Below are positions 1 to 64,000 of a stretch of 64,000 nt of DNA, piece by piece (positions within the stretch are counted from its first letter, which is position 1; the number at the start of each line of letters is the position of its first letter). A program made the translations under genes and the position numbers. This stretch comes from Ignavibacteria bacterium (GTDB lineage Bacteria > Bacteroidota > Ignavibacteria > Tepidaquicellales > Tepidaquicellaceae): positions 454,177-518,176 of the forward strand of contig DATAJP010000002.1 in NCBI GenBank assembly GCA_036262055.1, read 5' to 3'. The notes under the pieces were generated by a model. It did no database searches. It had not been told where the DNA came from and saw only the letters and a list, made by a program, of their open reading frames with translations.

Positions 1-896
1 AGGTCAACTACGGAAATCCCGAGCTTATAAGAGACAGAATTTTATTTGATAACCTTACACCTCTCTATCCGAATGAGAAATTAAATCTTGAAACAACTCC
101 CGTTGAATACTCAATGAGAGTTATGGATTTATTCACTCCAATCGGAAAAGGACAAAGAGGTCTCATAGTTTCACCTCCCAAAAGCGGTAAAACAATTTTG
201 CTTCAGACAATTGCAAACAGCATAATACGGAACCATCCTGAAGTTCACATGATTGTTCTTCTAATCGACGAAAGACCTGAAGAGGTTACGGATATGGAAA
301 GAAACGTTAATGCTGAAGTAATTGCCTCAACATTCGACGAACCGCCGGAAAGACACGTTGCGGTTTCCGAAATCGTTCTGCAAAAAGCAAAACGCCTTGT
401 TGAAGCAGGAAAAGACGTTGTTATACTTCTTGACAGTATCACCCGTCTTGCAAGAGCTCACAACACTGTAATTCCTCATAGCGGAAAGATTTTATCAGGT
501 GGTGTGGACGCAAATGCTCTGCACAAGCCGAAGAGATTCTTCGGTGCTGCAAGAAACATCGACGAAGGAGGAAGCTTGACAATCATTGCAACATCATTGA
601 TTGAAACAGGAAGCAGAATGGATGAAGTTATATTTGAAGAGTTCAAAGGAACAGGAAACATGGAAACCGTTCTTGACAGAAGAATTTCCGACAGAAGGGT
701 ATTTCCTGCAATCGACCTGAACAAATCCGGAACAAGAAAAGAAGAGCTGTTGATTCCAAGCGATGTATTGAATCGCGTATGGCTCTTGAGAAAAATTCTT
801 GCCGATTATAATCAGGTTGAGGCAATGGAATGGCTGCTCGGAAAAATGAAAGGCACAAAGAGCAATAAGGAATTTTTAGCGACAATGAACTCATAA
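1..896 (+). CDS. rho: Transcription termination factor Rho, C-terminal part (5' end outside window)
   Basis: This is an open frame entering from the left edge (first full codon at base 3), with about 297 residues visible. Rho is a hexameric RNA-dependent ATPase that ends transcription. The visible part is the ATPase domain: P-loop SPPKSGKT near visible residues 57-64, Walker [12 protein letters not shown], then the conserved [20 protein letters not shown] segment and the secondary-channel region GTGNME...[13 protein letters not shown]. The N-terminal RNA-binding domain lies outside the window. The methionine at base 114 is internal, because coding similarity to Rho continues upstream of it. 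RNase G follows 33 bases downstream on the same strand. Confidence 0.97.
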
Positions 897-929
897 AATA
901 AGGAGCTGATGAACTAATCCCCGATATAG

Positions 930-2495
930 ATGAAAAAAGAAATACTGATTAATGCGACTTCCAATGAAATTAGAATCGCTCTCACAGAGGATTCCAAGCT
1001 AACCGAATTTTTTGTAGAAAGCCCGGACCAGGAACGCAACGTCGGTGATATTTATCTCGGTAAAGTATGGAAAGTTATGGCGGGCATTCGCGCCGCATTC
1101 ATAAACCTCGGCTTCCCGCAGGATGCATTTCTTCATTTTTCCGACATTAACACATTAGATGATACTCTTCTGTCTGAGGAAGATACCGATATTGAAGATG
1201 AAGAAGATGAAGAAAACGACCAGCCTGCCTCACGTGCTAATTCAACCGAATCAAAAATAAAACTTAATCCTGCTAATCTGGAAAGAGGGCAGGATATTAT
1301 TGTTCAGATTACAAAAGAACCTGTCGGCAAAAAAGGTGTGCGGGTTACTTCAAAAATTTCACTTCCCGGCAGATACCTTGTGCTTATTCCCTTTGGCAAG
1401 CGCACAGGAATTTCCAAAAAGATTTATAACCCGCGCGAAAAATACCGTCTCAGAAAGATTGTCCGCTCTATGCTTCCGAAAGGTTTCGGAATTATTATCC
1501 GCACTGTTGCAATGAATCAGGATGAAAAACTTATCAGGGAAGATTTGAATACCTTGATAACTGAATGGAACTCAATAGAAGCAAAGCTTAAAACCGCAAA
1601 GTCTCCTTCTTTGCTTTATAAAGATGCAACAACAACTTCATCCGTGATGAGAGATATTCTGAAAGAAGATGTTTCAAAAATTGTTGTTGATTCCAAAAAA
1701 CTTCATAAAGAAATAAAAAATTATCTCGACAGGACTTCGCCGGGATTTGCAGAACGTCTTGAGTTATATAACGGCAACCAACCGTTATTCGATGTATTTA
1801 ACGTTGAACGCCAGCTTAACGATTCGCTTAACAAAAAAGTATGGGTTAAAGGAGCAGGTTACATTGTAATTGAAACAACAGAAGCAATGACCGTTATCGA
1901 CGTCAACAGCGGTAAATATGCAAAGAATCAGGAGCAGGAGCTTAACTCTCTCAATACGAACATCGAAGCCGCTAAAGAGATTGTCCGTCAGATTCGCTTG
2001 CGGGATATCGGCGGAATTATTGTGATTGACTTCATTGACTTATACGAAGAGCGAAGCAGAAAAAAACTCTACGAAGAAATAAGAAAAGAATTCCGGAAAG
2101 ACAGAGCAAAGGTAACCGTGCTTCCGATGAGTGAATTCGGGCTTGTGCAGATTACGCGTCAAAGAATACGTCAATCGATTCTTCATGCCATATCAGACCA
2201 ATGCCCGCTTTGCAGCGGAACAGGGCACGTTCAGTCACGCGTTGGTTTCACAACAGAAATCGAAAGATGGCTGCAGCGATATAAAGGAAGCTCGCACAAA
2301 CACAAGCTTATATTAAAACTTAATCCGCTTCTTTACGGGTATATGAAAGCCGGATTTCCAAGCAAACTTGGAAAATTAAAGATGAAATACTTCACCCGCT
2401 TTAAAGTTGCAGAAGATGATTTGCTCGCTCTTGATGATTTCAAGTTCATAGACCGCAAAACCGGCAAAGACATCACCGCCGAGTTTAATGATTAA
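930..2495 (+). CDS. rng: Ribonuclease G/E family endoribonuclease
   Basis: 521 residues. This is a single-strand endoribonuclease of the RNase E/G family, acting in rRNA and mRNA processing in the cytoplasm. It has an N-terminal S1-like RNA-binding domain (about residues 37-150), an RNase H-like/catalytic core with the two acidic metal-ligand segments VIDVNSGK and IVIDFIDL, and a zinc-link CPLC near residue 425. It ends soon after the core, so it is RNase G-sized and lacks the long scaffold tail of RNase E. Oddity: a run of mostly Asp/Glu residues (about 83-97) is inserted in the S1 domain. An AGGAG lies 25 bases before the ATG, too far to be a standard ribosome site. It probably shares a transcript with rho. 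Confidence 0.93.
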   Translation: MKKEILINATSNEIRIALTEDSKLTEFFVESPDQERNVGDIYLGKVWKVMAGIRAAFINLGFPQDAFLHFSDINTLDDTLLSEEDTDIEDEEDEENDQPASRANSTESKIKLNPANLERGQDIIVQITKEPVGKKGVRVTSKISLPGRYLVLIPFGKRTGISKKIYNPREKYRLRKIVRSMLPKGFGIIIRTVAMNQDEKLIREDLNTLITEWNSIEAKLKTAKSPSLLYKDATTTSSVMRDILKEDVSKIVVDSKKLHKEIKNYLDRTSPGFAERLELYNGNQPLFDVFNVERQLNDSLNKKVWVKGAGYIVIETTEAMTVIDVNSGKYAKNQEQELNSLNTNIEAAKEIVRQIRLRDIGGIIVIDFIDLYEERSRKKLYEEIRKEFRKDRAKVTVLPMSEFGLVQITRQRIRQSILHAISDQCPLCSGTGHVQSRVGFTTEIERWLQRYKGSSHKHKLILKLNPLLYGYMKAGFPSKLGKLKMKYFTRFKVAEDDLLALDDFKFIDRKTGKDITAEFND

Positions 2496-2507
2496 AAAAT
2501 AACACCG

Positions 2508-2583
2508 GAGTCATTCCCGTGAAAGCGGGAATCCCGGTCTTAATAACATAACGCATATGGATTCCTGCCTGCGCAGGAATGAC
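2508..2583. repeat. Family A palindromic repeat, inverted pair
   Basis: Two copies of the short palindrome with the core TCATTCCCGCG/CGCGGGAATGA face each other across an AT-rich spacer. Similar units occur at 15119, 15629, 28921, 46539 and 54365. The right-hand copy runs into the apparent 5' end of the next gene. Confidence 0.8.
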
Positions 2584-2586
2584 AAA

Positions 2587-4221
2587 GTGATAAAGCAGTT
2601 AAATACCAATCTTCTCCCTTCCGAAGCTTATGACGATAAGCTCATTCAATCCAAAATCAAAAAAGAATTAAAGCTAAAAGTTTCCCCTGGAGAAATTAAC
2701 TTCAAAAAACTAAAGCTCTCGCTTGATGCGCGGGGAAAATTTCCTGTTTATCGCATGCAGGTTGAAGTTTATGTGAACGAAGCTCCTCCTGAAGAAAAAA
2801 TCATTTCATCAAAATATGTTCACGTTAAAAATAATAAAAGCGTTGCAATCATCGGCGCAGGACCTGCGGGATATTTTGCTGCCCTTGAACTTATTGAAAA
2901 CGGAATTAAGCCTGTCATCTTCGACCGCGGCAAGGATGCACGCACGCGTAGAAAAGACCTGCGCGCAATCCAGCAATTTAATGAAGTTAACCCCGATTCA
3001 AATTACTGTTTCGGTGAAGGCGGTGCAGGGACATATTCCGACGGAAAGCTTTATACCCGTTCCGACAAGCGCGGTGACGTAAACAAAGTTCTGAAGATTC
3101 TTGTCGAGCACGGCTCAAAAGACGACATCTTATATGAAGCTCATCCGCATATCGGCTCAAATAAACTGCCGGGAATCGTGCAGAACATCCGCAAAACAAT
3201 TCTGAAATACGGCGGTGAGGTTCATTTCGACTCTAAATTAACCGACATCACGATTCAAAACAACAAGATTAAGTCCGTCATCATAAATAACAAAAATGAA
3301 TTTGATTCTGATAACATAATTCTTGCAACTGGGCATTCCGCAAGAGATATTTTTTATTTACTTCACGGCAAAAACATTTTAGTCGAAGCAAAGCCGTTCG
3401 CAATCGGAGTGCGCATAGAGCATCCCCAGCAATTAATCGACTTTATTCAATACAAACAAAAACCGCGCGATGAAAACCTTCCTGCATCGAGTTATAAGCT
3501 TGTATCACACGCATCCGGACGTGGAGTGTTTTCATTCTGCATGTGTCCCGGTGGATTGATTGTTCCGTCTGCAACTGCACCTGGTGAAATCGTCGTCAAC
3601 GGAATGTCAATGTCACGACGCGATTCAAAATATGCCAACTCAGGAATCGTCGTGCAGATAAACCTCGAAGACTTAACCGGTAATCTCTTCAAAGAAATAA
3701 AAAATCTGTACTCTGAACATAACAAGTCTGATTATTTCAACGAGCATTTTTCAAAAAAACTGAATACCAAAAATATTTTATGCGGACTTGAGTTTCAGAA
3801 ATCACTTGAGCAGTTATTTTTTCTTAACAATACCGCAGGTACACAGGAAGCCCCTGCGCAAAAGATTACCGACTTTGTAAATCACATAGTTTCATCGAAA
3901 CTAAACGGCACTTCGTACATCCCCGGAATTTATTCATCTGACTTCGATAATTTATTTCCGGAGTTCATAAAAGAAGGATTGCGGAAAAGCTTAATTGATT
4001 TTGGGCAAAAGATGAAAGGATATTATACCGATGAAGCGCAGATCATCGGCATCGAATCGCGCACAAGCTCCCCGGTAAAAATACCAAGAGATAAACTTTC
4101 TTATGAACATGTTGAAGTTAGCGGATTATATCCCTGCGGCGAGGGAGCAGGTTATGCAGGCGGCATTGTTTCCGCCGCAATCGACGGTCAAAACGTCGCA
4201 AAGGCAATTATAAAAAATTAA
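2587..4221 (+). CDS. FAD-dependent oxidoreductase, COG2509 family
   Basis: About 544 residues from the GTG at 2587. An uncharacterised NAD/FAD-dependent dehydrogenase family. It has a family-specific N-terminal domain, a Rossmann FAD motif GAGPAGYFAALEL near residue 90, a GEGGAGTYSDGKLYTR segment and a C-terminal GEGAGYAGGIVSAA FAD contact. An upstream ATG (2557) would extend the frame by ten residues (MDSCLRRNDK), but those are read from a dispersed palindromic repeat. From the GTG the protein begins (M)IKQLNTNLLPSEAYD, which fits the usual family start, so I prefer it. The substrate is unknown. Confidence 0.85.
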   Translation: MIKQLNTNLLPSEAYDDKLIQSKIKKELKLKVSPGEINFKKLKLSLDARGKFPVYRMQVEVYVNEAPPEEKIISSKYVHVKNNKSVAIIGAGPAGYFAALELIENGIKPVIFDRGKDARTRRKDLRAIQQFNEVNPDSNYCFGEGGAGTYSDGKLYTRSDKRGDVNKVLKILVEHGSKDDILYEAHPHIGSNKLPGIVQNIRKTILKYGGEVHFDSKLTDITIQNNKIKSVIINNKNEFDSDNIILATGHSARDIFYLLHGKNILVEAKPFAIGVRIEHPQQLIDFIQYKQKPRDENLPASSYKLVSHASGRGVFSFCMCPGGLIVPSATAPGEIVVNGMSMSRRDSKYANSGIVVQINLEDLTGNLFKEIKNLYSEHNKSDYFNEHFSKKLNTKNILCGLEFQKSLEQLFFLNNTAGTQEAPAQKITDFVNHIVSSKLNGTSYIPGIYSSDFDNLFPEFIKEGLRKSLIDFGQKMKGYYTDEAQIIGIESRTSSPVKIPRDKLSYEHVEVSGLYPCGEGAGYAGGIVSAAIDGQNVAKAIIKN

Positions 4222-4237
4222 CTCAATTCTGTCTTAT

Positions 4238-4292
4238 AACACAAAAACACTAAATCACAAAGTTTTATTTTGTGGTTTAGTGTTTTCGTGTT
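4238..4292. repeat. Family E inverted repeat, possible bidirectional terminator
   Basis: A long, imperfect AT-rich inverted repeat of about 24-base arms (AACACAAAAACACTAAA... pairing with ...TTTAGTGTTTTCGTGTT). It lies between two convergent genes, where it could end transcription from both sides. Related sequence lies at 43330-43500. Confidence 0.65.
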
Positions 4293-4315
4293 AATTTAAA
4301 ACTTTTATAAATAAG

Positions 4316-4486
4316 CTACTGCGCGTTTTGTTCTTCGGTTTTTTTGCGGTCGTAGAACGCCTGAATGTTATATTTTCTGTTTGCTACTTTTTTTAATGTG
4401 ATAAGACATATAATCATTGCAATTACAAAAACAGCAATAATCAAAAAAGTCAGCGAGGCGGCATTTATGATTTCTAATAAGACCAT
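4316..4486 (-). CDS. Small single-helix membrane protein, 56 residues
   Basis: A short frame starting MVLLEIINAASLTFLII and ending in a charged, Lys/Arg/Gln-rich tail. One strong transmembrane helix is predicted by eye at about residues 9-32, with the basic tail (RKYNIQAFYDRKK) on the cytoplasmic side. It begins 10 bases after the stop of nuoJ on the same strand, so the two are probably co-transcribed. Complex I operons usually have nuoK (about 100 residues, three helices) after nuoJ. This protein is too short and different in sequence to be NuoK. Function unknown. The tight spacing and clean topology make it likely to be real. Confidence 0.6.
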   Translation of the reverse strand: MVLLEIINAASLTFLIIAVFVIAMIICLITLKKVANRKYNIQAFYDRKKTEEQNAQ

Positions 4487-4496
4487 ATATTAAATT

Positions 4497-5033
4497 TTAT
4501 TCGAATTTCTTTTTAGCAAGAACAACAGCACCGACAACGGCGGCAAGAAGCAGAAAGCCGGCAATCTCAAACGGGAATGAATAATTCACAATTAAGCTTT
4601 TTCCTAAAGTCTGCGCAGTTCCGATGTCAACAGAATTAGGACTCAAAGCGGGATATTTTCCATAAAATCCGTAGTATACAGTATAACCCAGCAAACAGAC
4701 AAGCAGTATGGATAAAAGAATGCCTGAAATCTTTGTATAAGTAATTTTTTCGATGAGCTTTTTTTCATCCTGAAGATTAAGAAGAAGTATAACAAAGAGA
4801 AACAGCACCATAATCGCACCCATATATACCAATATCTGAATTATTGCCAGGAATTGCGCGTTAAGCAAAAGATATATTCCCGCAACCATAAGAAAATTCA
4901 CGATAAGATATATTGCGCTTGTCACCGGGCTTCTTCTTGTAACCATCATAATTGCGGAAAAAACCGCTACAACGGCAAAAATAATGAATAAAATATCCGG
5001 TAATAGAATTTTCTCGAATGACATAGGAACCAC
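4497..5033 (-). CDS. nuoJ: NADH-quinone oxidoreductase subunit J
   Basis: 178 residues with five hydrophobic segments. NuoJ is a membrane-arm subunit of respiratory complex I. The family signature region around residues 36-85 is clear: MMVTRRSPVTSAIYL, then QILVYMGAIMVLFLFVI, the pi-bulge helix. A charged loop (DEKKLIEK) and two further helices follow. No other nuo gene is nearby: the divergent neighbour is a TPR protein and the downstream gene is a 56-residue membrane protein. So this is an orphan or displaced copy, or the complex I genes are dispersed in this genome. Start at ATG 5033; a second Met lies four codons in. Confidence 0.9.
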   Translation of the reverse strand: MVPMSFEKILLPDILFIIFAVVAVFSAIMMVTRRSPVTSAIYLIVNFLMVAGIYLLLNAQFLAIIQILVYMGAIMVLFLFVILLLNLQDEKKLIEKITYTKISGILLSILLVCLLGYTVYYGFYGKYPALSPNSVDIGTAQTLGKSLIVNYSFPFEIAGFLLLAAVVGAVVLAKKKFE

Positions 5034-5138
5034 AAATTAACATTTTTAATTTTTATTATATAGGATAAAAAAGGATACATTTATATAAATTGTAAATGGG
5101 AATTAGTAATTTTATCTTTAATATTGCATAATGTCTTA

Positions 5139-6827
5139 ATGAAAAAGAAGTTTTCTTATATAAGTTTCATATTTATAATACTTTATTTTTGCTTATTCTT
5201 CAGCAAAAATTCTTATTCACAAACAGATAAAGTCAGCAGCAACGAACAGGCGCAGGGTTATTTCATTGCAGGCAAAACTGCGGAATTGAAATTCAATTAC
5301 TACGATGCGCTGCAGAATTATCAGACCGCGCTCAAGTATGACAAAGCTGCAGGAATATATTTTGCAATCGCAAATCTACAGTTCACACTCGATAAACCTG
5401 CTGATGCTTTAAGCTCTATCAACTCAGCATTAAGAATTTCTCCCGATGATATTACTTATCTTGAATTGAAAGCAGGGATATTGCGCGCTCAGGAAAAATA
5501 TGACAAAGCAGCCGAGACATATGAAGCTATCATAAGAAAAAAACCTGACTATACCTACGGACTGTACTCGCTTGCCAGAATGTATCAACATCTGAATAAA
5601 CCTGAGAAAGCAATTGTTATATACGAAAAAATTACTGATGAGATAGGTTATGATTTCGATGTGCTGAAAAGAATGTATGAGATTTATTTTCAGAATAAAG
5701 ATTATGAAAAATGCGTAGAAACGCTTTCAGCTATTCTGAAAATTTATCCGTTTGACATTGCATATAAAAAACAGCTTGCTGCGCTTTATGTAATGATAAA
5801 CCGTCCCGATGAAGCCGAGCAGTTATATACGGAAATTCTTATAATTGACCCGAAGGATAAAGAAATACTTACTGAGCTTACGAAAATTTATTTCGTTAAA
5901 AACGAAATGGATAAAGGATTCGAAAAGTTCAGAAAAATTCTTGGTAAGGATTCCTTAAGCTATGCAGAGAAAATCCAGCTTGGCGAAATTTATTATAATT
6001 TAATTGTGCAGGACCGTGAGGCAATCACAATTGCAAAAAATATTTTCACTAATGTCAGCGAAAATTATCCTGATAAATGGGTGCCGTATTATTTTCTCGG
6101 CGCAATAGATATTGTAAATAAAGATTTTGATTCATATACGGCAAAATTCGAAAAGGCATTGCAGTTAGCCGACACGGCAAAAGATGCTTTGCTTCAGATA
6201 GGTTATGTATATTATACACAAAATAAAATCACAGAAGCAGACGATGCGCTTGCGAAAGCAGTGCGCCTGTATCCTGAGGATTTTCAGGCAAATTATTTTT
6301 ATGGTCTTGTGCTTCAGCGAAAGGGTGATGAACCGACAGCAATTAATTATTTTGAATATGCTCTCGAGATAAACCCGGATGATGTCGGAATGCTTTCAAC
6401 CCTTGCGCTGGCATATGACAATCAGAAAATGTATGACAAATCGGATGAAGCTCATGAAAAAGCATTGCGTCTTGACCCTGAAAGCGCATTGATACTTAAT
6501 AATTATGCATACCAGCTTTCCGAGCGCGGAGTAAAGCTCGACAAAGCTCTTGCAATGTCAAAAAAATCTTTGCAGAAAGAACCTAAGAATGCCTCTTATC
6601 TTGATACTATAGGATGGATTTATTACAAGATGAAGCAATATGAGGAAGCAAGAAGCTATATTATGCAATCGCTTCAAGTCAACGGCGGAAGTGCAGTTGT
6701 TAACGAGCATATGGGAGATATTTATAACGCGATGGGTGACAAAGATAATGCCCGCAAGTATTGGCAGAAAGCATTAGACTTAAGCCCCGGCAATGAAGCA
6801 ATAAAAAATAAATTGTTTAATATATAA
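5139..6827 (+). CDS. Exported tetratricopeptide-repeat protein
   Basis: About 562 residues from ATG 5139. A TTG at 5124 is in frame, but the Lys-rich start MKKKFSYISF followed by a hydrophobic stretch is a normal signal sequence, so the ATG is preferred. After the signal peptide (about residues 1-28) nearly the whole protein is TPR helical pairs, with typical A/G-Y-P spacing such as DDITYLELKAGILRAQEKYDKAAETYE. It should be periplasmic or attached to the outer membrane, acting as a scaffold for protein contacts; no partner can be named. It is upstream of trxB with a gap of about 40 bases and may share its transcript. Confidence 0.85.
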   Translation: MKKKFSYISFIFIILYFCLFFSKNSYSQTDKVSSNEQAQGYFIAGKTAELKFNYYDALQNYQTALKYDKAAGIYFAIANLQFTLDKPADALSSINSALRISPDDITYLELKAGILRAQEKYDKAAETYEAIIRKKPDYTYGLYSLARMYQHLNKPEKAIVIYEKITDEIGYDFDVLKRMYEIYFQNKDYEKCVETLSAILKIYPFDIAYKKQLAALYVMINRPDEAEQLYTEILIIDPKDKEILTELTKIYFVKNEMDKGFEKFRKILGKDSLSYAEKIQLGEIYYNLIVQDREAITIAKNIFTNVSENYPDKWVPYYFLGAIDIVNKDFDSYTAKFEKALQLADTAKDALLQIGYVYYTQNKITEADDALAKAVRLYPEDFQANYFYGLVLQRKGDEPTAINYFEYALEINPDDVGMLSTLALAYDNQKMYDKSDEAHEKALRLDPESALILNNYAYQLSERGVKLDKALAMSKKSLQKEPKNASYLDTIGWIYYKMKQYEEARSYIMQSLQVNGGSAVVNEHMGDIYNAMGDKDNARKYWQKALDLSPGNEAIKNKLFNI

Positions 6828-6869
6828 AAAATTTAAAAACATAAAACATAAATAACCTCGTTTACCTTA

Positions 6870-7829
6870 ATGACTGAAAATAAAAATCATCACAAAGTAA
6901 TTATAATCGGCTCAGGTCCGGCAGGGTTCACTGCCGCTCTTTATACTGCTCGCGCTAATCTGGCTCCTGTTATGTTCGAAGGAAACCAGCCCGGCGGACA
7001 GCTTATGATAACAACAGATGTTGAAAATTATCCCGGCTTCGAACATGGAATCTTGGGACCGGAACTTATGGATGTTATGAGAAAACAAGTTCACCGGTTC
7101 GGAACGGAATCGATTTATAAGTATATCATAAAAGTAAATTTTGATGTTCGTCCGTTTGTGCTTACCGCTGATGACGGCGAAGAATATACCTGCGACACAT
7201 GCATCGTTGCAACAGGCGCTACCGCAAAACTTCTGGGACTTGATTCCGAAAATTATTACATGGGTTACGGAGTTTCTGCATGCGCAACCTGCGACGGATT
7301 CTTTTTTAAGAACCAAAAAGTTATTGTTGTCGGCGGAGGTGATACCGCGATGGAAGAAGCAAATTATCTTACTCACCATGCGAGTGAAGTTACACTTGTT
7401 CATAGACGCGATTCATTCAGAGCAAGTAAAATTATGCTTGACCGCGCAAGAAAAAATCCTAAAATTAAATTCCTAACTAATACGACAATTGATGAAGTTC
7501 TCGGCAAAGAAGAAAACGGAAGAAAATCGGTTACAGGTGTTCGCCTAAAAAATGTCGAAACGGGAAAGACCGAAGAAATCCCGATGGACGGGGTCTTTAT
7601 CGCAATCGGACACAAACCGAATACGGATATTTTTAAAGGAATTTTGGATATGGATGATGTTGGATACCTGATAACAAAAAAATCTTCGATGCAGACAAAC
7701 ATCGAAGGAGTTTTTGCATGCGGTGATGCGCAGGACAGTTATTACAGGCAGGCAGTTACAGCTGCCGGAACCGGCTGTATGGCGGCAATCGATGCAGAAA
7801 GATATTTAGAAAAATTATATTCACATTAA
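6870..7829 (+). CDS. trxB: Thioredoxin-disulfide reductase
   Basis: 319 residues, the normal bacterial length. It reduces thioredoxin with NADPH through FAD and a redox-active Cys pair in the cytoplasm. Seen: FAD motif GSGPAGFTAALYTARA (residues 14-29), GGQLMITTDVENYPGF, the active-site CATC (Cys138/Cys141), the NADPH motif GGGDTAMEEA (about 155-164) with HRRDSFRAS, and a C-terminal FACGDAQDSYYRQAVTAAGTG that binds FAD. All key residues are present. The gene sits between a TPR protein and hmgA, with no functional link evident. Confidence 0.97.
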   Translation: MTENKNHHKVIIIGSGPAGFTAALYTARANLAPVMFEGNQPGGQLMITTDVENYPGFEHGILGPELMDVMRKQVHRFGTESIYKYIIKVNFDVRPFVLTADDGEEYTCDTCIVATGATAKLLGLDSENYYMGYGVSACATCDGFFFKNQKVIVVGGGDTAMEEANYLTHHASEVTLVHRRDSFRASKIMLDRARKNPKIKFLTNTTIDEVLGKEENGRKSVTGVRLKNVETGKTEEIPMDGVFIAIGHKPNTDIFKGILDMDDVGYLITKKSSMQTNIEGVFACGDAQDSYYRQAVTAAGTGCMAAIDAERYLEKLYSH

Positions 7830-7859
7830 TTTATTTATAAAATTTAAATTTTTTTTATT

Positions 7860-9047
7860 ATGCCATTATACCATAAACTGGGACAAATCCCACAGAAAAG
7901 ACACACACAGTTCAGACAGCCCGACGGCTCTCTCTATAAAGAAGAACTGTTCTCGACTCTCGGCTTCGGGGGGCATCTGACAAATGCTTATCACATAAAC
8001 TCACCCGCGAAAATCGAATCAATCGATAAAAAAGTTTATGAGTTTGTGATTCAGGAATGGAAAGATGCCGACCTGCGTCCTTATCACTTCAAAACAAAAG
8101 GAACTCCCGAAGAGTCGGATTTTGTATTCGGAAGAAAGCCGATTATGTTCAACGACGATATCGTGATGAGTGTGTGCCGTCCTTCAAAGCAGATGGAAAA
8201 TTATTACCGCAATGCTTTATGTGATGAAGTTGTATTTATTCACGAAGGCGAAGGAGTTCTTGAATCAAACTTCGGAATACTTCCTTTTACAAAAGGAGAT
8301 TATATCATCATTCCGCGTAACATCACATTCAAGCTTATTCATAAAACCGCGCCGAGATATTTAATATTCGAAGCAACCGGGGCAATCAGAACCCCTGCGC
8401 GTTACCGCAACGAGTTCGGACAGCTTCTTGAGCACTCGCCTTACTGCGAGCGCGACATAAAAATCCCGCAGGAATTAAAAGTTGTTGATGAGAAAGGCGA
8501 CTTCGTCGTGATGATTAAAAAAGGAAACAAGATGAACCTTGTTCATTATGATTATCATCCGCTTGATGTTGTCGGCTATGACGGATTTTATTATCCCTGG
8601 ATTTTCAATATCGATGACTTCATGCCAATTACAGGAAAAGTTCACCAGCCGCCGTATGTTCACGAAACATTCGAAGGCAACGGGTTCGTGATTTGTTCAT
8701 TCTGTCCGAGAATGCTTGACTATCACCCGCTTGCCATACCTGTTCCGTATAATCACAGTAACATCGATTGCGATGAAATGCTTTATTATGTTGACGGCAA
8801 CTTCGGAAGCCGTAAAGGTGTTGAGTTTGCTTCAATCAGCTTGCATCCGGGGGGCATTCCTCACGGACCGCATCCGGGTACGGTTGACGCATCGCTTGGA
8901 AAACGCGAGACTCTTGAAACAGCAGTTATGATGGATACTTTCAAGCCATTAAAGCTCACAAACTTCGCAAAAGATTATAACGATGAGAAATATTATCTAA
9001 GCTGGAGAGAAAAAGAACCGAGCGAGCTGATAAACGAAGGGCAGTAA
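7860..9047 (+). CDS. hmgA: Homogentisate 1,2-dioxygenase
   Basis: 395 residues. A non-haem Fe(II) enzyme that opens the ring of homogentisate to maleylacetoacetate in tyrosine and phenylalanine breakdown. It is a cupin-fold protein. The family features are visible: PYVHETFEGNGFVICSF in the middle and the iron-ligand region SLHPGGIPHGPHPGT near residues 320-335. It begins MPLYHKLGQIPQKRHTQFR, as typical of bacterial HmgA. It is somewhat shorter than the roughly 430-440-residue proteobacterial and animal enzymes. Fumarylacetoacetase and maleylacetoacetate isomerase are not in this window. The gene needs oxygen, which supports an aerobic or microaerobic host. Confidence 0.93.
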   Translation: MPLYHKLGQIPQKRHTQFRQPDGSLYKEELFSTLGFGGHLTNAYHINSPAKIESIDKKVYEFVIQEWKDADLRPYHFKTKGTPEESDFVFGRKPIMFNDDIVMSVCRPSKQMENYYRNALCDEVVFIHEGEGVLESNFGILPFTKGDYIIIPRNITFKLIHKTAPRYLIFEATGAIRTPARYRNEFGQLLEHSPYCERDIKIPQELKVVDEKGDFVVMIKKGNKMNLVHYDYHPLDVVGYDGFYYPWIFNIDDFMPITGKVHQPPYVHETFEGNGFVICSFCPRMLDYHPLAIPVPYNHSNIDCDEMLYYVDGNFGSRKGVEFASISLHPGGIPHGPHPGTVDASLGKRETLETAVMMDTFKPLKLTNFAKDYNDEKYYLSWREKEPSELINEGQ

Positions 9048-9058
9048 AAATTAAACCC

Positions 9059-9112
9059 TGGTAGGACAGACATTCTTGTCTGTCCCGACAGGCAGGAATG
9101 CCTGTCGTACTA
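9059..9112. repeat. Family B double-hairpin repeat
   Basis: Two adjacent hairpins (GACAGACATTCTTGTCTGTC then GACAGGCAGGAATGCCTGTC) are bordered by GTAGGACAG and CTGTCGTAC. The element lies between the convergent hmgA and aat genes. Other copies: 43966-44029 (carrying an insertion), 54334-54355 (cut short) and 59910-59960 (opposite orientation). Confidence 0.85.
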
Positions 9113-9122
9113 ATACATGGTT

Positions 9123-9728
9123 TCACACAAAACTTGTCTTCACCTGTAACGCTTCCTCTAACATTTTCATATACTCATCCTTAGAAATTTCAATCGCGCC
9201 AAACTGCACAAGATGCTGATTTATAAACTGCGTATCAAGAAGTTTAAATCCTTTTTCTTTCAGTCTTTCAACCGTGTGCACAAGCGCAACTTTTGAAGCA
9301 TCTGTCGCTTTCGTGAACATTGACTCTCCGAAGTAGGCACCATTAATTGTAACCCCATACAAGCCCCCGACAAGCTTACCTTCGAAATATGATTCTACAC
9401 TATGCGCAAATCCCATTTTGTGAAGCTCAATATACAGCTCCGTTATTTTCGGCGTTATCCATCCCGTTTCGGGCTGTCTACGATTATTCACGTTTGCGCA
9501 TTCCTTAATTACCTCTTCAAAATTTTTATTAACAAGTATCCTGAATTTATTTCTTCTGTAAAGCTTCTCGAGATTTTTCGGAACTTTAAATTTATCAAGC
9601 GGAATTATCCCCCGCTGTTCAGGTGAATACCAGTTAAGTTCATCTTCTGCATCAGGGTCTCCCATCGGAAAAATTCCGTTGATATAAGCGCGCAAAATTA
9701 TTTCAGGAGTGATGCTTTCGGCAGACAT
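9123..9728 (-). CDS. aat: Leucyl/phenylalanyl-tRNA--protein transferase
   Basis: 201 residues. It adds Leu or Phe from aminoacyl-tRNA to proteins with an N-terminal Lys or Arg, marking them for ClpAPS (N-degron pathway). Family blocks: AYINGIFPMGDPD, ELNWYSPEQRGIIPLDKF, TGWITPKITELYIELHKMGFAHSVE, GLYGVTINGAYFGESMF and LLDTQFINQHLVQFGA. The length is near the usual 200-240. Start ATG 9728 gives MSAESITPEIILRAYING, the normal family N-terminus. It is followed upstream by small membrane-protein genes on the same strand, with no evident functional tie. Confidence 0.95.
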   Translation of the reverse strand: MSAESITPEIILRAYINGIFPMGDPDAEDELNWYSPEQRGIIPLDKFKVPKNLEKLYRRNKFRILVNKNFEEVIKECANVNNRRQPETGWITPKITELYIELHKMGFAHSVESYFEGKLVGGLYGVTINGAYFGESMFTKATDASKVALVHTVERLKEKGFKLLDTQFINQHLVQFGAIEISKDEYMKMLEEALQVKTSFV

Positions 9729-9749
9729 TATAACTTATGAAATGTAAAA

Positions 9750-10178
9750 TTATTTTTTAAAAATAAAGTAAACGGCTAATACGAGAAAAACAAATCCGAT
9801 GAAATCATTTGATGTTAATTTCTGGTCTTTAAAGAAAATGACCGTAAAAATCGTAAAAACGACAAGTGTTATGGCTTCCTGCATAACTTTCAGCTGAACT
9901 AAGTTAAAAGGTCCTCCGTTATCGATAAAGCCCATTCTGTTGGCAGGAATCATAAAGCAGTATTCGAAAAATGCCAGTCCCCAGCTAATTAGAATTATTG
10001 CAAACAATCCCAGATTCTCAAAACCTTCCATCTGTTTAAATTTTAAGTGTCCATACCATGCAATGGTCATGAAAAGATTCGAAATAACAAGAAACAAAAT
10101 TGTTCTGACTGCAACAGATTCCATAGAGGTTTGATAAAAAGTTTTTATATTAAAATTATTATTGTTACTATTGAGCAT
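9750..10178 (-). CDS. DUF486 (DMT-like) small membrane protein
   Basis: 142 residues with four predicted transmembrane helices. It belongs to the COG3169/DUF486 family, related to small multidrug-resistance-type transporters. The family blocks TIAWYGHLKF, WGLAFFEYCFMIPANRMG and LKVMQEAITLVVFTIFTVIFF are visible. No substrate is known. Its start is 6 bases after the stop of the DUF2165-like gene and it lies just before aat, so these three minus-strand genes may be one transcript. An N-terminal Asn-rich tract (LNSNNNNFN) may mean that translation starts a little further in, at MESVAV. Confidence 0.85.
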   Translation of the reverse strand: MLNSNNNNFNIKTFYQTSMESVAVRTILFLVISNLFMTIAWYGHLKFKQMEGFENLGLFAIILISWGLAFFEYCFMIPANRMGFIDNGGPFNLVQLKVMQEAITLVVFTIFTVIFFKDQKLTSNDFIGFVFLVLAVYFIFKK

Positions 10179-10184
10179 AAATTT

Positions 10185-10667
10185 CTAATCTTTTGATGAA
10201 ATAAAAATCAACGCAACTCCTGACATTATAAACATTTTCAAAGACGGTTCAACGGCGTTCCACTGCTTTGACTGCCACATAAGAAACCACTCTCCTGCTA
10301 TCGTGATAAACACAAAGCCAAACAAAATTAATCCTAAAGTTAATCCATATATGGCAAATTTTTTAGAATCATTAAACACATCAAAATTTTGTTTACGGTT
10401 TTTAATAAGCTTTACAAATCCAATCCAGCAAAGTATTGCCATTATAATCTCCGTAATAATCACCAATATGTAACAGAAATTCCACCAGAAAGAAGAGGTT
10501 ACGCTTCTTGACATCAGAGCGTTATCGGGGAATGTCGTGTCCATGCTCATAACGTGGCTGATGAACACATAGTTTGAGTTATAATCAACAAGATTATTCC
10601 ATACAACTACGGTTATATTTGCGGCAATCACAAACAGCACGGCGATTTTTGATATTCTTAAAGCCAT
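10185..10667 (-). CDS. DUF2165-like small integral membrane protein
   Basis: 160 residues with four hydrophobic helices. The pattern NLVDYNSNYVFISHVMSMDTTFP, followed by WWNFCYILVIITEIIMAILCW and a C-terminal GEWFLMWQSKQWN, matches the DUF2165 family of predicted small integral membrane proteins. Its function is unknown. Translation from ATG 10667 gives MALRISKIAVLF. It is the first gene of a possible three-gene minus-strand group (this gene, DUF486, aat). The divergent neighbour is ddl, 84 bases away. Confidence 0.8.
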   Translation of the reverse strand: MALRISKIAVLFVIAANITVVVWNNLVDYNSNYVFISHVMSMDTTFPDNALMSRSVTSSFWWNFCYILVIITEIIMAILCWIGFVKLIKNRKQNFDVFNDSKKFAIYGLTLGLILFGFVFITIAGEWFLMWQSKQWNAVEPSLKMFIMSGVALIFISSKD

Positions 10668-10751
10668 TTAGATTAAACTTTTTAAGAGTAAGCAAATTTA
10701 GTAAATTAATTAACTCTTAAAAAGATTTAAATAATAATTTAATTTATATTA

Positions 10752-11858
10752 TTGAGCAAAGAAAAAAAGCGTGTTGGAATAATTTTCGGCGGACGCTCTG
10801 CCGAGCATGAAATATCACTTTTATCTGCAAAGAATGTAATTGAGGCAATCGATAAAAATAAATATGATGTTGTTCTAATCGGCATCGATAAGCAGGGAAA
10901 GTGGTATTTAAATGAAGATTCAAGTTTTTTGCTTGAAGCATCAGACCCGCAAAAAATTAAGCTCGAAACCACAAGCGAAGAGCTTGCACTAATCCCCGGT
11001 GATATTGATGACAAAATGATTTCTTTGAACAATAAAAAATCAATCGGAAGAATCGATGTTGTCTTTCCCATTCTTCACGGAACGTTCGGTGAAGACGGCA
11101 CCGTGCAGGGTTTGCTGAAGCTTTCAGATATTCCATTTGTCGGTCCTGATGTTCTCGGTTCCGCAGTGGGAATGGATAAAGACGTTATGAAGCGTTTGCT
11201 CATCGAAGCGGGAATTAAAAATTCAAAATATCTTGCATTCAATAAATATTCATACGGCAAGACAACTCCCGATGCGATAATCAAGCATCTCGGTCTGCCC
11301 TTGTTCGTAAAGCCGGCAAACATGGGTTCATCAGTCGGCATTTCAAAAGCACATGATAAAGCCGAGCTCATCAAAGCAATTGAGGATGCTTTTTTATACG
11401 ATAATAAAATTTTAATCGAAGAAAATATTTCAGGGCGTGAAATCGAATGCTCCGTACTTGGCAACGAAGAACCAATTGCTTCACTGCCCGGCGAAGTTCA
11501 CCCGACTCATGAATTTTATGATTACAACGCAAAGTATCTCGACGAAAACGGTGCTACTTTTGAAATTCCAGCAAAGCTTCCGCAGGACATCATTCACGCA
11601 ATTCAGCAAATTGCCTGCGATACTTTTAAAATTCTTTGCTGTGAAGGAATGGCAAGAGTAGATTTCTTCTTGACCGATGCCGGAGAAATTTATGTGAATG
11701 AAATCAACACGATTCCCGGGTTTACAAAAATCAGCATGTATCCGAAAATGTGGGAGGCAAGCGGCATTTCTTACTCGGAGCTTATCACAAAATTACTCGA
11801 GCTCGCAATGCAGCGTTTCGAAAGAGATAAAAGATTAAAAACTTCTTATTTCAGCTAA
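10752..11858 (+). CDS. ddl: D-alanine--D-alanine ligase
   Basis: 368 residues from a TTG start. No in-frame ATG exists upstream, and the protein begins (M)[22 protein letters not shown], which is right for Ddl. It joins two D-Ala for peptidoglycan synthesis using ATP (ATP-grasp fold). Seen: N-terminal GGRSAEHE, central [45 protein letters not shown], and C-terminal ARVDFFL...EINTIPGFT with the metal ligands. The length fits the VanA-like long forms (340-370). Confidence 0.96.
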
Positions 11859-11862
11859 ACAA

Positions 11863-11888
11863 AAGGCAGTTCGTTTCCAAACTGCCTT
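11863..11888. terminator. Hairpin terminator between convergent genes
   Basis: A perfect 9-bp stem AAGGCAGTT/AACTGCCTT with an 8-base loop. On the minus strand it is followed by TTTTGTTT, so it best serves the minus-strand gene that ends at 11906. For ddl the T-run is weak. Confidence 0.7.
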
Positions 11889-11905
11889 CTAAAATTCAGT
11901 TAAAT

Positions 11906-12421
11906 TTATTTAGCAATCGCAATAATCAGAATTACAATAATCAAAACAAGTGCAATAGTTATGAGAGTATAATGGTCTAAGTCCATCGTATTCTCAAGCT
12001 CCAATATTTGCTTGTCAAACTGTTTCGTTTCAGAATTATACTTAACATCGTTTATGGCAAACATATCGACGTCTTTATCTCCGTCATTGTCTGCAAAGAA
12101 TACAGGCATCGGCATTGATTTAACAATCGAGCTTAACTCGGTCTGAAAAGTCTTATATTGAGACTTATCAAAAACAGGCGCTTCATTCGTTCCTGAATTT
12201 ATGTATCCTCTTATTTCACCGCTTTCTTCGATATTAAGAATATCAAAAATACCGTCATTGTTTTCATCGGCAATAATAGGATTGTTGATTTTCAGGCTGT
12301 TAAAAATAAAATCATCAGCTATTCTGTTGATTTCATTTTTATCCCATACTTTATTGATGTCACCGGCATACAAATTAAAACTAAATAAAAATAACGAACA
12401 AAATACTATTAAGGTTTTCAT
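11906..12421 (-). CDS. Exported protein with two Asp-rich calcium-type loops and a C-terminal membrane helix
   Basis: 171 residues, family not recognised. Signal peptide MKTLIVFCSLFLFSFNLYA (cleavage near 19-20). Two loops resemble calcium-binding EF-hand/FG-GAP type sites: DENNDGIFD (52-60) and DNDGDKDVDM (111-120). Each is followed by a predicted strand, as in VCBS/FG-GAP propeller blades. A strong transmembrane helix fills the last about 22 residues (150-171). The likely arrangement is a short periplasmic domain held at the inner membrane by its C-terminus. No role can be given. It is convergent with ddl and shares a hairpin terminator. Confidence 0.65.
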   Translation of the reverse strand: MKTLIVFCSLFLFSFNLYAGDINKVWDKNEINRIADDFIFNSLKINNPIIADENNDGIFDILNIEESGEIRGYINSGTNEAPVFDKSQYKTFQTELSSIVKSMPMPVFFADNDGDKDVDMFAINDVKYNSETKQFDKQILELENTMDLDHYTLITIALVLIIVILIIAIAK

Positions 12422-12655
12422 TTTGTTAATTTTTATTTTGTTAAAAAAGTTTAATGTAGTCCTGCAGTTATTCCTCGAAATGCCTCAAAAACAATTGAGT
12501 AAAAATAATAATTTTCACTCAATACTATCAACATAAAACAAAATAAAAACGTTGCAAAATAATATTAAATGGCAAATTTAAACAAATTGAACAAAATTTG
12601 CAGTTTTATGAACCAATTTATTTAATAATTTTGAGTAATATAATATAATAACACG

Positions 12656-13273
12656 ATGTATATCCCTGCGCATTTTAAAGAGACCGATTATAAAAAAATA
12701 GTTTCGTTCATAAAAGAATTTAATTTTGGACTTCTTGTGTCAACTGACGAAAACGAAAAAGTAATTGCAACTCATATTCCTTTTATTATCACCGAAAAGG
12801 AAAACAAGTTAACGATTAAAACTCATATTGCGAAAGCAAATCCGCAATGGAAGAGCTTTACAGATTCAAAAGAAGTTCTCGCAATTTTTTCCGAGCCGCA
12901 TGCTTATATCTCACCGACAAATTATATAAAGCAGGAATCTGTTCCGACCTGGAACTATATGGCTGTTCATGTTTACGGCACACCTAAGCTTCTCGAAAGT
13001 TACGAAGAACGATTGGCTCTCATTGAAGAAACCATAAATGAATTTGAATCCGATTTTATGCATAAATGGAATGAGCTTTCTGATAAATATCGTAACGGTT
13101 TGCTGAACGGTATTGTTGCTTTTGAAATCGAAGTAAAATCAATCGATGCAAAAAGCAAGCTTAGCCAGAACAGATTGCCTGAAGAACGTGAGAACATAAT
13201 AAATAGTTTATCTTCTTCAAACGATTCTCTGAAAGTAAAAATTTCAGAGCTAATGAAAAATAATAATACATAA
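12656..13273 (+). CDS. PaiB-like FMN-binding protein
   Basis: 205 residues. It matches the FMN-binding negative transcriptional regulator (PaiB) family with a split-barrel flavin fold. Landmarks: start MYIPAHFKETD, LLVSTDENEKVIATHIPFI, a HIAKANPQWK segment, VLAIFSEPHAYISPTNY, VPTWNYMAVHVYGTP, and a C-terminal SKLSQNRLPEERENII. In Bacillus subtilis PaiB affects sporulation and protease genes; whether this one regulates anything is not known, and a flavin-dependent oxidoreductase role is equally possible. A membrane-protein gene starts 3 bases after its stop, so the two are co-transcribed. Confidence 0.9.
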   Translation: MYIPAHFKETDYKKIVSFIKEFNFGLLVSTDENEKVIATHIPFIITEKENKLTIKTHIAKANPQWKSFTDSKEVLAIFSEPHAYISPTNYIKQESVPTWNYMAVHVYGTPKLLESYEERLALIEETINEFESDFMHKWNELSDKYRNGLLNGIVAFEIEVKSIDAKSKLSQNRLPEERENIINSLSSSNDSLKVKISELMKNNNT

Positions 13274-13276
13274 ATT

Positions 13277-13624
13277 ATGAATAATACTAACAATAAAAAT
13301 AAGGCTCAGACAAAGCATGTTATTAATCACACAATAAGGTTTTTTATTTTAGCAACGATATTAATAGCATTTCATCTGGTCGTCGGAATGCTTGGTTATC
13401 GTTATATCTGCGGGTTTGATTGGGTAGATGCCTTTCTTAACTCAAGTATGATTATGGGGGGAATGGGTGAAATTAACGCATTAACTGATAATTCTTCGAA
13501 AATATTTGCAGGTGTGTATGCGCTTTTCAGCGGGCTGATTTTTATTGTAATCATTTCAATACTCATATATCCCGTGCTGAAAGCTTCGATGATAAGACTT
13601 CATCTTGATAACTACAGAGATTAA
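13277..13624 (+). CDS. Small two-helix membrane protein, possible ion-channel-like
   Basis: 115 residues, family not firmly recognised. A basic N-terminus precedes a helix at about 20-42. A short re-entrant-like loop (AFLNSSMIMGGMGE, about 52-66) follows, then a second helix at about 80-105 and a polar tail. This helix-loop-helix layout and the Gly-rich loop recall two-helix potassium channels (Ion_trans_2), but the TVGYG-type filter is absent, so the link is only structural guesswork. It starts 3 bases after the PaiB-like gene. Its stop is 3 bases from the end of the convergent osmolyte permease gene. Confidence 0.65.
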   Translation: MNNTNNKNKAQTKHVINHTIRFFILATILIAFHLVVGMLGYRYICGFDWVDAFLNSSMIMGGMGEINALTDNSSKIFAGVYALFSGLIFIVIISILIYPVLKASMIRLHLDNYRD

Positions 13625-13627
13625 TTT

Positions 13628-15109
13628 TTATTTTCGCTGGAATTGCGGTGTGGTTAACCTTTCTATCATTTCAAAGAAAAGCTCTGTGAGTATTGCCAGA
13701 ATCGCGGAAGGAATTGCTCCCATTAAAATCAGTTCCGTATTGTTCAGCGCAAGCCCCGTAACAATAAACTCTCCCAATCCTCCCGCGCCAATGAACGCCG
13801 CAATGGTTGTCAGGCCGACAATAATTACTGCAGAAGTTTTTATTCCCGCAAGTATAGATGGAAGCGACAAAGGAAACTCGACGTATTTCAGTTTCTGTGT
13901 TGTCGTCAATCCCAGCCCGTCAGAAACTGTTTTCAATAGCGGGTCAACGGAAAGCAATCCCGTAACAGTATTCCTCGTAATCGGCAGCAGCGCGTAAAGC
14001 ACAAGCGCAACAATTGCAGGCAGAACCCCGATTCCGAACAGCGGAATCATCAGTGCAAACAATGCAATTGATGGAATCGTCTGCAAAATCCCCGTCATAT
14101 ATAACACAGGCCGCGTCAATTTTTTTTGCAGATAAATCAAAATTCCCAGCGGAACAGAAATCAATATCGCAATAAATATTGCAATCGCACTGATTTTAAT
14201 ATGCACCAAAGTTTTTGAAAGTATGTCACTTAATATATGCGTCTGTTTAAATTCAGTTTCCTGATGAATCAAATTTTCCTTTTTCAAAAAATCATTTGCG
14301 ACTTCAGCAAAAGTTTTGTTTTGATACAGCACCGCCGCATTCATTTCCTGCATTTGATGTTCATCGATTTTTCCCGATAAACTATTTAAAATATTTTTTG
14401 TATTCTCATCAAGCTCAGGTCTGTAAAACGAAACCGCCGAGTAATCAGGGAAAAAATTCTTATCATCTTTAAGAATCACTAAATCATATTTCGTAATCTC
14501 CCCGTCCGTTGAATACGCATCCGTCAAATCAATCTTCTCCTCTTCAAGCGCTCCGTATGCAAGCCCATGCTCAATACCGACGGGCTTTTGAGGAAGTGCA
14601 TATTCTTTCGCAAGATTATCCCACCCGTCCTGACGTTTTATAAATTCGTAACTCAAACCAAGTTTTAACTGAGGATGATTTCGTAAATCTGAAATTGTTT
14701 TAATATTCAACCTATCCGCTAACGACTTCTTCATCGTCAACGCATAAGTATTGTTAAATCCGTACGGCTGTGAGAATGTTAAGTTTAGATTCGACTGCGC
14801 AAGCTTCCGGATACTGTCGGTTGGAATATTACCATCAACTTTTAAAATTTCTTCCTTTATTGTGCCGGTATATTCAGGATAAACCTGTATCTCGTTGTTC
14901 TTTAAAGCTTCATAGCAAATCAATGTCCCGCCAAGATTAAATTTCCTCTCGACTTCATATCCATTGCTCTCAAGAAGCTGCGAGAGAATTTCACTTAATA
15001 TATATCCCTCATTGAAATGCTTCGTACCGACAGTAATTTTTTCTTTCTTGAAAAAAGTGAAAGAAAAAATTAATGGGATAATAAGTATTAAATAAAATTT
15101 ATACTTCAT
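13628..15109 (-). CDS. Osmoprotectant ABC transporter, fused substrate-binding and permease protein
   Basis: 493 residues. The N-terminal hydrophobic anchor is followed by an OpuBC/ProX-type binding domain (about 25-285; GTKHFNEGYILSEILSQLLE, QVYPEYTGT, DAYSTDGEI). A BPD-type permease domain follows (about 295-480) with the EAA-type segment DGLGLTTTQKLKYVEFPLSLPSILAGI. In Bacillus these are separate OpuCC and OpuCB/CD proteins; the fused form is also known. It would import glycine betaine, choline or a related compound, with the ATPase encoded at 15655-16311. An unrelated SnoaL-like gene and a repeat separate the two transporter genes. Confidence 0.9.
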   Translation of the reverse strand: MKYKFYLILIIPLIFSFTFFKKEKITVGTKHFNEGYILSEILSQLLESNGYEVERKFNLGGTLICYEALKNNEIQVYPEYTGTIKEEILKVDGNIPTDSIRKLAQSNLNLTFSQPYGFNNTYALTMKKSLADRLNIKTISDLRNHPQLKLGLSYEFIKRQDGWDNLAKEYALPQKPVGIEHGLAYGALEEEKIDLTDAYSTDGEITKYDLVILKDDKNFFPDYSAVSFYRPELDENTKNILNSLSGKIDEHQMQEMNAAVLYQNKTFAEVANDFLKKENLIHQETEFKQTHILSDILSKTLVHIKISAIAIFIAILISVPLGILIYLQKKLTRPVLYMTGILQTIPSIALFALMIPLFGIGVLPAIVALVLYALLPITRNTVTGLLSVDPLLKTVSDGLGLTTTQKLKYVEFPLSLPSILAGIKTSAVIIVGLTTIAAFIGAGGLGEFIVTGLALNNTELILMGAIPSAILAILTELFFEMIERLTTPQFQRK

Positions 15110-15118
15110 TATTAAATA

Positions 15119-15149
15119 GACTGGGATTCCCGCCTGCGCGGGAATGACT
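15119..15149. repeat. Family A palindromic repeat
   Basis: GGGATTCCCGCCTGCGCGGG plus AATGACT: a near-perfect palindrome between the osmolyte permease gene and the SnoaL-like gene. Same family as the pair at 2508-2583. Confidence 0.85.
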
Positions 15150-15158
15150 TCTGAAAAT

Positions 15159-15566
15159 TTATTCCTGAGGATATTTTCCTATTTCCTGAAACAGCGAAAG
15201 AAAATCGTTAACATCCCACGCTTCACAGATTTTACCGCCGCGGATTTTCAAAATCGCTGTTGACTGCCAGTTAACCGGTGTCTTCGTAGCAGGTACTCCC
15301 ATAAACTCGCCTTCGTGAGTTCCTTTCCATGTTTCATGCACCGCTACCAAATCTTCCTCAGCAAGAGAAACTTCAATAGTATTCTGCAAATCAGGAAACG
15401 CCGCAATGAACATCTGCACTGCTTCCTTTTGTCCTTTGATTCCGCGCTGTTCGCCGTTATGAACAAAATCATCGGTTAAATATTGCCCGATGAAATCAAT
15501 TTTCTTTTCGTTGATAATAGTGTGGTAAAATTCCTGAACAATCTTTTTGTTTTCTTCTAAGTCCAT
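15159..15566 (-). CDS. SnoaL-like / ester cyclase family protein
   Basis: 135 residues with the alpha+beta barrel of the NTF2/SnoaL superfamily. Landmarks: ENKKIVQEFYHTIINEKKIDF, YLTDDFVHNG, FPDLQNTIEVSLAEEDLVAVHETWKGTH and the C-terminal KICEAWDVNDFLSLFQEIG. Relatives are polyketide cyclases or uncharacterised small-molecule enzymes, so the substrate cannot be read from sequence. It lies on the same strand between the two genes of the osmolyte transporter, separated from each by about 50-90 bases containing family A repeats. It is probably a passenger in that unit rather than part of transport. Confidence 0.85.
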   Translation of the reverse strand: MDLEENKKIVQEFYHTIINEKKIDFIGQYLTDDFVHNGEQRGIKGQKEAVQMFIAAFPDLQNTIEVSLAEEDLVAVHETWKGTHEGEFMGVPATKTPVNWQSTAILKIRGGKICEAWDVNDFLSLFQEIGKYPQE

Positions 15567-15628
15567 GATGTTATATTTTTATATAACAACGTTTTTTGGT
15601 TAAATAAAGTTTTTGGTACAGCTTCAAA

Positions 15629-15669
15629 TGGATGACCCAAAGGGTTCCCCCTGCCTACGCTGGAATGAC
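15629..15669. repeat. Family A repeat carrying a short internal insertion
   Basis: The usual GGATTCCC...GGAATGAC palindrome is interrupted by TGACCCAAAGGGTTCCCCC (15633-15651). Almost the same insertion splits the family B element at 43979-43997. Confidence 0.7.
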
Positions 15670-16311
15670 AGAATGTTTTTCAATTCTTAAAATCTTATCT
15701 CCCAATGTTTTTGCTTCGTGCATGTCGTGAGTTACAAGCAGAATCGTTCGCGGTTCCGTCTGCTGAATATGCAAAATCTCTTTATGAATATCGGTTCGCG
15801 TTTCAGGGTCGAGCGATGAAAATGCTTCATCGAGCAAATAAATTTTTGGATTCAAAAACATTGCTCTTACAATTCCCGCTCTTTGCTGTTCGCCTCCCGA
15901 TAATTGATAAGGATGCTTCTGTAACAAATGCTCGCCAAAGTGAACAAGCTTAATCAATTCATTTACCCGTTCATCAATTTTGTTTTTATCCCAATTATTT
16001 ATTCTGCCAAGCAAAGAAATATTTTCGTAAGCAGTCATGTGCGGAAATAACCCCGTTCCCTGCACCGAATACCCTATTTTTAATCTAAGCTCCGGCAGAT
16101 TGTTATAATCAATCTCATTTTCAAAAACAAAAACCTTCCCCCCCGACGGCTTCACAAGCCCGTTAACCATCTTCAAAAGCGTTGATTTTCCCGCTCCCGT
16201 TTTGCCGATAATGACAGTAATTTTATTCTTTTCGATGTCGAGATTTATGTCATCGAGAATTTTTTGCTCTCCAAAAAACTGCGAAACATTTTGGAAACGA
16301 ATAGGAAACAT
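15655..16311 (-). CDS. Osmoprotectant ABC transporter ATP-binding protein
   Basis: 218 residues. The ATPase partner of the fused permease/binding protein. Walker A GKTGAGKST (about residues 37-45), Q-loop GYSVQGTGLFPHMTAYENI, signature LSGGEQQRAGIVRA, Walker B IYLLDEAFSSLD, switch His in LLVTHDMHEA. It lacks the C-terminal CBS pair that senses ionic strength in OpuAA/OpuCA, so regulation by that route is not expected. The start at ATG 16311 is close to the divergent egtB gene, giving a shared promoter space of about 65 bases. Confidence 0.93.
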   Translation of the reverse strand: MFPIRFQNVSQFFGEQKILDDINLDIEKNKITVIIGKTGAGKSTLLKMVNGLVKPSGGKVFVFENEIDYNNLPELRLKIGYSVQGTGLFPHMTAYENISLLGRINNWDKNKIDERVNELIKLVHFGEHLLQKHPYQLSGGEQQRAGIVRAMFLNPKIYLLDEAFSSLDPETRTDIHKEILHIQQTEPRTILLVTHDMHEAKTLGDKILRIEKHSVIPA

Positions 16312-16376
16312 TAATGGTTTTATTATTTTATCAAAAACAATATATTAATAATAAACATTTAACTCGCTGTATTTAT

Positions 16377-17753
16377 ATGGAAATTACAACTTTAAAATCA
16401 AAGTTGGGGGAAAACAATTCTGCAATTTCAGGAAAAAAGAAAGAGCTTCTCGATTCTTTTCTGAGCGTGCGAAAAATGACCTTTGAAATTCTCGAACCGC
16501 TCGAAATCGAAGACTACGTTGTGCAGACCGATGCATTTATGAGTCCGCCCCGTTGGCACGTCGGACACACAACCTGGTTTTATGAACAGCTCTTAAAATC
16601 TTATTATCCTGACTTCAAACCTTTTCACAAAGACTTGGCATTTTATTTTAATTCATATTATCTCACTTACGGAAAGCTTTTCAACAAAGCAAAACGCGGA
16701 ACAATCTCACGCCCGACAGTAAAAGAAACTTTCGAGTACGCAGAGTTCATAAATAATCAGGTAATAAAATTCTTTGAAGATGAACGTACTCAGCTTACAG
16801 ATGAAATGATTAAAAATTTTCTCATCGGCTATAATCACGAATGGCAGCATCAGGAATTAATCGTATATGATTTACAACATTTGCTTGCCGATGATTACAA
16901 ACCCGTGAACATGATTGAGCTTCCTCATAAAAACGGTCACATCGTAAAACAAGAAATGATAAAAATTCCCGAAGGAATGTTCATGCTCGGTTTCGATAAC
17001 AAAAAGTTTCCCGACCGCTTTGCTTACGACATTGAAATGCCTGCGCATAAAGTTTTCATAAATAAATATTCAATCGATAAATATCCTGTCACCAACGGAC
17101 ATTATCTCGAGTTCATAAATGCAAAAGGTTATGAGGATTTTCATTACTGGCTTTCCGACGGATGGTATTGGAAAAACGATAACGAAATTTTCGCTCCGCT
17201 TTACTGGGCAAAAGATGATAACGGCAAGTGGTTTAAATATGATTTCAGAGGAAAAGTTTTCATCGATGACATTCTAAACGAACCCGTTACTCACATAAGC
17301 TACTTCGAAGCCGATGCCTTTGCAAAATGGGCAGGCAAGCGCCTGCCGACTGAAGCAGAATGGGAAAAAGCCGCATCGTTCAACGAAGACACAGGCGAAA
17401 ATAATTTATTCCCGTGGGGAAACGACGACCCTGATGAAAGCAAAACCAACCTGCTTGGATTTAACATCTGGAAACCCGTCAACGTCAACTTTTTTGAAAA
17501 AGGAAAATCATATTACGGATGTTACGGAATGATTGGCGATACATGGGAATGGACTTCATCGGAGTTCATGGCTTACCCCGGCTTTAAATCCGGCTTCGCT
17601 GAATACAACGACAAATGGTTCAGCAATCAGAAAGTCTTGCGCGGAGGTTCATTCGGAACACATTACTTATCAACAAAAAACACTTACAGAAACTTCTTCA
17701 AAACTCACGAACGCTGGCTAATCTCAGGATTCAGATGCGTGAAGGATGAGTAA
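16377..17753 (+). CDS. egtB: Ergothioneine biosynthesis protein EgtB (iron-dependent sulfoxide synthase)
   Basis: 458 residues. EgtB uses O2 and non-haem iron to join hercynine (trimethyl-histidine) to gamma-glutamylcysteine or cysteine. The N-terminal DinB-like domain carries the three-His iron site: His61 in PRWHVGHTTWFYEQ, His154 and His158 in GYNHEWQHQEL. The C-terminal FGE-sulfatase domain is seen from about residue 200 (KIPEGMFMLGFDN) to the end (VLRGGSFGTHYL, GFRCVKDE). An ATG 21 codons upstream (16314) is in frame, but its leader is AT-rich and non-family, so ATG 16377 is preferred. The methyltransferase egtD lies about 5 kb away. Confidence 0.92.
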   Translation: MEITTLKSKLGENNSAISGKKKELLDSFLSVRKMTFEILEPLEIEDYVVQTDAFMSPPRWHVGHTTWFYEQLLKSYYPDFKPFHKDLAFYFNSYYLTYGKLFNKAKRGTISRPTVKETFEYAEFINNQVIKFFEDERTQLTDEMIKNFLIGYNHEWQHQELIVYDLQHLLADDYKPVNMIELPHKNGHIVKQEMIKIPEGMFMLGFDNKKFPDRFAYDIEMPAHKVFINKYSIDKYPVTNGHYLEFINAKGYEDFHYWLSDGWYWKNDNEIFAPLYWAKDDNGKWFKYDFRGKVFIDDILNEPVTHISYFEADAFAKWAGKRLPTEAEWEKAASFNEDTGENNLFPWGNDDPDESKTNLLGFNIWKPVNVNFFEKGKSYYGCYGMIGDTWEWTSSEFMAYPGFKSGFAEYNDKWFSNQKVLRGGSFGTHYLSTKNTYRNFFKTHERWLISGFRCVKDE

Positions 17754-17849
17754 AAATACGTTTTATTTCCCTTTGAAATTTTTAGCTTATGTTTTATTTT
17801 TACCTATTATACCCATTAATCAAAAACCATAAAGGGGGGTCTTAACTCT

Positions 17850-19673
17850 ATGCAATTTGTTTTCAAATTTCTTGTAATTTCCTCATTTATTTTTCTTACC
17901 TCTTCAATGTGCTTAGCGCAGGCAAACTCTGTTCAGCTTCGTAACGGTGTGGGAGGTCTTATAAGCTCGCACTCAAACATACAGGAAGCTTACAATGCAA
18001 TCCCCGCAACAATTACACAGTCATATTTCATTGAAATCCAGTCAAACTATGACGGCTCGACTGAAGTATTTCCCATAAGTATGACTTCACGCATCGGAAG
18101 CGGTCCTACAAATACAATATTTCTCAGACCTGCTGCAGGCAACAATAACGAGGTTATTTCAACCAGCATAAACAATAACGCCGTTATTGCAATAGACGGA
18201 GCAGATTACGTTGTCATTGACGGAAGACCGGGCGGAGCCGGAACAGCAAATGGGCTTACGATTTCCAACACAATCTCCACCGGCACAAGCTCCAATACTG
18301 TTAACTTAATTAACAGTGCAAATCAATGTGTTATTCGTTACTGCACACTTACCAATGCAACTCAAAACACTGCCGGTCCGAGAGTGGTAAGCTTTGGAGT
18401 TTCACCGGGTGACCCCCATGGAAACTCAAACAATCTGATAACAAACTGCATTATTGACGGAGGCAGAACCGGAGTCGGAAGTAACGGGACCGCCGCAATT
18501 AACAATGACAGCAACATAATTCGTTCGTGCGAAATAAAAAATTGGGGATTTGCCGGCGTGTGGATGCAGGCAAACTCAAACAATATGATAATTGACTCCT
18601 GTTCGATTTATACAACCGGATATAATGTAACCAATCCTTCCGGAATCTCGCTCGCTGTTTCTGCGGCTTATACCGTAACAATCAAGAACAATAAAATTTA
18701 TGATGTAAAATCAACATCGACTTCGACAGGATTAACAATAAGAGGAATTTATACATCAGTTGCACCGGGTGCCGGCTCTACAATAAACATTTATAATAAT
18801 TTTATTTCACTCACCGATAATTTCAACAATGCAGTTACTGTTTATGGAATTTTATTTACGGGAACAAATGATTATACCTGCAATGTTAATTACAATTCGA
18901 TGAAATTAGGCGGAACGCATACGGGCGGCGGAACAAATACTGTTCTTTCTGCGGGAATCATAAAAACCGCAACAGGACAGCTTATTTATAATCAAAAAAA
19001 TAATATCATTATTAACAACAGAACCGGAGGAGTTGGAACGGGTACGCATACAGGTTCTGCGCTTACAGGAATGACCGGAATTACAGGTGTTGACTATAAT
19101 GTTTATTATTCCAATGCCGGAGCAAATTCATCGATGGCTGTCTGGGAAGGTATTACATATACCGATTCAACAGTATACCGCGCTGCAACTCTTCCAAATG
19201 AAGTGAATACAAGATTCAGAAACGTAACGTTTGTATCCGATACCGACCTGCATCTTGCAGGTGCATCGCTTACGGATAATTCGCTTCGCGGAATACCCGT
19301 TCCGGGAATATTAACGGACATTGACGGAACAATAAGAAATGCTTTATTTCCATCAAGAGGCGCAGACGAAGTTGCATTGGTCGGCATCACAAATGACCCT
19401 GTTGCGCCATCACAGTTTAGGCTTTCACAGAATTATCCGAACCCCTTTAATCCTGTAACAAGTATTAATTACGAAATTCCTGTTTCAGGATTTGTAACTT
19501 TAAAGCTTTATGATGTTTCAGGAAAAGAAGTTGCAACTTTGATAAGCGGAAATATGACTGCGGGATATTACACGGCAAGATTTAACGCATCAAACTTCGC
19601 AAGCGGAACGTATTTTTATACTCTCACTTCAGGTGATACAAAAATCACAAAGAAAATGGTTTTGATGAAGTAA
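17850..19673 (+). CDS. Secreted right-handed beta-helix protein with T9SS sorting domain
   Basis: 607 residues. A signal peptide (MQFVFKFLVISSFIFLTSSMCLAQA) is followed by parallel beta-helix repeats rich in Asn/Ile/Gly (NTVNLINSANQCVIRYCTLT, SNNMIIDSCSIYTTG). A linker then leads to a type IX secretion sorting domain over the last about 85 residues: QNYPNPFNPVTSINYEIP ... SGTYFYTLTSGDTKITKK. It should cross the outer membrane by T9SS and be cell-surface bound or released. Relatives are surface adhesins and polysaccharide-acting proteins, but no catalytic motif is evident. An AAAGGGGGG purine run lies about 11 bases before the ATG. Confidence 0.88.
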   Translation: MQFVFKFLVISSFIFLTSSMCLAQANSVQLRNGVGGLISSHSNIQEAYNAIPATITQSYFIEIQSNYDGSTEVFPISMTSRIGSGPTNTIFLRPAAGNNNEVISTSINNNAVIAIDGADYVVIDGRPGGAGTANGLTISNTISTGTSSNTVNLINSANQCVIRYCTLTNATQNTAGPRVVSFGVSPGDPHGNSNNLITNCIIDGGRTGVGSNGTAAINNDSNIIRSCEIKNWGFAGVWMQANSNNMIIDSCSIYTTGYNVTNPSGISLAVSAAYTVTIKNNKIYDVKSTSTSTGLTIRGIYTSVAPGAGSTINIYNNFISLTDNFNNAVTVYGILFTGTNDYTCNVNYNSMKLGGTHTGGGTNTVLSAGIIKTATGQLIYNQKNNIIINNRTGGVGTGTHTGSALTGMTGITGVDYNVYYSNAGANSSMAVWEGITYTDSTVYRAATLPNEVNTRFRNVTFVSDTDLHLAGASLTDNSLRGIPVPGILTDIDGTIRNALFPSRGADEVALVGITNDPVAPSQFRLSQNYPNPFNPVTSINYEIPVSGFVTLKLYDVSGKEVATLISGNMTAGYYTARFNASNFASGTYFYTLTSGDTKITKKMVLMK

Positions 19674-19702
19674 CAGGTATTATAAAATTTATGGTTTAAA
19701 TG

Positions 19703-19732
19703 AAAACCCGGCAAGAAATTACCGGGTTTTTT
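19703..19732. terminator. Rho-independent terminator, bidirectional
   Basis: 9-bp stem AAAACCCGG/CCGGGTTTT with a 10-base loop and T-runs on both strands. It lies between the convergent beta-helix gene (ends 19673) and comB (ends 19734). Confidence 0.9.
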
Positions 19733-19733
19733 A

Positions 19734-20453
19734 TTATGCGCTAACATAAAAATTATTTTTCAAAACAGGAACATTGCTGCTCACATTCAATTCGCACGCA
19801 AGTTCTACATCTTTTTCAAAACCTTTTTCAACAAGCTCTCTTCCTGAAATACAATTTTTTATTTCTTCGAAAATATTGCTTGAAAAACTTTGAAAAACCG
19901 ATAAAGCTGATTTGCTTTCGGGCGATAACGTACCTTTCAGATAGCTTATGATAACTCCTGCGCCAATAAAGTCTTCAAACGCAAACCTGATTGCTCCGTC
20001 ATTTTTATGTTCTTGCCATTGCTCACCTGCAGGAATTAATGAAATCTTTTTCCCTATTGTCATTGCATATTCGGCAATTGCCTTTGCGTTTCGCAGGCAT
20101 CCGCAGACAACGGGAATCTTTTTTGCAGATAAGCTTAAAGTCGAACCATTAGGTGAGGGTAAAACTAATTTTGTTCCTTTGGAAATGCTTATTAGTGATT
20201 CGGGTGAAAGAGAAAAAGAGTTTTGATTTCGTCTGAGAGAAGCTAATTCCGCATTAATCAATTGTGCAAACTCTTTTGCTGATTCATCTTTATATTTATA
20301 TGGGAAAACAATCGCTCCGTTTGATGTTGCAATATCAACACAGGTCGAAAAAGAAAGAACATCGATAATTATTATTATATCAGAAAAAGGCGCAAGTGTT
20401 TCTATTCCATTTAATCCCCACTCAAGTTTAATATCGTATACAGACTGATTCAC
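19734..20453 (-). CDS. comB: 2-phosphosulfolactate phosphatase family protein
   Basis: 239 residues, ComB family. In methanogens it removes phosphate from 2-phosphosulfolactate in coenzyme M synthesis. In bacteria without that pathway its real substrate is uncertain. Landmarks: IIIIIDVLSFSTCVDIA, KLVLPSPNGSTLSLSA, GCLRNAKAIAEYA, ISLIPAGEQWQ, AIRFAFEDFIGAGVIISYL. It starts at a GTG (20453) that overlaps the TGA of the upstream DUF1569 gene (GTGA arrangement), so the two are translationally coupled. Confidence 0.88.
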   Translation of the reverse strand: MNQSVYDIKLEWGLNGIETLAPFSDIIIIIDVLSFSTCVDIATSNGAIVFPYKYKDESAKEFAQLINAELASLRRNQNSFSLSPESLISISKGTKLVLPSPNGSTLSLSAKKIPVVCGCLRNAKAIAEYAMTIGKKISLIPAGEQWQEHKNDGAIRFAFEDFIGAGVIISYLKGTLSPESKSALSVFQSFSSNIFEEIKNCISGRELVEKGFEKDVELACELNVSSNVPVLKNNFYVSA

Positions 20454-20905
20454 ACTCCGAATTGCCTTAAATGGTGGTCAAGATGTTTCCATATTAAAAC
20501 ATCCCACTGCTGTGGGGTCATTTCTCCGAAGAACGGGTGCGGATCTTTAGAAACTCCATTTGCTCCGACCCGCCCGATTTTTTCAACTGAGGCAATCAGG
20601 TTTTTCTTTTCGGCTTCAAAATTTTTTTCATTTCCTGTCATTACAAATGCCTTATCCGTCGGTAATCCCTGTTTAAAAGGAGTGTCATCAGAAGTTATTT
20701 TCTTCTTAACCATATTTCCAAATAATTTACCCATCAAGGTTCTCTTACCTTTAATTTCACCAAGAGCGCTTTTCATGGTTATGTCTGCATGTGCAAGCAT
20801 TTGTGAAACATTCATTTTACCCCATTGAGCTTTTGATTCCGGAGATAATTTATTTATGCGGTCAATAACTTCCTGGTTATCAGCTGAATTATATAAACTT
20901 TTCAT
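20450..20905 (-). CDS. DUF1569 (DinB-superfamily) protein
   Basis: About 151 residues from ATG 20905 (MKSLYNSADNQEVIDRINKL). A longer frame to 21007 runs into the end of the next upstream gene, so the internal ATG is preferred. Helical bundle of the DUF1569/DinB kind: a His in MNVSQMLAHADITMKSALG, TPFKQGLPTDKAF, and the ending HPFFGEMTPQQWDVLIWKHLDHHLRQFG with possible metal-ligand His residues. Members are thought to be metal-dependent small-molecule enzymes, but the substrate is unknown. It overlaps comB by four bases, so the two are co-expressed. Confidence 0.82.
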   Translation of the reverse strand: MKSLYNSADNQEVIDRINKLSPESKAQWGKMNVSQMLAHADITMKSALGEIKGKRTLMGKLFGNMVKKKITSDDTPFKQGLPTDKAFVMTGNEKNFEAEKKNLIASVEKIGRVGANGVSKDPHPFFGEMTPQQWDVLIWKHLDHHLRQFGV

Positions 20906-20913
20906 AAGAGATT

Positions 20914-22446
20914 TTATTTTATGTACATCATTTTTTTTGTTGAGATAAAATTTCCTGCAATAAGCTTGCTGTAATAAATTCCGCTCGAATATTTTGACGC
21001 ATTCCATTTAACCTGATATGTCCCTGAATTCAATTGACCATTCACTAAAGTCTCGGTTTCCTTTCCCATTGCGTCATAAATTTTTAATTGAACAAACTGA
21101 GCACTTGCAATATCAAACTTAATCAATGTTTCCGGATTAAATGGGTTAGGAAAATTTTGATAAAGGTTAAAATTATTCGGTGCAATGGAAGAAATAGGAT
21201 TCATACTGCTTATAACAGAATATCGCGTATAAATTTGTGTTCCGCTTCCTGTCATCAAAATTGTTGGTACTAAATTCGTATTTCCAAAAGCAGGACCTGA
21301 ATAATAATTATAAGGAAATGGAAGATTAACCGAAATTGATTGCAGATTTGCATTAAATCTATAATATCTTCCTTCGGAAGGAACGGAAGCACCGTTACCA
21401 ACATATAATTCTCCTACAGCACCAATCAAAAACCTTGGATTAATAGTTCCTGATGATGCAATCTCAATTGATGAGTCAAGAGCAGTGCCGTTTACATAAC
21501 TCAAACGATATATTTTTCTTCCGTACGGTATATAAACAGAACTGTCGTATGAAATACCAATTTGTGAATATGTTCCCACAGGATGTAAAACCGGTCTAGA
21601 CCATCTTATGCTTAATGAAGTTCCATCATCTATCAACGAATACATTAATCCACCGTCTCTAATAATATAAATAATTCCGTTTGCTGATATACTGAATGGA
21701 ATTTCCTGATCGCCATCACCCGGAAGTTCCGGTGAAGAATATTTTGTCTGTCCTGTGTTTGCATCAATAGCAATTAAAGTTTTTGGTGTTGTCAATCCTC
21801 CCTGAAAAGCATAAACTGTGTTGCCATTCACGCATAAACATTCTGCTCCTGTATTAGGAATAATCCGATCATTTGTCCACACGCTGTCTCCGGTCATATG
21901 GTTAATCCGCATAATTTTTTTTGTTCCTGAACCGGGCAGAATCAAATCACCGTTTGATGTAAATGCAGCTGTCCAGATTATTCCTCTTTCTACCGTATGA
22001 TTTGATCGCCAGATAACATTTCCATTTTCTGCATTTAAAGCAAAAATGGAGTCATTTCCATTCTGCTGAAAATCACGAACATAAACTTTATCGTCATTGA
22101 AACCCATAACTATATACACGGCTCCGGTTTTTTCAAACCGCCAGATAGGACCAGAATTCGGCACACTTGCATAGGAAAATGCATTAACAACAGCTTTTAG
22201 GGGTGAAAGTGAGACATAACGCGAGGTAACAAATTTACTGCCATACGAAAAAATCTGCATTCCCCAAATACTGTTATCTGCTGCATAGCTTTTAGAGAGC
22301 GGACCAAATAAATATCCGGCATCAGTCAAACCATTCCGTTTACTGTTGCCGCCAACCGTAGTCCATACCGGATCTGTAAACTGTGCAAACGAATAATTTG
22401 CAATAAATAAAAACATAAATAAAAACAATAAAATTAACTTTTTCAT
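20914..22446 (-). CDS. Secreted beta-propeller (PQQ-like repeat) protein with T9SS sorting domain
   Basis: 510 residues. A signal peptide (MKKLILLFLFMFLFIANYSFA) is followed by propeller-like repeats of the PQQ/WD-like type (DSIFALNAENGNVIWRSNH, TLIAIDANTGQTKYSS, YSLIDDGTSLSIRWSR). A T9SS sorting domain ends the protein: QNFPNPFNPETLIKFDIA ... SGIYYSKLIAGNFISTKK. The repeats resemble PQQ-dependent dehydrogenases, but the enzyme's catalytic features are not evident, so it is more likely a binding or structural surface protein. It ends 9 bases before the DUF1569 start. Confidence 0.85.
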   Translation of the reverse strand: MKKLILLFLFMFLFIANYSFAQFTDPVWTTVGGNSKRNGLTDAGYLFGPLSKSYAADNSIWGMQIFSYGSKFVTSRYVSLSPLKAVVNAFSYASVPNSGPIWRFEKTGAVYIVMGFNDDKVYVRDFQQNGNDSIFALNAENGNVIWRSNHTVERGIIWTAAFTSNGDLILPGSGTKKIMRINHMTGDSVWTNDRIIPNTGAECLCVNGNTVYAFQGGLTTPKTLIAIDANTGQTKYSSPELPGDGDQEIPFSISANGIIYIIRDGGLMYSLIDDGTSLSIRWSRPVLHPVGTYSQIGISYDSSVYIPYGRKIYRLSYVNGTALDSSIEIASSGTINPRFLIGAVGELYVGNGASVPSEGRYYRFNANLQSISVNLPFPYNYYSGPAFGNTNLVPTILMTGSGTQIYTRYSVISSMNPISSIAPNNFNLYQNFPNPFNPETLIKFDIASAQFVQLKIYDAMGKETETLVNGQLNSGTYQVKWNASKYSSGIYYSKLIAGNFISTKKMMYIK

Positions 22447-22490
22447 AGGCGGGATTTTAATTTTATTAAAATTTATAAAATAAATTTAGT

Positions 22491-23513
22491 TTAACTCTTT
22501 TTAAATAACCACAATGAAAAATACTTATTTTCATCTTTCCATTCGGTCAATTTTTGCAGTCCCGCTGAAGTTGTTATATCCAAAACCATTTCATTCGAAA
22601 ATTTATAGGAGTTTTCTGTGTGAATGCTTTCTCCTTCATCGAAGAAAATCTCCTTATTCTGTTTCCTAAACTTCACATACTGCAAGTTTTTCGAAACAAG
22701 GTGCATTTCGATACGGGATTCCTGTTCATTGAAAAAAGCATGGTGAGAAAAGTTATTTAAATTAAATTCTGCTCCAAGCTCCCCGTTGATTCTCTTCAGC
22801 AAATTTAAATTAAATGCTTCCGTCACGCAATCGCTGTCGTTATATGCCTTGTGCAGTATTTGCCTATCTTTTATCATATCAAATCCGATAAGAAAAAAAT
22901 CATCATCAGTCATGTTAGCAGTAATAACTTTCAGCAGATTTGTTGCTTCGGCCGGAGTAAAATTTCCAATGCTTGAACCGAGAAAAATTATAAGCTTAGG
23001 TTTGTTGTTTAATTCATTAACTTTTTCGATTCCTTCCTCATACTCGCTCATAATTCCCGTGATGTTTATCGATGGGAATTCAGTTTTTAATTTCTCAACT
23101 GTAGTTTCCAGAATATCGGATACGTCAATCGGAAAATATTCAAGTTTGCTAAATCCCCTCTCGAGAGGGGTGTCAACGAAGTTGACGGGGTGTGTTGCAA
23201 AATATTTTAAAATAGTTTTTGTCTTAACCGACGTTCCGCTTCCAAGCTCTACAATACATTTTACATTTTTTGTTTTATTAAAAATATCCTCGATATTGTC
23301 CTGTAAAATTTTTTCTTCGGTGCGTGTGGGGTAATAATCCTGTGTCTTGCAAATATCTTCAAATAACAATGAACCCTCATGGTCATAGAAGTATTTTGCA
23401 GAAATGGATTTGGGATGCGAGGTCAATCCTTTTATAACATCATTTTCAAAATCAGCTTCGCCTCCGGCTGAATTTAGCTTTATGACACTCAAAATTTCGG
23501 GATTTTTGTTCAT
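22491..23513 (-). CDS. egtD: L-histidine N-alpha-methyltransferase EgtD
   Basis: 340 residues. It transfers three methyl groups from SAM to the histidine amino group, giving hercynine, the first step of ergothioneine synthesis. Landmarks: GLTSHPKSISAKYFYDHEGSLLFE, YYPTRTEEKIL, SAM motif CIVELGSGTSVKT, FFLIGFDMIKDRQILHKAYND, and C-terminal EKENSYKF-type region (IHTENSYKFS). Oddity: about 18 residues (THPVNFVDTPLERGFSKLE, positions about 107-125) are read from a dispersed palindromic repeat lying in frame between the SAM-binding strand and YFPIDVSD. Whether the enzyme still works is not known. Confidence 0.9.
   Translation of the reverse strand: MNKNPEILSVIKLNSAGGEADFENDVIKGLTSHPKSISAKYFYDHEGSLLFEDICKTQDYYPTRTEEKILQDNIEDIFNKTKNVKCIVELGSGTSVKTKTILKYFATHPVNFVDTPLERGFSKLEYFPIDVSDILETTVEKLKTEFPSINITGIMSEYEEGIEKVNELNNKPKLIIFLGSSIGNFTPAEATNLLKVITANMTDDDFFLIGFDMIKDRQILHKAYNDSDCVTEAFNLNLLKRINGELGAEFNLNNFSHHAFFNEQESRIEMHLVSKNLQYVKFRKQNKEIFFDEGESIHTENSYKFSNEMVLDITTSAGLQKLTEWKDENKYFSLWLFKKS
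23152..23199. repeat. Family C palindromic repeat inside egtD
   Basis: TCCCCTCTCGAGAGGGG followed by a small hairpin TCAAC-GAA-GTTGA and CGGGGTGTGTT. The same architecture, with a different inner stem, is found in intergenic DNA at 30600-30651. Here it is read through in frame. Confidence 0.85.
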
Positions 23514-23526
23514 TTAATTTCGTTAA

Positions 23527-23579
23527 GTTAGTTATTAATATGTATAAATAAAACTAACATTATGGAATATACGTTAGTT
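23527..23579. promoter_or_regulatory. Candidate operator: three copies of GTTAGTT/AACTAAC
   Basis: The 7-mer GTTAGTT occurs at 23527-23533 and 23573-23579, with its complement AACTAAC at 23552-23558. All lie in the 85-base gap between the divergent egtD gene and an AraC-type regulator gene. The last two form an inverted repeat. This may be the regulator's own site; there is no direct evidence. Confidence 0.4.
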
Positions 23580-23598
23580 GCAAATTTAGTGGATTTAA

Positions 23599-24009
23599 AT
23601 GAGTATTTATAAAAAGATAGCTTACTCAAAAATCTTTATTGACGATAACCACGAAAAACCTCTCGGCTTAGATGAGATTTCGCGCGAAGCGTGTATTTCC
23701 AAATTCCATTACGTTAGATTATTTAAGACAATATATAACAAAACTCCCCATCAATATTTACTTGAAAAGAAAATAGATAAAGCAAAAGAATTGCTGAAAA
23801 AAGATTATCCCGTAACAGACGTGTGTTTTCAGCTTGGTTTTGAAAGTATCCCGTCTTTCAGCAGGTTATTCAAAAATTATACAGGACAAAGTCCGAGAGA
23901 TTATAAACAAAAAATTTTTCAAATAAACTTTGCCATTAAGCGAGAGCCGCTTATAGTAATCCCCAGTTGCTTTATGGGAATGTTTGCACAAAATAGCAAT
24001 TTTGAATAA
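23599..24009 (+). CDS. AraC-family helix-turn-helix regulator (DNA-binding domain only)
   Basis: 136 residues, almost all of it the AraC/XylS double helix-turn-helix: IDDNHEKPLGLDEISREACISKFHYVRLFK, TPHQYLLEKKIDKAKELL, then PVTDVCFQLGFESIPSFSRLFKNYTGQSPRDYK. It has no ligand-binding domain, only a short C-terminal tail. A VOC-family gene starts 54 bases downstream; this regulator/VOC pairing is common in Bacteroidota. Regulation of the VOC gene, of itself and possibly of the divergent egtD is plausible. Confidence 0.92.
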   Translation: MSIYKKIAYSKIFIDDNHEKPLGLDEISREACISKFHYVRLFKTIYNKTPHQYLLEKKIDKAKELLKKDYPVTDVCFQLGFESIPSFSRLFKNYTGQSPRDYKQKIFQINFAIKREPLIVIPSCFMGMFAQNSNFE

Positions 24010-24062
24010 GTTTAATTAAATGAAGATTTGTAATTTGTATTTACAAATCTTAAATAAAAAAT

Positions 24063-24476
24063 ATGATAACAAAACTTTCACATTCAACAATTTACGTTAC
24101 CGACCAGGATGCAGCAAAAGATTTTTATGTCAACACACTTGGATTCGAATTAAAACATGATTTTCCGATGGAAAATAATTTCAGATGGCTTACGGTTTCT
24201 CCAAAAGGACAGGATATCGAATTGATTCTTTTGCCTGTTGATAATTCTTTCATAAGCAAAGAAAATGCGGAAAAAATAAAGCAGCTTTCCGGGGACGGCG
24301 TTTTCGGACCGGGAGCGTTTGTTACGAACAACTGCAAAGCAACCTATGAGGAACTAAAAGCCAAAGGAGTAAAATTCAAGGGTGAGCCAAAAGAGCAATT
24401 TTACGGAACCGAAATGGTAATGCAGGACCCGTTTGGTAACTGGTTTAGCGTGGTCGAACCAAAAGAAATGAAGTAA
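24063..24476 (+). CDS. VOC (glyoxalase/dioxygenase fold) family protein
   Basis: 137 residues with the paired beta-alpha-beta-beta-beta units of the vicinal-oxygen-chelate superfamily. Metal-ligand candidates are His (TKLSHSTIYVTD), Glu (DIELILLP) and the C-terminal Glu in VVEPKEMK. Other landmarks: FYVNTLGFELKHD, MVMQDPFGNWFSVVEP. The substrate is unknown; relatives include glyoxalases and resistance proteins. It follows the AraC-type regulator and is ended by a strong hairpin. Confidence 0.9.
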   Translation: MITKLSHSTIYVTDQDAAKDFYVNTLGFELKHDFPMENNFRWLTVSPKGQDIELILLPVDNSFISKENAEKIKQLSGDGVFGPGAFVTNNCKATYEELKAKGVKFKGEPKEQFYGTEMVMQDPFGNWFSVVEPKEMK

Positions 24477-24504
24477 ATCTTTTTTAAATTTTACTCGTAT
24501 TACG

Positions 24505-24536
24505 AAAGGAGATTGAGTATTTTCAATCTCCTTTTT
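24505..24536 (+). terminator. Rho-independent terminator after the VOC gene
   Basis: 12-bp stem AAAGGAGATTGA/TCAATCTCCTTT with a 6-base loop, followed by a short T-run. It lies 29 bases after the VOC stop codon. Confidence 0.9.
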
Positions 24537-24552
24537 AATTAAATTTAGACAT

Positions 24553-24855
24553 ATGCCAATCTTTGTTAAAAAAATAACACCCGTGAAAGAAAACTTCATG
24601 GAAACGGGAACGGAAGAAGATTTTAAGATTATCGGAGAGCATTTTGAATATTTGAAAAAATTTTTTGACGAAGGAAAACTTTTACTTGCGGGACCCTGTG
24701 AGGATGCTGCCTTTGGCATCTCAATCTTTAAAGCTGAAAATCTCGAAGAAGCTCAGCGGTTTTTAGAAAATGATCCTGCTTTTAAAAAAGGCGTTATGAA
24801 AGGAGAAGTTCATCCTTACAGACTTTCGTTATTTAATAAAGACTTCGAGTTTTAA
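24553..24855 (+). CDS. YciI-like protein
   Basis: 100 residues, YciI/YCII superfamily (ferredoxin-like fold). Landmarks: FKIIGEHFEYLKKFFDEGKLLLAGPCEDAAFGISIF and EEAQRFLENDPAFKKGVMKGEVHPY, with the conserved His and Asp of the putative active site. Members are small dehalogenase-like or lyase-like enzymes of unknown role. The gene starts just after a terminator, so it has its own promoter. DedA follows 78 bases downstream. Confidence 0.9.
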   Translation: MPIFVKKITPVKENFMETGTEEDFKIIGEHFEYLKKFFDEGKLLLAGPCEDAAFGISIFKAENLEEAQRFLENDPAFKKGVMKGEVHPYRLSLFNKDFEF

Positions 24856-24933
24856 AATCCTCCAAAGAAAAATATCACCGTATCATTTCAAAACTAAATA
24901 AGTTATTTTCGTTATTCATATAAAAACGCATAG

Positions 24934-25575
24934 ATGGACGTAATTATCGATTTTTTCAAGAATTTAAGAGACTTGGAGGGACTCATAAAATGGGGCGGAC
25001 TTCTCGTTTTAATCATCATTGTATTTGCTGAAACCGGATTATTAATCGGATTTTTCTTGCCGGGTGATTCGCTTTTAATTACTGCCGGACTTCTCGCTTC
25101 TCAGGGTTATCTCGATATTTTCGTGATGAACGTTACTTTAATTCTTGCAGCAATAATCGGCGATACTGTCGGCTACTGGTTCGGAAGAAAAACAGGACCA
25201 AAAATTTTTAAACGGGAGAAGTCGAAATTTTTTGCAAAAGAGCACCTGATAAAAGCGCAGGAGTTTTATGAAAAGCACGGCGGCAAAACAATAATTTATG
25301 CGCGCTTCGTTCCGTTTGCAAGAACGTTTGCACCAATTGTGGCAGGTGTCGGAAAGATGGAATACAAAAAGTTTTTGTCATATAACATTTTCGGCGGGAT
25401 ACTCTGGGTTGTTTCAATGACATTACTCGGATATTTCTTCGGAAACATTCCCTTCATTAAAAAGAATTTTGAGTATGTGATAATCGGGGTTATTATTATT
25501 TCAACTATCCCTGTTATTACGGGATATCTGAAACACAGAAAAGAAATGAAGGCTCAGCAGACAGCGGAGAAGTAA
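24934..25575 (+). CDS. DedA-family (VTT domain) membrane protein
   Basis: 213 residues. DedA proteins are inner-membrane transporters or flippases (several move undecaprenyl phosphate or other lipids) needed for envelope integrity. Landmarks: VFAETGLLIGFFLPGDSLLITAGLLA, GDTVGYWFGRKTGP, and the core FYEKHGGKTIIYARFVPFARTFAPIVAGVGKM with the conserved Arg residues. About five hydrophobic segments are present and the C-terminus is charged. It is followed by a clear terminator. Confidence 0.95.
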   Translation: MDVIIDFFKNLRDLEGLIKWGGLLVLIIIVFAETGLLIGFFLPGDSLLITAGLLASQGYLDIFVMNVTLILAAIIGDTVGYWFGRKTGPKIFKREKSKFFAKEHLIKAQEFYEKHGGKTIIYARFVPFARTFAPIVAGVGKMEYKKFLSYNIFGGILWVVSMTLLGYFFGNIPFIKKNFEYVIIGVIIISTIPVITGYLKHRKEMKAQQTAEK

Positions 25576-25624
25576 AACTTTTATAAAGAGTTTTCCGTTA
25601 AAAGTCTTATGAATACAAATATAC

Positions 25625-25660
25625 AAGATTCCTGTCAATTATTTGCAGGAATCTTTTTTT
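25625..25660 (+). terminator. Rho-independent terminator after dedA
   Basis: 10-bp stem AAGATTCCTG/CAGGAATCTT with an 11-base loop, followed by a run of T. It lies 50 bases after the dedA stop. Confidence 0.92.
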
Positions 25661-25675
25661 GTTATATAAACATAC

Positions 25676-26932
25676 TTGGATAAAAAAGAAAAAATATTAA
25701 TATTTGTTCTCGCGTCGGTGCAATTCACTGCAATAATGGATTTTATGATTATGATGCCGCTGGGTCCGCAGCTTATGCGGATTTTTCAAATCAACCCGCA
25801 GGAGTTCGGGTTCCTCGTTTCTGCTTATACTTTCGCCGCAGGGCTTTCAAGCTTTATAGGAGTATTCTGGATTGATAATTTCGACAGAAAGAAAGCTCTG
25901 ATGAATATGTATCTCGGTTTTCTTCTCGGAACTCTTGCCTGTGCACTCTCGCCAACTTATACAGTTCTGGTGCTTTCAAGAATTTTAACGGGATTATTCG
26001 GCGGACTTCTGATGGCGCTCGTGTTTTCCATTATCGGCGATGTCATCGAAGAAAGAAGAAGAGGCACAGCAATGGGTTATGTATCAACTTCATTTTCTCT
26101 TGCTTCGGTGCTTGGTGTACCGTTCGGATTATTTATTGCAAGCTTCTGGAACTGGCACGCGCCGTTTTTCTTTCTCGTTGCAATCGGCACCCCGATTTAT
26201 TTTATGATAATGAAATACGTGCCTGAGGTCAAAGCGCACCTTGTCCATAAAACCGATAAAACAAAACCATACGATACGCTTGTTTATATTCTGAAAAATT
26301 CAAATCTGCGGATGGCTTTGGTTTTTATAATGATGCTTGTGCTCGGACAGTTCACGATTGTGCCGTTCATCAGTCCCTATATGTCAGCGAATATCGGGTT
26401 TTCAGACAGAGAACTTACGTTGATTTATTTTATTGGCGGAGCTGCAACAATTTTGACTTCACCAAGAATTGGCAAGCTGTCCGATAAATACGGTAAACCA
26501 AAAGTATTCATGGTTATGGCTTTCCTTTCTTTAATACCTATTTTCTTTGTTACAAATTTGCCGCCGGTTTCTATCCCAATCGCTCTTATTTTCACAACAC
26601 TTGTTTTCATCTGCTTCAGCGGAAGATTTGTCCCTGCTACTGCATATATTACATCAGTTGTCAGCAACCGTTACCGGGGCGGGTTCATGAGCATAAACTC
26701 CGCATTTATGCAGATAGCTTCAGGCATTGCTTCACTTGTCGCAGGATTTATAGTGGTTGAAAGTCCAACAGGTGAGCTTTTAAATTATCCTTATGTCGGA
26801 TATATTGCAATGGCATTTACTTTAATTGCAATTTTTATGATTCATAAAATAAAACCTGCACAAGAAGAAACGAGTGCTGTTGTTGTTAAACCTGGAGAGG
26901 AAAAAGAAGAAGTAATTTCTACCGAGTTTTAA
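25676..26932 (+). CDS. MFS transporter, DHA1-like (AraJ type)
   Basis: 418 residues from a TTG start; an in-frame stop lies just upstream and no ATG fits, so TTG is taken. Twelve predicted helices. Features of drug:H+ antiporter-type MFS: FTAIMDFMIMMPLGPQLMR in helix 1, FWIDNFDRKKALMN (A-like motif) in loop 2-3, GDVIEERRRGTAMGYVSTSFSLASVLGVPFG in helices 4-5, ISKLSDKYGKPK-like second A motif (GKLSDKYGKPKVFMV). The exported compound is unknown. The charged tail (KPGEEKEEVISTEF) overlaps by 14 bases a small convergent gene. Confidence 0.92.
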   Translation: MDKKEKILIFVLASVQFTAIMDFMIMMPLGPQLMRIFQINPQEFGFLVSAYTFAAGLSSFIGVFWIDNFDRKKALMNMYLGFLLGTLACALSPTYTVLVLSRILTGLFGGLLMALVFSIIGDVIEERRRGTAMGYVSTSFSLASVLGVPFGLFIASFWNWHAPFFFLVAIGTPIYFMIMKYVPEVKAHLVHKTDKTKPYDTLVYILKNSNLRMALVFIMMLVLGQFTIVPFISPYMSANIGFSDRELTLIYFIGGAATILTSPRIGKLSDKYGKPKVFMVMAFLSLIPIFFVTNLPPVSIPIALIFTTLVFICFSGRFVPATAYITSVVSNRYRGGFMSINSAFMQIASGIASLVAGFIVVESPTGELLNYPYVGYIAMAFTLIAIFMIHKIKPAQEETSAVVVKPGEEKEEVISTEF

Positions 26933-27095
26933 TCTCTTTTAAATTTTTATTTTCGATTAGTTTTCCCTGGCGAAGATTGTAGATTAGCTCTATGTGAAGA
27001 AGAATGTATTCGAATTTTTCTTCGATGTTTAATTCTGATATATTAATTTCCTGATGCCCGTCAAATAAAGGATCAATCTTTTTTTTCTTTTCCAT
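26919..27095 (-). CDS. Small acidic/basic protein of 58 residues, partner of the nucleotidyltransferase gene
   Basis: Frame beginning MEKKKKIDPLFDGHQEINIS and ending LKEIKTR. Family not recognised. Strongly helical by composition in ISELNIEEKFEYILLHIELIYNLRQG, which could form a dimerising helix. Its ATG lies inside the last 23 bases of the nucleotidyltransferase gene (different frame), a typical sign of translational coupling. Its 3' end overlaps the convergent MFS gene by 14 bases. The pairing of a nucleotidyltransferase with a tiny overlapping partner recalls toxin-antitoxin modules (for example MNT/HEPN), but this partner lacks the HEPN RX4-6H motif. Confidence 0.6.
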   Translation of the reverse strand: MEKKKKIDPLFDGHQEINISELNIEEKFEYILLHIELIYNLRQGKLIENKNLKEIKTR

Positions 27096-27594
27096 AACGA
27101 CTCTTATAAATTTTTTCTAACTCTTCTATATCTTGTAAATCTTTATGTCTGGGTGGTAAAACATTCTTTTTAGCAAACAACAAATCTTCTATAGAGGTTA
27201 CATACAAATCTAAATTTCTATATTCTATTTTATCTGCTTTTTTAAATGCATCTTTATAATTAATAGGATATTTTAAAAATACATCAAGCTGTATTTTTCC
27301 ATCATCTGAAAAAAATGTATAAACTAAAGCATTCTTTTCTTCAACCCATTTATTTCTTTTGCTTTCATCTAAAAAATTCTCAACAGGTTCGGGAATTCTT
27401 GGCTTCAATCCGTAAGAATGAGCAATATCTATTATCTTTTTTAAATTTACCTCATCCATATCAGCAAGAATATCTATATCCAAAGTAACTCTGTTAACAC
27501 CATGCAAAACACATGCTATTCCTCCGCATACAACAAATTTCACATTGCTTTTTGCAAGCTCTTCTAAAAGCGTAAACAGGTTTTTCTCTTTCAT
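27073..27594 (-). CDS. Nucleotidyltransferase-fold protein (DUF6036/AbiEii-like)
   Basis: 173 residues from ATG 27594 (a TTG one codon earlier is also in frame). The nucleotidyltransferase core is clear: VKFVVCGGIACVLHG (Gly24-Gly25) then NRVTLDIDILAD with the Asp39/Asp41 metal pair. A later KIQLDVFLKYP gives the third acid, and YVTSIEDLLFAKKNV is the family C-terminal block (a ...DLLxxK... motif). Such proteins include AbiEii-type toxins that modify tRNA and antitoxin-like MNT proteins. The overlapping 58-residue gene downstream may be its partner. It lies between two MFS genes. Confidence 0.82.
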   Translation of the reverse strand: MKEKNLFTLLEELAKSNVKFVVCGGIACVLHGVNRVTLDIDILADMDEVNLKKIIDIAHSYGLKPRIPEPVENFLDESKRNKWVEEKNALVYTFFSDDGKIQLDVFLKYPINYKDAFKKADKIEYRNLDLYVTSIEDLLFAKKNVLPPRHKDLQDIEELEKIYKSRYGKEKKD

Positions 27595-27669
27595 CAATAA
27601 AATATATATATAAACAAGAAAAAATTTTATATAAATTAAATACCCTATTTTAGAATTAATTACCCTTTA

Positions 27670-28896
27670 ATGCAGGACGGAAATTCCAAAAAGAAAGTCG
27701 CGACCATTGTTCTGGTCTCCGCACTTGGATATTTTGTTGATATATATGACCTCGTTTTGTTTGGCATCGTGCGTGTTGCATCTCTTAAAGCGCTCGGCTT
27801 AACAGATGCTGAGGTCACCTCAACAGGCATTATGCTTCTCAACATGCAGATGGGCGGAATGCTTGTCGGCGGAATACTCTGGGGAATACTCGGCGACAAA
27901 AAAGGACGCGTATCGATTCTTTTTGGTTCAATTATTTTGTATTCCGTTATGAATGTTATCAACGGCTTCGTTACCGACATACCTCAATATGCAATCATAA
28001 GATTTTTGGCAGGCATCGGGCTTGCAGGCGAGCTTGGCGCGGGAATCACTCTCGTCAGCGAAACCATGTCGAAGGAAAAACGCGGTTACGGAAACATGAT
28101 TGTCGCAGGTGTCGGCGTGCTCGGTGCTGTCGTTGCTGCACTTGTCGGCGACTTAACCGATTGGCGCAATGCATATTTCATCGGCGGCGGAATGGGATTC
28201 TTAATTCTGCTACTGCGCGTCGGGGTTTATGAATCCGGCATGTACACTTCCATAAAACACACTAACATTCCCAAAGGCGCATTCCTGAAATTGTTCACAA
28301 ACAAAAAAATGTTTTTTAAATTTTTAAACTGCATACTTCTCGGATTGCCTTTGTGGTTTGCGGTCGGGGTTCTCGTAACTTTCTCACCTGAGTTCGGCAA
28401 AGCATTCGGATTCACCACACCGGTCAAAGCAGGTCTTTCAATAATGTTTGCATACATCGGAATTTCTGCGGGAGATTTTTTAAGCGGATGGATAAGCCAG
28501 ATTTTAAAGTCGCGCAAAAAAGTTATTCACATTTTTGTCAGCGGTGTTACCGTAATGCTTTTTGTATTTTTATTCTTTAACAAGTTCGGAACAACAGGTA
28601 TGTATGTTTACTGCGGGCTTATCGGCTTCGCATGCGGCTACTGGGTCATTATGCTTTCAAATGCTTCCGAACAGTTCGGAACAAACATGCGCGCAACAGT
28701 CACAACATCAGTTCCGAATTTCATTCGCGGCTCGGTAATCCTCAGCACACTTTCATTTCAATTCTTAAATCCCATAACAGGAATAGTTTACAGCGCATTA
28801 ATCGTCGGACTAACCACAATCATAATCGCGTTCATCGCAACATCACGTCTCGAAGAAACCTTCGGAAAAGATTTAGGCTATGTTGAAATAATTTAA
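27670..28896 (+). CDS. MFS transporter, sugar/metabolite:H+ symporter type
   Basis: 408 residues, twelve helices. Signature of the sugar/metabolite porter group: ALGYFVDIYDLVLFGIVRV (helix 1 with Asp-x-x-Asp), GGILWGILGDKKGRVSILFGS (motif A), RFLAGIGLAGELGAGITLVSETMSKEKRG (motif B-like). These are usually uptake symporters for organic acids or sugars; the substrate cannot be read. Divergent from the nucleotidyltransferase gene, with a very AT-rich 75-base gap holding both promoters. A family A repeat follows the stop. Confidence 0.92.
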   Translation: MQDGNSKKKVATIVLVSALGYFVDIYDLVLFGIVRVASLKALGLTDAEVTSTGIMLLNMQMGGMLVGGILWGILGDKKGRVSILFGSIILYSVMNVINGFVTDIPQYAIIRFLAGIGLAGELGAGITLVSETMSKEKRGYGNMIVAGVGVLGAVVAALVGDLTDWRNAYFIGGGMGFLILLLRVGVYESGMYTSIKHTNIPKGAFLKLFTNKKMFFKFLNCILLGLPLWFAVGVLVTFSPEFGKAFGFTTPVKAGLSIMFAYIGISAGDFLSGWISQILKSRKKVIHIFVSGVTVMLFVFLFFNKFGTTGMYVYCGLIGFACGYWVIMLSNASEQFGTNMRATVTTSVPNFIRGSVILSTLSFQFLNPITGIVYSALIVGLTTIIIAFIATSRLEETFGKDLGYVEII

Positions 28897-28920
28897 TCTT
28901 ATTAAACTATTTATTAAAGA

Positions 28921-28950
28921 AGTCATTCCCGCGAAGGCGGGAATCCCAGT
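28921..28950. repeat. Family A palindromic repeat
   Basis: AGTCATTCCCGCGAAGGCGG plus GAATCCCAGT: a stem with a small loop between the convergent MFS and serine hydrolase genes, where it may act as a terminator in both directions. Nearly identical to the copy at 54365-54394. Confidence 0.85.
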
Positions 28951-28981
28951 ATTATTAACATAAATGTTTTAAAACCCCTTC

Positions 28982-30208
28982 TCACCACTTCACATCCTTA
29001 ATATTATCTATATAAATCCCATACAGCTCCGCAAAAAAATCATTTAGCTGTTCCATAGGCAAATAATTAAACACTACCGCCCAGTTAACTCCGTTCGTTC
29101 CGTCTCTCATCACAAAAGAACTCGTTCCAAAAAACGCTCCCGAGTGCTGCCAGTTCAATCCGTCTAAACTGATATTCCATCCTTTACCTTGAATCTGTTT
29201 TGCATCAGGTGCAACCGGGAAAGTTGATTGAGTCTGCATTACCTTTAACATATCGGCATTCAGCAAATGCTGACCCGGCGTTGTCGGGTCAATGTAATTC
29301 ACAAACTTCACCATGTCCTCAGCAGAGGAAACCCATCCGCCATGTCCGTCCGTAAGCTCAAGCTGAAAATCACCACCGTAAGGCATGTTAATCGGAAGCT
29401 CCTCCGCATCAAGCACTGACCACACTCCGTTGTATCTGTCATCTGCATAATAAACCACTTCATTCGGCTGCCGCTCCACAAAACGTGTCTTCGCAAGAAC
29501 CATATCATTTATTCCCGCCGGTGCTAAAACATTCTGCTGAACATATTGTTCATAAGTAAGCCCCGAAACTTTTTCGATGATTCGCGCAAGAACATTATAT
29601 CCGAAATTCGAATAAACTTTTTTCTCACCCGGAGGAAAATCAAGCGGCTGTCCCAACATATACCTCACAATGTCTTCAGGGACTGCAGGTCTCGGCTTGC
29701 CCAAAGCATCAGGCGCAATGCGCGCATACTTCGATTGCGGGTCGCCATGCTCCCATGTATATCCTGCACTGTGTTCAAGCAAATTCGCAACCGTAATGTC
29801 CCAAATTCTCGGGTCAGCAACTTTTATCGGTGTTGATAAAACCAAATCTTCAAGAATTTTAAATGCCTTATCATCAAGCTTCAGCTTTCCATCCTGAACC
29901 AGCTTCAAAATCGCCATCGCAGTGAACGGTTTCGATGAGCTCGCAATGCGGAAAATATTATTCGGCGTTGCAGGCACTTTATTTTCTTTATCACCGTAAC
30001 CCAATCCCTTTGAATAAACTATCTCGCCGCCTTTTGAAAACGCAAGCTGTCCGCCGGGAACGTTCCACTTTTTCATAAACTCAAGCATTTTATCCTCTAT
30101 TGCTTTCAATCCTGCATTACCTGTCCCGCTTACCGGAATATCCTGAGCATGTAAATTGGAGATGATTAATAAAAACAAAAATCCTTTGATGATGAAAAAT
30201 TTTTTCAT
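28982..30208 (-). CDS. Class C beta-lactamase-related serine hydrolase, exported
   Basis: 408 residues. A signal peptide (MKKFFIIKGFLFLLIISNLHA) precedes a serine-hydrolase domain of the AmpC/DD-peptidase/esterase superfamily. Nucleophile motif S-x-x-K in FRIASSSKPFTAMAIL, the Tyr motif Y-S-N in KKVYSNFGYNVLARI, and a third-element HSGAFFGTSSF. Substrates in this family range from peptides to esters, and many members are not antibiotic resistance enzymes, so resistance should not be assumed. Periplasmic or lipid-anchored location is likely. Start at ATG 30208. Confidence 0.92.
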   Translation of the reverse strand: MKKFFIIKGFLFLLIISNLHAQDIPVSGTGNAGLKAIEDKMLEFMKKWNVPGGQLAFSKGGEIVYSKGLGYGDKENKVPATPNNIFRIASSSKPFTAMAILKLVQDGKLKLDDKAFKILEDLVLSTPIKVADPRIWDITVANLLEHSAGYTWEHGDPQSKYARIAPDALGKPRPAVPEDIVRYMLGQPLDFPPGEKKVYSNFGYNVLARIIEKVSGLTYEQYVQQNVLAPAGINDMVLAKTRFVERQPNEVVYYADDRYNGVWSVLDAEELPINMPYGGDFQLELTDGHGGWVSSAEDMVKFVNYIDPTTPGQHLLNADMLKVMQTQSTFPVAPDAKQIQGKGWNISLDGLNWQHSGAFFGTSSFVMRDGTNGVNWAVVFNYLPMEQLNDFFAELYGIYIDNIKDVKW

Positions 30209-30220
30209 AACAATTATTAT

Positions 30221-30571
30221 TTATTTTAAAAAATATTTTTGTTTATTTTTTGGTAATGACTTTATGATAAGCTCATACGAATGGTCAATCATTTCTTTAA
30301 TTTCTTTCAGCGGTATTCTCCCTTCGAGCAAAACCGTGTTCCAGTGTTTTTTGTTCATGTGATAACCCGGCTGAACTTCTTCATACTGCTCCCGTAATTC
30401 AATTGCTCTTTCAGGGTCACACTTCAGATTTATGCTCAAAGGCAAATCAAAAGATGTTATGGCAAAAATTTTATTTCCTACTTTATAAACAAAAGTATCC
30501 TCACCAAAAGGAAACGTCTCCTCAGCTCCCTTCTTTGAAAGTAAATATTTTCTCAGCTCCTCAAATTTCAT
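30221..30571 (-). CDS. MmcQ/YjbR family protein
   Basis: 116 residues. It matches the MmcQ/YjbR family (CyaY-like DNA-binding fold, DUF419) over its whole length: LRKYLLSKKGAEETFPFGEDTFVYKVGNKIFAI, NLKCDPERAIELREQY, PGYHMNKKHWNTVLL, IKEMIDHSYELIIKSLPK. Function is not established; a nucleic-acid-binding role has been proposed from structure. It sits 12 bases before the serine hydrolase gene and is likely co-transcribed with it. Confidence 0.92.
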   Translation of the reverse strand: MKFEELRKYLLSKKGAEETFPFGEDTFVYKVGNKIFAITSFDLPLSINLKCDPERAIELREQYEEVQPGYHMNKKHWNTVLLEGRIPLKEIKEMIDHSYELIIKSLPKNKQKYFLK

Positions 30572-30599
30572 AATTACATTTCATTCACGATTTTATTTA

Positions 30600-30651
30600 A
30601 TTCCCCTCTAGAGAGGGGTGGCGCCGATGAAATCGGCGACGGGGTGTGTTC
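30600..30651. repeat. Family C palindromic repeat
   Basis: TTCCCCTCTAGAGAGGGG, then an inner hairpin GCCGAT-GAA-ATCGGC, then GACGGGGTGTGTT. It lies between the MmcQ gene and the antiporter gene. The outer blocks match the copy inside egtD; the inner stem differs but still pairs. Confidence 0.85.
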
Positions 30652-30663
30652 ATTCCTCCACTC

Positions 30664-32655
30664 TCAACAAAACAACTGCTTAAACCCTATAATCTTATCC
30701 GGCTCGCCAAGAACATAAATCACGTCCTCCGGCTCAAGCACAGTATGACCGTCAGGAACGTTCACAACGTGGTCTTTCTTCGCTACTCCAAGCAAGGTAA
30801 CTCCATACTTGTTTCGCATGTCCGAATCGGCAATCGTCTTATATGCAAGCGGGCACATCTCCGTAACCTTGAAGTTTGCAATTTCCACATTCTGCAAAGC
30901 CGAAGTAATATCCATCTCCGGTTTTTCTTCCGTCGATAATGCTCTCAGCATTTCATATCCCGATGACCTTATCAGATTCACTAACTGCTCAATGTCGTTT
31001 CTCGGAATCCTGTATCTGTAAAGCACCCTCGTAAAAATCTCAATCGAAGTTTCAAACTCTTCCGAGACAACTTCATTTGCTCCGAGCCTCATCAGTGTAT
31101 TTATGTCCTGAACATATTTTGTTCTTACTATGGTATAAGCATCCGGGTTTATGTGCTGAATGGTCGAGACAGTTCTCCTCGTTCCAATTGAATCCGATAT
31201 TGCAATCACAACTACCTTTGCTTTGTTGACCCCTGCCATTTCTAAAATATTTTCATTCAAAGCATCACCAAAAATAATCGGCTCGCCGTTTTTCAATTCT
31301 TCTTTCACAACATCAGGGTTTGTGTCGATTATCACATACGGCAGAAGCGCATATTTTGCAGCTTTGACAACGTTTCTGCCGTTCAATCCATATCCGATTA
31401 CTATGATGTGATTCTTATAATCTCTTATTTTCTGAACTGCAGGGTCTAAGAAATGCTTCTTCGCAAGATACTCCCCGAATCGCATTGAAAAATGCGTGTT
31501 CAAAACTCTTTGTGTAATCTTATGACCTGATCTGAAAACAAGCGGTGTAACCGCCATCGTTACAATAGTAACTGCAAGAAAATATTGATACGCATCTCCC
31601 GAAATCAACTGCGAATCGAAACCGAGCTTTGCAAGTATGAATGAAAACTCACCGACCTGGCACAAAAGCAATCCGACCAATACCATCGTTCTCACCGAAA
31701 CTTTCAGCGACAAAGCCGAAAACCACCCAGTGAAAAATTTCAGGCTCATTACAATAAGAGTTATTGTAACAACTACTATGATATGCTCCCATACAAAAAA
31801 TATATTTAAAAGCATTCCGATTGATACAAAAAAGAAGCTCTCAAAAATTGCTTTAAACGGAATTATATTCCCGACTGCCTCATGGCTGTATTCCGATTCC
31901 GCAATTATCAAACCCGCAATGAAAGCTCCCAGTGACAACGAAAGACCAAGTGATGAAGTCGCCCAGCCCACTGCAAAACATATCACGATAATGCTGAGAA
32001 TAAACAATTCTTTGCTTTTCGTCTTCGTAATCTGATAAAGAAGCTTCGGCATAACATAATGCGTAGCAATGTAAACTCCCGCAATGATTATGATTCCTTT
32101 TAGAATCAATATGCCGATATCAGTCAGAACATTATCACTGCTACCCGAAAGAATCGGAATAAAAAGCATCATGGGAACTACGGCAATGTCCTGAAAAATT
32201 AAAATGCCGAGCGCAACTTTTCCCTGCGGACTGTTCACTTCTTTGCTGTCCTGCAAAAGCTTCAGAACAATTGCAGTGCTCGAAAGCGAAACAAGAAATC
32301 CTATGAAGATGTCCTCTTTCAGCGAGAAATTTAAAAAATAACAAATCACCGCGCTGAGTAAAACCGTGAGAACAATCTGAATCGATCCGCCGATAAAAAC
32401 ATATTTTTTTATTCGCAGTAAATCCTTAATTGAAAACTCAAGACCGATTGTAAAAAGCAAAAGTATTACCCCAATCTCAGCAAGGATTTCAACCTGTGAA
32501 ACCTGCGTAACAAGACTAAGCAGATGAGGTCCGCAGATTATTCCGGTTATTAAAAGCCCCAGAACAGTCGGCAGCTTCAGCTTGTTAAAAAGCAGAGTCA
32601 CCAAAACCGAAAGAGTAAGAATTATTAATATGTCGGTAAGTATGGGTATATGCAC
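30664..32655 (-). CDS. Monovalent cation:proton antiporter-2 (KefB/YbaL-like) with TrkA domains
   Basis: 663 residues. The N-terminal Na/H-exchanger domain spans about 1-385, with around 12 helices (LGLLITGIICGPHLL, FSIKDLLRIKKYVFIGG, GILIFQDIAVVPMMLFIPIL, GAFIAGLIIAESEYSHEA). It is followed by a cytoplasmic TrkA-N/RCK domain (about 410-530; HIIVIGYGLNGRNVVKAAK, GDALNENILEMAGVNKAKVV) and a TrkA-C domain at the end (GVAKKDHVVNVPDGHTVLEPEDVIYVLG). It exports K+ or Na+ in exchange for H+, gated by nucleotide. A 14-base perfect tandem repeat lies just upstream of the start. Confidence 0.95.
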   Translation of the reverse strand: MHIPILTDILIILTLSVLVTLLFNKLKLPTVLGLLITGIICGPHLLSLVTQVSQVEILAEIGVILLLFTIGLEFSIKDLLRIKKYVFIGGSIQIVLTVLLSAVICYFLNFSLKEDIFIGFLVSLSSTAIVLKLLQDSKEVNSPQGKVALGILIFQDIAVVPMMLFIPILSGSSDNVLTDIGILILKGIIIIAGVYIATHYVMPKLLYQITKTKSKELFILSIIVICFAVGWATSSLGLSLSLGAFIAGLIIAESEYSHEAVGNIIPFKAIFESFFFVSIGMLLNIFFVWEHIIVVVTITLIVMSLKFFTGWFSALSLKVSVRTMVLVGLLLCQVGEFSFILAKLGFDSQLISGDAYQYFLAVTIVTMAVTPLVFRSGHKITQRVLNTHFSMRFGEYLAKKHFLDPAVQKIRDYKNHIIVIGYGLNGRNVVKAAKYALLPYVIIDTNPDVVKEELKNGEPIIFGDALNENILEMAGVNKAKVVVIAISDSIGTRRTVSTIQHINPDAYTIVRTKYVQDINTLMRLGANEVVSEEFETSIEIFTRVLYRYRIPRNDIEQLVNLIRSSGYEMLRALSTEEKPEMDITSALQNVEIANFKVTEMCPLAYKTIADSDMRNKYGVTLLGVAKKDHVVNVPDGHTVLEPEDVIYVLGEPDKIIGFKQLFC

Positions 32656-32666
32656 GAATGCAATTT

Positions 32667-32694
32667 GTAATTAATAATGAGTAATTAATAATGA
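32667..32694. repeat. 14-base tandem direct repeat upstream of the antiporter
   Basis: GTAATTAATAATGA occurs twice in tandem without a spacer, 12 bases before the antiporter start. It could be a copying slip in a promoter or a regulatory site. Confidence 0.6.
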
Positions 32695-32726
32695 AAAAAA
32701 CAGGTATGAATGTAAATAAGAATTAA

Positions 32727-33179
32727 TTACATTTCATCAGCGGGCTTGAAAAACCACGTATGCTCGGTATCCCTATACCAACCAAGCTTATCATATAAAT
32801 TCTGTGCGGGTATGTTTGTGTTGCGTGTTTCAAGAAGCATCCCGAAAGCCCCGGTTTCTTTTGCATGCTGTTCAGCTTTGTTAAGAAGCGACTCTGCGAC
32901 TTTTTGTTTGCGGTAATTTTCGTTTACAAAGAGGTCATTCAAAATCCACATTCTCTGCATTCCCACGGAAGTAAAAGAAGGATATAACTGTGTAAATCCC
33001 ATTCCGTTGCCGTTTCCATCGAGCGCAATAAATATAACCGAGTCTTTATTTTCAAGACGGTGTTTCATGAAATTTTTTGCGGCTTCGATATCGCTTTCGC
33101 GCTCATAAAACACGCGGTATTCATCGAACAGCTTTGAAAGAATATCAAGATGTTTTAATTCTGCGGTCAGAATAATCAT
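32727..33179 (-). CDS. GNAT-family N-acetyltransferase
   Basis: 150 residues, one GNAT domain. Landmarks: LFDEYRVFYERESD, SVIFIALDGNGNGMGFTQLYPSFTSVGM, then the acetyl-CoA site MWILNDLFVNENYRKQKVAESLLNKAEQHAKETGA (Q/R-x-x-G/A-like motif) and LETRNTNIPAQNLYDKLGW. The acceptor is unknown. It is a single gene on the minus strand upstream of the antiporter with a 71-base gap. Confidence 0.92.
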   Translation of the reverse strand: MIILTAELKHLDILSKLFDEYRVFYERESDIEAAKNFMKHRLENKDSVIFIALDGNGNGMGFTQLYPSFTSVGMQRMWILNDLFVNENYRKQKVAESLLNKAEQHAKETGAFGMLLETRNTNIPAQNLYDKLGWYRDTEHTWFFKPADEM

Positions 33180-33321
33180 AATTTACGGGATTCGATAATG
33201 ATGCAACAATATCAGCATTACATAGCTCATCTTCAATAAACTTATTCTTTTATACTTTTCATAGCTTCCCAATTCCCTATCTTAAAAATAATCTTTTTAT
33301 AATATTTCAGAAAATAAATAT

Positions 33322-34080
33322 ATGAAAACTATAACCCTTTCCTTGGTAGTTCTATTTTCTTTTTTATTATTTTCATGCAATAAAAAAGATTCATCTTCAT
33401 CAACAAATAATCAACCGCAATCACAACAACAGACAAACTCTAATACGCAAACACAAACCGGCTCAACCGGAGAGTCTGCTTCCCAAACTTTGAATCAAAA
33501 AGCTGATGAACTTATTCCTCTCGAATTTGATAAAAAAAATATTCCGGCATCGGTTAAATACAAAGGAAATATTATGGCGGGTTCAAGATGGCTTGATAAG
33601 AACGGCGAGAACTTGCTTATAATTACCGAAACGGACGAACAAACGACGAATAAGGGTGATGAGCGTCTGCTTTCAAAAGAACTTTTTGGGTATTGCTATC
33701 TCATCGACGGTGATAAAGCAACTCTTCTGTGGGACATAAATGATTTCATAAAAGAATGCCCGCTTGATATGAAGCTTGAATATATTCCAAACTCTTTGAG
33801 CGTTACGGATTTGAACAGTGACGGCAAAGCTGAAAATACTTTTTTATACAGAATGTCCTGCAAAGGAGATGTAAGTCCTGATGCGCTTAAGCTTATGATG
33901 CACGAAGGAAACACAAAATACGCAATTCGCGGAACAACCAGAATAGAATTCGAGATTGACGGGAAAAAACAATCTGAAGGGGGCGGTGCAACTCCCGATG
34001 CAGCATTCAAAACGGCACCGGAAAGTTTTCTGCCTTATGCTGAAGAACAATGGGATAAGTTCAGAATACAAAAACCGTAG
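33322..34080 (+). CDS. Lipoprotein of unknown function
   Basis: 252 residues. The signal peptide ends in a lipobox (LLFSC, acyl Cys19), followed by a Ser/Asn/Gln/Thr-rich linker (residues 20-60) and a globular domain. That domain includes DLNSDGKAENTFLYRMSCKGDVSPDALKLMMHEG and KYAIRGTTRIEF, similar in feel to M949/RTX surface proteins, but I do not recognise the family. It should be anchored in the outer or inner membrane. A strong hairpin terminator follows the stop. Confidence 0.8.
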   Translation: MKTITLSLVVLFSFLLFSCNKKDSSSSTNNQPQSQQQTNSNTQTQTGSTGESASQTLNQKADELIPLEFDKKNIPASVKYKGNIMAGSRWLDKNGENLLIITETDEQTTNKGDERLLSKELFGYCYLIDGDKATLLWDINDFIKECPLDMKLEYIPNSLSVTDLNSDGKAENTFLYRMSCKGDVSPDALKLMMHEGNTKYAIRGTTRIEFEIDGKKQSEGGGATPDAAFKTAPESFLPYAEEQWDKFRIQKP

Positions 34081-34101
34081 ATTATATACATTATAATTAC
34101 A

Positions 34102-34133
34102 AAACATAAAGGGGCTTTCGCCCCTTTTGTGTT
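34102..34133. terminator. Rho-independent terminator, bidirectional
   Basis: Stem AAACATAAAGGGGC/GCCCCTTTTGTGTTT with a 4-base loop and T-runs. It lies 21 bases after the lipoprotein gene and about 60 bases before the end of the convergent DUF4870 gene. Confidence 0.9.
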
Positions 34134-34196
34134 TTAAATTTGTCCTTCTCTCAAAAGTCTGGAATTCGGTTAAATTCTGTTTCGTTTCAATATCGT

Positions 34197-34673
34197 CTAT
34201 CTTCCATACACTTTTCTGTATGCTATGTTTCCAATTATCGGGTATTTTTTAATTTCTCCTTTGTATGCTTTAATTGCAACGAACACCGAATATATTCCGA
34301 AAAACATAAGTGCTGCAAAAACAATAAACAAAAGCACCCAGAAAATAATTATCATAATGCCTGATAAATCTCTGCCGGCTGAACCTTTCGCTGCATCTAT
34401 TATTCCTAAGCATATTCCAAATAAAAACGAACACGGAAGCACAATTATTAGGTAACTCAACTGAAAAAAGATAGCTTCTAAAGAATTAAATGCAACAAAT
34501 TTACTTTTATCTTTTTGAGTGAAGTATATAATCAAAGATACAAATAGCCCTCCAAAGAAAAACGAAAGGTGGCTAAGCAAAGAAAACAATCTTTCATCAG
34601 AGGTTGTCGCTTGCGGATTTGACTCTATGTATTGTTTAATTTCCATAAACCTGTCTGTAAGCCATATTGCCAA
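34197..34673 (-). CDS. DUF4870-type membrane protein (second of a tandem pair)
   Basis: 158 residues with three to four hydrophobic helices in the DUF4870 pattern: LLSHLSFFFGGLFVSLIIYFTQKDKSKFVAFNSLEAIFFQ, a central pair of helices, and AIKAYKGEIKKYPIIGNIAYRKVYG at the end. Function is unknown; the family is common in Bacteroidota. It overlaps the upstream paralogue by 38 bases, so the two arose by tandem duplication and are translated from one message. N-terminal 25 residues precede the DUF4870 domain and could be partly untranslated. Confidence 0.85.
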   Translation of the reverse strand: MAIWLTDRFMEIKQYIESNPQATTSDERLFSLLSHLSFFFGGLFVSLIIYFTQKDKSKFVAFNSLEAIFFQLSYLIIVLPCSFLFGICLGIIDAAKGSAGRDLSGIMIIIFWVLLFIVFAALMFFGIYSVFVAIKAYKGEIKKYPIIGNIAYRKVYGR

Positions 34674-35070
34674 CTATCGGATATTTTTTAATTATCCCCT
34701 GATATGATTTTATAGAGGCAATGATTGCAAGTATTATAAAATAAATAACGATAGCAAAAATAAAAAGCGCTGCTGCGGCAATTAAAATTATGGCAAGAGG
34801 CGACATATCGTTTCGTGAAGTTGTCGAAGCCATTGCCCCGATACTTACGACTATTGTTATTACAAATGCCGCTACAAAAACAACAACAATATAAAATATG
34901 TGAAAGTAAATTGTCTCAAGCGCGTTGAATGCGACGAATTTACTTTTCCCTTTTTGAATGAAATATATTACAATGGGAATTACCAATCCTCCAAAAAAAA
35001 GCGATAAATGACAAAGCATTGAAAGAAGTTTTTCATCCGAAGTTAAATTTGTTTCCTGTTGTTGTTCCAT
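34636..35070 (-). CDS. DUF4870-type membrane protein (first of a tandem pair)
   Basis: 144 residues. Same family as its overlapping downstream neighbour: MLCHLSLFFGGLVIPIVIYFIQKGKSKFVAFNALETIYFH, then hydrophobic helices and the conserved end SIKSYQGIIKKYPIVGNMAYRQVYG. The start at ATG 35070 gives MEQQQETNLTSDEKLLSML. Likely to sit in the inner membrane; function unknown. The two proteins share about the same length and layout, suggesting heteromeric assembly. Confidence 0.87.
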   Translation of the reverse strand: MEQQQETNLTSDEKLLSMLCHLSLFFGGLVIPIVIYFIQKGKSKFVAFNALETIYFHIFYIVVVFVAAFVITIVVSIGAMASTTSRNDMSPLAIILIAAAALFIFAIVIYFIILAIIASIKSYQGIIKKYPIVGNMAYRQVYGN

Positions 35071-35141
35071 AATTTTTTGTTTATTAAAATTATTTAAAAC
35101 AATATGCTTTTACAAGCAAATTACTAATTAAAATTATTCAG

Positions 35142-35190
35142 GTAGCCGAACCCTTCAGGGTTCGTTTAAACGAAAGCTGAAGCTTTCGGT
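35142..35190. repeat. Family D double-hairpin repeat
   Basis: GTAGCCGAACCCT-TC-AGGGTTCG is followed by CGAAAGCT-GA-AGCTTTCGG. The reciprocal arrangement (hairpin order exchanged) occurs at 42003-42050 between sufD and sufS. Confidence 0.85.
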
Positions 35191-35202
35191 AATTAATTAT
35201 TG

Positions 35203-35595
35203 TTAACTTCCTGTCGGCTTAATCGTGCCGGTCTCAAACATCAGCATCACCGTTTTCTTCGGAGCACGCGGCTTATGCAAAACACCCTTTGTAATTGTAG
35301 TTCCCTGCATCGGGTCAAGCTCTATAGTTTTTTCTTTTCCATATTCTTTCACATCAATAAACAACTTTCCTTCCAGCACAAAAAAGAATTCATCTTCATC
35401 ATCGTGCTTATGCCAGTGAAACTCACCCTCTATTATCCCGATTCTCACGACACTGTCATTCACCTGCGTCAAAGTCTGGTTAAACCACTTCTCTTTATTC
35501 CCCTTTACAACATGCGGAACGTCAACCAGCTCAAGATGATTATACTTCACATCAAGATTTATATTATACTTGCCGTAATCTTTTGTTTCATTCAT
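35203..35595 (-). CDS. Cupin-domain protein
   Basis: 130 residues, a single cupin barrel. Motif 1: EFHWHKHDDEDEFFFVLEGKLFID with the two His and the Glu metal ligands. Motif 2: QGTTITKGVLHKPRAPKKTVML with the last His. Typical of small mononuclear metal cupins whose reaction is unknown. It begins MNETKDYGKYNINLDV at ATG 35595. Divergent from sufB with about 218 bases between, so promoters of both lie in that gap. Confidence 0.92.
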   Translation of the reverse strand: MNETKDYGKYNINLDVKYNHLELVDVPHVVKGNKEKWFNQTLTQVNDSVVRIGIIEGEFHWHKHDDEDEFFFVLEGKLFIDVKEYGKEKTIELDPMQGTTITKGVLHKPRAPKKTVMLMFETGTIKPTGS

Positions 35596-35711
35596 ATCTT
35601 ATTCTGAATTTTTTATTATTTTATTCAATATAATCTTACATAATTCAATTATCAGCCAACTTTGTGCTTCATAAAAGACCTAATTTCCGCCTTTTATTTT
35701 TCGCAAAATAC

Positions 35712-35724
35712 GACTAATTTAGTC
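35712..35724. promoter_or_regulatory. Candidate IscR/Rrf2-type operator upstream of sufB
   Basis: GACTAATTTAGTC is a perfect inverted repeat and exactly fits the central part (GACTRWWWYAGTC) of the E. coli type 1 IscR site. It sits about 90 bases before the sufB start. The flanks fit the wider consensus less well, and no regulator gene is in the window. Confidence 0.55.
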
Positions 35725-35778
35725 TTGTTTCAGGAATTAAATACTGCCTTTCAAAGTTATAATTTATAGAAACTAAAC

Positions 35779-35792
35779 TACTGTATTTACAG
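35779..35792. promoter_or_regulatory. Palindromic 14-mer shared by the sufB and ald upstream regions
   Basis: TACTGTATTTACAG contains the inverted repeat CTGTA-TT-TACAG. The same 14 bases occur at 61707-61720, upstream of the alanine dehydrogenase gene. A shared regulator is possible. Confidence 0.4.
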
Positions 35793-35813
35793 AATTTCTG
35801 AATAATTTTAAAC

Positions 35814-37259
35814 ATGAGCGATCAAAATCAAATTTTAGAAGAACTTACCGGAACCGACTACAAATACGGATTCATCACGGAAGTCGAAGAAGAACGTGCC
35901 CCGAAAGGACTGAACGAGGACATCGTAAAGTTCATTTCACAAAAAAAGAACGAGCCCGAATTTATGCTTGAGTGGCGCCTGAAAGCTTACCGCTACTGGC
36001 TCACTATGACCGAACCAAACTGGCAGAACGTTCACTATCCGCCAATCGATTATCAGGATATATATTACTACGCCGCGCCAAAAGATTTCAAGAAACTGAA
36101 AAGTCTTGATGAGCTTGACCCGGCAATCAAAAAAACTTATGACCGTCTCGGTATTCCTCTCGAAGAGCAGATGATGCTCGCAGGAGTTGCAGTCGATGCC
36201 GTTATGGATAGCGTTTCAGTTGTAACAACATACAAAGAAAAGCTTAAAGAGCTTGGAATAATTTTTTCACCTATCAGCGAAGCAATTCAGGAACACCCTG
36301 AGCTCGTGAAAAAATATCTCGGCTCAGTCGTACCTTATACCGATAACTTTTTTGCATCATTGAACTCGGCGGTTTTCTCCGATGGTTCATTCGTCTACAT
36401 TCCAAAAGGCGTTCGATGCCCTATGGAGCTTTCGACTTACTTCAGAATCAACGCGCAGAATACGGGACAGTTCGAAAGAACTCTTATCATCGCAGATGAA
36501 GGAAGCTACGTAAGCTATCTCGAAGGATGCACCGCGCCTATGCGCGATGAAAACCAGCTGCACGCCGCAGTCGTTGAATTGATTGCGCATGACAATGCAG
36601 AGATAAAATACTCGACCGTTCAGAACTGGTATCCCGGCGACAAAAACGGCAAAGGCGGTATCTATAACTTCGTTACCAAACGCGGAATCTGCGCGGGCAA
36701 CAATTCAAAAATTTCATGGACGCAGGTTGAAACAGGTTCTTCGATTACATGGAAATACCCGAGCGTGATTTTAAAAGGCGATAACTCAATCGGTGAGTTT
36801 TATTCCGTTGCAGTTACAAACAACAAACAGCAGGCAGATACAGGAACGAAAATGCAGCACATCGGCAAGAACACAAAAAGCCGTATCGTATCAAAAGGTA
36901 TCTCCGCAGGAGAAAGCAACAACAGTTACCGCGGACTTGTCTCTGTTGCAAAACGCGCAGACAACGCAAGAAATTTTTCGCAGTGCGATTCACTTTTAAT
37001 GACTGACAGATGCGGAGCGCATACGTTCCCGTATTTTGAAATTGATAATCCGAGCGCAATAGTTGAGCACGAAGCAACAACTTCAAAAATCGGTGAAGAC
37101 ATTATGTTCTATTGCCAGCAAAGAGGAATCTCCGAAGAAGATGCGGTTGCGTTAATCGTCAACGGATATGCAAAAGAAGTTTTAAACCAGCTCCCGATGG
37201 AATTTGCAGTAGAAGCCCAAAAGCTCCTCGCAATTTCATTAGAAGGAAGTGTTGGGTAA
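35814..37259 (+). CDS. sufB: Fe-S cluster assembly protein SufB
   Basis: 481 residues. Scaffold subunit of the SufBC2D complex that builds Fe-S clusters in the cytoplasm. Landmarks: [16 protein letters not shown] near residue 48, [43 protein letters not shown], the beta-helix part ([19 protein letters not shown]) and the cysteine-bearing C-terminal block [20 protein letters not shown] with ARNFSQCDS. It is the first gene of the suf operon. Unusually, two T9SS genes separate it from sufC. Confidence 0.97.
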
Positions 37260-37278
37260 AAAAATTAATTTTTGCACT

Positions 37279-38538
37279 ATGAGAAAAATAATATACACGG
37301 TATTATTGTTAATGATGTTTAATACATCATATTCTCAACCTTGGCAAGTAATAAATTCAAGTTTCGGTGTAAGTGAAATAATGTTTACAAGCATTAATAC
37401 AGGATATATATCTAGTGGTAGCAAATTAAAAAAGACTACAAATTTGGGCATTAATTGGTCAACCATTCTTGATTGTGGAAGTCAAGGTATTGAGAGAATT
37501 AAATTTTTTGATGACAACTTGGGGTTTGTTTTTAATAGAACAAAAGTTTTTAAAACAAATAATGGCGGACAGAATTGGTTTGAATATAATTTGCCCGATA
37601 GTATGTATAATCATTATATGCTGGATTCAAGTACGGGATTTGGTTCTTATTTAGGTCGAATTAATTCTAACTATGGCAAAATATATAAAACAACTAATGG
37701 AGGACAAAATTGGATAGAGCTTGGCTCAGATTTAAACTTGCATTTAGTTACTGATTTATTATTTTTTGACTCATCTGAGGGCATTGCATTAGGTGAAAAA
37801 TATCTTCCACTTACACGCCATATTTATAAAACAACTAATGGTGGTCTAAATTGGCAAGCAATTCAATTTTCCACTAATGCAAAAAAAATGTATTTAGATA
37901 ATGATATTTTATATTTACTGGATGTAAATCGATTATGTAAATCCAGTAATCAGGGAGAAACATGGAAAACCATTTTTGTTTCAGATTCTATTCCTGTTAT
38001 AAATTCAATTGACATTATAAACAATCATATTTTTCTATGTGGCTATCACTACTATCTTGTCAGTCCTCCATATTATGGCATTAAATATAAAATTTATATT
38101 TCCTCTGATGGTGGCAATATTTGGAATTTATCTTATAATACAGGCGCTAGTAATGCAATAAATTCTATTAATTTCATAAATGAACTAACAGGATTTGCCG
38201 GTGGATCATACCTGTTAAAAACCACCACAGGCGGAACAACTTTTATATCAACAATAAATACTGCTGTTCCTGATAAACATACTTTATCACAGAACTATCC
38301 CAATCCGTTCAATCCTACAACAAGAATAAAGTTTGATGTTGCTTCGAACAGTAAAATAAAATTAGTTGTTTATAATACTCTGGGAAAAGAGATGACGGTT
38401 TTGGTCAATGAAAACATGAATGCAGGAAGTTATGAAACAGAATGGAATGCGGAAAGCTTTTCAAGCGGAATATATTATTACAGTTTGTTCATAAACAATA
38501 ATTTAATCGATACAAAGAAAACAGTTTTAATAAAATAA
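37279..38538 (+). CDS. Secreted YCF48-type beta-propeller protein with T9SS sorting domain (first of a pair)
   Basis: 419 residues from ATG 37279 (MRKIIYTVLLLMMFNTSYS, signal peptide); a TTG ten codons earlier would overlap sufB. It holds six to seven copies of the YCF48/Hcf136-like blade with the signature (K)TTNGGxNW, for example IYKTTNGGQNWIELGS and VFKTNNGGQNWFEY. The sorting domain (QNYPNPFNPTTRIKFDVA ... SGIYYYSLFINNNL) forms the end. It lies between sufB and sufC in the same direction, is AT-rich beside them and looks inserted. The protein should be on the cell surface. Confidence 0.88.
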   Translation: MRKIIYTVLLLMMFNTSYSQPWQVINSSFGVSEIMFTSINTGYISSGSKLKKTTNLGINWSTILDCGSQGIERIKFFDDNLGFVFNRTKVFKTNNGGQNWFEYNLPDSMYNHYMLDSSTGFGSYLGRINSNYGKIYKTTNGGQNWIELGSDLNLHLVTDLLFFDSSEGIALGEKYLPLTRHIYKTTNGGLNWQAIQFSTNAKKMYLDNDILYLLDVNRLCKSSNQGETWKTIFVSDSIPVINSIDIINNHIFLCGYHYYLVSPPYYGIKYKIYISSDGGNIWNLSYNTGASNAINSINFINELTGFAGGSYLLKTTTGGTTFISTINTAVPDKHTLSQNYPNPFNPTTRIKFDVASNSKIKLVVYNTLGKEMTVLVNENMNAGSYETEWNAESFSSGIYYYSLFINNNLIDTKKTVLIK

Positions 38539-38582
38539 ATCTTTATATTGTTTAGTTCTTATTGAAAAGATTTCTTACTAAT

Positions 38583-38590
38583 GGGAGGAG
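38583..38590 (+). promoter_or_regulatory. Strong Shine-Dalgarno site that fixes the start of the second propeller gene
   Basis: GGGAGGAG lies 8 bases before ATG 38599. An earlier in-frame ATG (38581) falls upstream of it, so the downstream ATG is the likely start. Confidence 0.7.
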
Positions 38591-38598
38591 AATCTTTT

Positions 38599-39873
38599 AT
38601 GAACTTGCAAAAATATATTTTAATAGTTTTTATTTTTATTAGTTCTTTGACATACTGTAATGATATATATGCACAAAACTGGTTTGAAGTGAATTGTGGA
38701 GCAACCGGAAGAATCAGAGAAATAATTTTTGTTAATAGTAGCACAGGTTATCTTCTTGACGAAAATTATCCTGCATATAGCGTGCTTAGAACAACTAACA
38801 AAGGCATTAACTGGACTTTGAATTATAGCGGGACATATTTCAATGATATGGAATTTATTAATCAAACTACTGGATTTATTTATGTGGCTAATAAAACAAT
38901 CAAGACTACAAATGGAGGCGTAAACTGGTTAGAGTATAACGCAATGTTTTCCGCAAATACTTATAATATGCTTGACTCGTTTATTGGATATGGGGTGGGT
39001 TATACCAGTATTTTGTTAAAAACTTTCGATGGCGGGCAAAATTGGGTTTCGTTAAGTAATAATATTAATTTATATCCTGTCTATGGCGTTAAATTTTTTA
39101 ATCAAAATACCGGAATAATAACAGGAGAATACATAGTTAAGCCCCAAACTTACGGAAGAATTTTGAGAACTACTAACGGTGGTTATAATTGGTATATGGC
39201 ACACAACAATACAACGATACATCCTTGCTTTATAAAGTTCGTAAATAATGATACCGGTTTTGCGGCAGCAAATAGAAATATAATGATAACATATGATAAA
39301 GGGCAAAATTGGTTAACCATTCAGGTTACTTCCACTTTTATTTCATCCCTTGATATAGATTTTATAAACGCAACAACAGGATTTATTGTTGGATTTGTGG
39401 ACAACACCGGCGGATTAGGTTATATTTATAAAACAACAACCGGCGGATTGAACTGGAATGAAAGTTTTTCCAATGTAGCCAAGTTTCAATCGGTTTGTTT
39501 TGCGGATAGCTTGACAATTTTTGCAGGTGCAAGAAGCGGAGGAAAATTATTTAAAACGACTAACGGCGGGTTAACACCCATAATAAATTTAAATAATAGT
39601 GTTCCTGATAAACACACTTTATCACAAAATTATCCGAACCCGTTCAATCCGATTACAAAAATAAAGTTTGATGTTGCATTGAGCAGTAAAATAAAGATAG
39701 TCGTATATAACAGCTTAGGAAAAGAGATGGCGATTTTAGTGAACGAAAATATGAACGTCGGAAGTTATGAAACGGAATGGAACGCGGAAAGTTTTTCAAG
39801 CGGAATATATTATTACAGTTTGTTCATAAACAACAATTTAATAGATACAAAAAAGACAGTTTTAATAAAATAA
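38599..39873 (+). CDS. Secreted YCF48-type beta-propeller protein with T9SS sorting domain (second of a pair)
   Basis: 424 residues from ATG 38599, chosen because a GGGAGGAG ribosome site precedes it. Signal peptide, then YCF48-like blades (KTTNGGVNWLEYNA, LRTTNGGYNWYMAH, YKTTTGGLNWNES) and the sorting domain QNYPNPFNPITKIKFDVA. It is a tandem paralogue of the gene at 37279, with the last about 110 bases almost identical in DNA, hinting at recent duplication or gene conversion. It ends 18 bases before sufC. Confidence 0.88.
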   Translation: MNLQKYILIVFIFISSLTYCNDIYAQNWFEVNCGATGRIREIIFVNSSTGYLLDENYPAYSVLRTTNKGINWTLNYSGTYFNDMEFINQTTGFIYVANKTIKTTNGGVNWLEYNAMFSANTYNMLDSFIGYGVGYTSILLKTFDGGQNWVSLSNNINLYPVYGVKFFNQNTGIITGEYIVKPQTYGRILRTTNGGYNWYMAHNNTTIHPCFIKFVNNDTGFAAANRNIMITYDKGQNWLTIQVTSTFISSLDIDFINATTGFIVGFVDNTGGLGYIYKTTTGGLNWNESFSNVAKFQSVCFADSLTIFAGARSGGKLFKTTNGGLTPIINLNNSVPDKHTLSQNYPNPFNPITKIKFDVALSSKIKIVVYNSLGKEMAILVNENMNVGSYETEWNAESFSSGIYYYSLFINNNLIDTKKTVLIK

Positions 39874-39891
39874 GTTTATACTTAATACAAA

Positions 39892-40650
39892 ATGATAACA
39901 ATAAAAAATCTTAAAGCTAAAGTTGAAGATAAAGAGATTCTTAAAGGAATTAATCTTCAGATAAACGCAGGCGAAGTGCACGCAATCATGGGACCAAACG
40001 GTTCAGGAAAAAGCACGCTTGCTTCCGTTCTTGCAGGACGCGAGGGATACGAAGTAACCGGCGGAGAAGTAATCTTCGAAGGAAAAAACCTACTCGAGCT
40101 CGAACCCGAAGAACGCGCGCGCGAAGGTGTGTTCCTTGCATTCCAGTATCCCGTTGAAATTCCTGGAGTCTCGACGACCAACTTCATGAAAGTTGCCGTT
40201 AACGAAATCAGAAAATCAAAAGGCGAAGAGCCGTATTCTGCTTCAGAGTTTTTAAAGCTCTTGAAGCAAAAAGCTTCGCTTGTCGGACTTGACCCGCAGT
40301 TCTTAAGCAGATACGTCAACGATGGATTTTCAGGCGGTGAGAAAAAGCGAAACGAAATTTTCCAGCTTGCAATGCTCGACCCTAAGTTTTCTATTCTCGA
40401 TGAAACAGATTCAGGTCTTGATATCGACGCTCTCAAAACCGTTGCCGAAGGCGTGAACAAATTAAGAAGCGACAAGAATGCTTTTCTTGTAATCACTCAC
40501 TATCAAAGATTATTAAACTTCATCGTTCCTGATTTTGTGCACGTTATGTATGACGGCAGAATCGTAAAGTCAGGCGGTAAAGAGCTTGCGCTTCACCTCG
40601 AAGAACAGGGCTACGACTGGGTTAAAGAAGAAGAAAAAGTTAACGCATAA
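39892..40650 (+). CDS. sufC: Fe-S cluster assembly ATPase SufC
   Basis: 252 residues. ABC-type ATPase that drives the SufBC2D scaffold. Walker [10 protein letters not shown] (residues about 35-43), [24 protein letters not shown], the SufC-specific [10 protein letters not shown], signature [11 protein letters not shown], Walker [19 protein letters not shown], and the H-loop [10 protein letters not shown]. Length is as expected. Coupled to sufD by a 6-base gap. Confidence 0.97.
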
Positions 40651-40656
40651 GCACAG

Positions 40657-41982
40657 ATGGAAAATCAGGATTTAAAATATAAACTCATATCGGATTTCAA
40701 GCTAATGGAAAGCTCGCTCAACGGCGAGTCGAAGAGTCCGCTTCACCAAATAAGGCAGGATGCAATTTCCGTATTCGAGGAGTTCGGTTTCCCCGGAAAA
40801 AAATCCGAAGAGTGGAAATATACCAACCTCAACCCGATTCTTAAAAATAAATTCAGGCAATACCTCATTCATGAGAAAATTAATCTTTCTTATGAAGAAG
40901 TTGCAAAATTTATTTTCCCGGGATTTGAAGGCAACATAATCGTTTTAATAAACGGACATTATTCTTCCAAGTTTTCAAAAATTGAAACCAATCAGGAAGG
41001 CGTTTTCATCGGGAGCTTTGCAGATGCAAGAAAAACTCACAACGAGCTTATCTTAAAATATTTTGCAAAGTATGCCGATTATTACCGCAACAGCTTAACC
41101 GCTCTCAATACCGCTTTCGCAAATGACGGCGTGTTCATTTATGTTCCCGAGAACGTCACCGTTAACGAGCATGTTTTGATTCTTAACATCGCCGATGCGC
41201 GTGAAGAAAGCTTGATTGCACAGCCGAGAAATTTAATCGTTCTCGAAGACGGCGCAAGCATTAACGTAATCGAAGAGTATAACACAATCGGAAGCAATCC
41301 GTTTTTCACAAACTCAGTTTTGGAAATCGTCTTGAAGTCGAACGCTTCAATAGAGCATTACAAAATTCAGAACGATGGCGACGAAGCATTCCACATCGGG
41401 CTTACACAGGTTCAGCAGGATACCCGCAGCAAATATAACAGCACAGTTGTTACATGGGGCGGTTCTTTAATAAGGAATACCCTTAACTCTGTTCTTGCAG
41501 GTGAATACTGCGAGTGCCACTTCAATGGTCTTTATACTTTGCAGGGAAAACAGTTTGCAGATAACCATACTCTTGCCGACCACGCAGTTCCGAATTGTTA
41601 CAGCAACGAGCTTTATAAAGGATTGATGGATGATAAATCCGTTGCAGTATTCAACGGAAAAATTATGGTTCGCAAAGATGCACAAAAAACAAACGCATAT
41701 CAGTCGAATAAAAATATTTTACTTTCCGACTCTGCACAGATAAACGCAAAGCCACAGCTTGAAATTTATGCAGACGATGTAAAATGTTCGCACGGGGCAA
41801 CAACAGGACAGCTCGATGAAATTGCAATGTTCTATATGCGCTCACGCGGAATTTCAAAAGCCGAAGCAAAAATTTTATTGATGCACGCATTTGCAACCGA
41901 TGTAATCGATACCGTTCAGGATGATTCACTTAGAGAATATCTTCACAAAAATCTGATGAGAAAGCTCAGAAAAGAGATTTAA
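40657..41982 (+). CDS. sufD: Fe-S cluster assembly protein SufD
   Basis: 441 residues. Partner of SufB in the scaffold. N-terminal helical part with FPGKKSEEWKYTNLNPI, then a right-handed beta-helix core (LIVLEDGASINVIEEYN, ASIEHYKIQNDGDEAFHI), and C-terminal HGATTGQLDEIAMFYMRSRGISKAEAKILLMHAFA, with the histidine used for cluster binding between SufB and SufD. Next gene sufS follows after a family D repeat. Confidence 0.96.
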   Translation: MENQDLKYKLISDFKLMESSLNGESKSPLHQIRQDAISVFEEFGFPGKKSEEWKYTNLNPILKNKFRQYLIHEKINLSYEEVAKFIFPGFEGNIIVLINGHYSSKFSKIETNQEGVFIGSFADARKTHNELILKYFAKYADYYRNSLTALNTAFANDGVFIYVPENVTVNEHVLILNIADAREESLIAQPRNLIVLEDGASINVIEEYNTIGSNPFFTNSVLEIVLKSNASIEHYKIQNDGDEAFHIGLTQVQQDTRSKYNSTVVTWGGSLIRNTLNSVLAGEYCECHFNGLYTLQGKQFADNHTLADHAVPNCYSNELYKGLMDDKSVAVFNGKIMVRKDAQKTNAYQSNKNILLSDSAQINAKPQLEIYADDVKCSHGATTGQLDEIAMFYMRSRGISKAEAKILLMHAFATDVIDTVQDDSLREYLHKNLMRKLRKEI

Positions 41983-42002
41983 GTATAAATTGAGTTAAAA
42001 AT

Positions 42003-42050
42003 GTAGCCGAAAGCTTTAGCTTTCGTACGAACCTTAAAAGGTTCGACTAC
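42003..42050. repeat. Family D double-hairpin repeat between sufD and sufS
   Basis: GTAGCCGAAAGCT-TT-AGCTTTCG then CGAACCTT-AA-AAGGTTCGACTAC: two hairpins enclosed by GTAG/CTAC. Related to the copy at 35142-35190. Confidence 0.85.
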
Positions 42051-42059
42051 AATACCAAT

Positions 42060-43307
42060 ATGATTGATGTTAAAGAAAAAATATTATCACCATACAACGT
42101 AATGAAAGTAAGAGAGGATTTCCCGATCCTCTCTCAAAAAGTTAATAACCATCCGCTCGTTTACTTCGACAACGCTGCCACAACTCAAAAGCCAAAACAA
42201 GTAATAAATAAATTAACCGAGTACTACACCGAAATGAACAGCAACGTTCATCGCGGTGTGCATTGCCTCAGCGAGAAGGCAACACGCGCATTCGAAGAAA
42301 CACGCGAGAAGGCGCGCGCATTTTTAAACGCAGAAAATACTCGTCAGGTCATCTTCACAAAAGGAACAACCGACGGAATAAACCTCGTTGCCGCATCTTA
42401 CGGCGGAATGGTTCTGAAGCCCGGAGATGAAGTTATGATTTCGACTCTCGAGCATCACTCAAACATCGTTCCGTGGCAGATGATTTGCGAAAAAACCGGA
42501 GCGGTCTTAAAAATCATTCCCATTTCCGACAGCGGAGAAATCATGCTCGATGAATACGAATCGATGTTCACGGACAAAACAAAAATTGTTTCCGTTGCTC
42601 ATATATCAAACTCACTCGGCACGATTAACCCCATAAAAGAAATGATTGCAACGGCGCACAAGTACGGTGCAATCGTAGTAATCGACGGCGCGCAGGCAGG
42701 ACCGCATCTTACAATCGACGTTCAGGATTTAGACGCTGACTTTTATGCAGTGTCCTCGCATAAATTTTACGGACCAACAGGCGCAGGAATTTTGTACGGC
42801 AAAGAAGACTTGCTTGAAGCAATGCCTCCTTATCAGGGCGGCGGTGAAATGATTAAGTCCGTTTCATTCGCAAAAACAGTTTATAACGATTTGCCGTTCA
42901 AGTTTGAAGCAGGCACTCCCAACATCGCAGACACAATCGCAATGGGAACAACAATCGATTATTTATTTGACATAAGAAAAAGCAATATCAAAGAATACGA
43001 AGACGAACTGCTCGAATATGGCACAAATAAGTTAAATGAAATCGGTGACATAAGGATAATCGGCACGGCAAAAAATAAAGCAAGCATAATTTCATTTTTG
43101 ATAAAAGATTTTCATCCTTATGACTGCGGCTCGCTTCTCGACCAGATGGGCATTGCCGTCCGCACGGGAATGCACTGCACAGAACCGCTTATGCAGCGTT
43201 TTGGCATTCCGGGAACTATACGCGCTTCGTTCGGATTGTATAATACAAAAGAAGAAATAGATAAAATGATTGAGGGGATATACAAAGTAAAAAAAATGCT
43301 TTCATAA
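42060..43307 (+). CDS. sufS: Cysteine desulfurase SufS
   Basis: 415 residues. Pyridoxal-phosphate enzyme (fold type I) that takes sulfur from cysteine for Fe-S clusters. Landmarks: YFDNAATTQKPKQVI, NVHRGVHCLSEKAT, ISTLEHHSNIVPWQM, IDGAQAGPH, PLP-lysine in AVSSHKFYGPTGAGILYG and the active-site cysteine in VRTGMHCTEPLMQRF. Residues for SufE-dependent group II desulfurases are present. The start at ATG 42060 has about 20 residues before VREDFPIL, as usual. Confidence 0.97.
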   Translation: MIDVKEKILSPYNVMKVREDFPILSQKVNNHPLVYFDNAATTQKPKQVINKLTEYYTEMNSNVHRGVHCLSEKATRAFEETREKARAFLNAENTRQVIFTKGTTDGINLVAASYGGMVLKPGDEVMISTLEHHSNIVPWQMICEKTGAVLKIIPISDSGEIMLDEYESMFTDKTKIVSVAHISNSLGTINPIKEMIATAHKYGAIVVIDGAQAGPHLTIDVQDLDADFYAVSSHKFYGPTGAGILYGKEDLLEAMPPYQGGGEMIKSVSFAKTVYNDLPFKFEAGTPNIADTIAMGTTIDYLFDIRKSNIKEYEDELLEYGTNKLNEIGDIRIIGTAKNKASIISFLIKDFHPYDCGSLLDQMGIAVRTGMHCTEPLMQRFGIPGTIRASFGLYNTKEEIDKMIEGIYKVKKMLS

Positions 43308-43329
43308 CTTAACATAAAAAAATTGTGAA

Positions 43330-43500
43330 CACAAAGCCACAAAAGCACGAAACAAAGAATTACAATAAATTTAAAAATTTTGTGTTTTTGTGTTTGGTTT
43401 AAAAATCAGTGATACAGTATATAATTATTTTTTAACACAAAAATATCAAACCACGAAAATTAATTTTTGTTTTGTGTTTTAGTGATTTTGTGTTTAGTTT
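43330..43500. repeat. Family E AT-rich inverted repeats between sufS and sufE
   Basis: Two units with the same theme (CACAAA...GTGTTTTTGTG and ACACAAAAA...TTTTGTGTTTAG) sit next to each other. Related to the inverted repeat at 4238-4292. The sufE start follows directly. Low-complexity content makes the boundaries uncertain. Confidence 0.55.
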
Positions 43501-43510
43501 TAAAAAGTTT

Positions 43511-43954
43511 ATGAACGAAACCGCAATAAATAATAAATCAATTCAGGAAATCGAAAACGAGTTAATCGAAGACTTTTCTACGTTCGATAATTGGACTGAC
43601 AAATACGAATACATCATCGACCTCGGAAAAAATCTTCCTTTGATTGACCCGAAATATAAAATCGATGAATACAAAGTCACCGGTTGTCAGTCACAAGTAT
43701 GGCTCCGTCCCGAATTCAAAGATGGAAGAGTATATTATTTTGCCGACAGCGATGCAATCATTACAAAAGGATTAATTGCCCTGCTCATAAAAGTTTTATC
43801 GGGACAAAAACCCGAAGACGTTGTAAATTCTGATATGGCATTCATCGATAAAATCGGAATGCGCGAGCATTTATCACCGACCCGCTCAAACGGACTCGTG
43901 TCAATGATAAGCTACATGAAAAATTATGCAAAAAGTTTTTTAAACAAGAATTAA
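43511..43954 (+). CDS. sufE: SufE-family cysteine desulfurase partner
   Basis: 147 residues from ATG 43511. An upstream extension in frame (to 43472) is low-complexity repeat DNA and is not favoured. SufE takes persulfide sulfur from SufS and passes it to SufBCD. The conserved cysteine is in the loop DEYKVTGCQSQVWLRPEF, and the C-terminal part (LVSMISYMKNYAKS) is typical. Placement after sufS fits its role. Confidence 0.96.
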   Translation: MNETAINNKSIQEIENELIEDFSTFDNWTDKYEYIIDLGKNLPLIDPKYKIDEYKVTGCQSQVWLRPEFKDGRVYYFADSDAIITKGLIALLIKVLSGQKPEDVVNSDMAFIDKIGMREHLSPTRSNGLVSMISYMKNYAKSFLNKN

Positions 43955-43965
43955 ACCAAACTAAT

Positions 43966-44029
43966 AGTAGGACAGACATGACCCAAAGGGTGCCCCCTGT
44001 CTGTCTCGATAGGCGAATGCCTATAGCAT
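43966..44029. repeat. Family B repeat split by a short insertion, between sufE and sufT
   Basis: The GACAGACA...TGTCTGTC hairpin of family B is interrupted by TGACCCAAAGGGTGCCCCC at 43979-43997. Nearly the same insertion splits a family A element at 15633-15651. The second hairpin has decayed (GATAGGCGAATGCCTATAG). Confidence 0.75.
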
Positions 44030-44056
44030 TAAACAAGATTTTTAATTAATATTAAT

Positions 44057-44590
44057 ATGCCAAGCTATAACATAATAAAAAAAGACGGAAAAGTTGAAAG
44101 AGTTGTTGTTGATTCTTCAGACGTTGAAGAAACAGGAAACGAAATGAAAAAAGACGACATAACAAAAAAAGATGCTCCTGAAAATAAAACTGAAACCAAA
44201 TCCGAACAGCCGAAAACTACTTTGGCGGAAGAGGTTAAAAAATCTATCGAGGAAGATAACGAAAAACCTCAGCACAACTATCCGCCCGAAGTCGTGAAGG
44301 AAGAAGTCATCAAAGTTTTAAAAATGTGTTTTGACCCCGAAATACCTGTTAATATTTATGATTTAGGGTTAATTTATGATGTTAAAATCGCGGAGAACAA
44401 TGATGTGCTTGTGATTATGACTTTGACTTCGCCGTCATGCCCCGTTGCGGGAACACTGCCTGGTGAAGTCGAGGAAAAACTGAAAAATCATCCGATGGTT
44501 CACGATGCAAAAGTTCACATAACGTTTGAACCTCCGTGGGATATGAATAAAATGTCCGAAGAAGCTAAGCTTGAGCTTGGATTTTTATAA
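44057..44590 (+). CDS. sufT: SufT-like DUF59/MIP18 Fe-S assembly protein
   Basis: 177 residues. The DUF59/MIP18 domain (about residues 75-177) has LKMCFDPEIPVNIYDLGLIYDVKI, VIMTLTSPSCPVAGTLPGEVEEKL and VHITFEPPWDMNKMSEEAKLELG. SufT proteins help mature or deliver Fe-S clusters and are common at suf operon ends. It has an N-terminal charged, low-complexity extension of about 70 residues (Lys/Glu-rich) that is unusual beside the roughly 100-residue core. The function of this arm is unknown. Confidence 0.93.
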   Translation: MPSYNIIKKDGKVERVVVDSSDVEETGNEMKKDDITKKDAPENKTETKSEQPKTTLAEEVKKSIEEDNEKPQHNYPPEVVKEEVIKVLKMCFDPEIPVNIYDLGLIYDVKIAENNDVLVIMTLTSPSCPVAGTLPGEVEEKLKNHPMVHDAKVHITFEPPWDMNKMSEEAKLELGFL

Positions 44591-44630
44591 TCGAAGTCGA
44601 AAACTTCTGAAGACATAAAAATTGCTTGCT

Positions 44631-45716
44631 ATGTCTGTTAAATACTTCTCATTAAAAATCGCCAAAAAAACTTTTCTCACAAAAGATTCCGCATCGTTTA
44701 CGTTTGAAATTCCCGATACATTAAAAAAATTCTTTGAATACAAACCCGGTCAGTATCTTGCCTTCAGAGTAATCCTCAACGGCAAGGAATACCGCCGAGA
44801 ATATTCAATTTGCAGCAGTCCGCATACTGATGAACCGCTTTCATTTGCCTGCAAAGTTACCAACAACGGCGTTGTTTCAAATTATCTCGTAAACGTTCTG
44901 AATGAAGGCGACAGAATAGAAACGCTTCCCCCCAACGGAAGTTTTACTCCCGAGCTTTCAGCCGGTAACAAAAAAACTTATTTACTCATTGCTGGAGGAA
45001 GCGGTATCACACCTTTGTTTGCAATTTTGAAATCCATTCTTGCATGCGAACCCGACAGCAAAGTTATTTTATATTATGGCAGTGAGAACGAGGAAAACAT
45101 CATGTTCAAAAAAGAGCTCGATGAATACGCAAAAGATAATCCCGAAAGATTAATTGTTTGCTATACTTTGCATGCTTACGACAGCAACTGGAAAGGATTA
45201 AAAGGTTTTATCAATGTTCATGACTTAGCCCGTATCATAAAAAATTCTTTCAACGATACTGGATATGAACATCCTCCTGAAAAACCACAGAACCTTGAAA
45301 CTTTCATCTGCGGTCCCATGCCTATGATGGATTTAGTTAAAAGCGAATTGCTGCTATGGAAAATTCCTAACGAGAAAATTCATACCGAATATTTTACTCC
45401 TCCCATACCTGATATAATGGAAATTGTTGAAGAGGAGCTTGTCCCGAGAAAAGTCAGAGTAATTCTCGACCGTGAAGATGAAATTATAACCGTTGACCCG
45501 CTGAAAACCATACTGCAGGCGGCAATTGACGCGGGACTTGACCCGCCTTACTCATGCCGCAGCGGCATTTGCACAACCTGCCGCGCAAAGCTTTTATCCG
45601 GCAAAGTAAAAATGGATGAACGCGAAGGGCTTTCAGATGCTGAAATCGAGGAGGGATACATACTCACCTGTCAGTCACACCCCCTGACCGATGATGTTCA
45701 AGTGGAATATATGTAA
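44631..45716 (+). CDS. PaaE-like ferredoxin-NADP reductase with 2Fe-2S domain
   Basis: 361 residues from ATG 44631. FAD domain (REYSICSSPHTDEP; residues about 55-70), NAD(P) domain (LIAGGSGITPLFAILK, FICGPMPMMDLVKS) and a C-terminal plant-type 2Fe-2S ferredoxin domain (DPPYSCRSGICTTCRAKLLSG with Cys-x4-Cys-x2-Cys, last Cys in YILTCQSHP). It moves electrons from NAD(P)H to a partner, as in PaaE of phenylacetate breakdown. With no paa genes here and its place at the end of the suf operon, an electron supply to Fe-S assembly or another oxygenase is a possibility only. Confidence 0.9.
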   Translation: MSVKYFSLKIAKKTFLTKDSASFTFEIPDTLKKFFEYKPGQYLAFRVILNGKEYRREYSICSSPHTDEPLSFACKVTNNGVVSNYLVNVLNEGDRIETLPPNGSFTPELSAGNKKTYLLIAGGSGITPLFAILKSILACEPDSKVILYYGSENEENIMFKKELDEYAKDNPERLIVCYTLHAYDSNWKGLKGFINVHDLARIIKNSFNDTGYEHPPEKPQNLETFICGPMPMMDLVKSELLLWKIPNEKIHTEYFTPPIPDIMEIVEEELVPRKVRVILDREDEIITVDPLKTILQAAIDAGLDPPYSCRSGICTTCRAKLLSGKVKMDEREGLSDAEIEEGYILTCQSHPLTDDVQVEYM

Positions 45717-45735
45717 CTTATATAATACTATACAA

Positions 45736-45764
45736 GTGTCATTCTGAGCGAAGCGAAGAATCCC
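45736..45764. repeat. Family F repeat
   Basis: GTGTCATTCTGAGCGAAGCG plus AAGAATCCC: a short dispersed repeat type seen widely in bacterial genomes. It is the only copy I saw in this window, between the flavoprotein gene and the DUF5993-like gene. Confidence 0.6.
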
Positions 45765-45778
45765 ATTCTTAAACCAAC

Positions 45779-45934
45779 ATGGCATCTTTACCTTTTCTCA
45801 TTCTCACGATAAACATCTTCTTCATTTATAAAGGTATGCGCAAAGCTGCAATCATCACCTTTATAATAAATATCGTTTTTTCTTCCTTAATATTCCGCTA
45901 TCACATAACAGATGCAATAAATATTAATCTCTGA
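45779..45934 (+). CDS. DUF5993-like small membrane protein, 51 residues
   Basis: MASLPFLILTINIFFIYKGM followed by a second hydrophobic segment (AAIITFIINIVFSSLIF) and the end RYHITDAININL. Two helices with a basic turn (GMRKAA) and the ending H-x-T-D are features of DUF5993 proteins, which are found directly upstream of dsbB in many bacteria. Here dsbB starts 14 bases after its stop, which supports the assignment. A role in helping DsbB work or assemble is inference. Confidence 0.75.
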   Translation: MASLPFLILTINIFFIYKGMRKAAIITFIINIVFSSLIFRYHITDAININL

Positions 45935-45947
45935 TAATTCTGATAAA

Positions 45948-46526
45948 ATGAACATGCATCCGGTTGCAAAAACAATTAATATAATTGGAATACTCGGGCT
46001 CGGCTTGGTAATTATCGGTGCATATACAGTCCAGTTCGTTTTAAATGAACTTCCCTGCCCGTTATGCTTACTGCAAAGAGTCGGAATGCTTATGGTAATG
46101 ACCGGATTTGCGATGAATCTGAAGTTTGGAATCAGACCCGCGCATTATGGAATGTCTATCATCGGTGCTCTCTTCGGTGCTTCGGTTTCAATGAGACAAA
46201 TTTTACTGCACATAGTTCCTGTCCCCGGACAGCCGACAGGTTACGGTACACCGATACTCGGGATGCATCTTTATACATGGGCATTCATATTTTTTATGAT
46301 AACAATATTCATAATCGCTGTGGTGATATTATTCGGAAAGCAATTTGAAACTTCATCAGATAGCTTAACTGATAAATCAACAGAACCTTCAGGCAGCAAG
46401 CTCGAAGGTTTTGCTATGTTTGCTTTTTATGTGGTGTTTATTTTAGCGGCAGCTAATGTGGTAACTTCATTTCTTGAGTGCGGATTAGGACCTTGCCCCG
46501 ATAATCCCGTAAACTATATGTATTGA
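45948..46526 (+). CDS. dsbB: DsbB-like disulfide bond formation protein
   Basis: 192 residues, four core helices plus a C-terminal one. DsbB oxidises DsbA-type proteins and passes electrons to quinone. The first Cys pair is present in the NELPCPLCLLQR motif (Cys-x-x-Cys). The second periplasmic pair of E. coli DsbB is missing from the loop PVPGQPTGYGTPILGMHLYTW. Instead two cysteines are at the C-terminus (LECGLGPCPDNP). This form accompanies DUF5993 proteins. Whether it is an oxidase or works by another route is not known. No dsbA is in the window. Confidence 0.9.
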   Translation: MNMHPVAKTINIIGILGLGLVIIGAYTVQFVLNELPCPLCLLQRVGMLMVMTGFAMNLKFGIRPAHYGMSIIGALFGASVSMRQILLHIVPVPGQPTGYGTPILGMHLYTWAFIFFMITIFIIAVVILFGKQFETSSDSLTDKSTEPSGSKLEGFAMFAFYVVFILAAANVVTSFLECGLGPCPDNPVNYMY

Positions 46527-46538
46527 GTTATTATAAGA

Positions 46539-46569
46539 ATGGGATTCCCGCTTTCGCGGGAATGACTTC
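46539..46569. repeat. Family A palindromic repeat
   Basis: ATGGGATTCCCGCTTTCGCG plus GGAATGACT: palindrome in the gap between the convergent dsbB and DUF2007 genes, where it may end transcription from both sides. Confidence 0.85.
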
Positions 46570-46590
46570 CATTCTTATTTTATAACTTAA

Positions 46591-46857
46591 CTACTCGTCT
46601 TTTACATCTTTCAATAATTCTTTTGCATACTTGACGTTTTCCGGCATAACCTGAAATTCAACGGGACCCGTTACGGGATTAAATCCTGTTCCTATAACTC
46701 CCAGTCCGAATAAATTTTCAACATCTTCTCCCTTTATCAGGTATTTTATATTTGCTTCATCTAAAATAGATTTAACCACAGAAATAACCGCTTCATTTCC
46801 GGATGAAAAAACTGTTACTGCGTTTTGATGGTCAAGTTTATCTTGCTCTGTTGTCAT
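46591..46857 (-). CDS. DUF2007 family protein
   Basis: 88 residues. It matches DUF2007 (putative signal-transducing, PII-like small domain): VTVFSSGNEAVISVVKSILDEANIKYLIKGEDVENLFG and FQVMPENVKYAKELLKDV. Cytoplasmic; function is not known. Family members are often next to membrane proteins. It lies 40 bases downstream of a shortened HdeD-type gene on the same strand. Confidence 0.9.
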   Translation of the reverse strand: MTTEQDKLDHQNAVTVFSSGNEAVISVVKSILDEANIKYLIKGEDVENLFGLGVIGTGFNPVTGPVEFQVMPENVKYAKELLKDVKDE

Positions 46858-46897
46858 GCTGTTTGTAATGTATGATTTTTAATTTTAAATGCCATTG

Positions 46898-47119
46898 CTA
46901 TAGATACAACACCAATATTCTGAACATTCTCCCGTTTGTATCCTTAACTGCAAACGCACCGAAGAAAATAAACACGCCCGATATCAGCGCGTAACATCCG
47001 AATACGAGCACAAGTGATACAAGCATCATCCTCGGAGTTATGAATGCAAGCAGACCGAATATTATTGCAATGAAACCTCTAAGGGCAATTGCCCACCAGT
47101 GTTTTTGTAACTCTTCCAA
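46898..47119 (-). pseudogene. Truncated HdeD/DUF308 membrane protein
   Basis: 73 residues: MEELQKHWWAIALRGFIAII begins like a normal HdeD (DUF308) protein, and two helices follow. The frame then stops at RILVLYL, where family members continue to about 180 residues with six helices. No continuation appeared in the two other frames before the DUF2007 start. It is probably a remnant of a duplicated HdeD gene; the intact paralogue is at 47172. A short two-to-three-helix protein could still be made. Confidence 0.65.
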
Positions 47120-47171
47120 AGTTTTCTCCTTTGTTTTGGTTTTGTACTCCTCTTTCTAAATGAGGGGGTTA

Positions 47172-47702
47172 TTAATATTTATATGTCCTGATTTTCATTG
47201 ATTGCCAGATGGAAATTATTCCCATAATTAATAGAAATAAACCAATCAAGCGGACTATTCCGAAGCTTCCCATTGTAAAGTCAGCCCAGATTAATATTCC
47301 AAGCAAAATTGTAATGATACCGTTTAATATTCCGAGAAATTCATTTTGAATAACCTGTCTTATTAATATCGACGCGAATATCTGAACCAACCCGCCGACA
47401 ACAAACAATGCTGCAAGCAAAGTTACAATTACATCTGCAGATGCCTGTGTGTTTAATAAAATCAACAAACCGAAAACCATATACACCGCGCCTTCGAGAA
47501 CTTTCAGAAAATTATCTTCGAAACCGCCGCGAAGTCCCATAACAATCATACTTACCCCGACAAGAAGAAGCACACAACTGAGAAAAACCATCAATGAGTT
47601 AATCACAAATTGTGGAGTGAATATTGCAATCAAACCGAGAATTACAATGAGAAATCCTCTCAACATAAACAGAGGAGAATAACTTTGAATGTGTTTTGAC
47701 AT
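47172..47702 (-). CDS. HdeD-like DUF308 membrane protein
   Basis: 176 residues, six hydrophobic helices. HdeD (acid-resistance membrane protein) pattern: FMLRGFLIVILGLIAIFTPQ, GVSMIVMGLRGG, VLEGAVYMVFGLLILLNTQASADVIVTLLAALFVVGGLVQIFASI, ILNGIITILLGILIW and GIISIWQSMKIR. Members are thought to protect cells in acid but the mechanism is unknown. Upstream of the truncated copy by 52 bases, likely a tandem duplication. A RidA gene starts 33 bases upstream. Confidence 0.9.
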   Translation of the reverse strand: MSKHIQSYSPLFMLRGFLIVILGLIAIFTPQFVINSLMVFLSCVLLLVGVSMIVMGLRGGFEDNFLKVLEGAVYMVFGLLILLNTQASADVIVTLLAALFVVGGLVQIFASILIRQVIQNEFLGILNGIITILLGILIWADFTMGSFGIVRLIGLFLLIMGIISIWQSMKIRTYKY

Positions 47703-47735
47703 TATTGTTTTGTTAATTATTAAAAATTATAAAAA

Positions 47736-48155
47736 CTATATTGTTGCAATTACTTTTAACTCAATTGCTATGGGTGTCGGTAGAGCATTTATCTCTATTG
47801 TGGTTCTGCACGGCTGATTGTCCTTGAAGTACTCAGCATACAGCTTGTTAAAGATAGGAAAATCTTTTTTCATATTAGTTAGAAAAACAATTACATCAAT
47901 AATGTTGTCCCAGCTTGACCCGCTGTCTTCAAGAATGTATCTCACATTCTTAAAAACCGAGTGACACTGTGTTTCAATATCATAATCCAAAATCTCTCCC
48001 GCTTCCGTGAGTGTTACTCCGGGAATTTCTTTCTTCCCTTTTTCTCTCGGACCAACTCCCGAAAGAAAAAGCAAATTGCCCACTCTTCTCGCATGAGGGT
48101 AAAGCCCCACCGCCTCCGGTGCCCGTGATGAATTTAATAATTCTTTTTCTGCCAT
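47736..48155 (-). CDS. RidA-family protein, resembles 2-aminomuconate deaminase
   Basis: 139 residues, YjgF/YER057c/UK114 fold. Landmarks: YPHARRVGNLLFLSGVGPRE, ILDYDIETQCHSVFKNVRYILEDSGSSWDNIIDVIVFLTNMKKDFPIFNKLYAEYF, CRTTIEINALPTPIAIELKVIA (with the Arg of the active site). The N-terminal motif SRAPEAVGLYPHARRV and the overall pattern look like bacterial 2-aminomuconate deaminases of the kynurenine/nitrobenzoate route rather than housekeeping RidA. An ALDH8A1-like dehydrogenase gene lies about 5 kb away, which supports this. It is inference. Confidence 0.8.
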   Translation of the reverse strand: MAEKELLNSSRAPEAVGLYPHARRVGNLLFLSGVGPREKGKKEIPGVTLTEAGEILDYDIETQCHSVFKNVRYILEDSGSSWDNIIDVIVFLTNMKKDFPIFNKLYAEYFKDNQPCRTTIEINALPTPIAIELKVIATI

Positions 48156-48159
48156 AAAT

Positions 48160-50298
48160 TTATTTTAATAAAATCATTTTTCTTGTTTGAGAAAACCCTT
48201 GTCCTGAACTTGTTTCGGGGTTTACCTTCAAAGTATAAAAATAAACTCCGCTTGGTAATGCAGAAGCATCCCATCCTATATTGTATTCACCGGGATTTAA
48301 TTCTTTGTTTAACAAAACAGCAACTTCTTTTCCTGTAATATCATACACCAATAGTTTTACAAATCCGAAACGTGGAATATTAAATTCAATATTCGTTGAT
48401 GGATTAAACGGATTCGGATAATTCTGTTTTAATTCATAAGCTGATATAACTTCGTTATGATTTTCATTTATAAAAGTTAATCCTCCGTTTGTGGTTTTGA
48501 GTATGTTTCCCCAGTCACCGACTATAAATCCTGTTTGTTCGTTAACAAAATCAACCGAAAATAAATAATTATTTGTAACAAACATCTGGGTCCAGTTAAC
48601 TCCTCCGTTTGTAGTTTTTGCAATCAAACCATAGCTCGAACTATTCGAAGTACCTACACCTATTCCTTTCATTTCATTTTCAAAATACACATCATAAAAT
48701 ACCCAACCTGTTTGTGAAGATATCTGAGACCAGTTAAGTCCATTATTAGTTGTTTTAAATACCTGACCCCCGCCCCGAACCGCATATCCTGTATTTAAGT
48801 TTACGAAACATAAACCTTTTGCTCCAAATGTATTATTTATACTCCAGCTTATCCCGCCATTTGTTGTTCTCATGAAACTACCATCCTCAATAGAAAACCC
48901 AGTATTCTCATTCTGAAAATATATTTTGTTTAAATCTCCGGCAATAGGACTTGTTATGGCTATCCAATTATTTCCCTCATTAGTAGTTTTAAGAATTGGA
49001 TTGTTATTTCCGCAAATGTATCCCGTTGATTGATTTAAAAAATAAATATCAATCAGCATTCTATCCGAACCTGATGTTTGAGTAAACCAATTTTCTCCTG
49101 AATTAGTAGTCTTCAGAATTAAGCCGGTATCTCCTGCTATATATCCTGTCTGTGAGTTTGTAAAAAATACGGATTGTAATTTTCTATTTGTGTTAGATGT
49201 TTTTTGTATCCAATTGTTTCCTGAGTTAGTAGTTTTCCATATTTCACCTGACCACCCGACTGAAAATCCTAAATCCTGATTGATAAAAAAGACATCTGTC
49301 TGCCGGGTTCTTCTGCCGCTTTGAAGAAAATAACTGCTTCCCGAATTAGTTGATTTTATAATCGTTCCTCCGCCACCCACTGCGTAAACTATATTCTGGT
49401 TTGCATATACTCCAAAAAAAATATTAGGTCTGGAGTATGGAAAAGTAAATGTCGAATCCTGAACCCAGTTCAATCCGCCATTTGTTGTTTTACAAACTTT
49501 TCCAAAATCACTTGCAAGATATCCCGTCTGCACATTTAAAAATGAAATTGAGTTTGGCATATCTATGCCATTATAAACTTGAGGCAGTTGAGTATCATAA
49601 TAGTTCCAATTGGTGCCTCCGTTGCTTGAATATATAAGTTTTGAATCAAGTACAATTGTTGCATAAATATTGTTGGAATCCAATAATGAAATGGACTGAA
49701 TCATTGCAAAAGGAAAACTGAATGTCACATTAGTATTAAACCAATTATTTCCGCCGTTAGTAGTTTTTAACATTATTCCTGCACCACCGCAATAACCTGT
49801 GTTACTGTTCGCAAAATCTATGGCATTTAAACGTGCACCTGTTGTCGAATTTAAGTTCGTCCAGTTTTCTCCCTTATTAGTAGTCTTAAAAATAACTCCG
49901 CCTGCACCGCATACATAACCTGTATTTTCATTAACGAAATCAATTCCATATAATAATATTCCTGCACCTGATATAATTGTCTTCCAGTTAATTCCACCAT
50001 CGGTTGTCTTCAAAATTCTGCCCGTATCGCCGCAGCAAATTACGTTTAAGCTATCAAATACATATAATGAATTCATCCAAAAAGCTGCATTGGTATTTAA
50101 GTTAAACCAGTTAGTTCCAGCGTTTGTTGTCTTTAATACGGTTCCAGAAAATCCGCATATATACCCTGTCTGCTGATTATAAAATCTTGCACTTCTTAAC
50201 ATATTTCCGTTTGGTTGGGGCGTTTGCCAGCTCCATTGGGTTTGTGCGTTGAGATTATGTGTTAATGTCAGAAACAAAATTATTAATAAATTTTTCAT
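48160..50298 (-). CDS. Large secreted YCF48-type propeller protein with T9SS sorting domain
   Basis: 712 residues. A signal peptide (MKNLLIILFLTLTHNLNA) is followed by about 14 YCF48-like blades with the core KTTN(G/S)GxNW and (N/E)xxTGYxxG, in two seven-blade groups if the spacing holds. The sorting domain (QNYPNPFNPSTNIEFNIP) has an unusual run NPETSSGQGFSQTRK between the last strands, read from a palindromic repeat at 48190-48223. The protein should be exposed at the surface. It is longer than the two paralogues in the suf operon and on the opposite strand. Confidence 0.87.
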   Translation of the reverse strand: MKNLLIILFLTLTHNLNAQTQWSWQTPQPNGNMLRSARFYNQQTGYICGFSGTVLKTTNAGTNWFNLNTNAAFWMNSLYVFDSLNVICCGDTGRILKTTDGGINWKTIISGAGILLYGIDFVNENTGYVCGAGGVIFKTTNKGENWTNLNSTTGARLNAIDFANSNTGYCGGAGIMLKTTNGGNNWFNTNVTFSFPFAMIQSISLLDSNNIYATIVLDSKLIYSSNGGTNWNYYDTQLPQVYNGIDMPNSISFLNVQTGYLASDFGKVCKTTNGGLNWVQDSTFTFPYSRPNIFFGVYANQNIVYAVGGGGTIIKSTNSGSSYFLQSGRRTRQTDVFFINQDLGFSVGWSGEIWKTTNSGNNWIQKTSNTNRKLQSVFFTNSQTGYIAGDTGLILKTTNSGENWFTQTSGSDRMLIDIYFLNQSTGYICGNNNPILKTTNEGNNWIAITSPIAGDLNKIYFQNENTGFSIEDGSFMRTTNGGISWSINNTFGAKGLCFVNLNTGYAVRGGGQVFKTTNNGLNWSQISSQTGWVFYDVYFENEMKGIGVGTSNSSSYGLIAKTTNGGVNWTQMFVTNNYLFSVDFVNEQTGFIVGDWGNILKTTNGGLTFINENHNEVISAYELKQNYPNPFNPSTNIEFNIPRFGFVKLLVYDITGKEVAVLLNKELNPGEYNIGWDASALPSGVYFYTLKVNPETSSGQGFSQTRKMILLK
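48190..48223. repeat. CCTGAACTTGTTTC-type palindromic repeat inside a T9SS sorting domain
   Basis: The core CCTGAACTTGTTTCGGGG is a near-palindrome (CCCCGAAACAAGTTCAGG on the coding strand). Similar repeats are scattered in Bacteroidota genomes. Here it is read in frame as PETSSGQGFSQ. Confidence 0.65.
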
Positions 50299-50320
50299 TT
50301 TCCGGCGAGGTTTTTTTTAA

Positions 50321-51451
50321 TTAAAAATATTTACTTGTAATCTCTTTTGCTAAGTAGCTCGATAGCGCAATGCCCATCCCGTTGCAGCTTATTGCGCCGA
50401 TGACTTTGTTTTCGATGTCGCGTATCTCCGGTTCTTTTGTTTCCGTAAACCCCATTATGCCCGTCCAGTAATAATCTATCTCAAACTCTTCCGACGGCAA
50501 AATCACATGCTCGAGCTTTTCTCTGAGGTCATCGAGAATCTCAAAATTATAATCAAACTCATGCGACGCTTCTTTCTTGAAATCTCTGTTCCTGCCGCCG
50601 CCAAAGATTACTCTATTATTGTAATCTCTGAAATAATAAAATCCCTCATCATAATGGAACACACCTTTGAACTTCAGATTCTTTATCGGCTTTGTTGCAA
50701 GCACCTGTCCGCGTCCCGGCGTCACTTTTATGTCTTTGAAAAGCTTATCCGTGAACGCATTACAACATAGCACAAGCTTCTCACATTCAAATACAACATC
50801 TTCTTTCAAAACATTATGCGATACCGCAACTTCAACTTTGTTACTTTTAATGTGAAAATCTTTTACTTCACTTCCGTTTATTATCCTGATTCCCTTCTCC
50901 TGCGCATACAAAATCAAATTGCTCATCATCAATCCCGTATCAATCTGTGATTCATATTTGGAATAAACCAGTGACTTAACCCTGTTTGCATTAAACCCGA
51001 ACTGCGAAATCAAATCATCTCTTATCTCAAAAACATCCTCACCGACAATATCCTTAAGCATCAGGTTCACACCTCCGCGGAAATTCAGCTTGTCCAGATT
51101 GTCCTTATCAATTAATTCATAACCGCCATTATTAATATATCCGATTCTCTCATCACCAAGTCTCTTTCGTAGTGCCTCGATTCCTTTTATGCGCTTGCTT
51201 ATAAGCTCAAGCGTATTCTGCTCGCCTTTCGTTTTGAAATCGGCAAGAATCTCCGTCAAGCTTCCAAAACACGCAAAGCCAGCATTCTTCGTGCTTGCGC
51301 CCGTCGGAAAAATTCCGCGCTCTAAAATTAAAATTGATTTATCGGGATGGTTTTCTTTTATTTCGCATGCGGTCGATAAGCCGAGTATTCCGCTGCCGAT
51401 GATGATGACATCATACTTTAAAAAAGAATTTTTTTCCCAGAAAGAAAGCAT
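50321..51451 (-). CDS. FAD-dependent oxidoreductase, DAO family
   Basis: 376 residues. D-amino-acid oxidase/glycine oxidase fold: FAD motif VIIIGSGILGLSTACEI (about residues 15-31), TGASTKNAGFACFGSLTE, YSKYESQIDTGLMMSNLI, PGRGQVLATKPI, FYYFRDYNNRVIFGGGRN, and GIMGFTETKEPEI...SCNGMGIALSS at the C-terminus with the second FAD contact. The substrate is probably an amino acid or amine; none can be named. It is between a T9SS gene and a phosphatase gene, not in an obvious operon. Confidence 0.88.
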   Translation of the reverse strand: MLSFWEKNSFLKYDVIIIGSGILGLSTACEIKENHPDKSILILERGIFPTGASTKNAGFACFGSLTEILADFKTKGEQNTLELISKRIKGIEALRKRLGDERIGYINNGGYELIDKDNLDKLNFRGGVNLMLKDIVGEDVFEIRDDLISQFGFNANRVKSLVYSKYESQIDTGLMMSNLILYAQEKGIRIINGSEVKDFHIKSNKVEVAVSHNVLKEDVVFECEKLVLCCNAFTDKLFKDIKVTPGRGQVLATKPIKNLKFKGVFHYDEGFYYFRDYNNRVIFGGGRNRDFKKEASHEFDYNFEILDDLREKLEHVILPSEEFEIDYYWTGIMGFTETKEPEIRDIENKVIGAISCNGMGIALSSYLAKEITSKYF

Positions 51452-51481
51452 TATGATTAATTACTAAAATTAATTTTAAAC

Positions 51482-52444
51482 TTAATCTGTAATCTCAGTT
51501 TGATATAAAACATTTCCGCTGTGATCAACAAAAGCAGCTTTAATCTTATCGGTAAAGTTCAGCAATAAAAACCCTCCGGTTTTTCCTTTTGCAAACTTCG
51601 TATATTCTCCCGATGTTGTCGGTCTTGTTTCCGAACCCGCACCTGAAACAAAATAATGCACGCTTCCGTCCGGCGGATATAAATACTGCAAGTCGTGTTC
51701 ATGCCCCGCTAAATACAAATCAACATTATTTCTTTCAAGCATCGGCTTCCATTGAGTGATAAGCTCTTTCGTCTGCCCGTGCTCGCCGTATGAAAAAACA
51801 GGATGATGCGCCGCAACGATTTTATATTTTGCATTTGAGTTTGCAAGCACACTGTCAGCCCATCTTAACTGCGCCAGCGTATCAACACCGACAACGTTCT
51901 TCATGCTTTTTCTTGTATAATATGACTGCACAAACGGACTCGAATCCATAAACACAAACAAGGCTTCGGTCGTATCGTTAATTTTTGCCGTGTTTGAAAA
52001 ATATCTCGAAGGCATTTTCCATCGGTTGCTGATAGCAGAATATTGAATCTGCGCGTGAATGTTTCCTCTGTAATCATGATTTCCGAGCATAACATACCAA
52101 GGCACTTGCAGTGACGGAGCGGTGTAAACAGCTTCAAACGACCTCGTCCAATGCGGGTCATCGAGTCCTGTAACGCCGTCATCATAAAAATTATCTCCGA
52201 CAACAACCAGAAATTGCACATTGTTTGCCAGCGCAAAAATCCCCATCTGGTTCGCAACATCCTGCTGAATCTTTATTCCCTCTCTTCCCCAGTCACCAAA
52301 AACCAAAACAGTTAATCCGTCATCAAAAAGCTTATTCGGATTATCGGAGGTTTGGGAATTTACATTTGAGTAGATGAATAAAACATTGAAGAAACCAAAT
52401 ATAAATATTGCAAACTTAAAAACAGAATTATTAAATTTTTTCAT
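51482..52444 (-). CDS. Exported metallophosphoesterase, purple acid phosphatase-like
   Basis: 320 residues with an N-terminal signal peptide. Metal-binding motifs in order: VFGDWGREG (Asp), VVGDNFYDDGV (Asp, Tyr), MLGNHDYRGN (Asn, His), VAAHHPVFSYGEHG (His) and LAGHEHDLQYL (His-x-His). The GDNFY and GHEHDLQ spacing is like the type 5 acid phosphatase (ACP5) group. It should hydrolyse phosphoesters in the periplasm. The disordered region before the stop ends with HSGNVLYQTEIT. Confidence 0.93.
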   Translation of the reverse strand: MKKFNNSVFKFAIFIFGFFNVLFIYSNVNSQTSDNPNKLFDDGLTVLVFGDWGREGIKIQQDVANQMGIFALANNVQFLVVVGDNFYDDGVTGLDDPHWTRSFEAVYTAPSLQVPWYVMLGNHDYRGNIHAQIQYSAISNRWKMPSRYFSNTAKINDTTEALFVFMDSSPFVQSYYTRKSMKNVVGVDTLAQLRWADSVLANSNAKYKIVAAHHPVFSYGEHGQTKELITQWKPMLERNNVDLYLAGHEHDLQYLYPPDGSVHYFVSGAGSETRPTTSGEYTKFAKGKTGGFLLLNFTDKIKAAFVDHSGNVLYQTEITD

Positions 52445-52462
52445 TACAATTTCTCCTTTTGT

Positions 52463-52533
52463 TTTTCTCTGTGAACTCTGTGTCTATGTTTTTATTCTTT
52501 CCTTTGTGCTTCTTTGTGTGCTTTGTGGCAAAA
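52463..52533. repeat. Degraded family E-like stretch
   Basis: A T/G-rich run with repeated TTTGTG(T/C) and TGTG words between the phosphatase and aldehyde dehydrogenase genes resembles one arm of family E (4238, 43330). Too degraded to fix its limits. Confidence 0.35.
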
Positions 52534-52546
52534 TTCTGCGGCAACA

Positions 52547-53989
52547 CTAATATTTTATGCAAACATTTTTTGCTTCAGTAAAAAACCTCAACGCTTCAAG
52601 TCCGCCCTCGCGTCCAACTCCCGAACTGTTCACACCACCAAACGGCGTTCGCAAGTCTCTCAGCATCCAGCAGTTAACCCACACAATTCCTGATTTTATC
52701 TGCGTAGTCATTCTGTTCACTCGCGATAAATTCTCCGTCCATATAATAGATGCAAGTCCGTACTCCGTCGAGTTCGCCATTTCCAAAGCTTCTTCTTCAG
52801 TATCAAACGGCACCAATGTAACAACCGGACCAAAAATTTCTTCCTGATTCGTTCTGCATGTATGCGGCAGTCCTTCAATCACCGTCGGCTCGATAAACCA
52901 GCCCTTCCCGCATCTGCCTTCAATATCCATAGAATCTCCCCCGCACAAAATATTTCCACCTTCTTTTTCTGCCAGATCAATGTAGCTTAATATTTTTTCA
53001 AAATGCGGCTGCGAAACAATAGCCCCGACTTTCGTATCTTCCGAAAGTGGGTCACCGACTTTTAAATTTTTTATTCTCTCGACAAAATCATTTTTGAATT
53101 TCGGATACAAGCTTCTCTCGACAAAAATTCTCGAACCGCACAGACAAATTTCACCTTGATTAGAAAACGATGACCTTATCGTCGTCTCAAGCATCTCGTC
53201 ATACTTGCAGTCCGCAAAAATTATATTCGGATTTTTTCCGCCAAGCTCGAGCGAAAGTTTTTTCAGCATCGGTGCCGCAATGCGTGAAATATCTCTTCCC
53301 GTTTTTGTACCGCCTGTGAACGTAACCGCCTTAACCTTCTCATGAGAAATTATCGCCTGCCCCGCCTTATGTCCGTAACCATGCACGATGTTTAATACAC
53401 CTCTCGGCAAGCCCGCTTCGATGCACACTTCCGAAAGCATAAACGCCGTAAGAGGAGTAACCTCCGACGGCTTCGCAACAACACAGTTGCCCGCCGCAAG
53501 CGCAGGAGCAATTTTCCACGACAATAAATACAAAGGCAAGTTCCACGGCGATATCGCGCCGACAATCCCGAGCGGCTGTCTCAATGTATAATTAATCGCA
53601 GTGTTATCCGTCGCATGCGCTTCACTTGCAAAATGAATTATCGCCGAAGCAAAGAACTCAAAATTTTTCACCGCGCGCGGAATGTCAACTTCCTTTGAAA
53701 GCCACAAAGGTTTTCCCGTATCAATCGTTTCCGCAAGAGCAAACTTTTCAAACTTTTGTTTTATTAAATCGGCTATCCTCATCATATACGACGCACGTTC
53801 CTCCGCAGGCATCTGCGACCATAACGGAAAAATTTTCTCCGCCGCATCGATTGCCCGCTCGACATCATCTTTATCTGAATCAGGAATCAACGTAAACACC
53901 TCTCCCGTTGCAGGATTATAATCGTCTATGTAATTACCCTTAGCGGGCGCAATTAACTCACCGCCGATATAATTTTTTAATTTCTCCAT
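52547..53989 (-). CDS. Aldehyde dehydrogenase, similar to 2-aminomuconic semialdehyde dehydrogenase (ALDH8A1)
   Basis: 480 residues. NAD-dependent: catalytic Cys in SNQGEICLCGSRIF, catalytic Glu in KKLSLELGGKNPNIIF, NAD pocket TFTGGTKTGR. The pattern ISPWNLPLYLLSWKIAPALAAGN, IPRAVKNFEFFASAIIHFASE and GLVWTNCW-like IVWVNCWMLRDLRTPFGGVNSSG matches ALDH8A1 rather than generic betaine-aldehyde enzymes. ALDH8A1 oxidises 2-aminomuconic semialdehyde to 2-aminomuconate in tryptophan degradation. A RidA-type deaminase and TDO in the window support that function. Confidence 0.88.
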   Translation of the reverse strand: MEKLKNYIGGELIAPAKGNYIDDYNPATGEVFTLIPDSDKDDVERAIDAAEKIFPLWSQMPAEERASYMMRIADLIKQKFEKFALAETIDTGKPLWLSKEVDIPRAVKNFEFFASAIIHFASEAHATDNTAINYTLRQPLGIVGAISPWNLPLYLLSWKIAPALAAGNCVVAKPSEVTPLTAFMLSEVCIEAGLPRGVLNIVHGYGHKAGQAIISHEKVKAVTFTGGTKTGRDISRIAAPMLKKLSLELGGKNPNIIFADCKYDEMLETTIRSSFSNQGEICLCGSRIFVERSLYPKFKNDFVERIKNLKVGDPLSEDTKVGAIVSQPHFEKILSYIDLAEKEGGNILCGGDSMDIEGRCGKGWFIEPTVIEGLPHTCRTNQEEIFGPVVTLVPFDTEEEALEMANSTEYGLASIIWTENLSRVNRMTTQIKSGIVWVNCWMLRDLRTPFGGVNSSGVGREGGLEALRFFTEAKNVCIKY

Positions 53990-54003
53990 AAACTGTTAGT
54001 TCG

Positions 54004-54309
54004 TTAATCTGCTGTTTCAAGAATTGACCTGAACGCATGAAACTTGCCTTCATATTTTTTACTGTGAATTTCCTGAAGTCTTGGCGCATGTTCTTTTATG
54101 TATGCTTCATAATCTTCCATGCTCTTTGCAAAATACTGAATCGCAAAAGTATCACCGTCATCTGGTTTCGGCTGAAGCAGTCGCAAAATTTTATATTCAA
54201 CAAACAATCCCGTCTTCATAACATCGGGAATATGTTCCTGTTTCATCCACTCAAGCCACTCATCTTTTACAGGCTCATCAATATTAACCGTAACATTATA
54301 AACTATCAT
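54004..54309 (-). CDS. DUF4286 family protein
   Basis: 101 residues. It matches the DUF4286 family, small alpha+beta barrel-like proteins: MIVYNVTVNIDEPVKDEWLEWMKQEHIPDVMKTGLF, ILRLLQPKPDDGDTFAIQYF, YIKEHAPRLQEIHSKKYEGKFHAFRSILE. Function unknown. The gene lies 14 bases upstream of the aldehyde dehydrogenase start, so the two are likely co-transcribed. Confidence 0.9.
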   Translation of the reverse strand: MIVYNVTVNIDEPVKDEWLEWMKQEHIPDVMKTGLFVEYKILRLLQPKPDDGDTFAIQYFAKSMEDYEAYIKEHAPRLQEIHSKKYEGKFHAFRSILETAD

Positions 54310-54333
54310 TTATATAATTTTAAAATTTAAATC

Positions 54334-54394
54334 CTGGTAGGACAGACTTCTTGTCAAAATTAAGAAGTCATTCCCGCGAAGGCGGGAATCCCAG
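54334..54394. repeat. Truncated family B repeat followed by a family A repeat
   Basis: CTGGTAGGACAGACTTCTTGTC (54334-54355) is the first half of family B. It is followed after 9 bases by the family A palindrome at 54365-54394. The next bases (54421-54470) have CCTCTCC/GGGAG words, perhaps an old family C copy. This 206-base gap holds nothing else that I can support. Confidence 0.75.
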
Positions 54395-54515
54395 TATTGT
54401 TTGCAAATACTTAAGTCTTATAAGTCCTCTCCTAATCCTCTCCAAAGGGAGAATACACTTGTCAAAAGCAAGGAGGTTGTATCAGTTATATTTTTCTAAC
54501 TATAGAATCACCACT

Positions 54516-55310
54516 TTATAAGCTCAAAGTTCTTCCGCCATCGACAGGCAGATTAATTCCGTTTATGTAACCCGCATTTTCCGAAGCAAGAAACGTCACC
54601 GCATAAGCAAGTTCCTCGGGCAACCCGAATCTCTGCGCAGGAATTTCTTTCATCATTTCTTCCTTAACATCATCTTCTGATTTGCTGAGCTTCTTCGATT
54701 TGTTCTCTATAATAGAAGTCAGCCTCTGCGTACTCGTCGCTCCAGGCAAAACATTATTAACCGTAATTCCAAACGGAGCAAGCTCTCCCGCCAGCGTCTT
54801 TGACCAGCTTGCAACCGCACCGCGAATCGTATTTGAAACACCAAGCCCCGGTATCGGCTGTTTAACCGAAGTAGAAATAATATTTATTATCCTTCCGTAC
54901 TTTTCTTTTTTCATTCCCTCCGCAAACGTCCTCACCAAAATCTGATTTGCAATCAAGTGCCTGTTAAACGCGCAGAAAAAATCATCAATCTCCGCATCTA
55001 TTGCTTTCCCGGGATTCGGTCCGCCCGTATTGTTCACAAGAATATGAACACTCGGATTATCCTTTGCATATTTTTCAACCGCTTCAATCAGCTTATCCGA
55101 ATTATCAAAATCCACAACAATAAAACCGTGCTTCTGGTTTTTTTCACTAACACTCTCAAGCTCCGATAAAACTTCTTTCAATTTATTTTCATCACGCGCA
55201 ACAAGTGTAACATTTGCTCCGCTTTTTGCAAACTCAACCGCAATAGCTTTCCCTATTCCCTGCGTGCTCCCGCACACCACCGCATTTTTATTTTTTAGAG
55301 ATATGTTCAT
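54516..55310 (-). CDS. Short-chain dehydrogenase/reductase
   Basis: 264 residues, classical SDR. Cofactor site CGSTQGIGKAIAVEFAKSG (about residues 13-31), VNNTGGPNPGKAID, Ser in IINIISTSVKQP and the active Tyr replaced or shifted: at the usual Y-x-x-x-K place the protein has LGVSNTIRGAVASWSKTLAGELAPFG. The substrate cannot be read, and without the classic Tyr/Lys pair activity may differ. In some relatives this type of SDR is encoded with kynurenine-pathway genes. The start ATG overlaps the TAA of the upstream methylase gene (TAATG). Confidence 0.88.
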   Translation of the reverse strand: MNISLKNKNAVVCGSTQGIGKAIAVEFAKSGANVTLVARDENKLKEVLSELESVSEKNQKHGFIVVDFDNSDKLIEAVEKYAKDNPSVHILVNNTGGPNPGKAIDAEIDDFFCAFNRHLIANQILVRTFAEGMKKEKYGRIINIISTSVKQPIPGLGVSNTIRGAVASWSKTLAGELAPFGITVNNVLPGATSTQRLTSIIENKSKKLSKSEDDVKEEMMKEIPAQRFGLPEELAYAVTFLASENAGYINGINLPVDGGRTLSL

Positions 55311-56173
55311 TAATATGAAAGTTTTTTCTTCTTTTTATCAAACAATAAAAATTGTTCGTTCAATTCAGGCATCGAATATAAATAATTTGATATAAATAAT
55401 TCTTTTCCTTTTTTATCAGATCCGTTTCTTACATTTCGCATTCCATAAGTTAAATTCCATGAATATATTTTTGCAAAAGAAAAAAGCCCTCTTATGTATT
55501 CAGAATCATCATACGTAATTAACCATTTATGTTCACAACTTTTCATTGATTGAGCAAATTTTTCATGGTCAAAATCTTTATGCAAATTACCGTTTTTCCC
55601 ATATAATGCGGATTTTGTTGCCGAATGATATGGTGGATCTAAGTAAATAAACACATTTTTTCCTGGTGTATTAATTACTTTTAAATAATCAAAATTTGTA
55701 ATCAGTGTATTTGAAAGTAAGCCATTTAATTGTTTTACTCTTTCCACACTGCTTTCTGTAAATCTTTTTTCAAATGCTTGTTGAGAGTATCCTCCCGATT
55801 CACTTGTTCCTGAAAAAGTAATCCTATTTAAAACAAAAAATGCGCTTGCAGTTTGTATATCGTTAAATTTATCAATATTTTCAATCAAATATTTGTGTAA
55901 TTCTTTTCCTGAGTTAAATTTATTTCTTAAATTATTGATCTCACATTCTAAATTATCTAAATTAATTTGAGACATTTCCCAAAATTTAAACAACTGATAA
56001 TAAATATCATTTACCCAATATTTTTTTTGAGGGAAAAGTTGTTTAAGAGTTAAAAACAATGAACCACCTCCTAACATTGGTTCTCTGTATTCATCAAAAT
56101 CAGGAATTAGTGGTAACATAGTTTTTATAGCTTTACTCTTACCCCCCGGATATCTTAACGGACTTTTTATCAT
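55310..56173 (-). CDS. DNA adenine methylase, Dam/D12 class
   Basis: 287 residues. N6-adenine methyltransferase of the alpha (D12) class: KSPLRYPGGKSKAIKTMLPLIP at the start, SAM motif YREPMLGGGSLFLTL (29-43), and catalytic DPPY (179-182). The start ATG overlaps the stop of the upstream gene, a candidate endonuclease (TAATG). The pairing suggests a restriction-modification system; the recognition sequence cannot be told. AT-rich compared with flanking genes (see findings). Confidence 0.93.
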   Translation of the reverse strand: MIKSPLRYPGGKSKAIKTMLPLIPDFDEYREPMLGGGSLFLTLKQLFPQKKYWVNDIYYQLFKFWEMSQINLDNLECEINNLRNKFNSGKELHKYLIENIDKFNDIQTASAFFVLNRITFSGTSESGGYSQQAFEKRFTESSVERVKQLNGLLSNTLITNFDYLKVINTPGKNVFIYLDPPYHSATKSALYGKNGNLHKDFDHEKFAQSMKSCEHKWLITYDDSEYIRGLFSFAKIYSWNLTYGMRNVRNGSDKKGKELFISNYLYSMPELNEQFLLFDKKKKKLSY

Positions 56174-57279
56174 TATCCTTTTCTAACTCTTATAATAAAT
56201 TTATTCTTTTGAGCTTCGAGAAAAATTGTTTTTATTAACTCAATATCATATGACATTAATTCATTCGTTCTTATGAATTTATCAATATCTGCTTTATCTG
56301 AATAATTACTAATGTTACCTTTAAGTCTGAGCGAAATTAAATCAAGCAAAGGTATAGCCTTATATTTTTTATTATTTAGCTCTACTTTTTCAAGATTGGA
56401 ATATAAAATCATTTTTAATAATCCATCTCTTATATCCCCTCGAGAAGGAATTTTTAATGATTTACTACACTTAGATTCTATAAGAATTAAATTATTGCTG
56501 CTAATCTCAATCTCATCAACCGTAAAATGATATAAACCACCTAAATAATTTTTTATAGTTATCTTTGACTTCGTTTTTGTACTCAAAATTTCTTTAGGTT
56601 GGGTTGTTAGAAATTCTCTATTTTGAGCACCCTTAGATTTATTTCTGGAAAATTCTTTAAAAATATTAACTTCACCAATCAATTTATTTTTAAATTTTTC
56701 GATTCCTTTAACATCATGCAGTTTCACTTGCAAATTCTTTGAAATATTTAAATAAGATTTTATTGCATTATTAATCGTTATAGGATTAGATAATTCATTT
56801 AGATTCCAATGTAATGATGAGCTTCTATAGTTTTTTATTTCTTTGATTTTCTTTTTAATAAAACTATTATCAAATTTCTGATTTGTAATTTTATTTAAAT
56901 ATTTACCCTCATACCTATTGTTTTTCTCTGCATCAACATAATATGCATATATAATATAAACATCCAATAAACTCATTAAAGAAACAGTATCGAATTGAAG
57001 AAAATCCCTATCTCCATCAAATCCTTCATCTTTTACTATCGGAATTATGGTTATTACCTTGCCACCGTTTAAAGAATTATACACTCTTTCATAAGGATAA
57101 GATCGGGTTCTTTTAGGTGAAACCCATTTTGAAATAGAAAATATTGTCTTACTATCCTTTAATAAAAAAACTCCGGGAGCTTCATTAATGTTAAATTTTT
57201 TAAAATCTAAGGTTTCGAGTTCTTCTCTAAACTTAGATATATATTTAACCTCTCTGATAAACGCCGTTATCTCTGACAT
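56173..57279 (-). CDS. Candidate type II restriction endonuclease (unrecognised family)
   Basis: 368 residues, family not recognised. A PD-(D/E)xK-like site is visible at residues 255-270: HFTVDEIEISSNNLILIESK, where Asp255, Glu268 and Lys270 have the right spacing (D-x12-E-x-K). The N-terminal half includes GDRDFLQFDTVSLMSLLD and a possible specificity domain. Its stop overlaps the start of a Dam-class methylase gene (TAATG), and its own start overlaps the stop of nfeD. Partnership with a methylase gives the assignment. AT content is high (a sampled 60-base line has 10 G/C). Confidence 0.6.
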   Translation of the reverse strand: MSEITAFIREVKYISKFREELETLDFKKFNINEAPGVFLLKDSKTIFSISKWVSPKRTRSYPYERVYNSLNGGKVITIIPIVKDEGFDGDRDFLQFDTVSLMSLLDVYIIYAYYVDAEKNNRYEGKYLNKITNQKFDNSFIKKKIKEIKNYRSSSLHWNLNELSNPITINNAIKSYLNISKNLQVKLHDVKGIEKFKNKLIGEVNIFKEFSRNKSKGAQNREFLTTQPKEILSTKTKSKITIKNYLGGLYHFTVDEIEISSNNLILIESKCSKSLKIPSRGDIRDGLLKMILYSNLEKVELNNKKYKAIPLLDLISLRLKGNISNYSDKADIDKFIRTNELMSYDIELIKTIFLEAQKNKFIIRVRKG

Positions 57280-57728
57280 TATTCTACCGGTTTTACAATC
57301 AACGTTAAATCTTTTCTGCCGATGACTTCAACAACCGCATCCTTTTCGATGAAATATTCCGAATCTGCTTCCCACAAGGCACCGTTAAGCTCAACTTTTC
57401 CTTTTAAAGAATTTGGTTTTATCTCGCGTACAACCATAACTTTTCTTCCGATAAACTCATCATTAACTTTTCCTTTTGCATCTACTTTCCCCTTGAACAG
57501 CTTGCTGAAAAAATTTCTGAGAAATACCAAGCTAAGCATTGAAGAAACAATAAAAATCAAAATCTGCACAGCAACGTTTTCAATGCCAAACACCAGCGTC
57601 AGCAGCGCCGTCACAAGCGCGCCTATTCCAAAAAAGAAAATTATGAATCCCGGCATTATGAGCTCTGCAAACAAAAACAAAATACCTATGATAAACCAGA
57701 CGAGCGGATAATTTTCTAATAAGCTCAT
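57279..57728 (-). CDS. NfeD-like protein (short form)
   Basis: 149 residues. N-terminal three membrane helices (LVWFIIGILFLFAELIMPGFIIFFFGIGALVTALL) and a C-terminal OB-fold (residues about 85-149; FIGRKVMVVREIKPNSLKGKVELNGALWEADSE). It partners with the SPFH/stomatin protein next door, probably in membrane microdomain or quality control. Its ATG overlaps the stop of the SPFH gene by four bases (ATGA). Short NfeD proteins lack the serine-protease domain, as here. Confidence 0.92.
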   Translation of the reverse strand: MSLLENYPLVWFIIGILFLFAELIMPGFIIFFFGIGALVTALLTLVFGIENVAVQILIFIVSSMLSLVFLRNFFSKLFKGKVDAKGKVNDEFIGRKVMVVREIKPNSLKGKVELNGALWEADSEYFIEKDAVVEVIGRKDLTLIVKPVE

Positions 57729-58672
57729 TTTTTATGCTCCTGCTGAATTTCGGTTGACTTCTGATTCATTGATGTAAACGTCTTGCTGATTGTTGCAACC
57801 ATAGTAGCAACATCGCTTAAATCGCTCGGAATAATCATCGTGTTATTTTTCTGCGCAAGCTTTCCAAACTCACCTAAATACTGCTCCGCGATTCGCAAAT
57901 TCACCGCATCACTTCCGCCTCTTTCGTTGATTGCATTCGCAATTTCCCTGATACCCTTAGCCGTTGCAAAAGCAATCCTCTCGATTTCCTGTCCGCGTCC
58001 TTCAGCTTCGTTAATTCTTCTCTGTTTTTCACCTTCGGATTTTGCAATTGCTTCCTGCTTATCACCTTCAGCTCTGTTAATCTTCGCCTGCTTATCACCC
58101 TCTGACTCCGCAATGAGCGCGCGTTTCTCACGCTCTGCTCTCATTTGTTTTTCCATCGCATCCTTAATGCTCGGCGGTGGATTAATATTTTTTATTTCAT
58201 ATCGAATCACCTTCAATCCCCACGGCTCCGACGCTTTGTCAATCGCAGTTACAATCGCCGCATTGATCGATTCTCTTTCCTCAAAAGTTTTATCAAGCTC
58301 AATCTTTCCAATCTCACTTCTCATCATCGTCTGCGCAAGCTGTATCGAAGCAAACGCATAATTGTTAACTCCATAAGACGACTTTACAGGGTCAATAACC
58401 TGCAAATACAAAACGCCGTCAACTTCAACCTGAATGTTATCTTTCGTAATACAAGTCTGCGGCGGAACGTCCATTACCATTTCTTTCAGCGAGTGTTTAT
58501 ATGCAACTCTGTCAATAAACGGAATAAGAATATGAAATCCCGCATCGAGCGTTGCGTGATATTTTCCGAGACGCTCGACAATGAAAACTGTTTTCTGCGG
58601 AACGACCCGCGCAGTTTTTAGAAATAAAATCAGGATAAAAAAAGCGAGAATGACTATGGCAATGATTTCCAT
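57725..58672 (-). CDS. SPFH/Band 7 (stomatin-like) membrane protein
   Basis: 315 residues. One N-terminal helix (IIAIVILAFFILILFL), then the SPFH/PHB domain (about 25-200): TARVVPQKTVFIVERLGKYHATLDAGFHILIPFIDRVAYKHSLKEMVMDVPPQTCITKDN, and a coiled-coil rich in Glu/Lys/Ala (about 185-235, KRALIAESEGDKQAKINRAEG...). It matches the QmcA/stomatin group that forms oligomers at the inner membrane with NfeD. Coupled to nfeD by ATGA. Confidence 0.95.
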   Translation of the reverse strand: MEIIAIVILAFFILILFLKTARVVPQKTVFIVERLGKYHATLDAGFHILIPFIDRVAYKHSLKEMVMDVPPQTCITKDNIQVEVDGVLYLQVIDPVKSSYGVNNYAFASIQLAQTMMRSEIGKIELDKTFEERESINAAIVTAIDKASEPWGLKVIRYEIKNINPPPSIKDAMEKQMRAEREKRALIAESEGDKQAKINRAEGDKQEAIAKSEGEKQRRINEAEGRGQEIERIAFATAKGIREIANAINERGGSDAVNLRIAEQYLGEFGKLAQKNNTMIIPSDLSDVATMVATISKTFTSMNQKSTEIQQEHKK

Positions 58673-58680
58673 AATGTTTA

Positions 58681-59778
58681 TTATTTGTTATATGTATAAT
58701 AAAAACCCAGTTGTTTTTTTAAGCTCTCATCAAGCTCAGGAATTTCCGAACGCGGAACAAGATAAGTCGATAAATCAAAAAAGTCTTTAAACACTTTATG
58801 CTTCTCAGCCGTCTGCATCAGGTAATGCGAGCCGGATGAACCGCCTGTCCCGATCTTTGCGCCAATCATCCTGTGAACCATGAGCGCATGTCTGTATCGC
58901 CACATCGTAAAATTCTCATCGACCTCAACGCAGTATGTTAAAAACCTGAATGGCAGATGCAAAATCGGCTCATCGCGATAAAGATTAATGAACAACGCCG
59001 CGAGATATGCCTTGTGAGAAATTTTTCTGTGTCCCTGTGCAACAAGCTCATTATATTTTTTCTCATCGATAATCATTCTGAAATTCTCAATCGTCTTTTC
59101 GAACTCTTCAAGCTGACGTTTCTTTTTTTCTTCTGATAAGCTCGGATTGTTCATAATAATTTCTTTATCCTCGAGCAATTGTTTCTCGACCGTTCCTTTG
59201 TAGCTCTTCCAGAAATCATATCCTTCTAAATTCAAAAATGGTGTCCTTGCAAGCCAGTCATCTACAAGCGAAAGCAAGCTCTGTTCTTTCTCCGATTCCT
59301 TCAGAACATTCTGATGTTCACCCGAAACAACCGTATAATATTGCTTATCGTTATAAGTGACTCTGGTTTCAGACCGCAAGCCGAGCTTGTTTTCAATTGT
59401 TCTGAATTGAACACTCTGAAATCCTGATGCAGGAATCAAAAAATTTCTGAAGTCGAGAAAGTCCAGCGGAGTCATAGATTCAATAACAGATAATTGTTCG
59501 ATTAATAAACGTTGAATCAAAGTTATTCTCTGCATTTTGGAAATGCACTTCCCGATATTGCTTTCTTCGATGACCTCGTTTTTAAACATTTCAATTATGG
59601 AGTCCAGCTCATAAATTATTTGTTTAAACCAGAGCTCGTATGCCTGATGCACGATTATGAAAAGCATTTCATCATGTGCGGCTTCGCCATACTCTTCGCT
59701 TTTCATTTTCTGGCTGTCGAGAAGTTTTTCAAGTTGTAAATAGTCCGAATAATATACCGGCGGATAAGTTTTTTTCAT
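58681..59778 (-). CDS. kynA: Tryptophan 2,3-dioxygenase
   Basis: 365 residues from ATG 59778 (MKKTYPPVYYSDYLQLEKLL); a longer frame upstream (to 59883) does not look like the family. Haem enzyme that opens the indole ring with O2 to N-formylkynurenine. Landmarks: FIIVHQAYELWFKQIIYELDS, FLDFRNFLIPASGFQSVQFR, KVYTVVSGEHQ-like region, and the GTGGSSGSHYLMQTAEKHKVFKDFF block near the end. Stops 9 bases before the SPFH gene's start, so it may be first of the same message. Confidence 0.95.
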   Translation of the reverse strand: MKKTYPPVYYSDYLQLEKLLDSQKMKSEEYGEAAHDEMLFIIVHQAYELWFKQIIYELDSIIEMFKNEVIEESNIGKCISKMQRITLIQRLLIEQLSVIESMTPLDFLDFRNFLIPASGFQSVQFRTIENKLGLRSETRVTYNDKQYYTVVSGEHQNVLKESEKEQSLLSLVDDWLARTPFLNLEGYDFWKSYKGTVEKQLLEDKEIIMNNPSLSEEKKKRQLEEFEKTIENFRMIIDEKKYNELVAQGHRKISHKAYLAALFINLYRDEPILHLPFRFLTYCVEVDENFTMWRYRHALMVHRMIGAKIGTGGSSGSHYLMQTAEKHKVFKDFFDLSTYLVPRSEIPELDESLKKQLGFYYTYNK

Positions 59779-59909
59779 GGTAGCATTTAATTTTAAGGAA
59801 GCACTTAGTTTGTATAAAATAAAATTATTGAAGCTATTTAAACAGTTAAAAAAACGCACTGTAAAAAGCACTTTTATTGTCATTCTGGGAAGTAAAACGA
59901 AGTTTGGAT

Positions 59910-59960
59910 TAGTACGACAGGCATTCTTGCCTGTCGGGACAGACAGAATGTCTGTCCTAC
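59910..59960. repeat. Family B double-hairpin repeat, reverse orientation
   Basis: AGTACGACAGGCATTCTTGC then CTGTCGGGACAGACAGAATGTCTGTCCTAC: the reverse complement of the 9059-9112 copy. It lies upstream of the tryptophan dioxygenase gene. Confidence 0.85.
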
Positions 59961-59984
59961 ATGGGAGTGTATTAAAACAAAAAT

Positions 59985-60010
59985 CCCCTCATAGCATAAC
60001 CTATAAGGGG
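59985..60010 (-). terminator. Hairpin terminator of the DUF4160/DUF2442 unit
   Basis: Stem CCCCTTATAG/CTATGAGGGG (read on the minus strand) with a 6-base loop, followed by ATTTTTGTTTTAA. It lies 31 bases after the DUF2442 stop. Confidence 0.85.
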
Positions 60011-60040
60011 TTCAATTTCACAAATTTATTTTTCAGATAA

Positions 60041-60292
60041 TTAATTATATTTTAACAAACTCTCAACTGAAATATCTTCATCAATATCTTCCCAATGAAT
60101 ACCGATTCCTTTTCCTATAAGACGCCAGTTTTTTCTTTGTTTGCTGTTAGCATCTCTTAAGCGAGGAAACCATTCTAACGGAACACTCAATTCCCTGCCA
60201 TCAAGCAAAATCACGCGCATCATATATTCATCAAATTTAATATCTTGCGCCAGTGAATTTAATTTATTCGTTATTAATTCCGAAGTGTTCAT
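60041..60292 (-). CDS. DUF2442 family protein
   Basis: 83 residues. The DUF2442 core is visible: VILLDGRELSVPLEWFPRLRDANSKQRKNWRLIGKGIGIHWEDIDEDISVESLL. Such proteins pair with DUF4160 proteins, and the combination is often listed as a possible toxin-antitoxin-like unit without firm proof. Its start lies inside the DUF4160 gene (overlap of 29 bases), so the two are translated together. A terminator follows. Confidence 0.92.
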   Translation of the reverse strand: MNTSELITNKLNSLAQDIKFDEYMMRVILLDGRELSVPLEWFPRLRDANSKQRKNWRLIGKGIGIHWEDIDEDISVESLLKYN

Positions 60293-60509
60293 TCCACTTA
60301 TTAATTATTAAATTTTTATGTTCTTTTACTAAATCTCTAATTTCAGTTAATTCATGTGCTTTAAAACCGGATGATCTCGCCAATTCTACAGGTTCAACCC
60401 AGAATTTAGCATATTTATCACCTGATTCAACATGAATATGAATAGGTTCATTATTTTCTAAACTGAAAAAGAAGAACCTATACCTTCTTATTTTTAAAAC
60501 AGTTGGCAA
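60264..60509 (-). CDS. DUF4160 family protein
   Basis: 81 residues. MPTVLKIRRYRFFFFSLENN, the HIHV core (EPIHIHVESGDKYAKFWVEPVELA) and the Cys-free tail LIINKWNEHFG are typical DUF4160. First gene of the overlapping DUF4160-DUF2442 pair, 12 bases downstream of the alanine dehydrogenase stop on the same strand. Function unproven. Confidence 0.92.
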   Translation of the reverse strand: MPTVLKIRRYRFFFFSLENNEPIHIHVESGDKYAKFWVEPVELARSSGFKAHELTEIRDLVKEHKNLIINKWNEHFGINNE

Positions 60510-60521
60510 TTACTTTTTGTT

Positions 60522-61643
60522 TCAATACCTCTTCAATACTTCATCAACAGGTGTGTATTTAAACTTAAACGCATCTGCTACACCTTTGTAAGTAATGATT
60601 CCGTTTATCATGTTCAATCCGAGCTTAATCTCCTGATTTGACTTTATCGCCGCAATCGCGCCTTTGTTCGCAAGCTCAACTGCATAAGGAAGCGTTGCAT
60701 TCGTCAGAGCAATCGTAGAAGTGAACGGCACTGCGCCCGGCATGTTCGCTACGCAGTAATGAACAATGTCGTTCACAACATAAGTCGGATTAGCGTGTGT
60801 TGTCGGATGACAGGTTTCGATACATCCGCCCTGGTCAACCGATACGTCAACAACAACAGCGCCCGGCTTCATAAGCTTCAACATATCTTTTGTGATAAGC
60901 TTCGGAGCTTTTGCGCCTGCAATCAAAACTGCGCCGATAACCAAATCAGCTTCCTTAATTGCTTCGCGGATATTATAAGGACTGCTCATCATGGTCTGAA
61001 TGTTTTTCGGCATAACATCATCAAGATATCTCAAGCGGTATAAATTATTATCCATAATGGTAACTCTTGCGCCGAATCCCGCTGCAATCTTTGCTGCGTT
61101 TGTTCCGACGATACCGCCGCCCAAAATTACAACATTAGCTGGCTGTGTTCCGGGAACGCCGCCGAGAAGCACACCGCGACCGCCCATTGTTTTCTCAAGA
61201 TACTTTGCGCCTTCCTGCGGAGCCATTCTTCCAGCAACCTCACTCATCGGAATAAGAAGCGGAAGCGAGCCGTCAGGTTTCTGAACAGTCTCATATGCAA
61301 TTGCGATACATTTGTTTTTCATCATTGCTTCGGTAAGCTCTTTTGATGAAGCAAAGTGAAAATAAGTGAACACTGTCTGCCCGGCTTTGATTCTTTTATA
61401 CTCCGGCTTAATCGGCTCTTTAACTTTCATAATCATATCAGCAGTATCGAAAACATCATCCGGAGTTTTCAGCATTGTCGCGCCGACTTTTTTGTAGTCC
61501 GCATCCGAAAATCCGCTTCCCACACCTGCTGTCTGCTCGACGTAAACTTTGTGCCCGTTTCTCACAAGTATCTCCGCACCCATCGGTGTCAAAGCAACTC
61601 TGTTCTCGTTGGTTTTAATCTCTTTTGGAACACCTATTTTCAT
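60522..61643 (-). CDS. ald: Alanine dehydrogenase
   Basis: 373 residues. It turns L-alanine to pyruvate and ammonium with NAD+. Landmarks: MKIGVPKEIKTNENRVALTP, YFHFASSKELTEAM, the Rossmann motif NVVILGGGIVGTNAAKIAAGFGA (about residues 168-190) and DQGGCIETCHPTTHANPTY. Start ATG 61643. The 110-base upstream gap has the palindromic 14-mer also found before sufB. It is flanked by two defence-type modules. Confidence 0.96.
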   Translation of the reverse strand: MKIGVPKEIKTNENRVALTPMGAEILVRNGHKVYVEQTAGVGSGFSDADYKKVGATMLKTPDDVFDTADMIMKVKEPIKPEYKRIKAGQTVFTYFHFASSKELTEAMMKNKCIAIAYETVQKPDGSLPLLIPMSEVAGRMAPQEGAKYLEKTMGGRGVLLGGVPGTQPANVVILGGGIVGTNAAKIAAGFGARVTIMDNNLYRLRYLDDVMPKNIQTMMSSPYNIREAIKEADLVIGAVLIAGAKAPKLITKDMLKLMKPGAVVVDVSVDQGGCIETCHPTTHANPTYVVNDIVHYCVANMPGAVPFTSTIALTNATLPYAVELANKGAIAAIKSNQEIKLGLNMINGIITYKGVADAFKFKYTPVDEVLKRY

Positions 61644-61706
61644 ATAGTTATATTAGTTTATATTAATTTTTGATAAAAATTGAATCATTCGATAAGTCCA
61701 TAAAAA

Positions 61707-61720
61707 TACTGTATTTACAG
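61707..61720. promoter_or_regulatory. Palindromic 14-mer upstream of ald (same as at 35779)
   Basis: TACTGTATTTACAG, identical over 14 bases to the site before sufB, 64-77 bases upstream of the ald start codon. Inverted repeat CTGTA-TT-TACAG. Confidence 0.4.
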
Positions 61721-61753
61721 GAGGGATTCAATGAAGAAGAAATGAATATAAAA

Positions 61754-62500
61754 TTACTTTTTGGGTAAAATTTCAGCAGAATTAAATTGAACAAATTTAT
61801 CCCAATCAACAGAACCATCATTTTTACAAAAGGTATCAGCAAATTCTTTTGTAAATTTATTTATCATTTGCGAATATGATTGTATGAAGTCATCATTTCT
61901 TTCCTTTGCTTTAAAGCCTAAAGGTTTAATAATTTTTATATATAATTCCTTATCACCAGATATAAATTGCCAAAATTTTTGACCGCAATATTTAAAATAA
62001 CTACCTTTATCAGATTTATTTTCTCTGCCGTAACAACAACCGTTTACAGCAACTACATTTAATTTTGAATTACTTGTTCTTAAAGTTCTTTTTGCTCTAT
62101 CAAAATCTTCAATTAATTTTTTTACTTGACTACTATTGCCCCAATTTGGACCTGATTTTATAGTAATAATATATCTGATTTTTTCCTTATCAAACTCTAA
62201 ATCAATGCCTGGTATTCCTGATTTTCTGCCCTTATAAACTTTTTCGTTTATAAATATTGCAAGTCCTTCAAGCCAATCTCCAAATATTGTTTCTTCTTGT
62301 GAAGATATATAAGCATCTGTTAAACTTTTTATTATATCTTGTGCCGTAAGAATATATTTGGCTTTAAAAAGATAAGGGTTCTTTTTACTTAAAACCTTGA
62401 TAAGCTTAAGATTATTTAAACCCGAAATTCTTTTTTGATGAAAAACACCTATGTTTTTTTCAACGTACCGCGATACGTCTTTCAAATTTAGTGTCTTCAT
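61754..62500 (-). CDS. Type II restriction endonuclease, PmeII-like family
   Basis: 248 residues. Landmarks of the PmeII-type family: RYVEKNIGVFHQKRISGLNN, KNPYLFKAKYILTAQDI, SSQEETIFGDWLEGLAIF, then GIDLEFDKEKIRYIITIKSG with the catalytic Asp100 and Lys115, the NGCCYGREN motif and CGQKFWQFISGDKELY. Family assignment is from memory of these conserved blocks. Overlaps the end of the adjacent methylase gene by 41 bases. The recognition site is not read from sequence. Confidence 0.8.
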   Translation of the reverse strand: MKTLNLKDVSRYVEKNIGVFHQKRISGLNNLKLIKVLSKKNPYLFKAKYILTAQDIIKSLTDAYISSQEETIFGDWLEGLAIFINEKVYKGRKSGIPGIDLEFDKEKIRYIITIKSGPNWGNSSQVKKLIEDFDRAKRTLRTSNSKLNVVAVNGCCYGRENKSDKGSYFKYCGQKFWQFISGDKELYIKIIKPLGFKAKERNDDFIQSYSQMINKFTKEFADTFCKNDGSVDWDKFVQFNSAEILPKK

Positions 62501-63332
62501 CTTCTTTTTTGTTTTTAAACAGAGATAATTTTGAGTATGACAGCCTTTCTTTGACTAAATCGTAGTATTCGGGAACAATATCAATTCCAATGGAATTTCT
62601 TTCCATCCTATTTGCAACGACTATTGTAGTTCCTGAACCCATAAATGGATCAAGAACTGTATCACCTATTTTAGTAAATAATTTTATAAACCATTCAGGT
62701 AATTCTTCGGGAAAAGCTGCACTATGTTTCTTGTTATTACATTCAGTTGCAAGATGTAAAACATTTGTAGGATATGCCTTATCTCTTTCCACCCAATTAG
62801 AGATATTTTTTCCAAAACCGCTCTTAACTTTGGAGTTATCCCTTTTTTTATCTGTATCTGAAAGATTCTTTAATCTAGATTTAGCCCAATCTCCCATCGG
62901 AACCATAACTTCTTCCTGATACATACTAAAACTTTTTTCTTTGTTAAACTGTATAAGTCTTTCCCAAGAATCTCTAAATCTATTTGGCCATTTTCCGGGA
63001 TAACTGTTTTTTTTATGCCAAATAAATTCTTCTGTCCATAACCATCCCTGTTTACGCATTTCTATAATTAATTCTAAAACATATGTTGCGCGTTCACTTT
63101 CAATAACTTTTTCTTTAATATTAAGAATAAATGTTCCTGTAGGTTTTAAAACACGTAAAAGCTCTTTAGAAATAGGTAAAAACCATTCTACATATTTATC
63201 GGGATGAATACCTCCATAGGTATTCTTTCTTTGATCTGTATAAGGAGGGGACGTTACTATTAAATCAATTGAGTTAGATTTAAGTTTTTTTAATTCTTCT
63301 TTAGAGTCTCCAAGGAATAAATCTGTTTGCAT
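62460..63332 (-). CDS. Site-specific DNA methyltransferase, SPPY (beta class)
   Basis: 290 residues from ATG 63332; upstream in-frame Met and GTG codons would add up to 21 residues and cannot be excluded. Catalytic motif SPPY at 28-31 (the form usual in N4-cytosine enzymes) comes before the SAM motif DPFMGSGTT (228-236), so the order is beta. Other blocks: GGIHPDKYVEWFLPISKELLR and EFIWHKKNSYPGKWPNRFRDSWER. The cognate endonuclease gene overlaps its 3' end by 41 bases. AT-rich relative to mazG beside it. Confidence 0.92.
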   Translation of the reverse strand: MQTDLFLGDSKEELKKLKSNSIDLIVTSPPYTDQRKNTYGGIHPDKYVEWFLPISKELLRVLKPTGTFILNIKEKVIESERATYVLELIIEMRKQGWLWTEEFIWHKKNSYPGKWPNRFRDSWERLIQFNKEKSFSMYQEEVMVPMGDWAKSRLKNLSDTDKKRDNSKVKSGFGKNISNWVERDKAYPTNVLHLATECNNKKHSAAFPEELPEWFIKLFTKIGDTVLDPFMGSGTTIVVANRMERNSIGIDIVPEYYDLVKERLSYSKLSLFKNKKEDEDTKFERRIAVR

Positions 63333-63461
63333 ATTGTAAATATACATTAGTATATAGAATTTTAAAATTCTTAAATAAAGTAAATTCCCCCTCACTTCTC
63401 TCTTTATACTTTTTCCTCAACTGCTTATATTTAGATTTCAAACCTCAATTAAGTTACATTT

Positions 63462-64000
63462 TTGGCAGACACAAAAGACCTGGCTGAAGAATTCATAAAA
63501 TTTTATGAGCTGATGAACCGGCTGAGAGCGGAATGTCCCTGGGATAAAGAGCAGACTCACAAATCCTTGCGCAGATGCCTCCTCGAAGAAACTCATGAAG
63601 TCCTCGATGCGATTGACTCCGGCGACATGACCGAACTAAAAAAAGAGCTCGGTGACGTGATGCTTCAGGTTCTCTTTCATTCCGTAATGGCGGAGGAAAC
63701 GGGCGACTTCACTCTCGTCGATGTTATGAAAACCGAACAGAAAAAATTAATCGACCGCCACCCGCATATTTTTGGTGACGTGAAGGTTGCAAACTCAGAC
63801 GAAGTAAAAGTTAACTGGGAAAAGCTCAAAGCAAAAGAAGGAAGAAAGTCTGTTCTCGACGGAATCCCCGGCGAGCTTCCCGCGCTTTTCAAAGCATATA
63901 GAATTCAGGAGAAAGCGTCGAAAGTCGGCTTCGACTGGAAAGAAGAAGCTCCCGTTCTCGATAAAATCTCCGAAGAGCTTGAAGAGCTGAAGGAAAACGT
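63462..64000 (+). CDS. mazG: MazG nucleoside triphosphate pyrophosphohydrolase, N-terminal part (cut by window end)
   Basis: About 179 residues are visible from a TTG start; the frame stays open to the window edge. MazG removes pyrophosphate from (d)NTPs. Landmarks: FYELMNRLRAECPWDKEQTH, the acidic metal site LLEETHEVLDAIDSGDMTELKKELGDVMLQVLFHSVMAEE (E-x-x-E-x12-28-E-x-x-D), RHPHIFGDVKV and VNWEKLKAKE. It begins the second half (KASKVGFDW...EELEELKEN). No ATG fits upstream, so TTG is chosen. Confidence 0.93.
   Translation, partial: MADTKDLAEEFIKFYELMNRLRAECPWDKEQTHKSLRRCLLEETHEVLDAIDSGDMTELKKELGDVMLQVLFHSVMAEETGDFTLVDVMKTEQKKLIDRHPHIFGDVKVANSDEVKVNWEKLKAKEGRKSVLDGIPGELPALFKAYRIQEKASKVGFDWKEEAPVLDKISEELEELKEN

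Follow-up and report, generated by a model that had tools for sequence, protein, structure and literature searches.

A short double-hairpin repeat read in frame within the ergothioneine gene egtD of an Ignavibacteria bacterium

The locus described here raises the question of how a short palindromic repeat came to be read as part of a biosynthetic enzyme, and with what effect on that enzyme. The gene concerned is egtD of an Ignavibacteria bacterium, contained in a 64,000-nucleotide stretch of contig DATAJP010000002.1 (assembly GCA_036262055.1) that is referred to below as the window. It occupies positions 22491..23513 on the minus strand, is open along its whole frame and encodes an L-histidine N(alpha)-methyltransferase of 340 amino acids that scores 348.7 bits against the NCBIfam equivalog TIGR03438, above the cut-off of 290.9. 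The residues that bind histidine and S-adenosylmethionine in mycobacterial EgtD are Tyr39, Tyr56, Asp113, Asn166, Tyr206, Glu282 and Ser284 (PMC8593015), and by alignment all seven catalytic or ligand residues are conserved here as Y43, Y60, D130, N184, Y224, E300 and S302; judged from its sequence, by score and binding residues alike, the protein is an EgtD. The gene for its pathway partner enzyme, egtB (16449..17738, plus strand; G000:C2:470625-471914), is intact in the same window and scores 429 bits against TIGR03440 (cut-off 360), and the ergothioneine pathway therefore looks alive in this bacterium.

The element copy in egtD and its family

The original prediction proposed that about 18 residues of EgtD (107-125) are the translation of a dispersed repeat whose outer blocks recur in intergenic DNA at 30600-30651. 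The element in egtD (AAATCCCCTCTCGAGAGGGGTGTCAACGAAGTTGACGGGGTGTGTT) lies at 23151..23196 on the plus strand and, read on the minus strand, supplies residues 107-121 (THPVNFVDTPLERGF), so that the prediction holds for these residues, whereas SKLE (122-125) is host sequence. Within the copy, a first hairpin with arms CCCCTCT/AGAGGGG spans 23155..23170 (no strand assigned), a second hairpin, TCAAC-GAA-GTTGA, spans 23173..23185 (plus), and a conserved 3' block, CGGGGTG-TGTT, spans 23186..23196 (plus). The 340 codons run without a stop, confirming that the frame is kept. A covariance model places the copy at 23149-23198 (64.2 bits, E 1e-19), a value that is not independent evidence since the copy belonged to the training set of the model; independent evidence comes from blastn, which found the egtD region at 36 places genome-wide (window included), and from a strict pattern with 38 matches in the genome against none for the reversed-pattern control, both of which bear out the dispersed nature of the repeat. 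The intergenic recurrence was also confirmed, by a covariance match at 30597..30652 (plus strand; 68.6 bits, E 3e-21) with a different hairpin 2 (GCGCCGATGAAATCGGCGA), and by the same model the window holds exactly two full copies, this one and that in egtD.

The best other blastn match, at C1:161540, is identical to the egtD copy at 44/45 positions (98%, E 1.6e-15) and has the same hairpin 2 in unrelated flanks, while a copy at C2:569152 has nearly the same hairpin 2 (94%), again in different flanks. Shared hairpins in differing surroundings are as expected if the unit alone was copied, and to this extent the repeat deserves the description 'mobile-like' that it had been given, although no enzyme moving it was found.

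Across the genome (2.87 Mb in four contigs), the covariance model, trained on 22 copies from this genome, recovers about 66 copies at E <= 0.001; copies were collected both by search and by stretches of the genome. The 38 strict copies follow a single plan, AAAWT-CCCCTCTYGAGAGGGG-TG-(hairpin 2)-CGGGGTG-TGTT, in which CCCCTCTYGAGAGGGG is the invariant hairpin 1 and is followed by TG, hairpin 2 and CGGGGTGTGTT. Copies measure 44-52 nt (46 in egtD) and their borders, AAAWT...TGTT, are sharp, the DNA beyond them having only AT-richness in common. The egtD copy carries both conserved blocks and the self-complementary middle that mark members of the family. The arms of hairpin 1 show no variation across the alignment and are invariant in 38/38 strict copies. 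Hairpin 2 is hypervariable between copies, in length as well as sequence, yet self-complementary, with both sides changed in all eight pairs. Its covariation score is 0.234 against 0.059 for shuffled and 0.02-0.04 for slid versions; the structure was written from the same sequences, which biases the test toward it, but the margin is large. Such a pattern could arise if one arm were rewritten and the change copied to the other by template switching at hairpins, or alternatively if copies exchanged hairpin 2 by way of the constant blocks that they share. Of the six frames, five are stop-free in at least 36 of the 38 copies, and stops being so rare, a surviving insertion would add a peptide rather than truncate the protein. 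Rfam gave no match at either window copy, and literature searches found nothing on the hairpin 1 sequence and nothing relevant on palindromic or intragenic repeats in Ignavibacteria.

Comparison with other EgtDs shows where the peptide was added. The stretch from the end of helix A to the strand that finishes in ..PIDVS is 20 residues long here and 4-8 in the 24 EgtDs of related genomes, proteins that are 39-52% identical to this EgtD and lack the peptide; in near relatives without the repeat the loop has 7-8 residues, in agreement with the short loop that had been expected. The insert had been placed between the SAM-binding strand and YFPIDVSD, which is broadly right, except that helix A intervenes and the site is the loop from helix A to strand 2. 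A search of genome contigs for a close relative, whether it carries the insertion or not, returned three distant EgtDs only; the peptide is absent from these and from the structurally characterized M. smegmatis EgtD, in all of which the loop has at most 8 residues, and none of about 30 EgtDs has residues of equal length without the repeat DNA. The nearest EgtD, at 52% identity, is too distant for the exact empty site to be read from it. The net gain is 12 residues, three fewer than the 15 that the element encodes. Subtracting a clean 45-nt insertion would give an original loop of 5 residues, against 7-8 in near relatives, and the insertion may therefore have replaced some host codons; either about three codons disappeared or the host loop had fewer residues to begin with.

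The stretch in egtD is thus very probably a short, non-autonomous, double-hairpin interspersed element, similar to REP or RPE repeats, that was copied into a tolerant loop and whose frame was kept by selection. This reading draws on the repeat family, its sharp borders, the near-identical sibling, the absence of the peptide from other EgtDs and the open frame, and its remaining steps are proposed: the element would have moved as a DNA unit, probably via a single-stranded hairpin form or template switching; most insertions into genes would have been lost; and the one in egtD would owe its survival to the preserved frame and to its place in the loop joining helix A to strand 2, at that end of the strand which is remote from the S-adenosylmethionine pocket.

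Distribution and candidate movers

Within the class, 15 of 294 genomes, belonging to 3 of 152 genera, carry the strict element, and 14 of 395 genomes of a phylum sample carry a looser form, mostly with a self-complementary middle; the element was not found in the other sampled genera of the window's own family. Another family of the phylum provides a separate observation: one genome (G379) has 24 matches of a related repeat, which among the matches listed are near-identical (GAGGGGTGCCCGGGTGAGCGCAGCGAACGGGCGGGGTGTG) and in some cases about 370-630 bases apart.

Mobilization by a RAYT (Y1 HUH transposase), which would make the element a classical REP family, is unlikely. Four Y1_Tnp genes are present in this genome and hairpins with a short conserved foot do resemble REPs, but three of the four genes have no element copy in the 2-2.5 kb searched on either side, and the fourth has its nearest copy about 1 kb away, with other hairpins in its immediate flanks. 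Nor does gene number follow the element: genomes of the same family without it have as many or more Y1_Tnp genes, and one genome of genus g17, in a sister family, has one element and no Y1_Tnp match (G035). RAYTs were accordingly not supported as the mover, the element flanking none of them directly in its own genome, and no transposase was tied to it. The Y1_Tnp genes at loci L066 and L068/L057 adjoin other hairpins (CGTCAGGACGTAAGTCCTGACG; GTTGTTGGTGTTTTCACCAACAAC) that are possibly their own REPs.

Tagged proteins in this genome and in a sister genus

Three of the 66 copies in this genome lie in frame within convincing genes, namely egtD, mnmA and a gene for a TonB-receptor-like protein; the others lie outside genes or touch extended 5' ends, with one in a 118-aa frame. 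Copies that overlap only the upstream extensions of the pheS and purH frames were not taken as intragenic, since these genes probably start at internal ATGs, and the copy over the 118-aa frame (C2:888792) was left out of the intragenic count, the status of that frame being uncertain. mnmA (L218, 1492-2637; copy G000:C3:698712) begins with an element-encoded N-terminal extension (ITHPVPAGHPSQKGI), and its relatives, 70-75% identical, begin to align at about residue 17-23, past the element. In the TonB-receptor-like gene (L062, 1723-3600; copy G000:C3:276262), the element lies in the first, positively charged residues of the signal peptide (MKNSPLERGVAQRRGV...). The start codons of both genes are predictions.

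In genus g17, the surroundings of 48 copies from six genomes were inspected, these being the first listed copies and not a random sample. About 20 of the 48 fall in frame on a single turn of type IX secretion (T9SS type A) sorting domains (..FNPxTKIKFxIP-LLRGVSEGRGV-FVxLKIYDxLG..); several are in tandem paralogues, so that the counts are not of independent events. The loci are L139, L145, L146, L147, L149, L151, L155, L163, L166, L167, L169, L171, L174, L175 and L177. All copies at this turn point the same way, and their hairpin 2, either 9 or 15 nt long, differs in sequence even between close paralogues (L155). As may also be the case in egtD, host residues are missing at the site, here a short turn such as KSG. 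Two further g17 copies are in frame elsewhere, one mid-way in a large secreted protein and one in a homoserine dehydrogenase (L168, G030:C20), where it occupies the linker that follows the catalytic domain. Each genome has at least 150 sorting domains (206-338 first-look candidates); in the window's own genome, none of the 66 copies was found in one.

Two loci show related states of the turn. An element-free sorting domain at L155 (minus strand, about 3138-3287) has another palindrome in the same turn (GAGACGACCC-GGCGGGTCGTCTC region, IPAFAETTRRVVS), and the turn may accept other repeats too. At L146 (minus strand, about 462-611) a sorting-domain copy has decayed, with hairpin 1 broken, hairpin 2 largely paired and the frame kept.

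A wider reading would hold that the element is active or recently active, that its hairpin 2 is constantly rewritten while remaining self-complementary, and that it repeatedly enters one fixed turn of the T9SS sorting domain, such that the secreted proteins of a whole genus bear varying element loops in their export signal and the egtD copy is a stray product; taken as a whole, we regard this as unlikely.

Effect on the enzyme and relation to known repeats

An AlphaFold2 model of EgtD (pLDDT 84.6, pTM 0.82; alignment of four sequences) matches the fold of EgtD crystal structures (4pim) with TM 0.85-0.86. The insert forms a loop between a helix (96-107) and a strand (125-130), and residues 115-121 have pLDDT below 50. 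In class I methyltransferases the SAM pocket lies at the C-terminal ends of the strands. The insert, by contrast, meets strand 2 at its N-terminal end, and the loop should therefore clear the SAM pocket; on the point raised by the original prediction, the model thus places the insert in a disordered loop, and we infer active-site clearance from that geometry. A floppy loop of 15 residues probably leaves EgtD working, and the element peptide is most likely a neutral, disordered passenger in an enzyme that probably still makes hercynine.

Two other fates of the enzyme were weighed against that of a tolerated passenger. If egtD had been struck recently and were becoming a pseudogene, with an impaired enzyme, the near identity of its copy to a sibling could reflect a recent event, but the intact 340-codon frame, the retention of every checked active-site residue and the intact egtB make this improbable. 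Co-option of the inserted loop, for instance for a protein contact or the regulation of EgtD, would mean that the peptide is not neutral; neither the frame nor any part of the element has been lost, co-option is possible for surface loops, and the repeated use of one sorting-domain loop in sister genomes shows that peptides from the element can be retained in large numbers, but the loop is predicted to be disordered, its sequence is that of the generic repeat with no signs of adaptation, and a single EgtD carries it, so that we give this reading very little weight. That the loop is native and resembles the repeat by chance, or that an assembly chimera was produced (short repeats can break assemblies), is hardly credible given E values of 1.6e-15 to the best sibling and 1e-19 by the covariance model, and given that egtD continues in order and in frame on both sides, an outcome not expected of contigs wrongly joined at a dispersed repeat. 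The preferred reading remains that of an element copied into a tolerant loop of a working enzyme.

In-frame palindromic repeats have precedents. Rickettsia palindromic elements (RPEs; Ogata 2000, 2002, reviewed in PMC10969869) are about 150 nt long and lie in frame within genes, nearly half of those of R. conorii being in genes (PMC10969869). The present element resembles RPEs as short, palindromic, interspersed DNA that lies in frame in unrelated proteins, has several open frames and is presumed to be tolerated in loops, and it works as they do, being found in coding genes with the frame kept and orthologues lacking it. It differs from them in length (44-52 against about 150 nt), in having two hairpins of which one is hypervariable with compensatory changes, in its host, a genome that its relatives and shared T9SS domains place in the Bacteroidota group, and in the share of copies in genes (3/66 in this genome, against the R. 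conorii figure). GTAG/CGTC-tagged REPs are small stem-loops, mostly intergenic and some intragenic and in frame, with CGTC families known from Chlorobi and Bacteroidetes and complementary stem changes between subfamilies (PMC3733652), features that the present element shares in being a small stem-loop repeat, mostly intergenic, in frame in some genes and with complementary stem changes. The CGTC REP pattern of an 8-9 bp stem, a complementary AT start and a CGTC foot (PMC3733652) is not seen in the element, which has stems of 4-8 bp, no fixed AT start, a variable foot (the base of hairpin 2 that precedes CGGGG can be A, G or C) and a further hairpin, itself invariant, in the same unit. RAYT-associated REPs (tnpA-REP) include insertions within tnpA-REP genes and 'atypical' structures in Bacteroidetes subclass 2.6 (PMC6006769). 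The element is likewise a hairpin repeat scattered over its genome, but no RAYT gene here is directly flanked by it.

By analogy, the egtD case works like the in-frame palindromic repeats already known, that is, Rickettsia RPEs and intragenic GTAG/CGTC REPs, while the differences in RPE length, CGTC foot and stem, and RAYT linkage set the element apart as a variant. It had been presented as a direct case of a repeat adding a peptide to an enzyme, which is right, though it is one of several and the principle was known from Rickettsia. Rickettsia, from which in-frame palindromic repeats are best known, is an obligate intracellular lineage, for which relaxed selection is a ready explanation. In the present case a small element of quite another kind tags proteins of a bacterium in a different phylum, among them one enzyme of metabolism and one that modifies tRNA; in sister genomes a homoserine dehydrogenase and numerous secretion signals are tagged as well. 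That hairpin 2 is hypervariable and yet self-complementary calls for a mechanism, and the tagged enzymes, several of which can be compared with orthologues that lack the tag and are 50-75% identical, are clean test material for how often short mobile DNA harmlessly adds a peptide.
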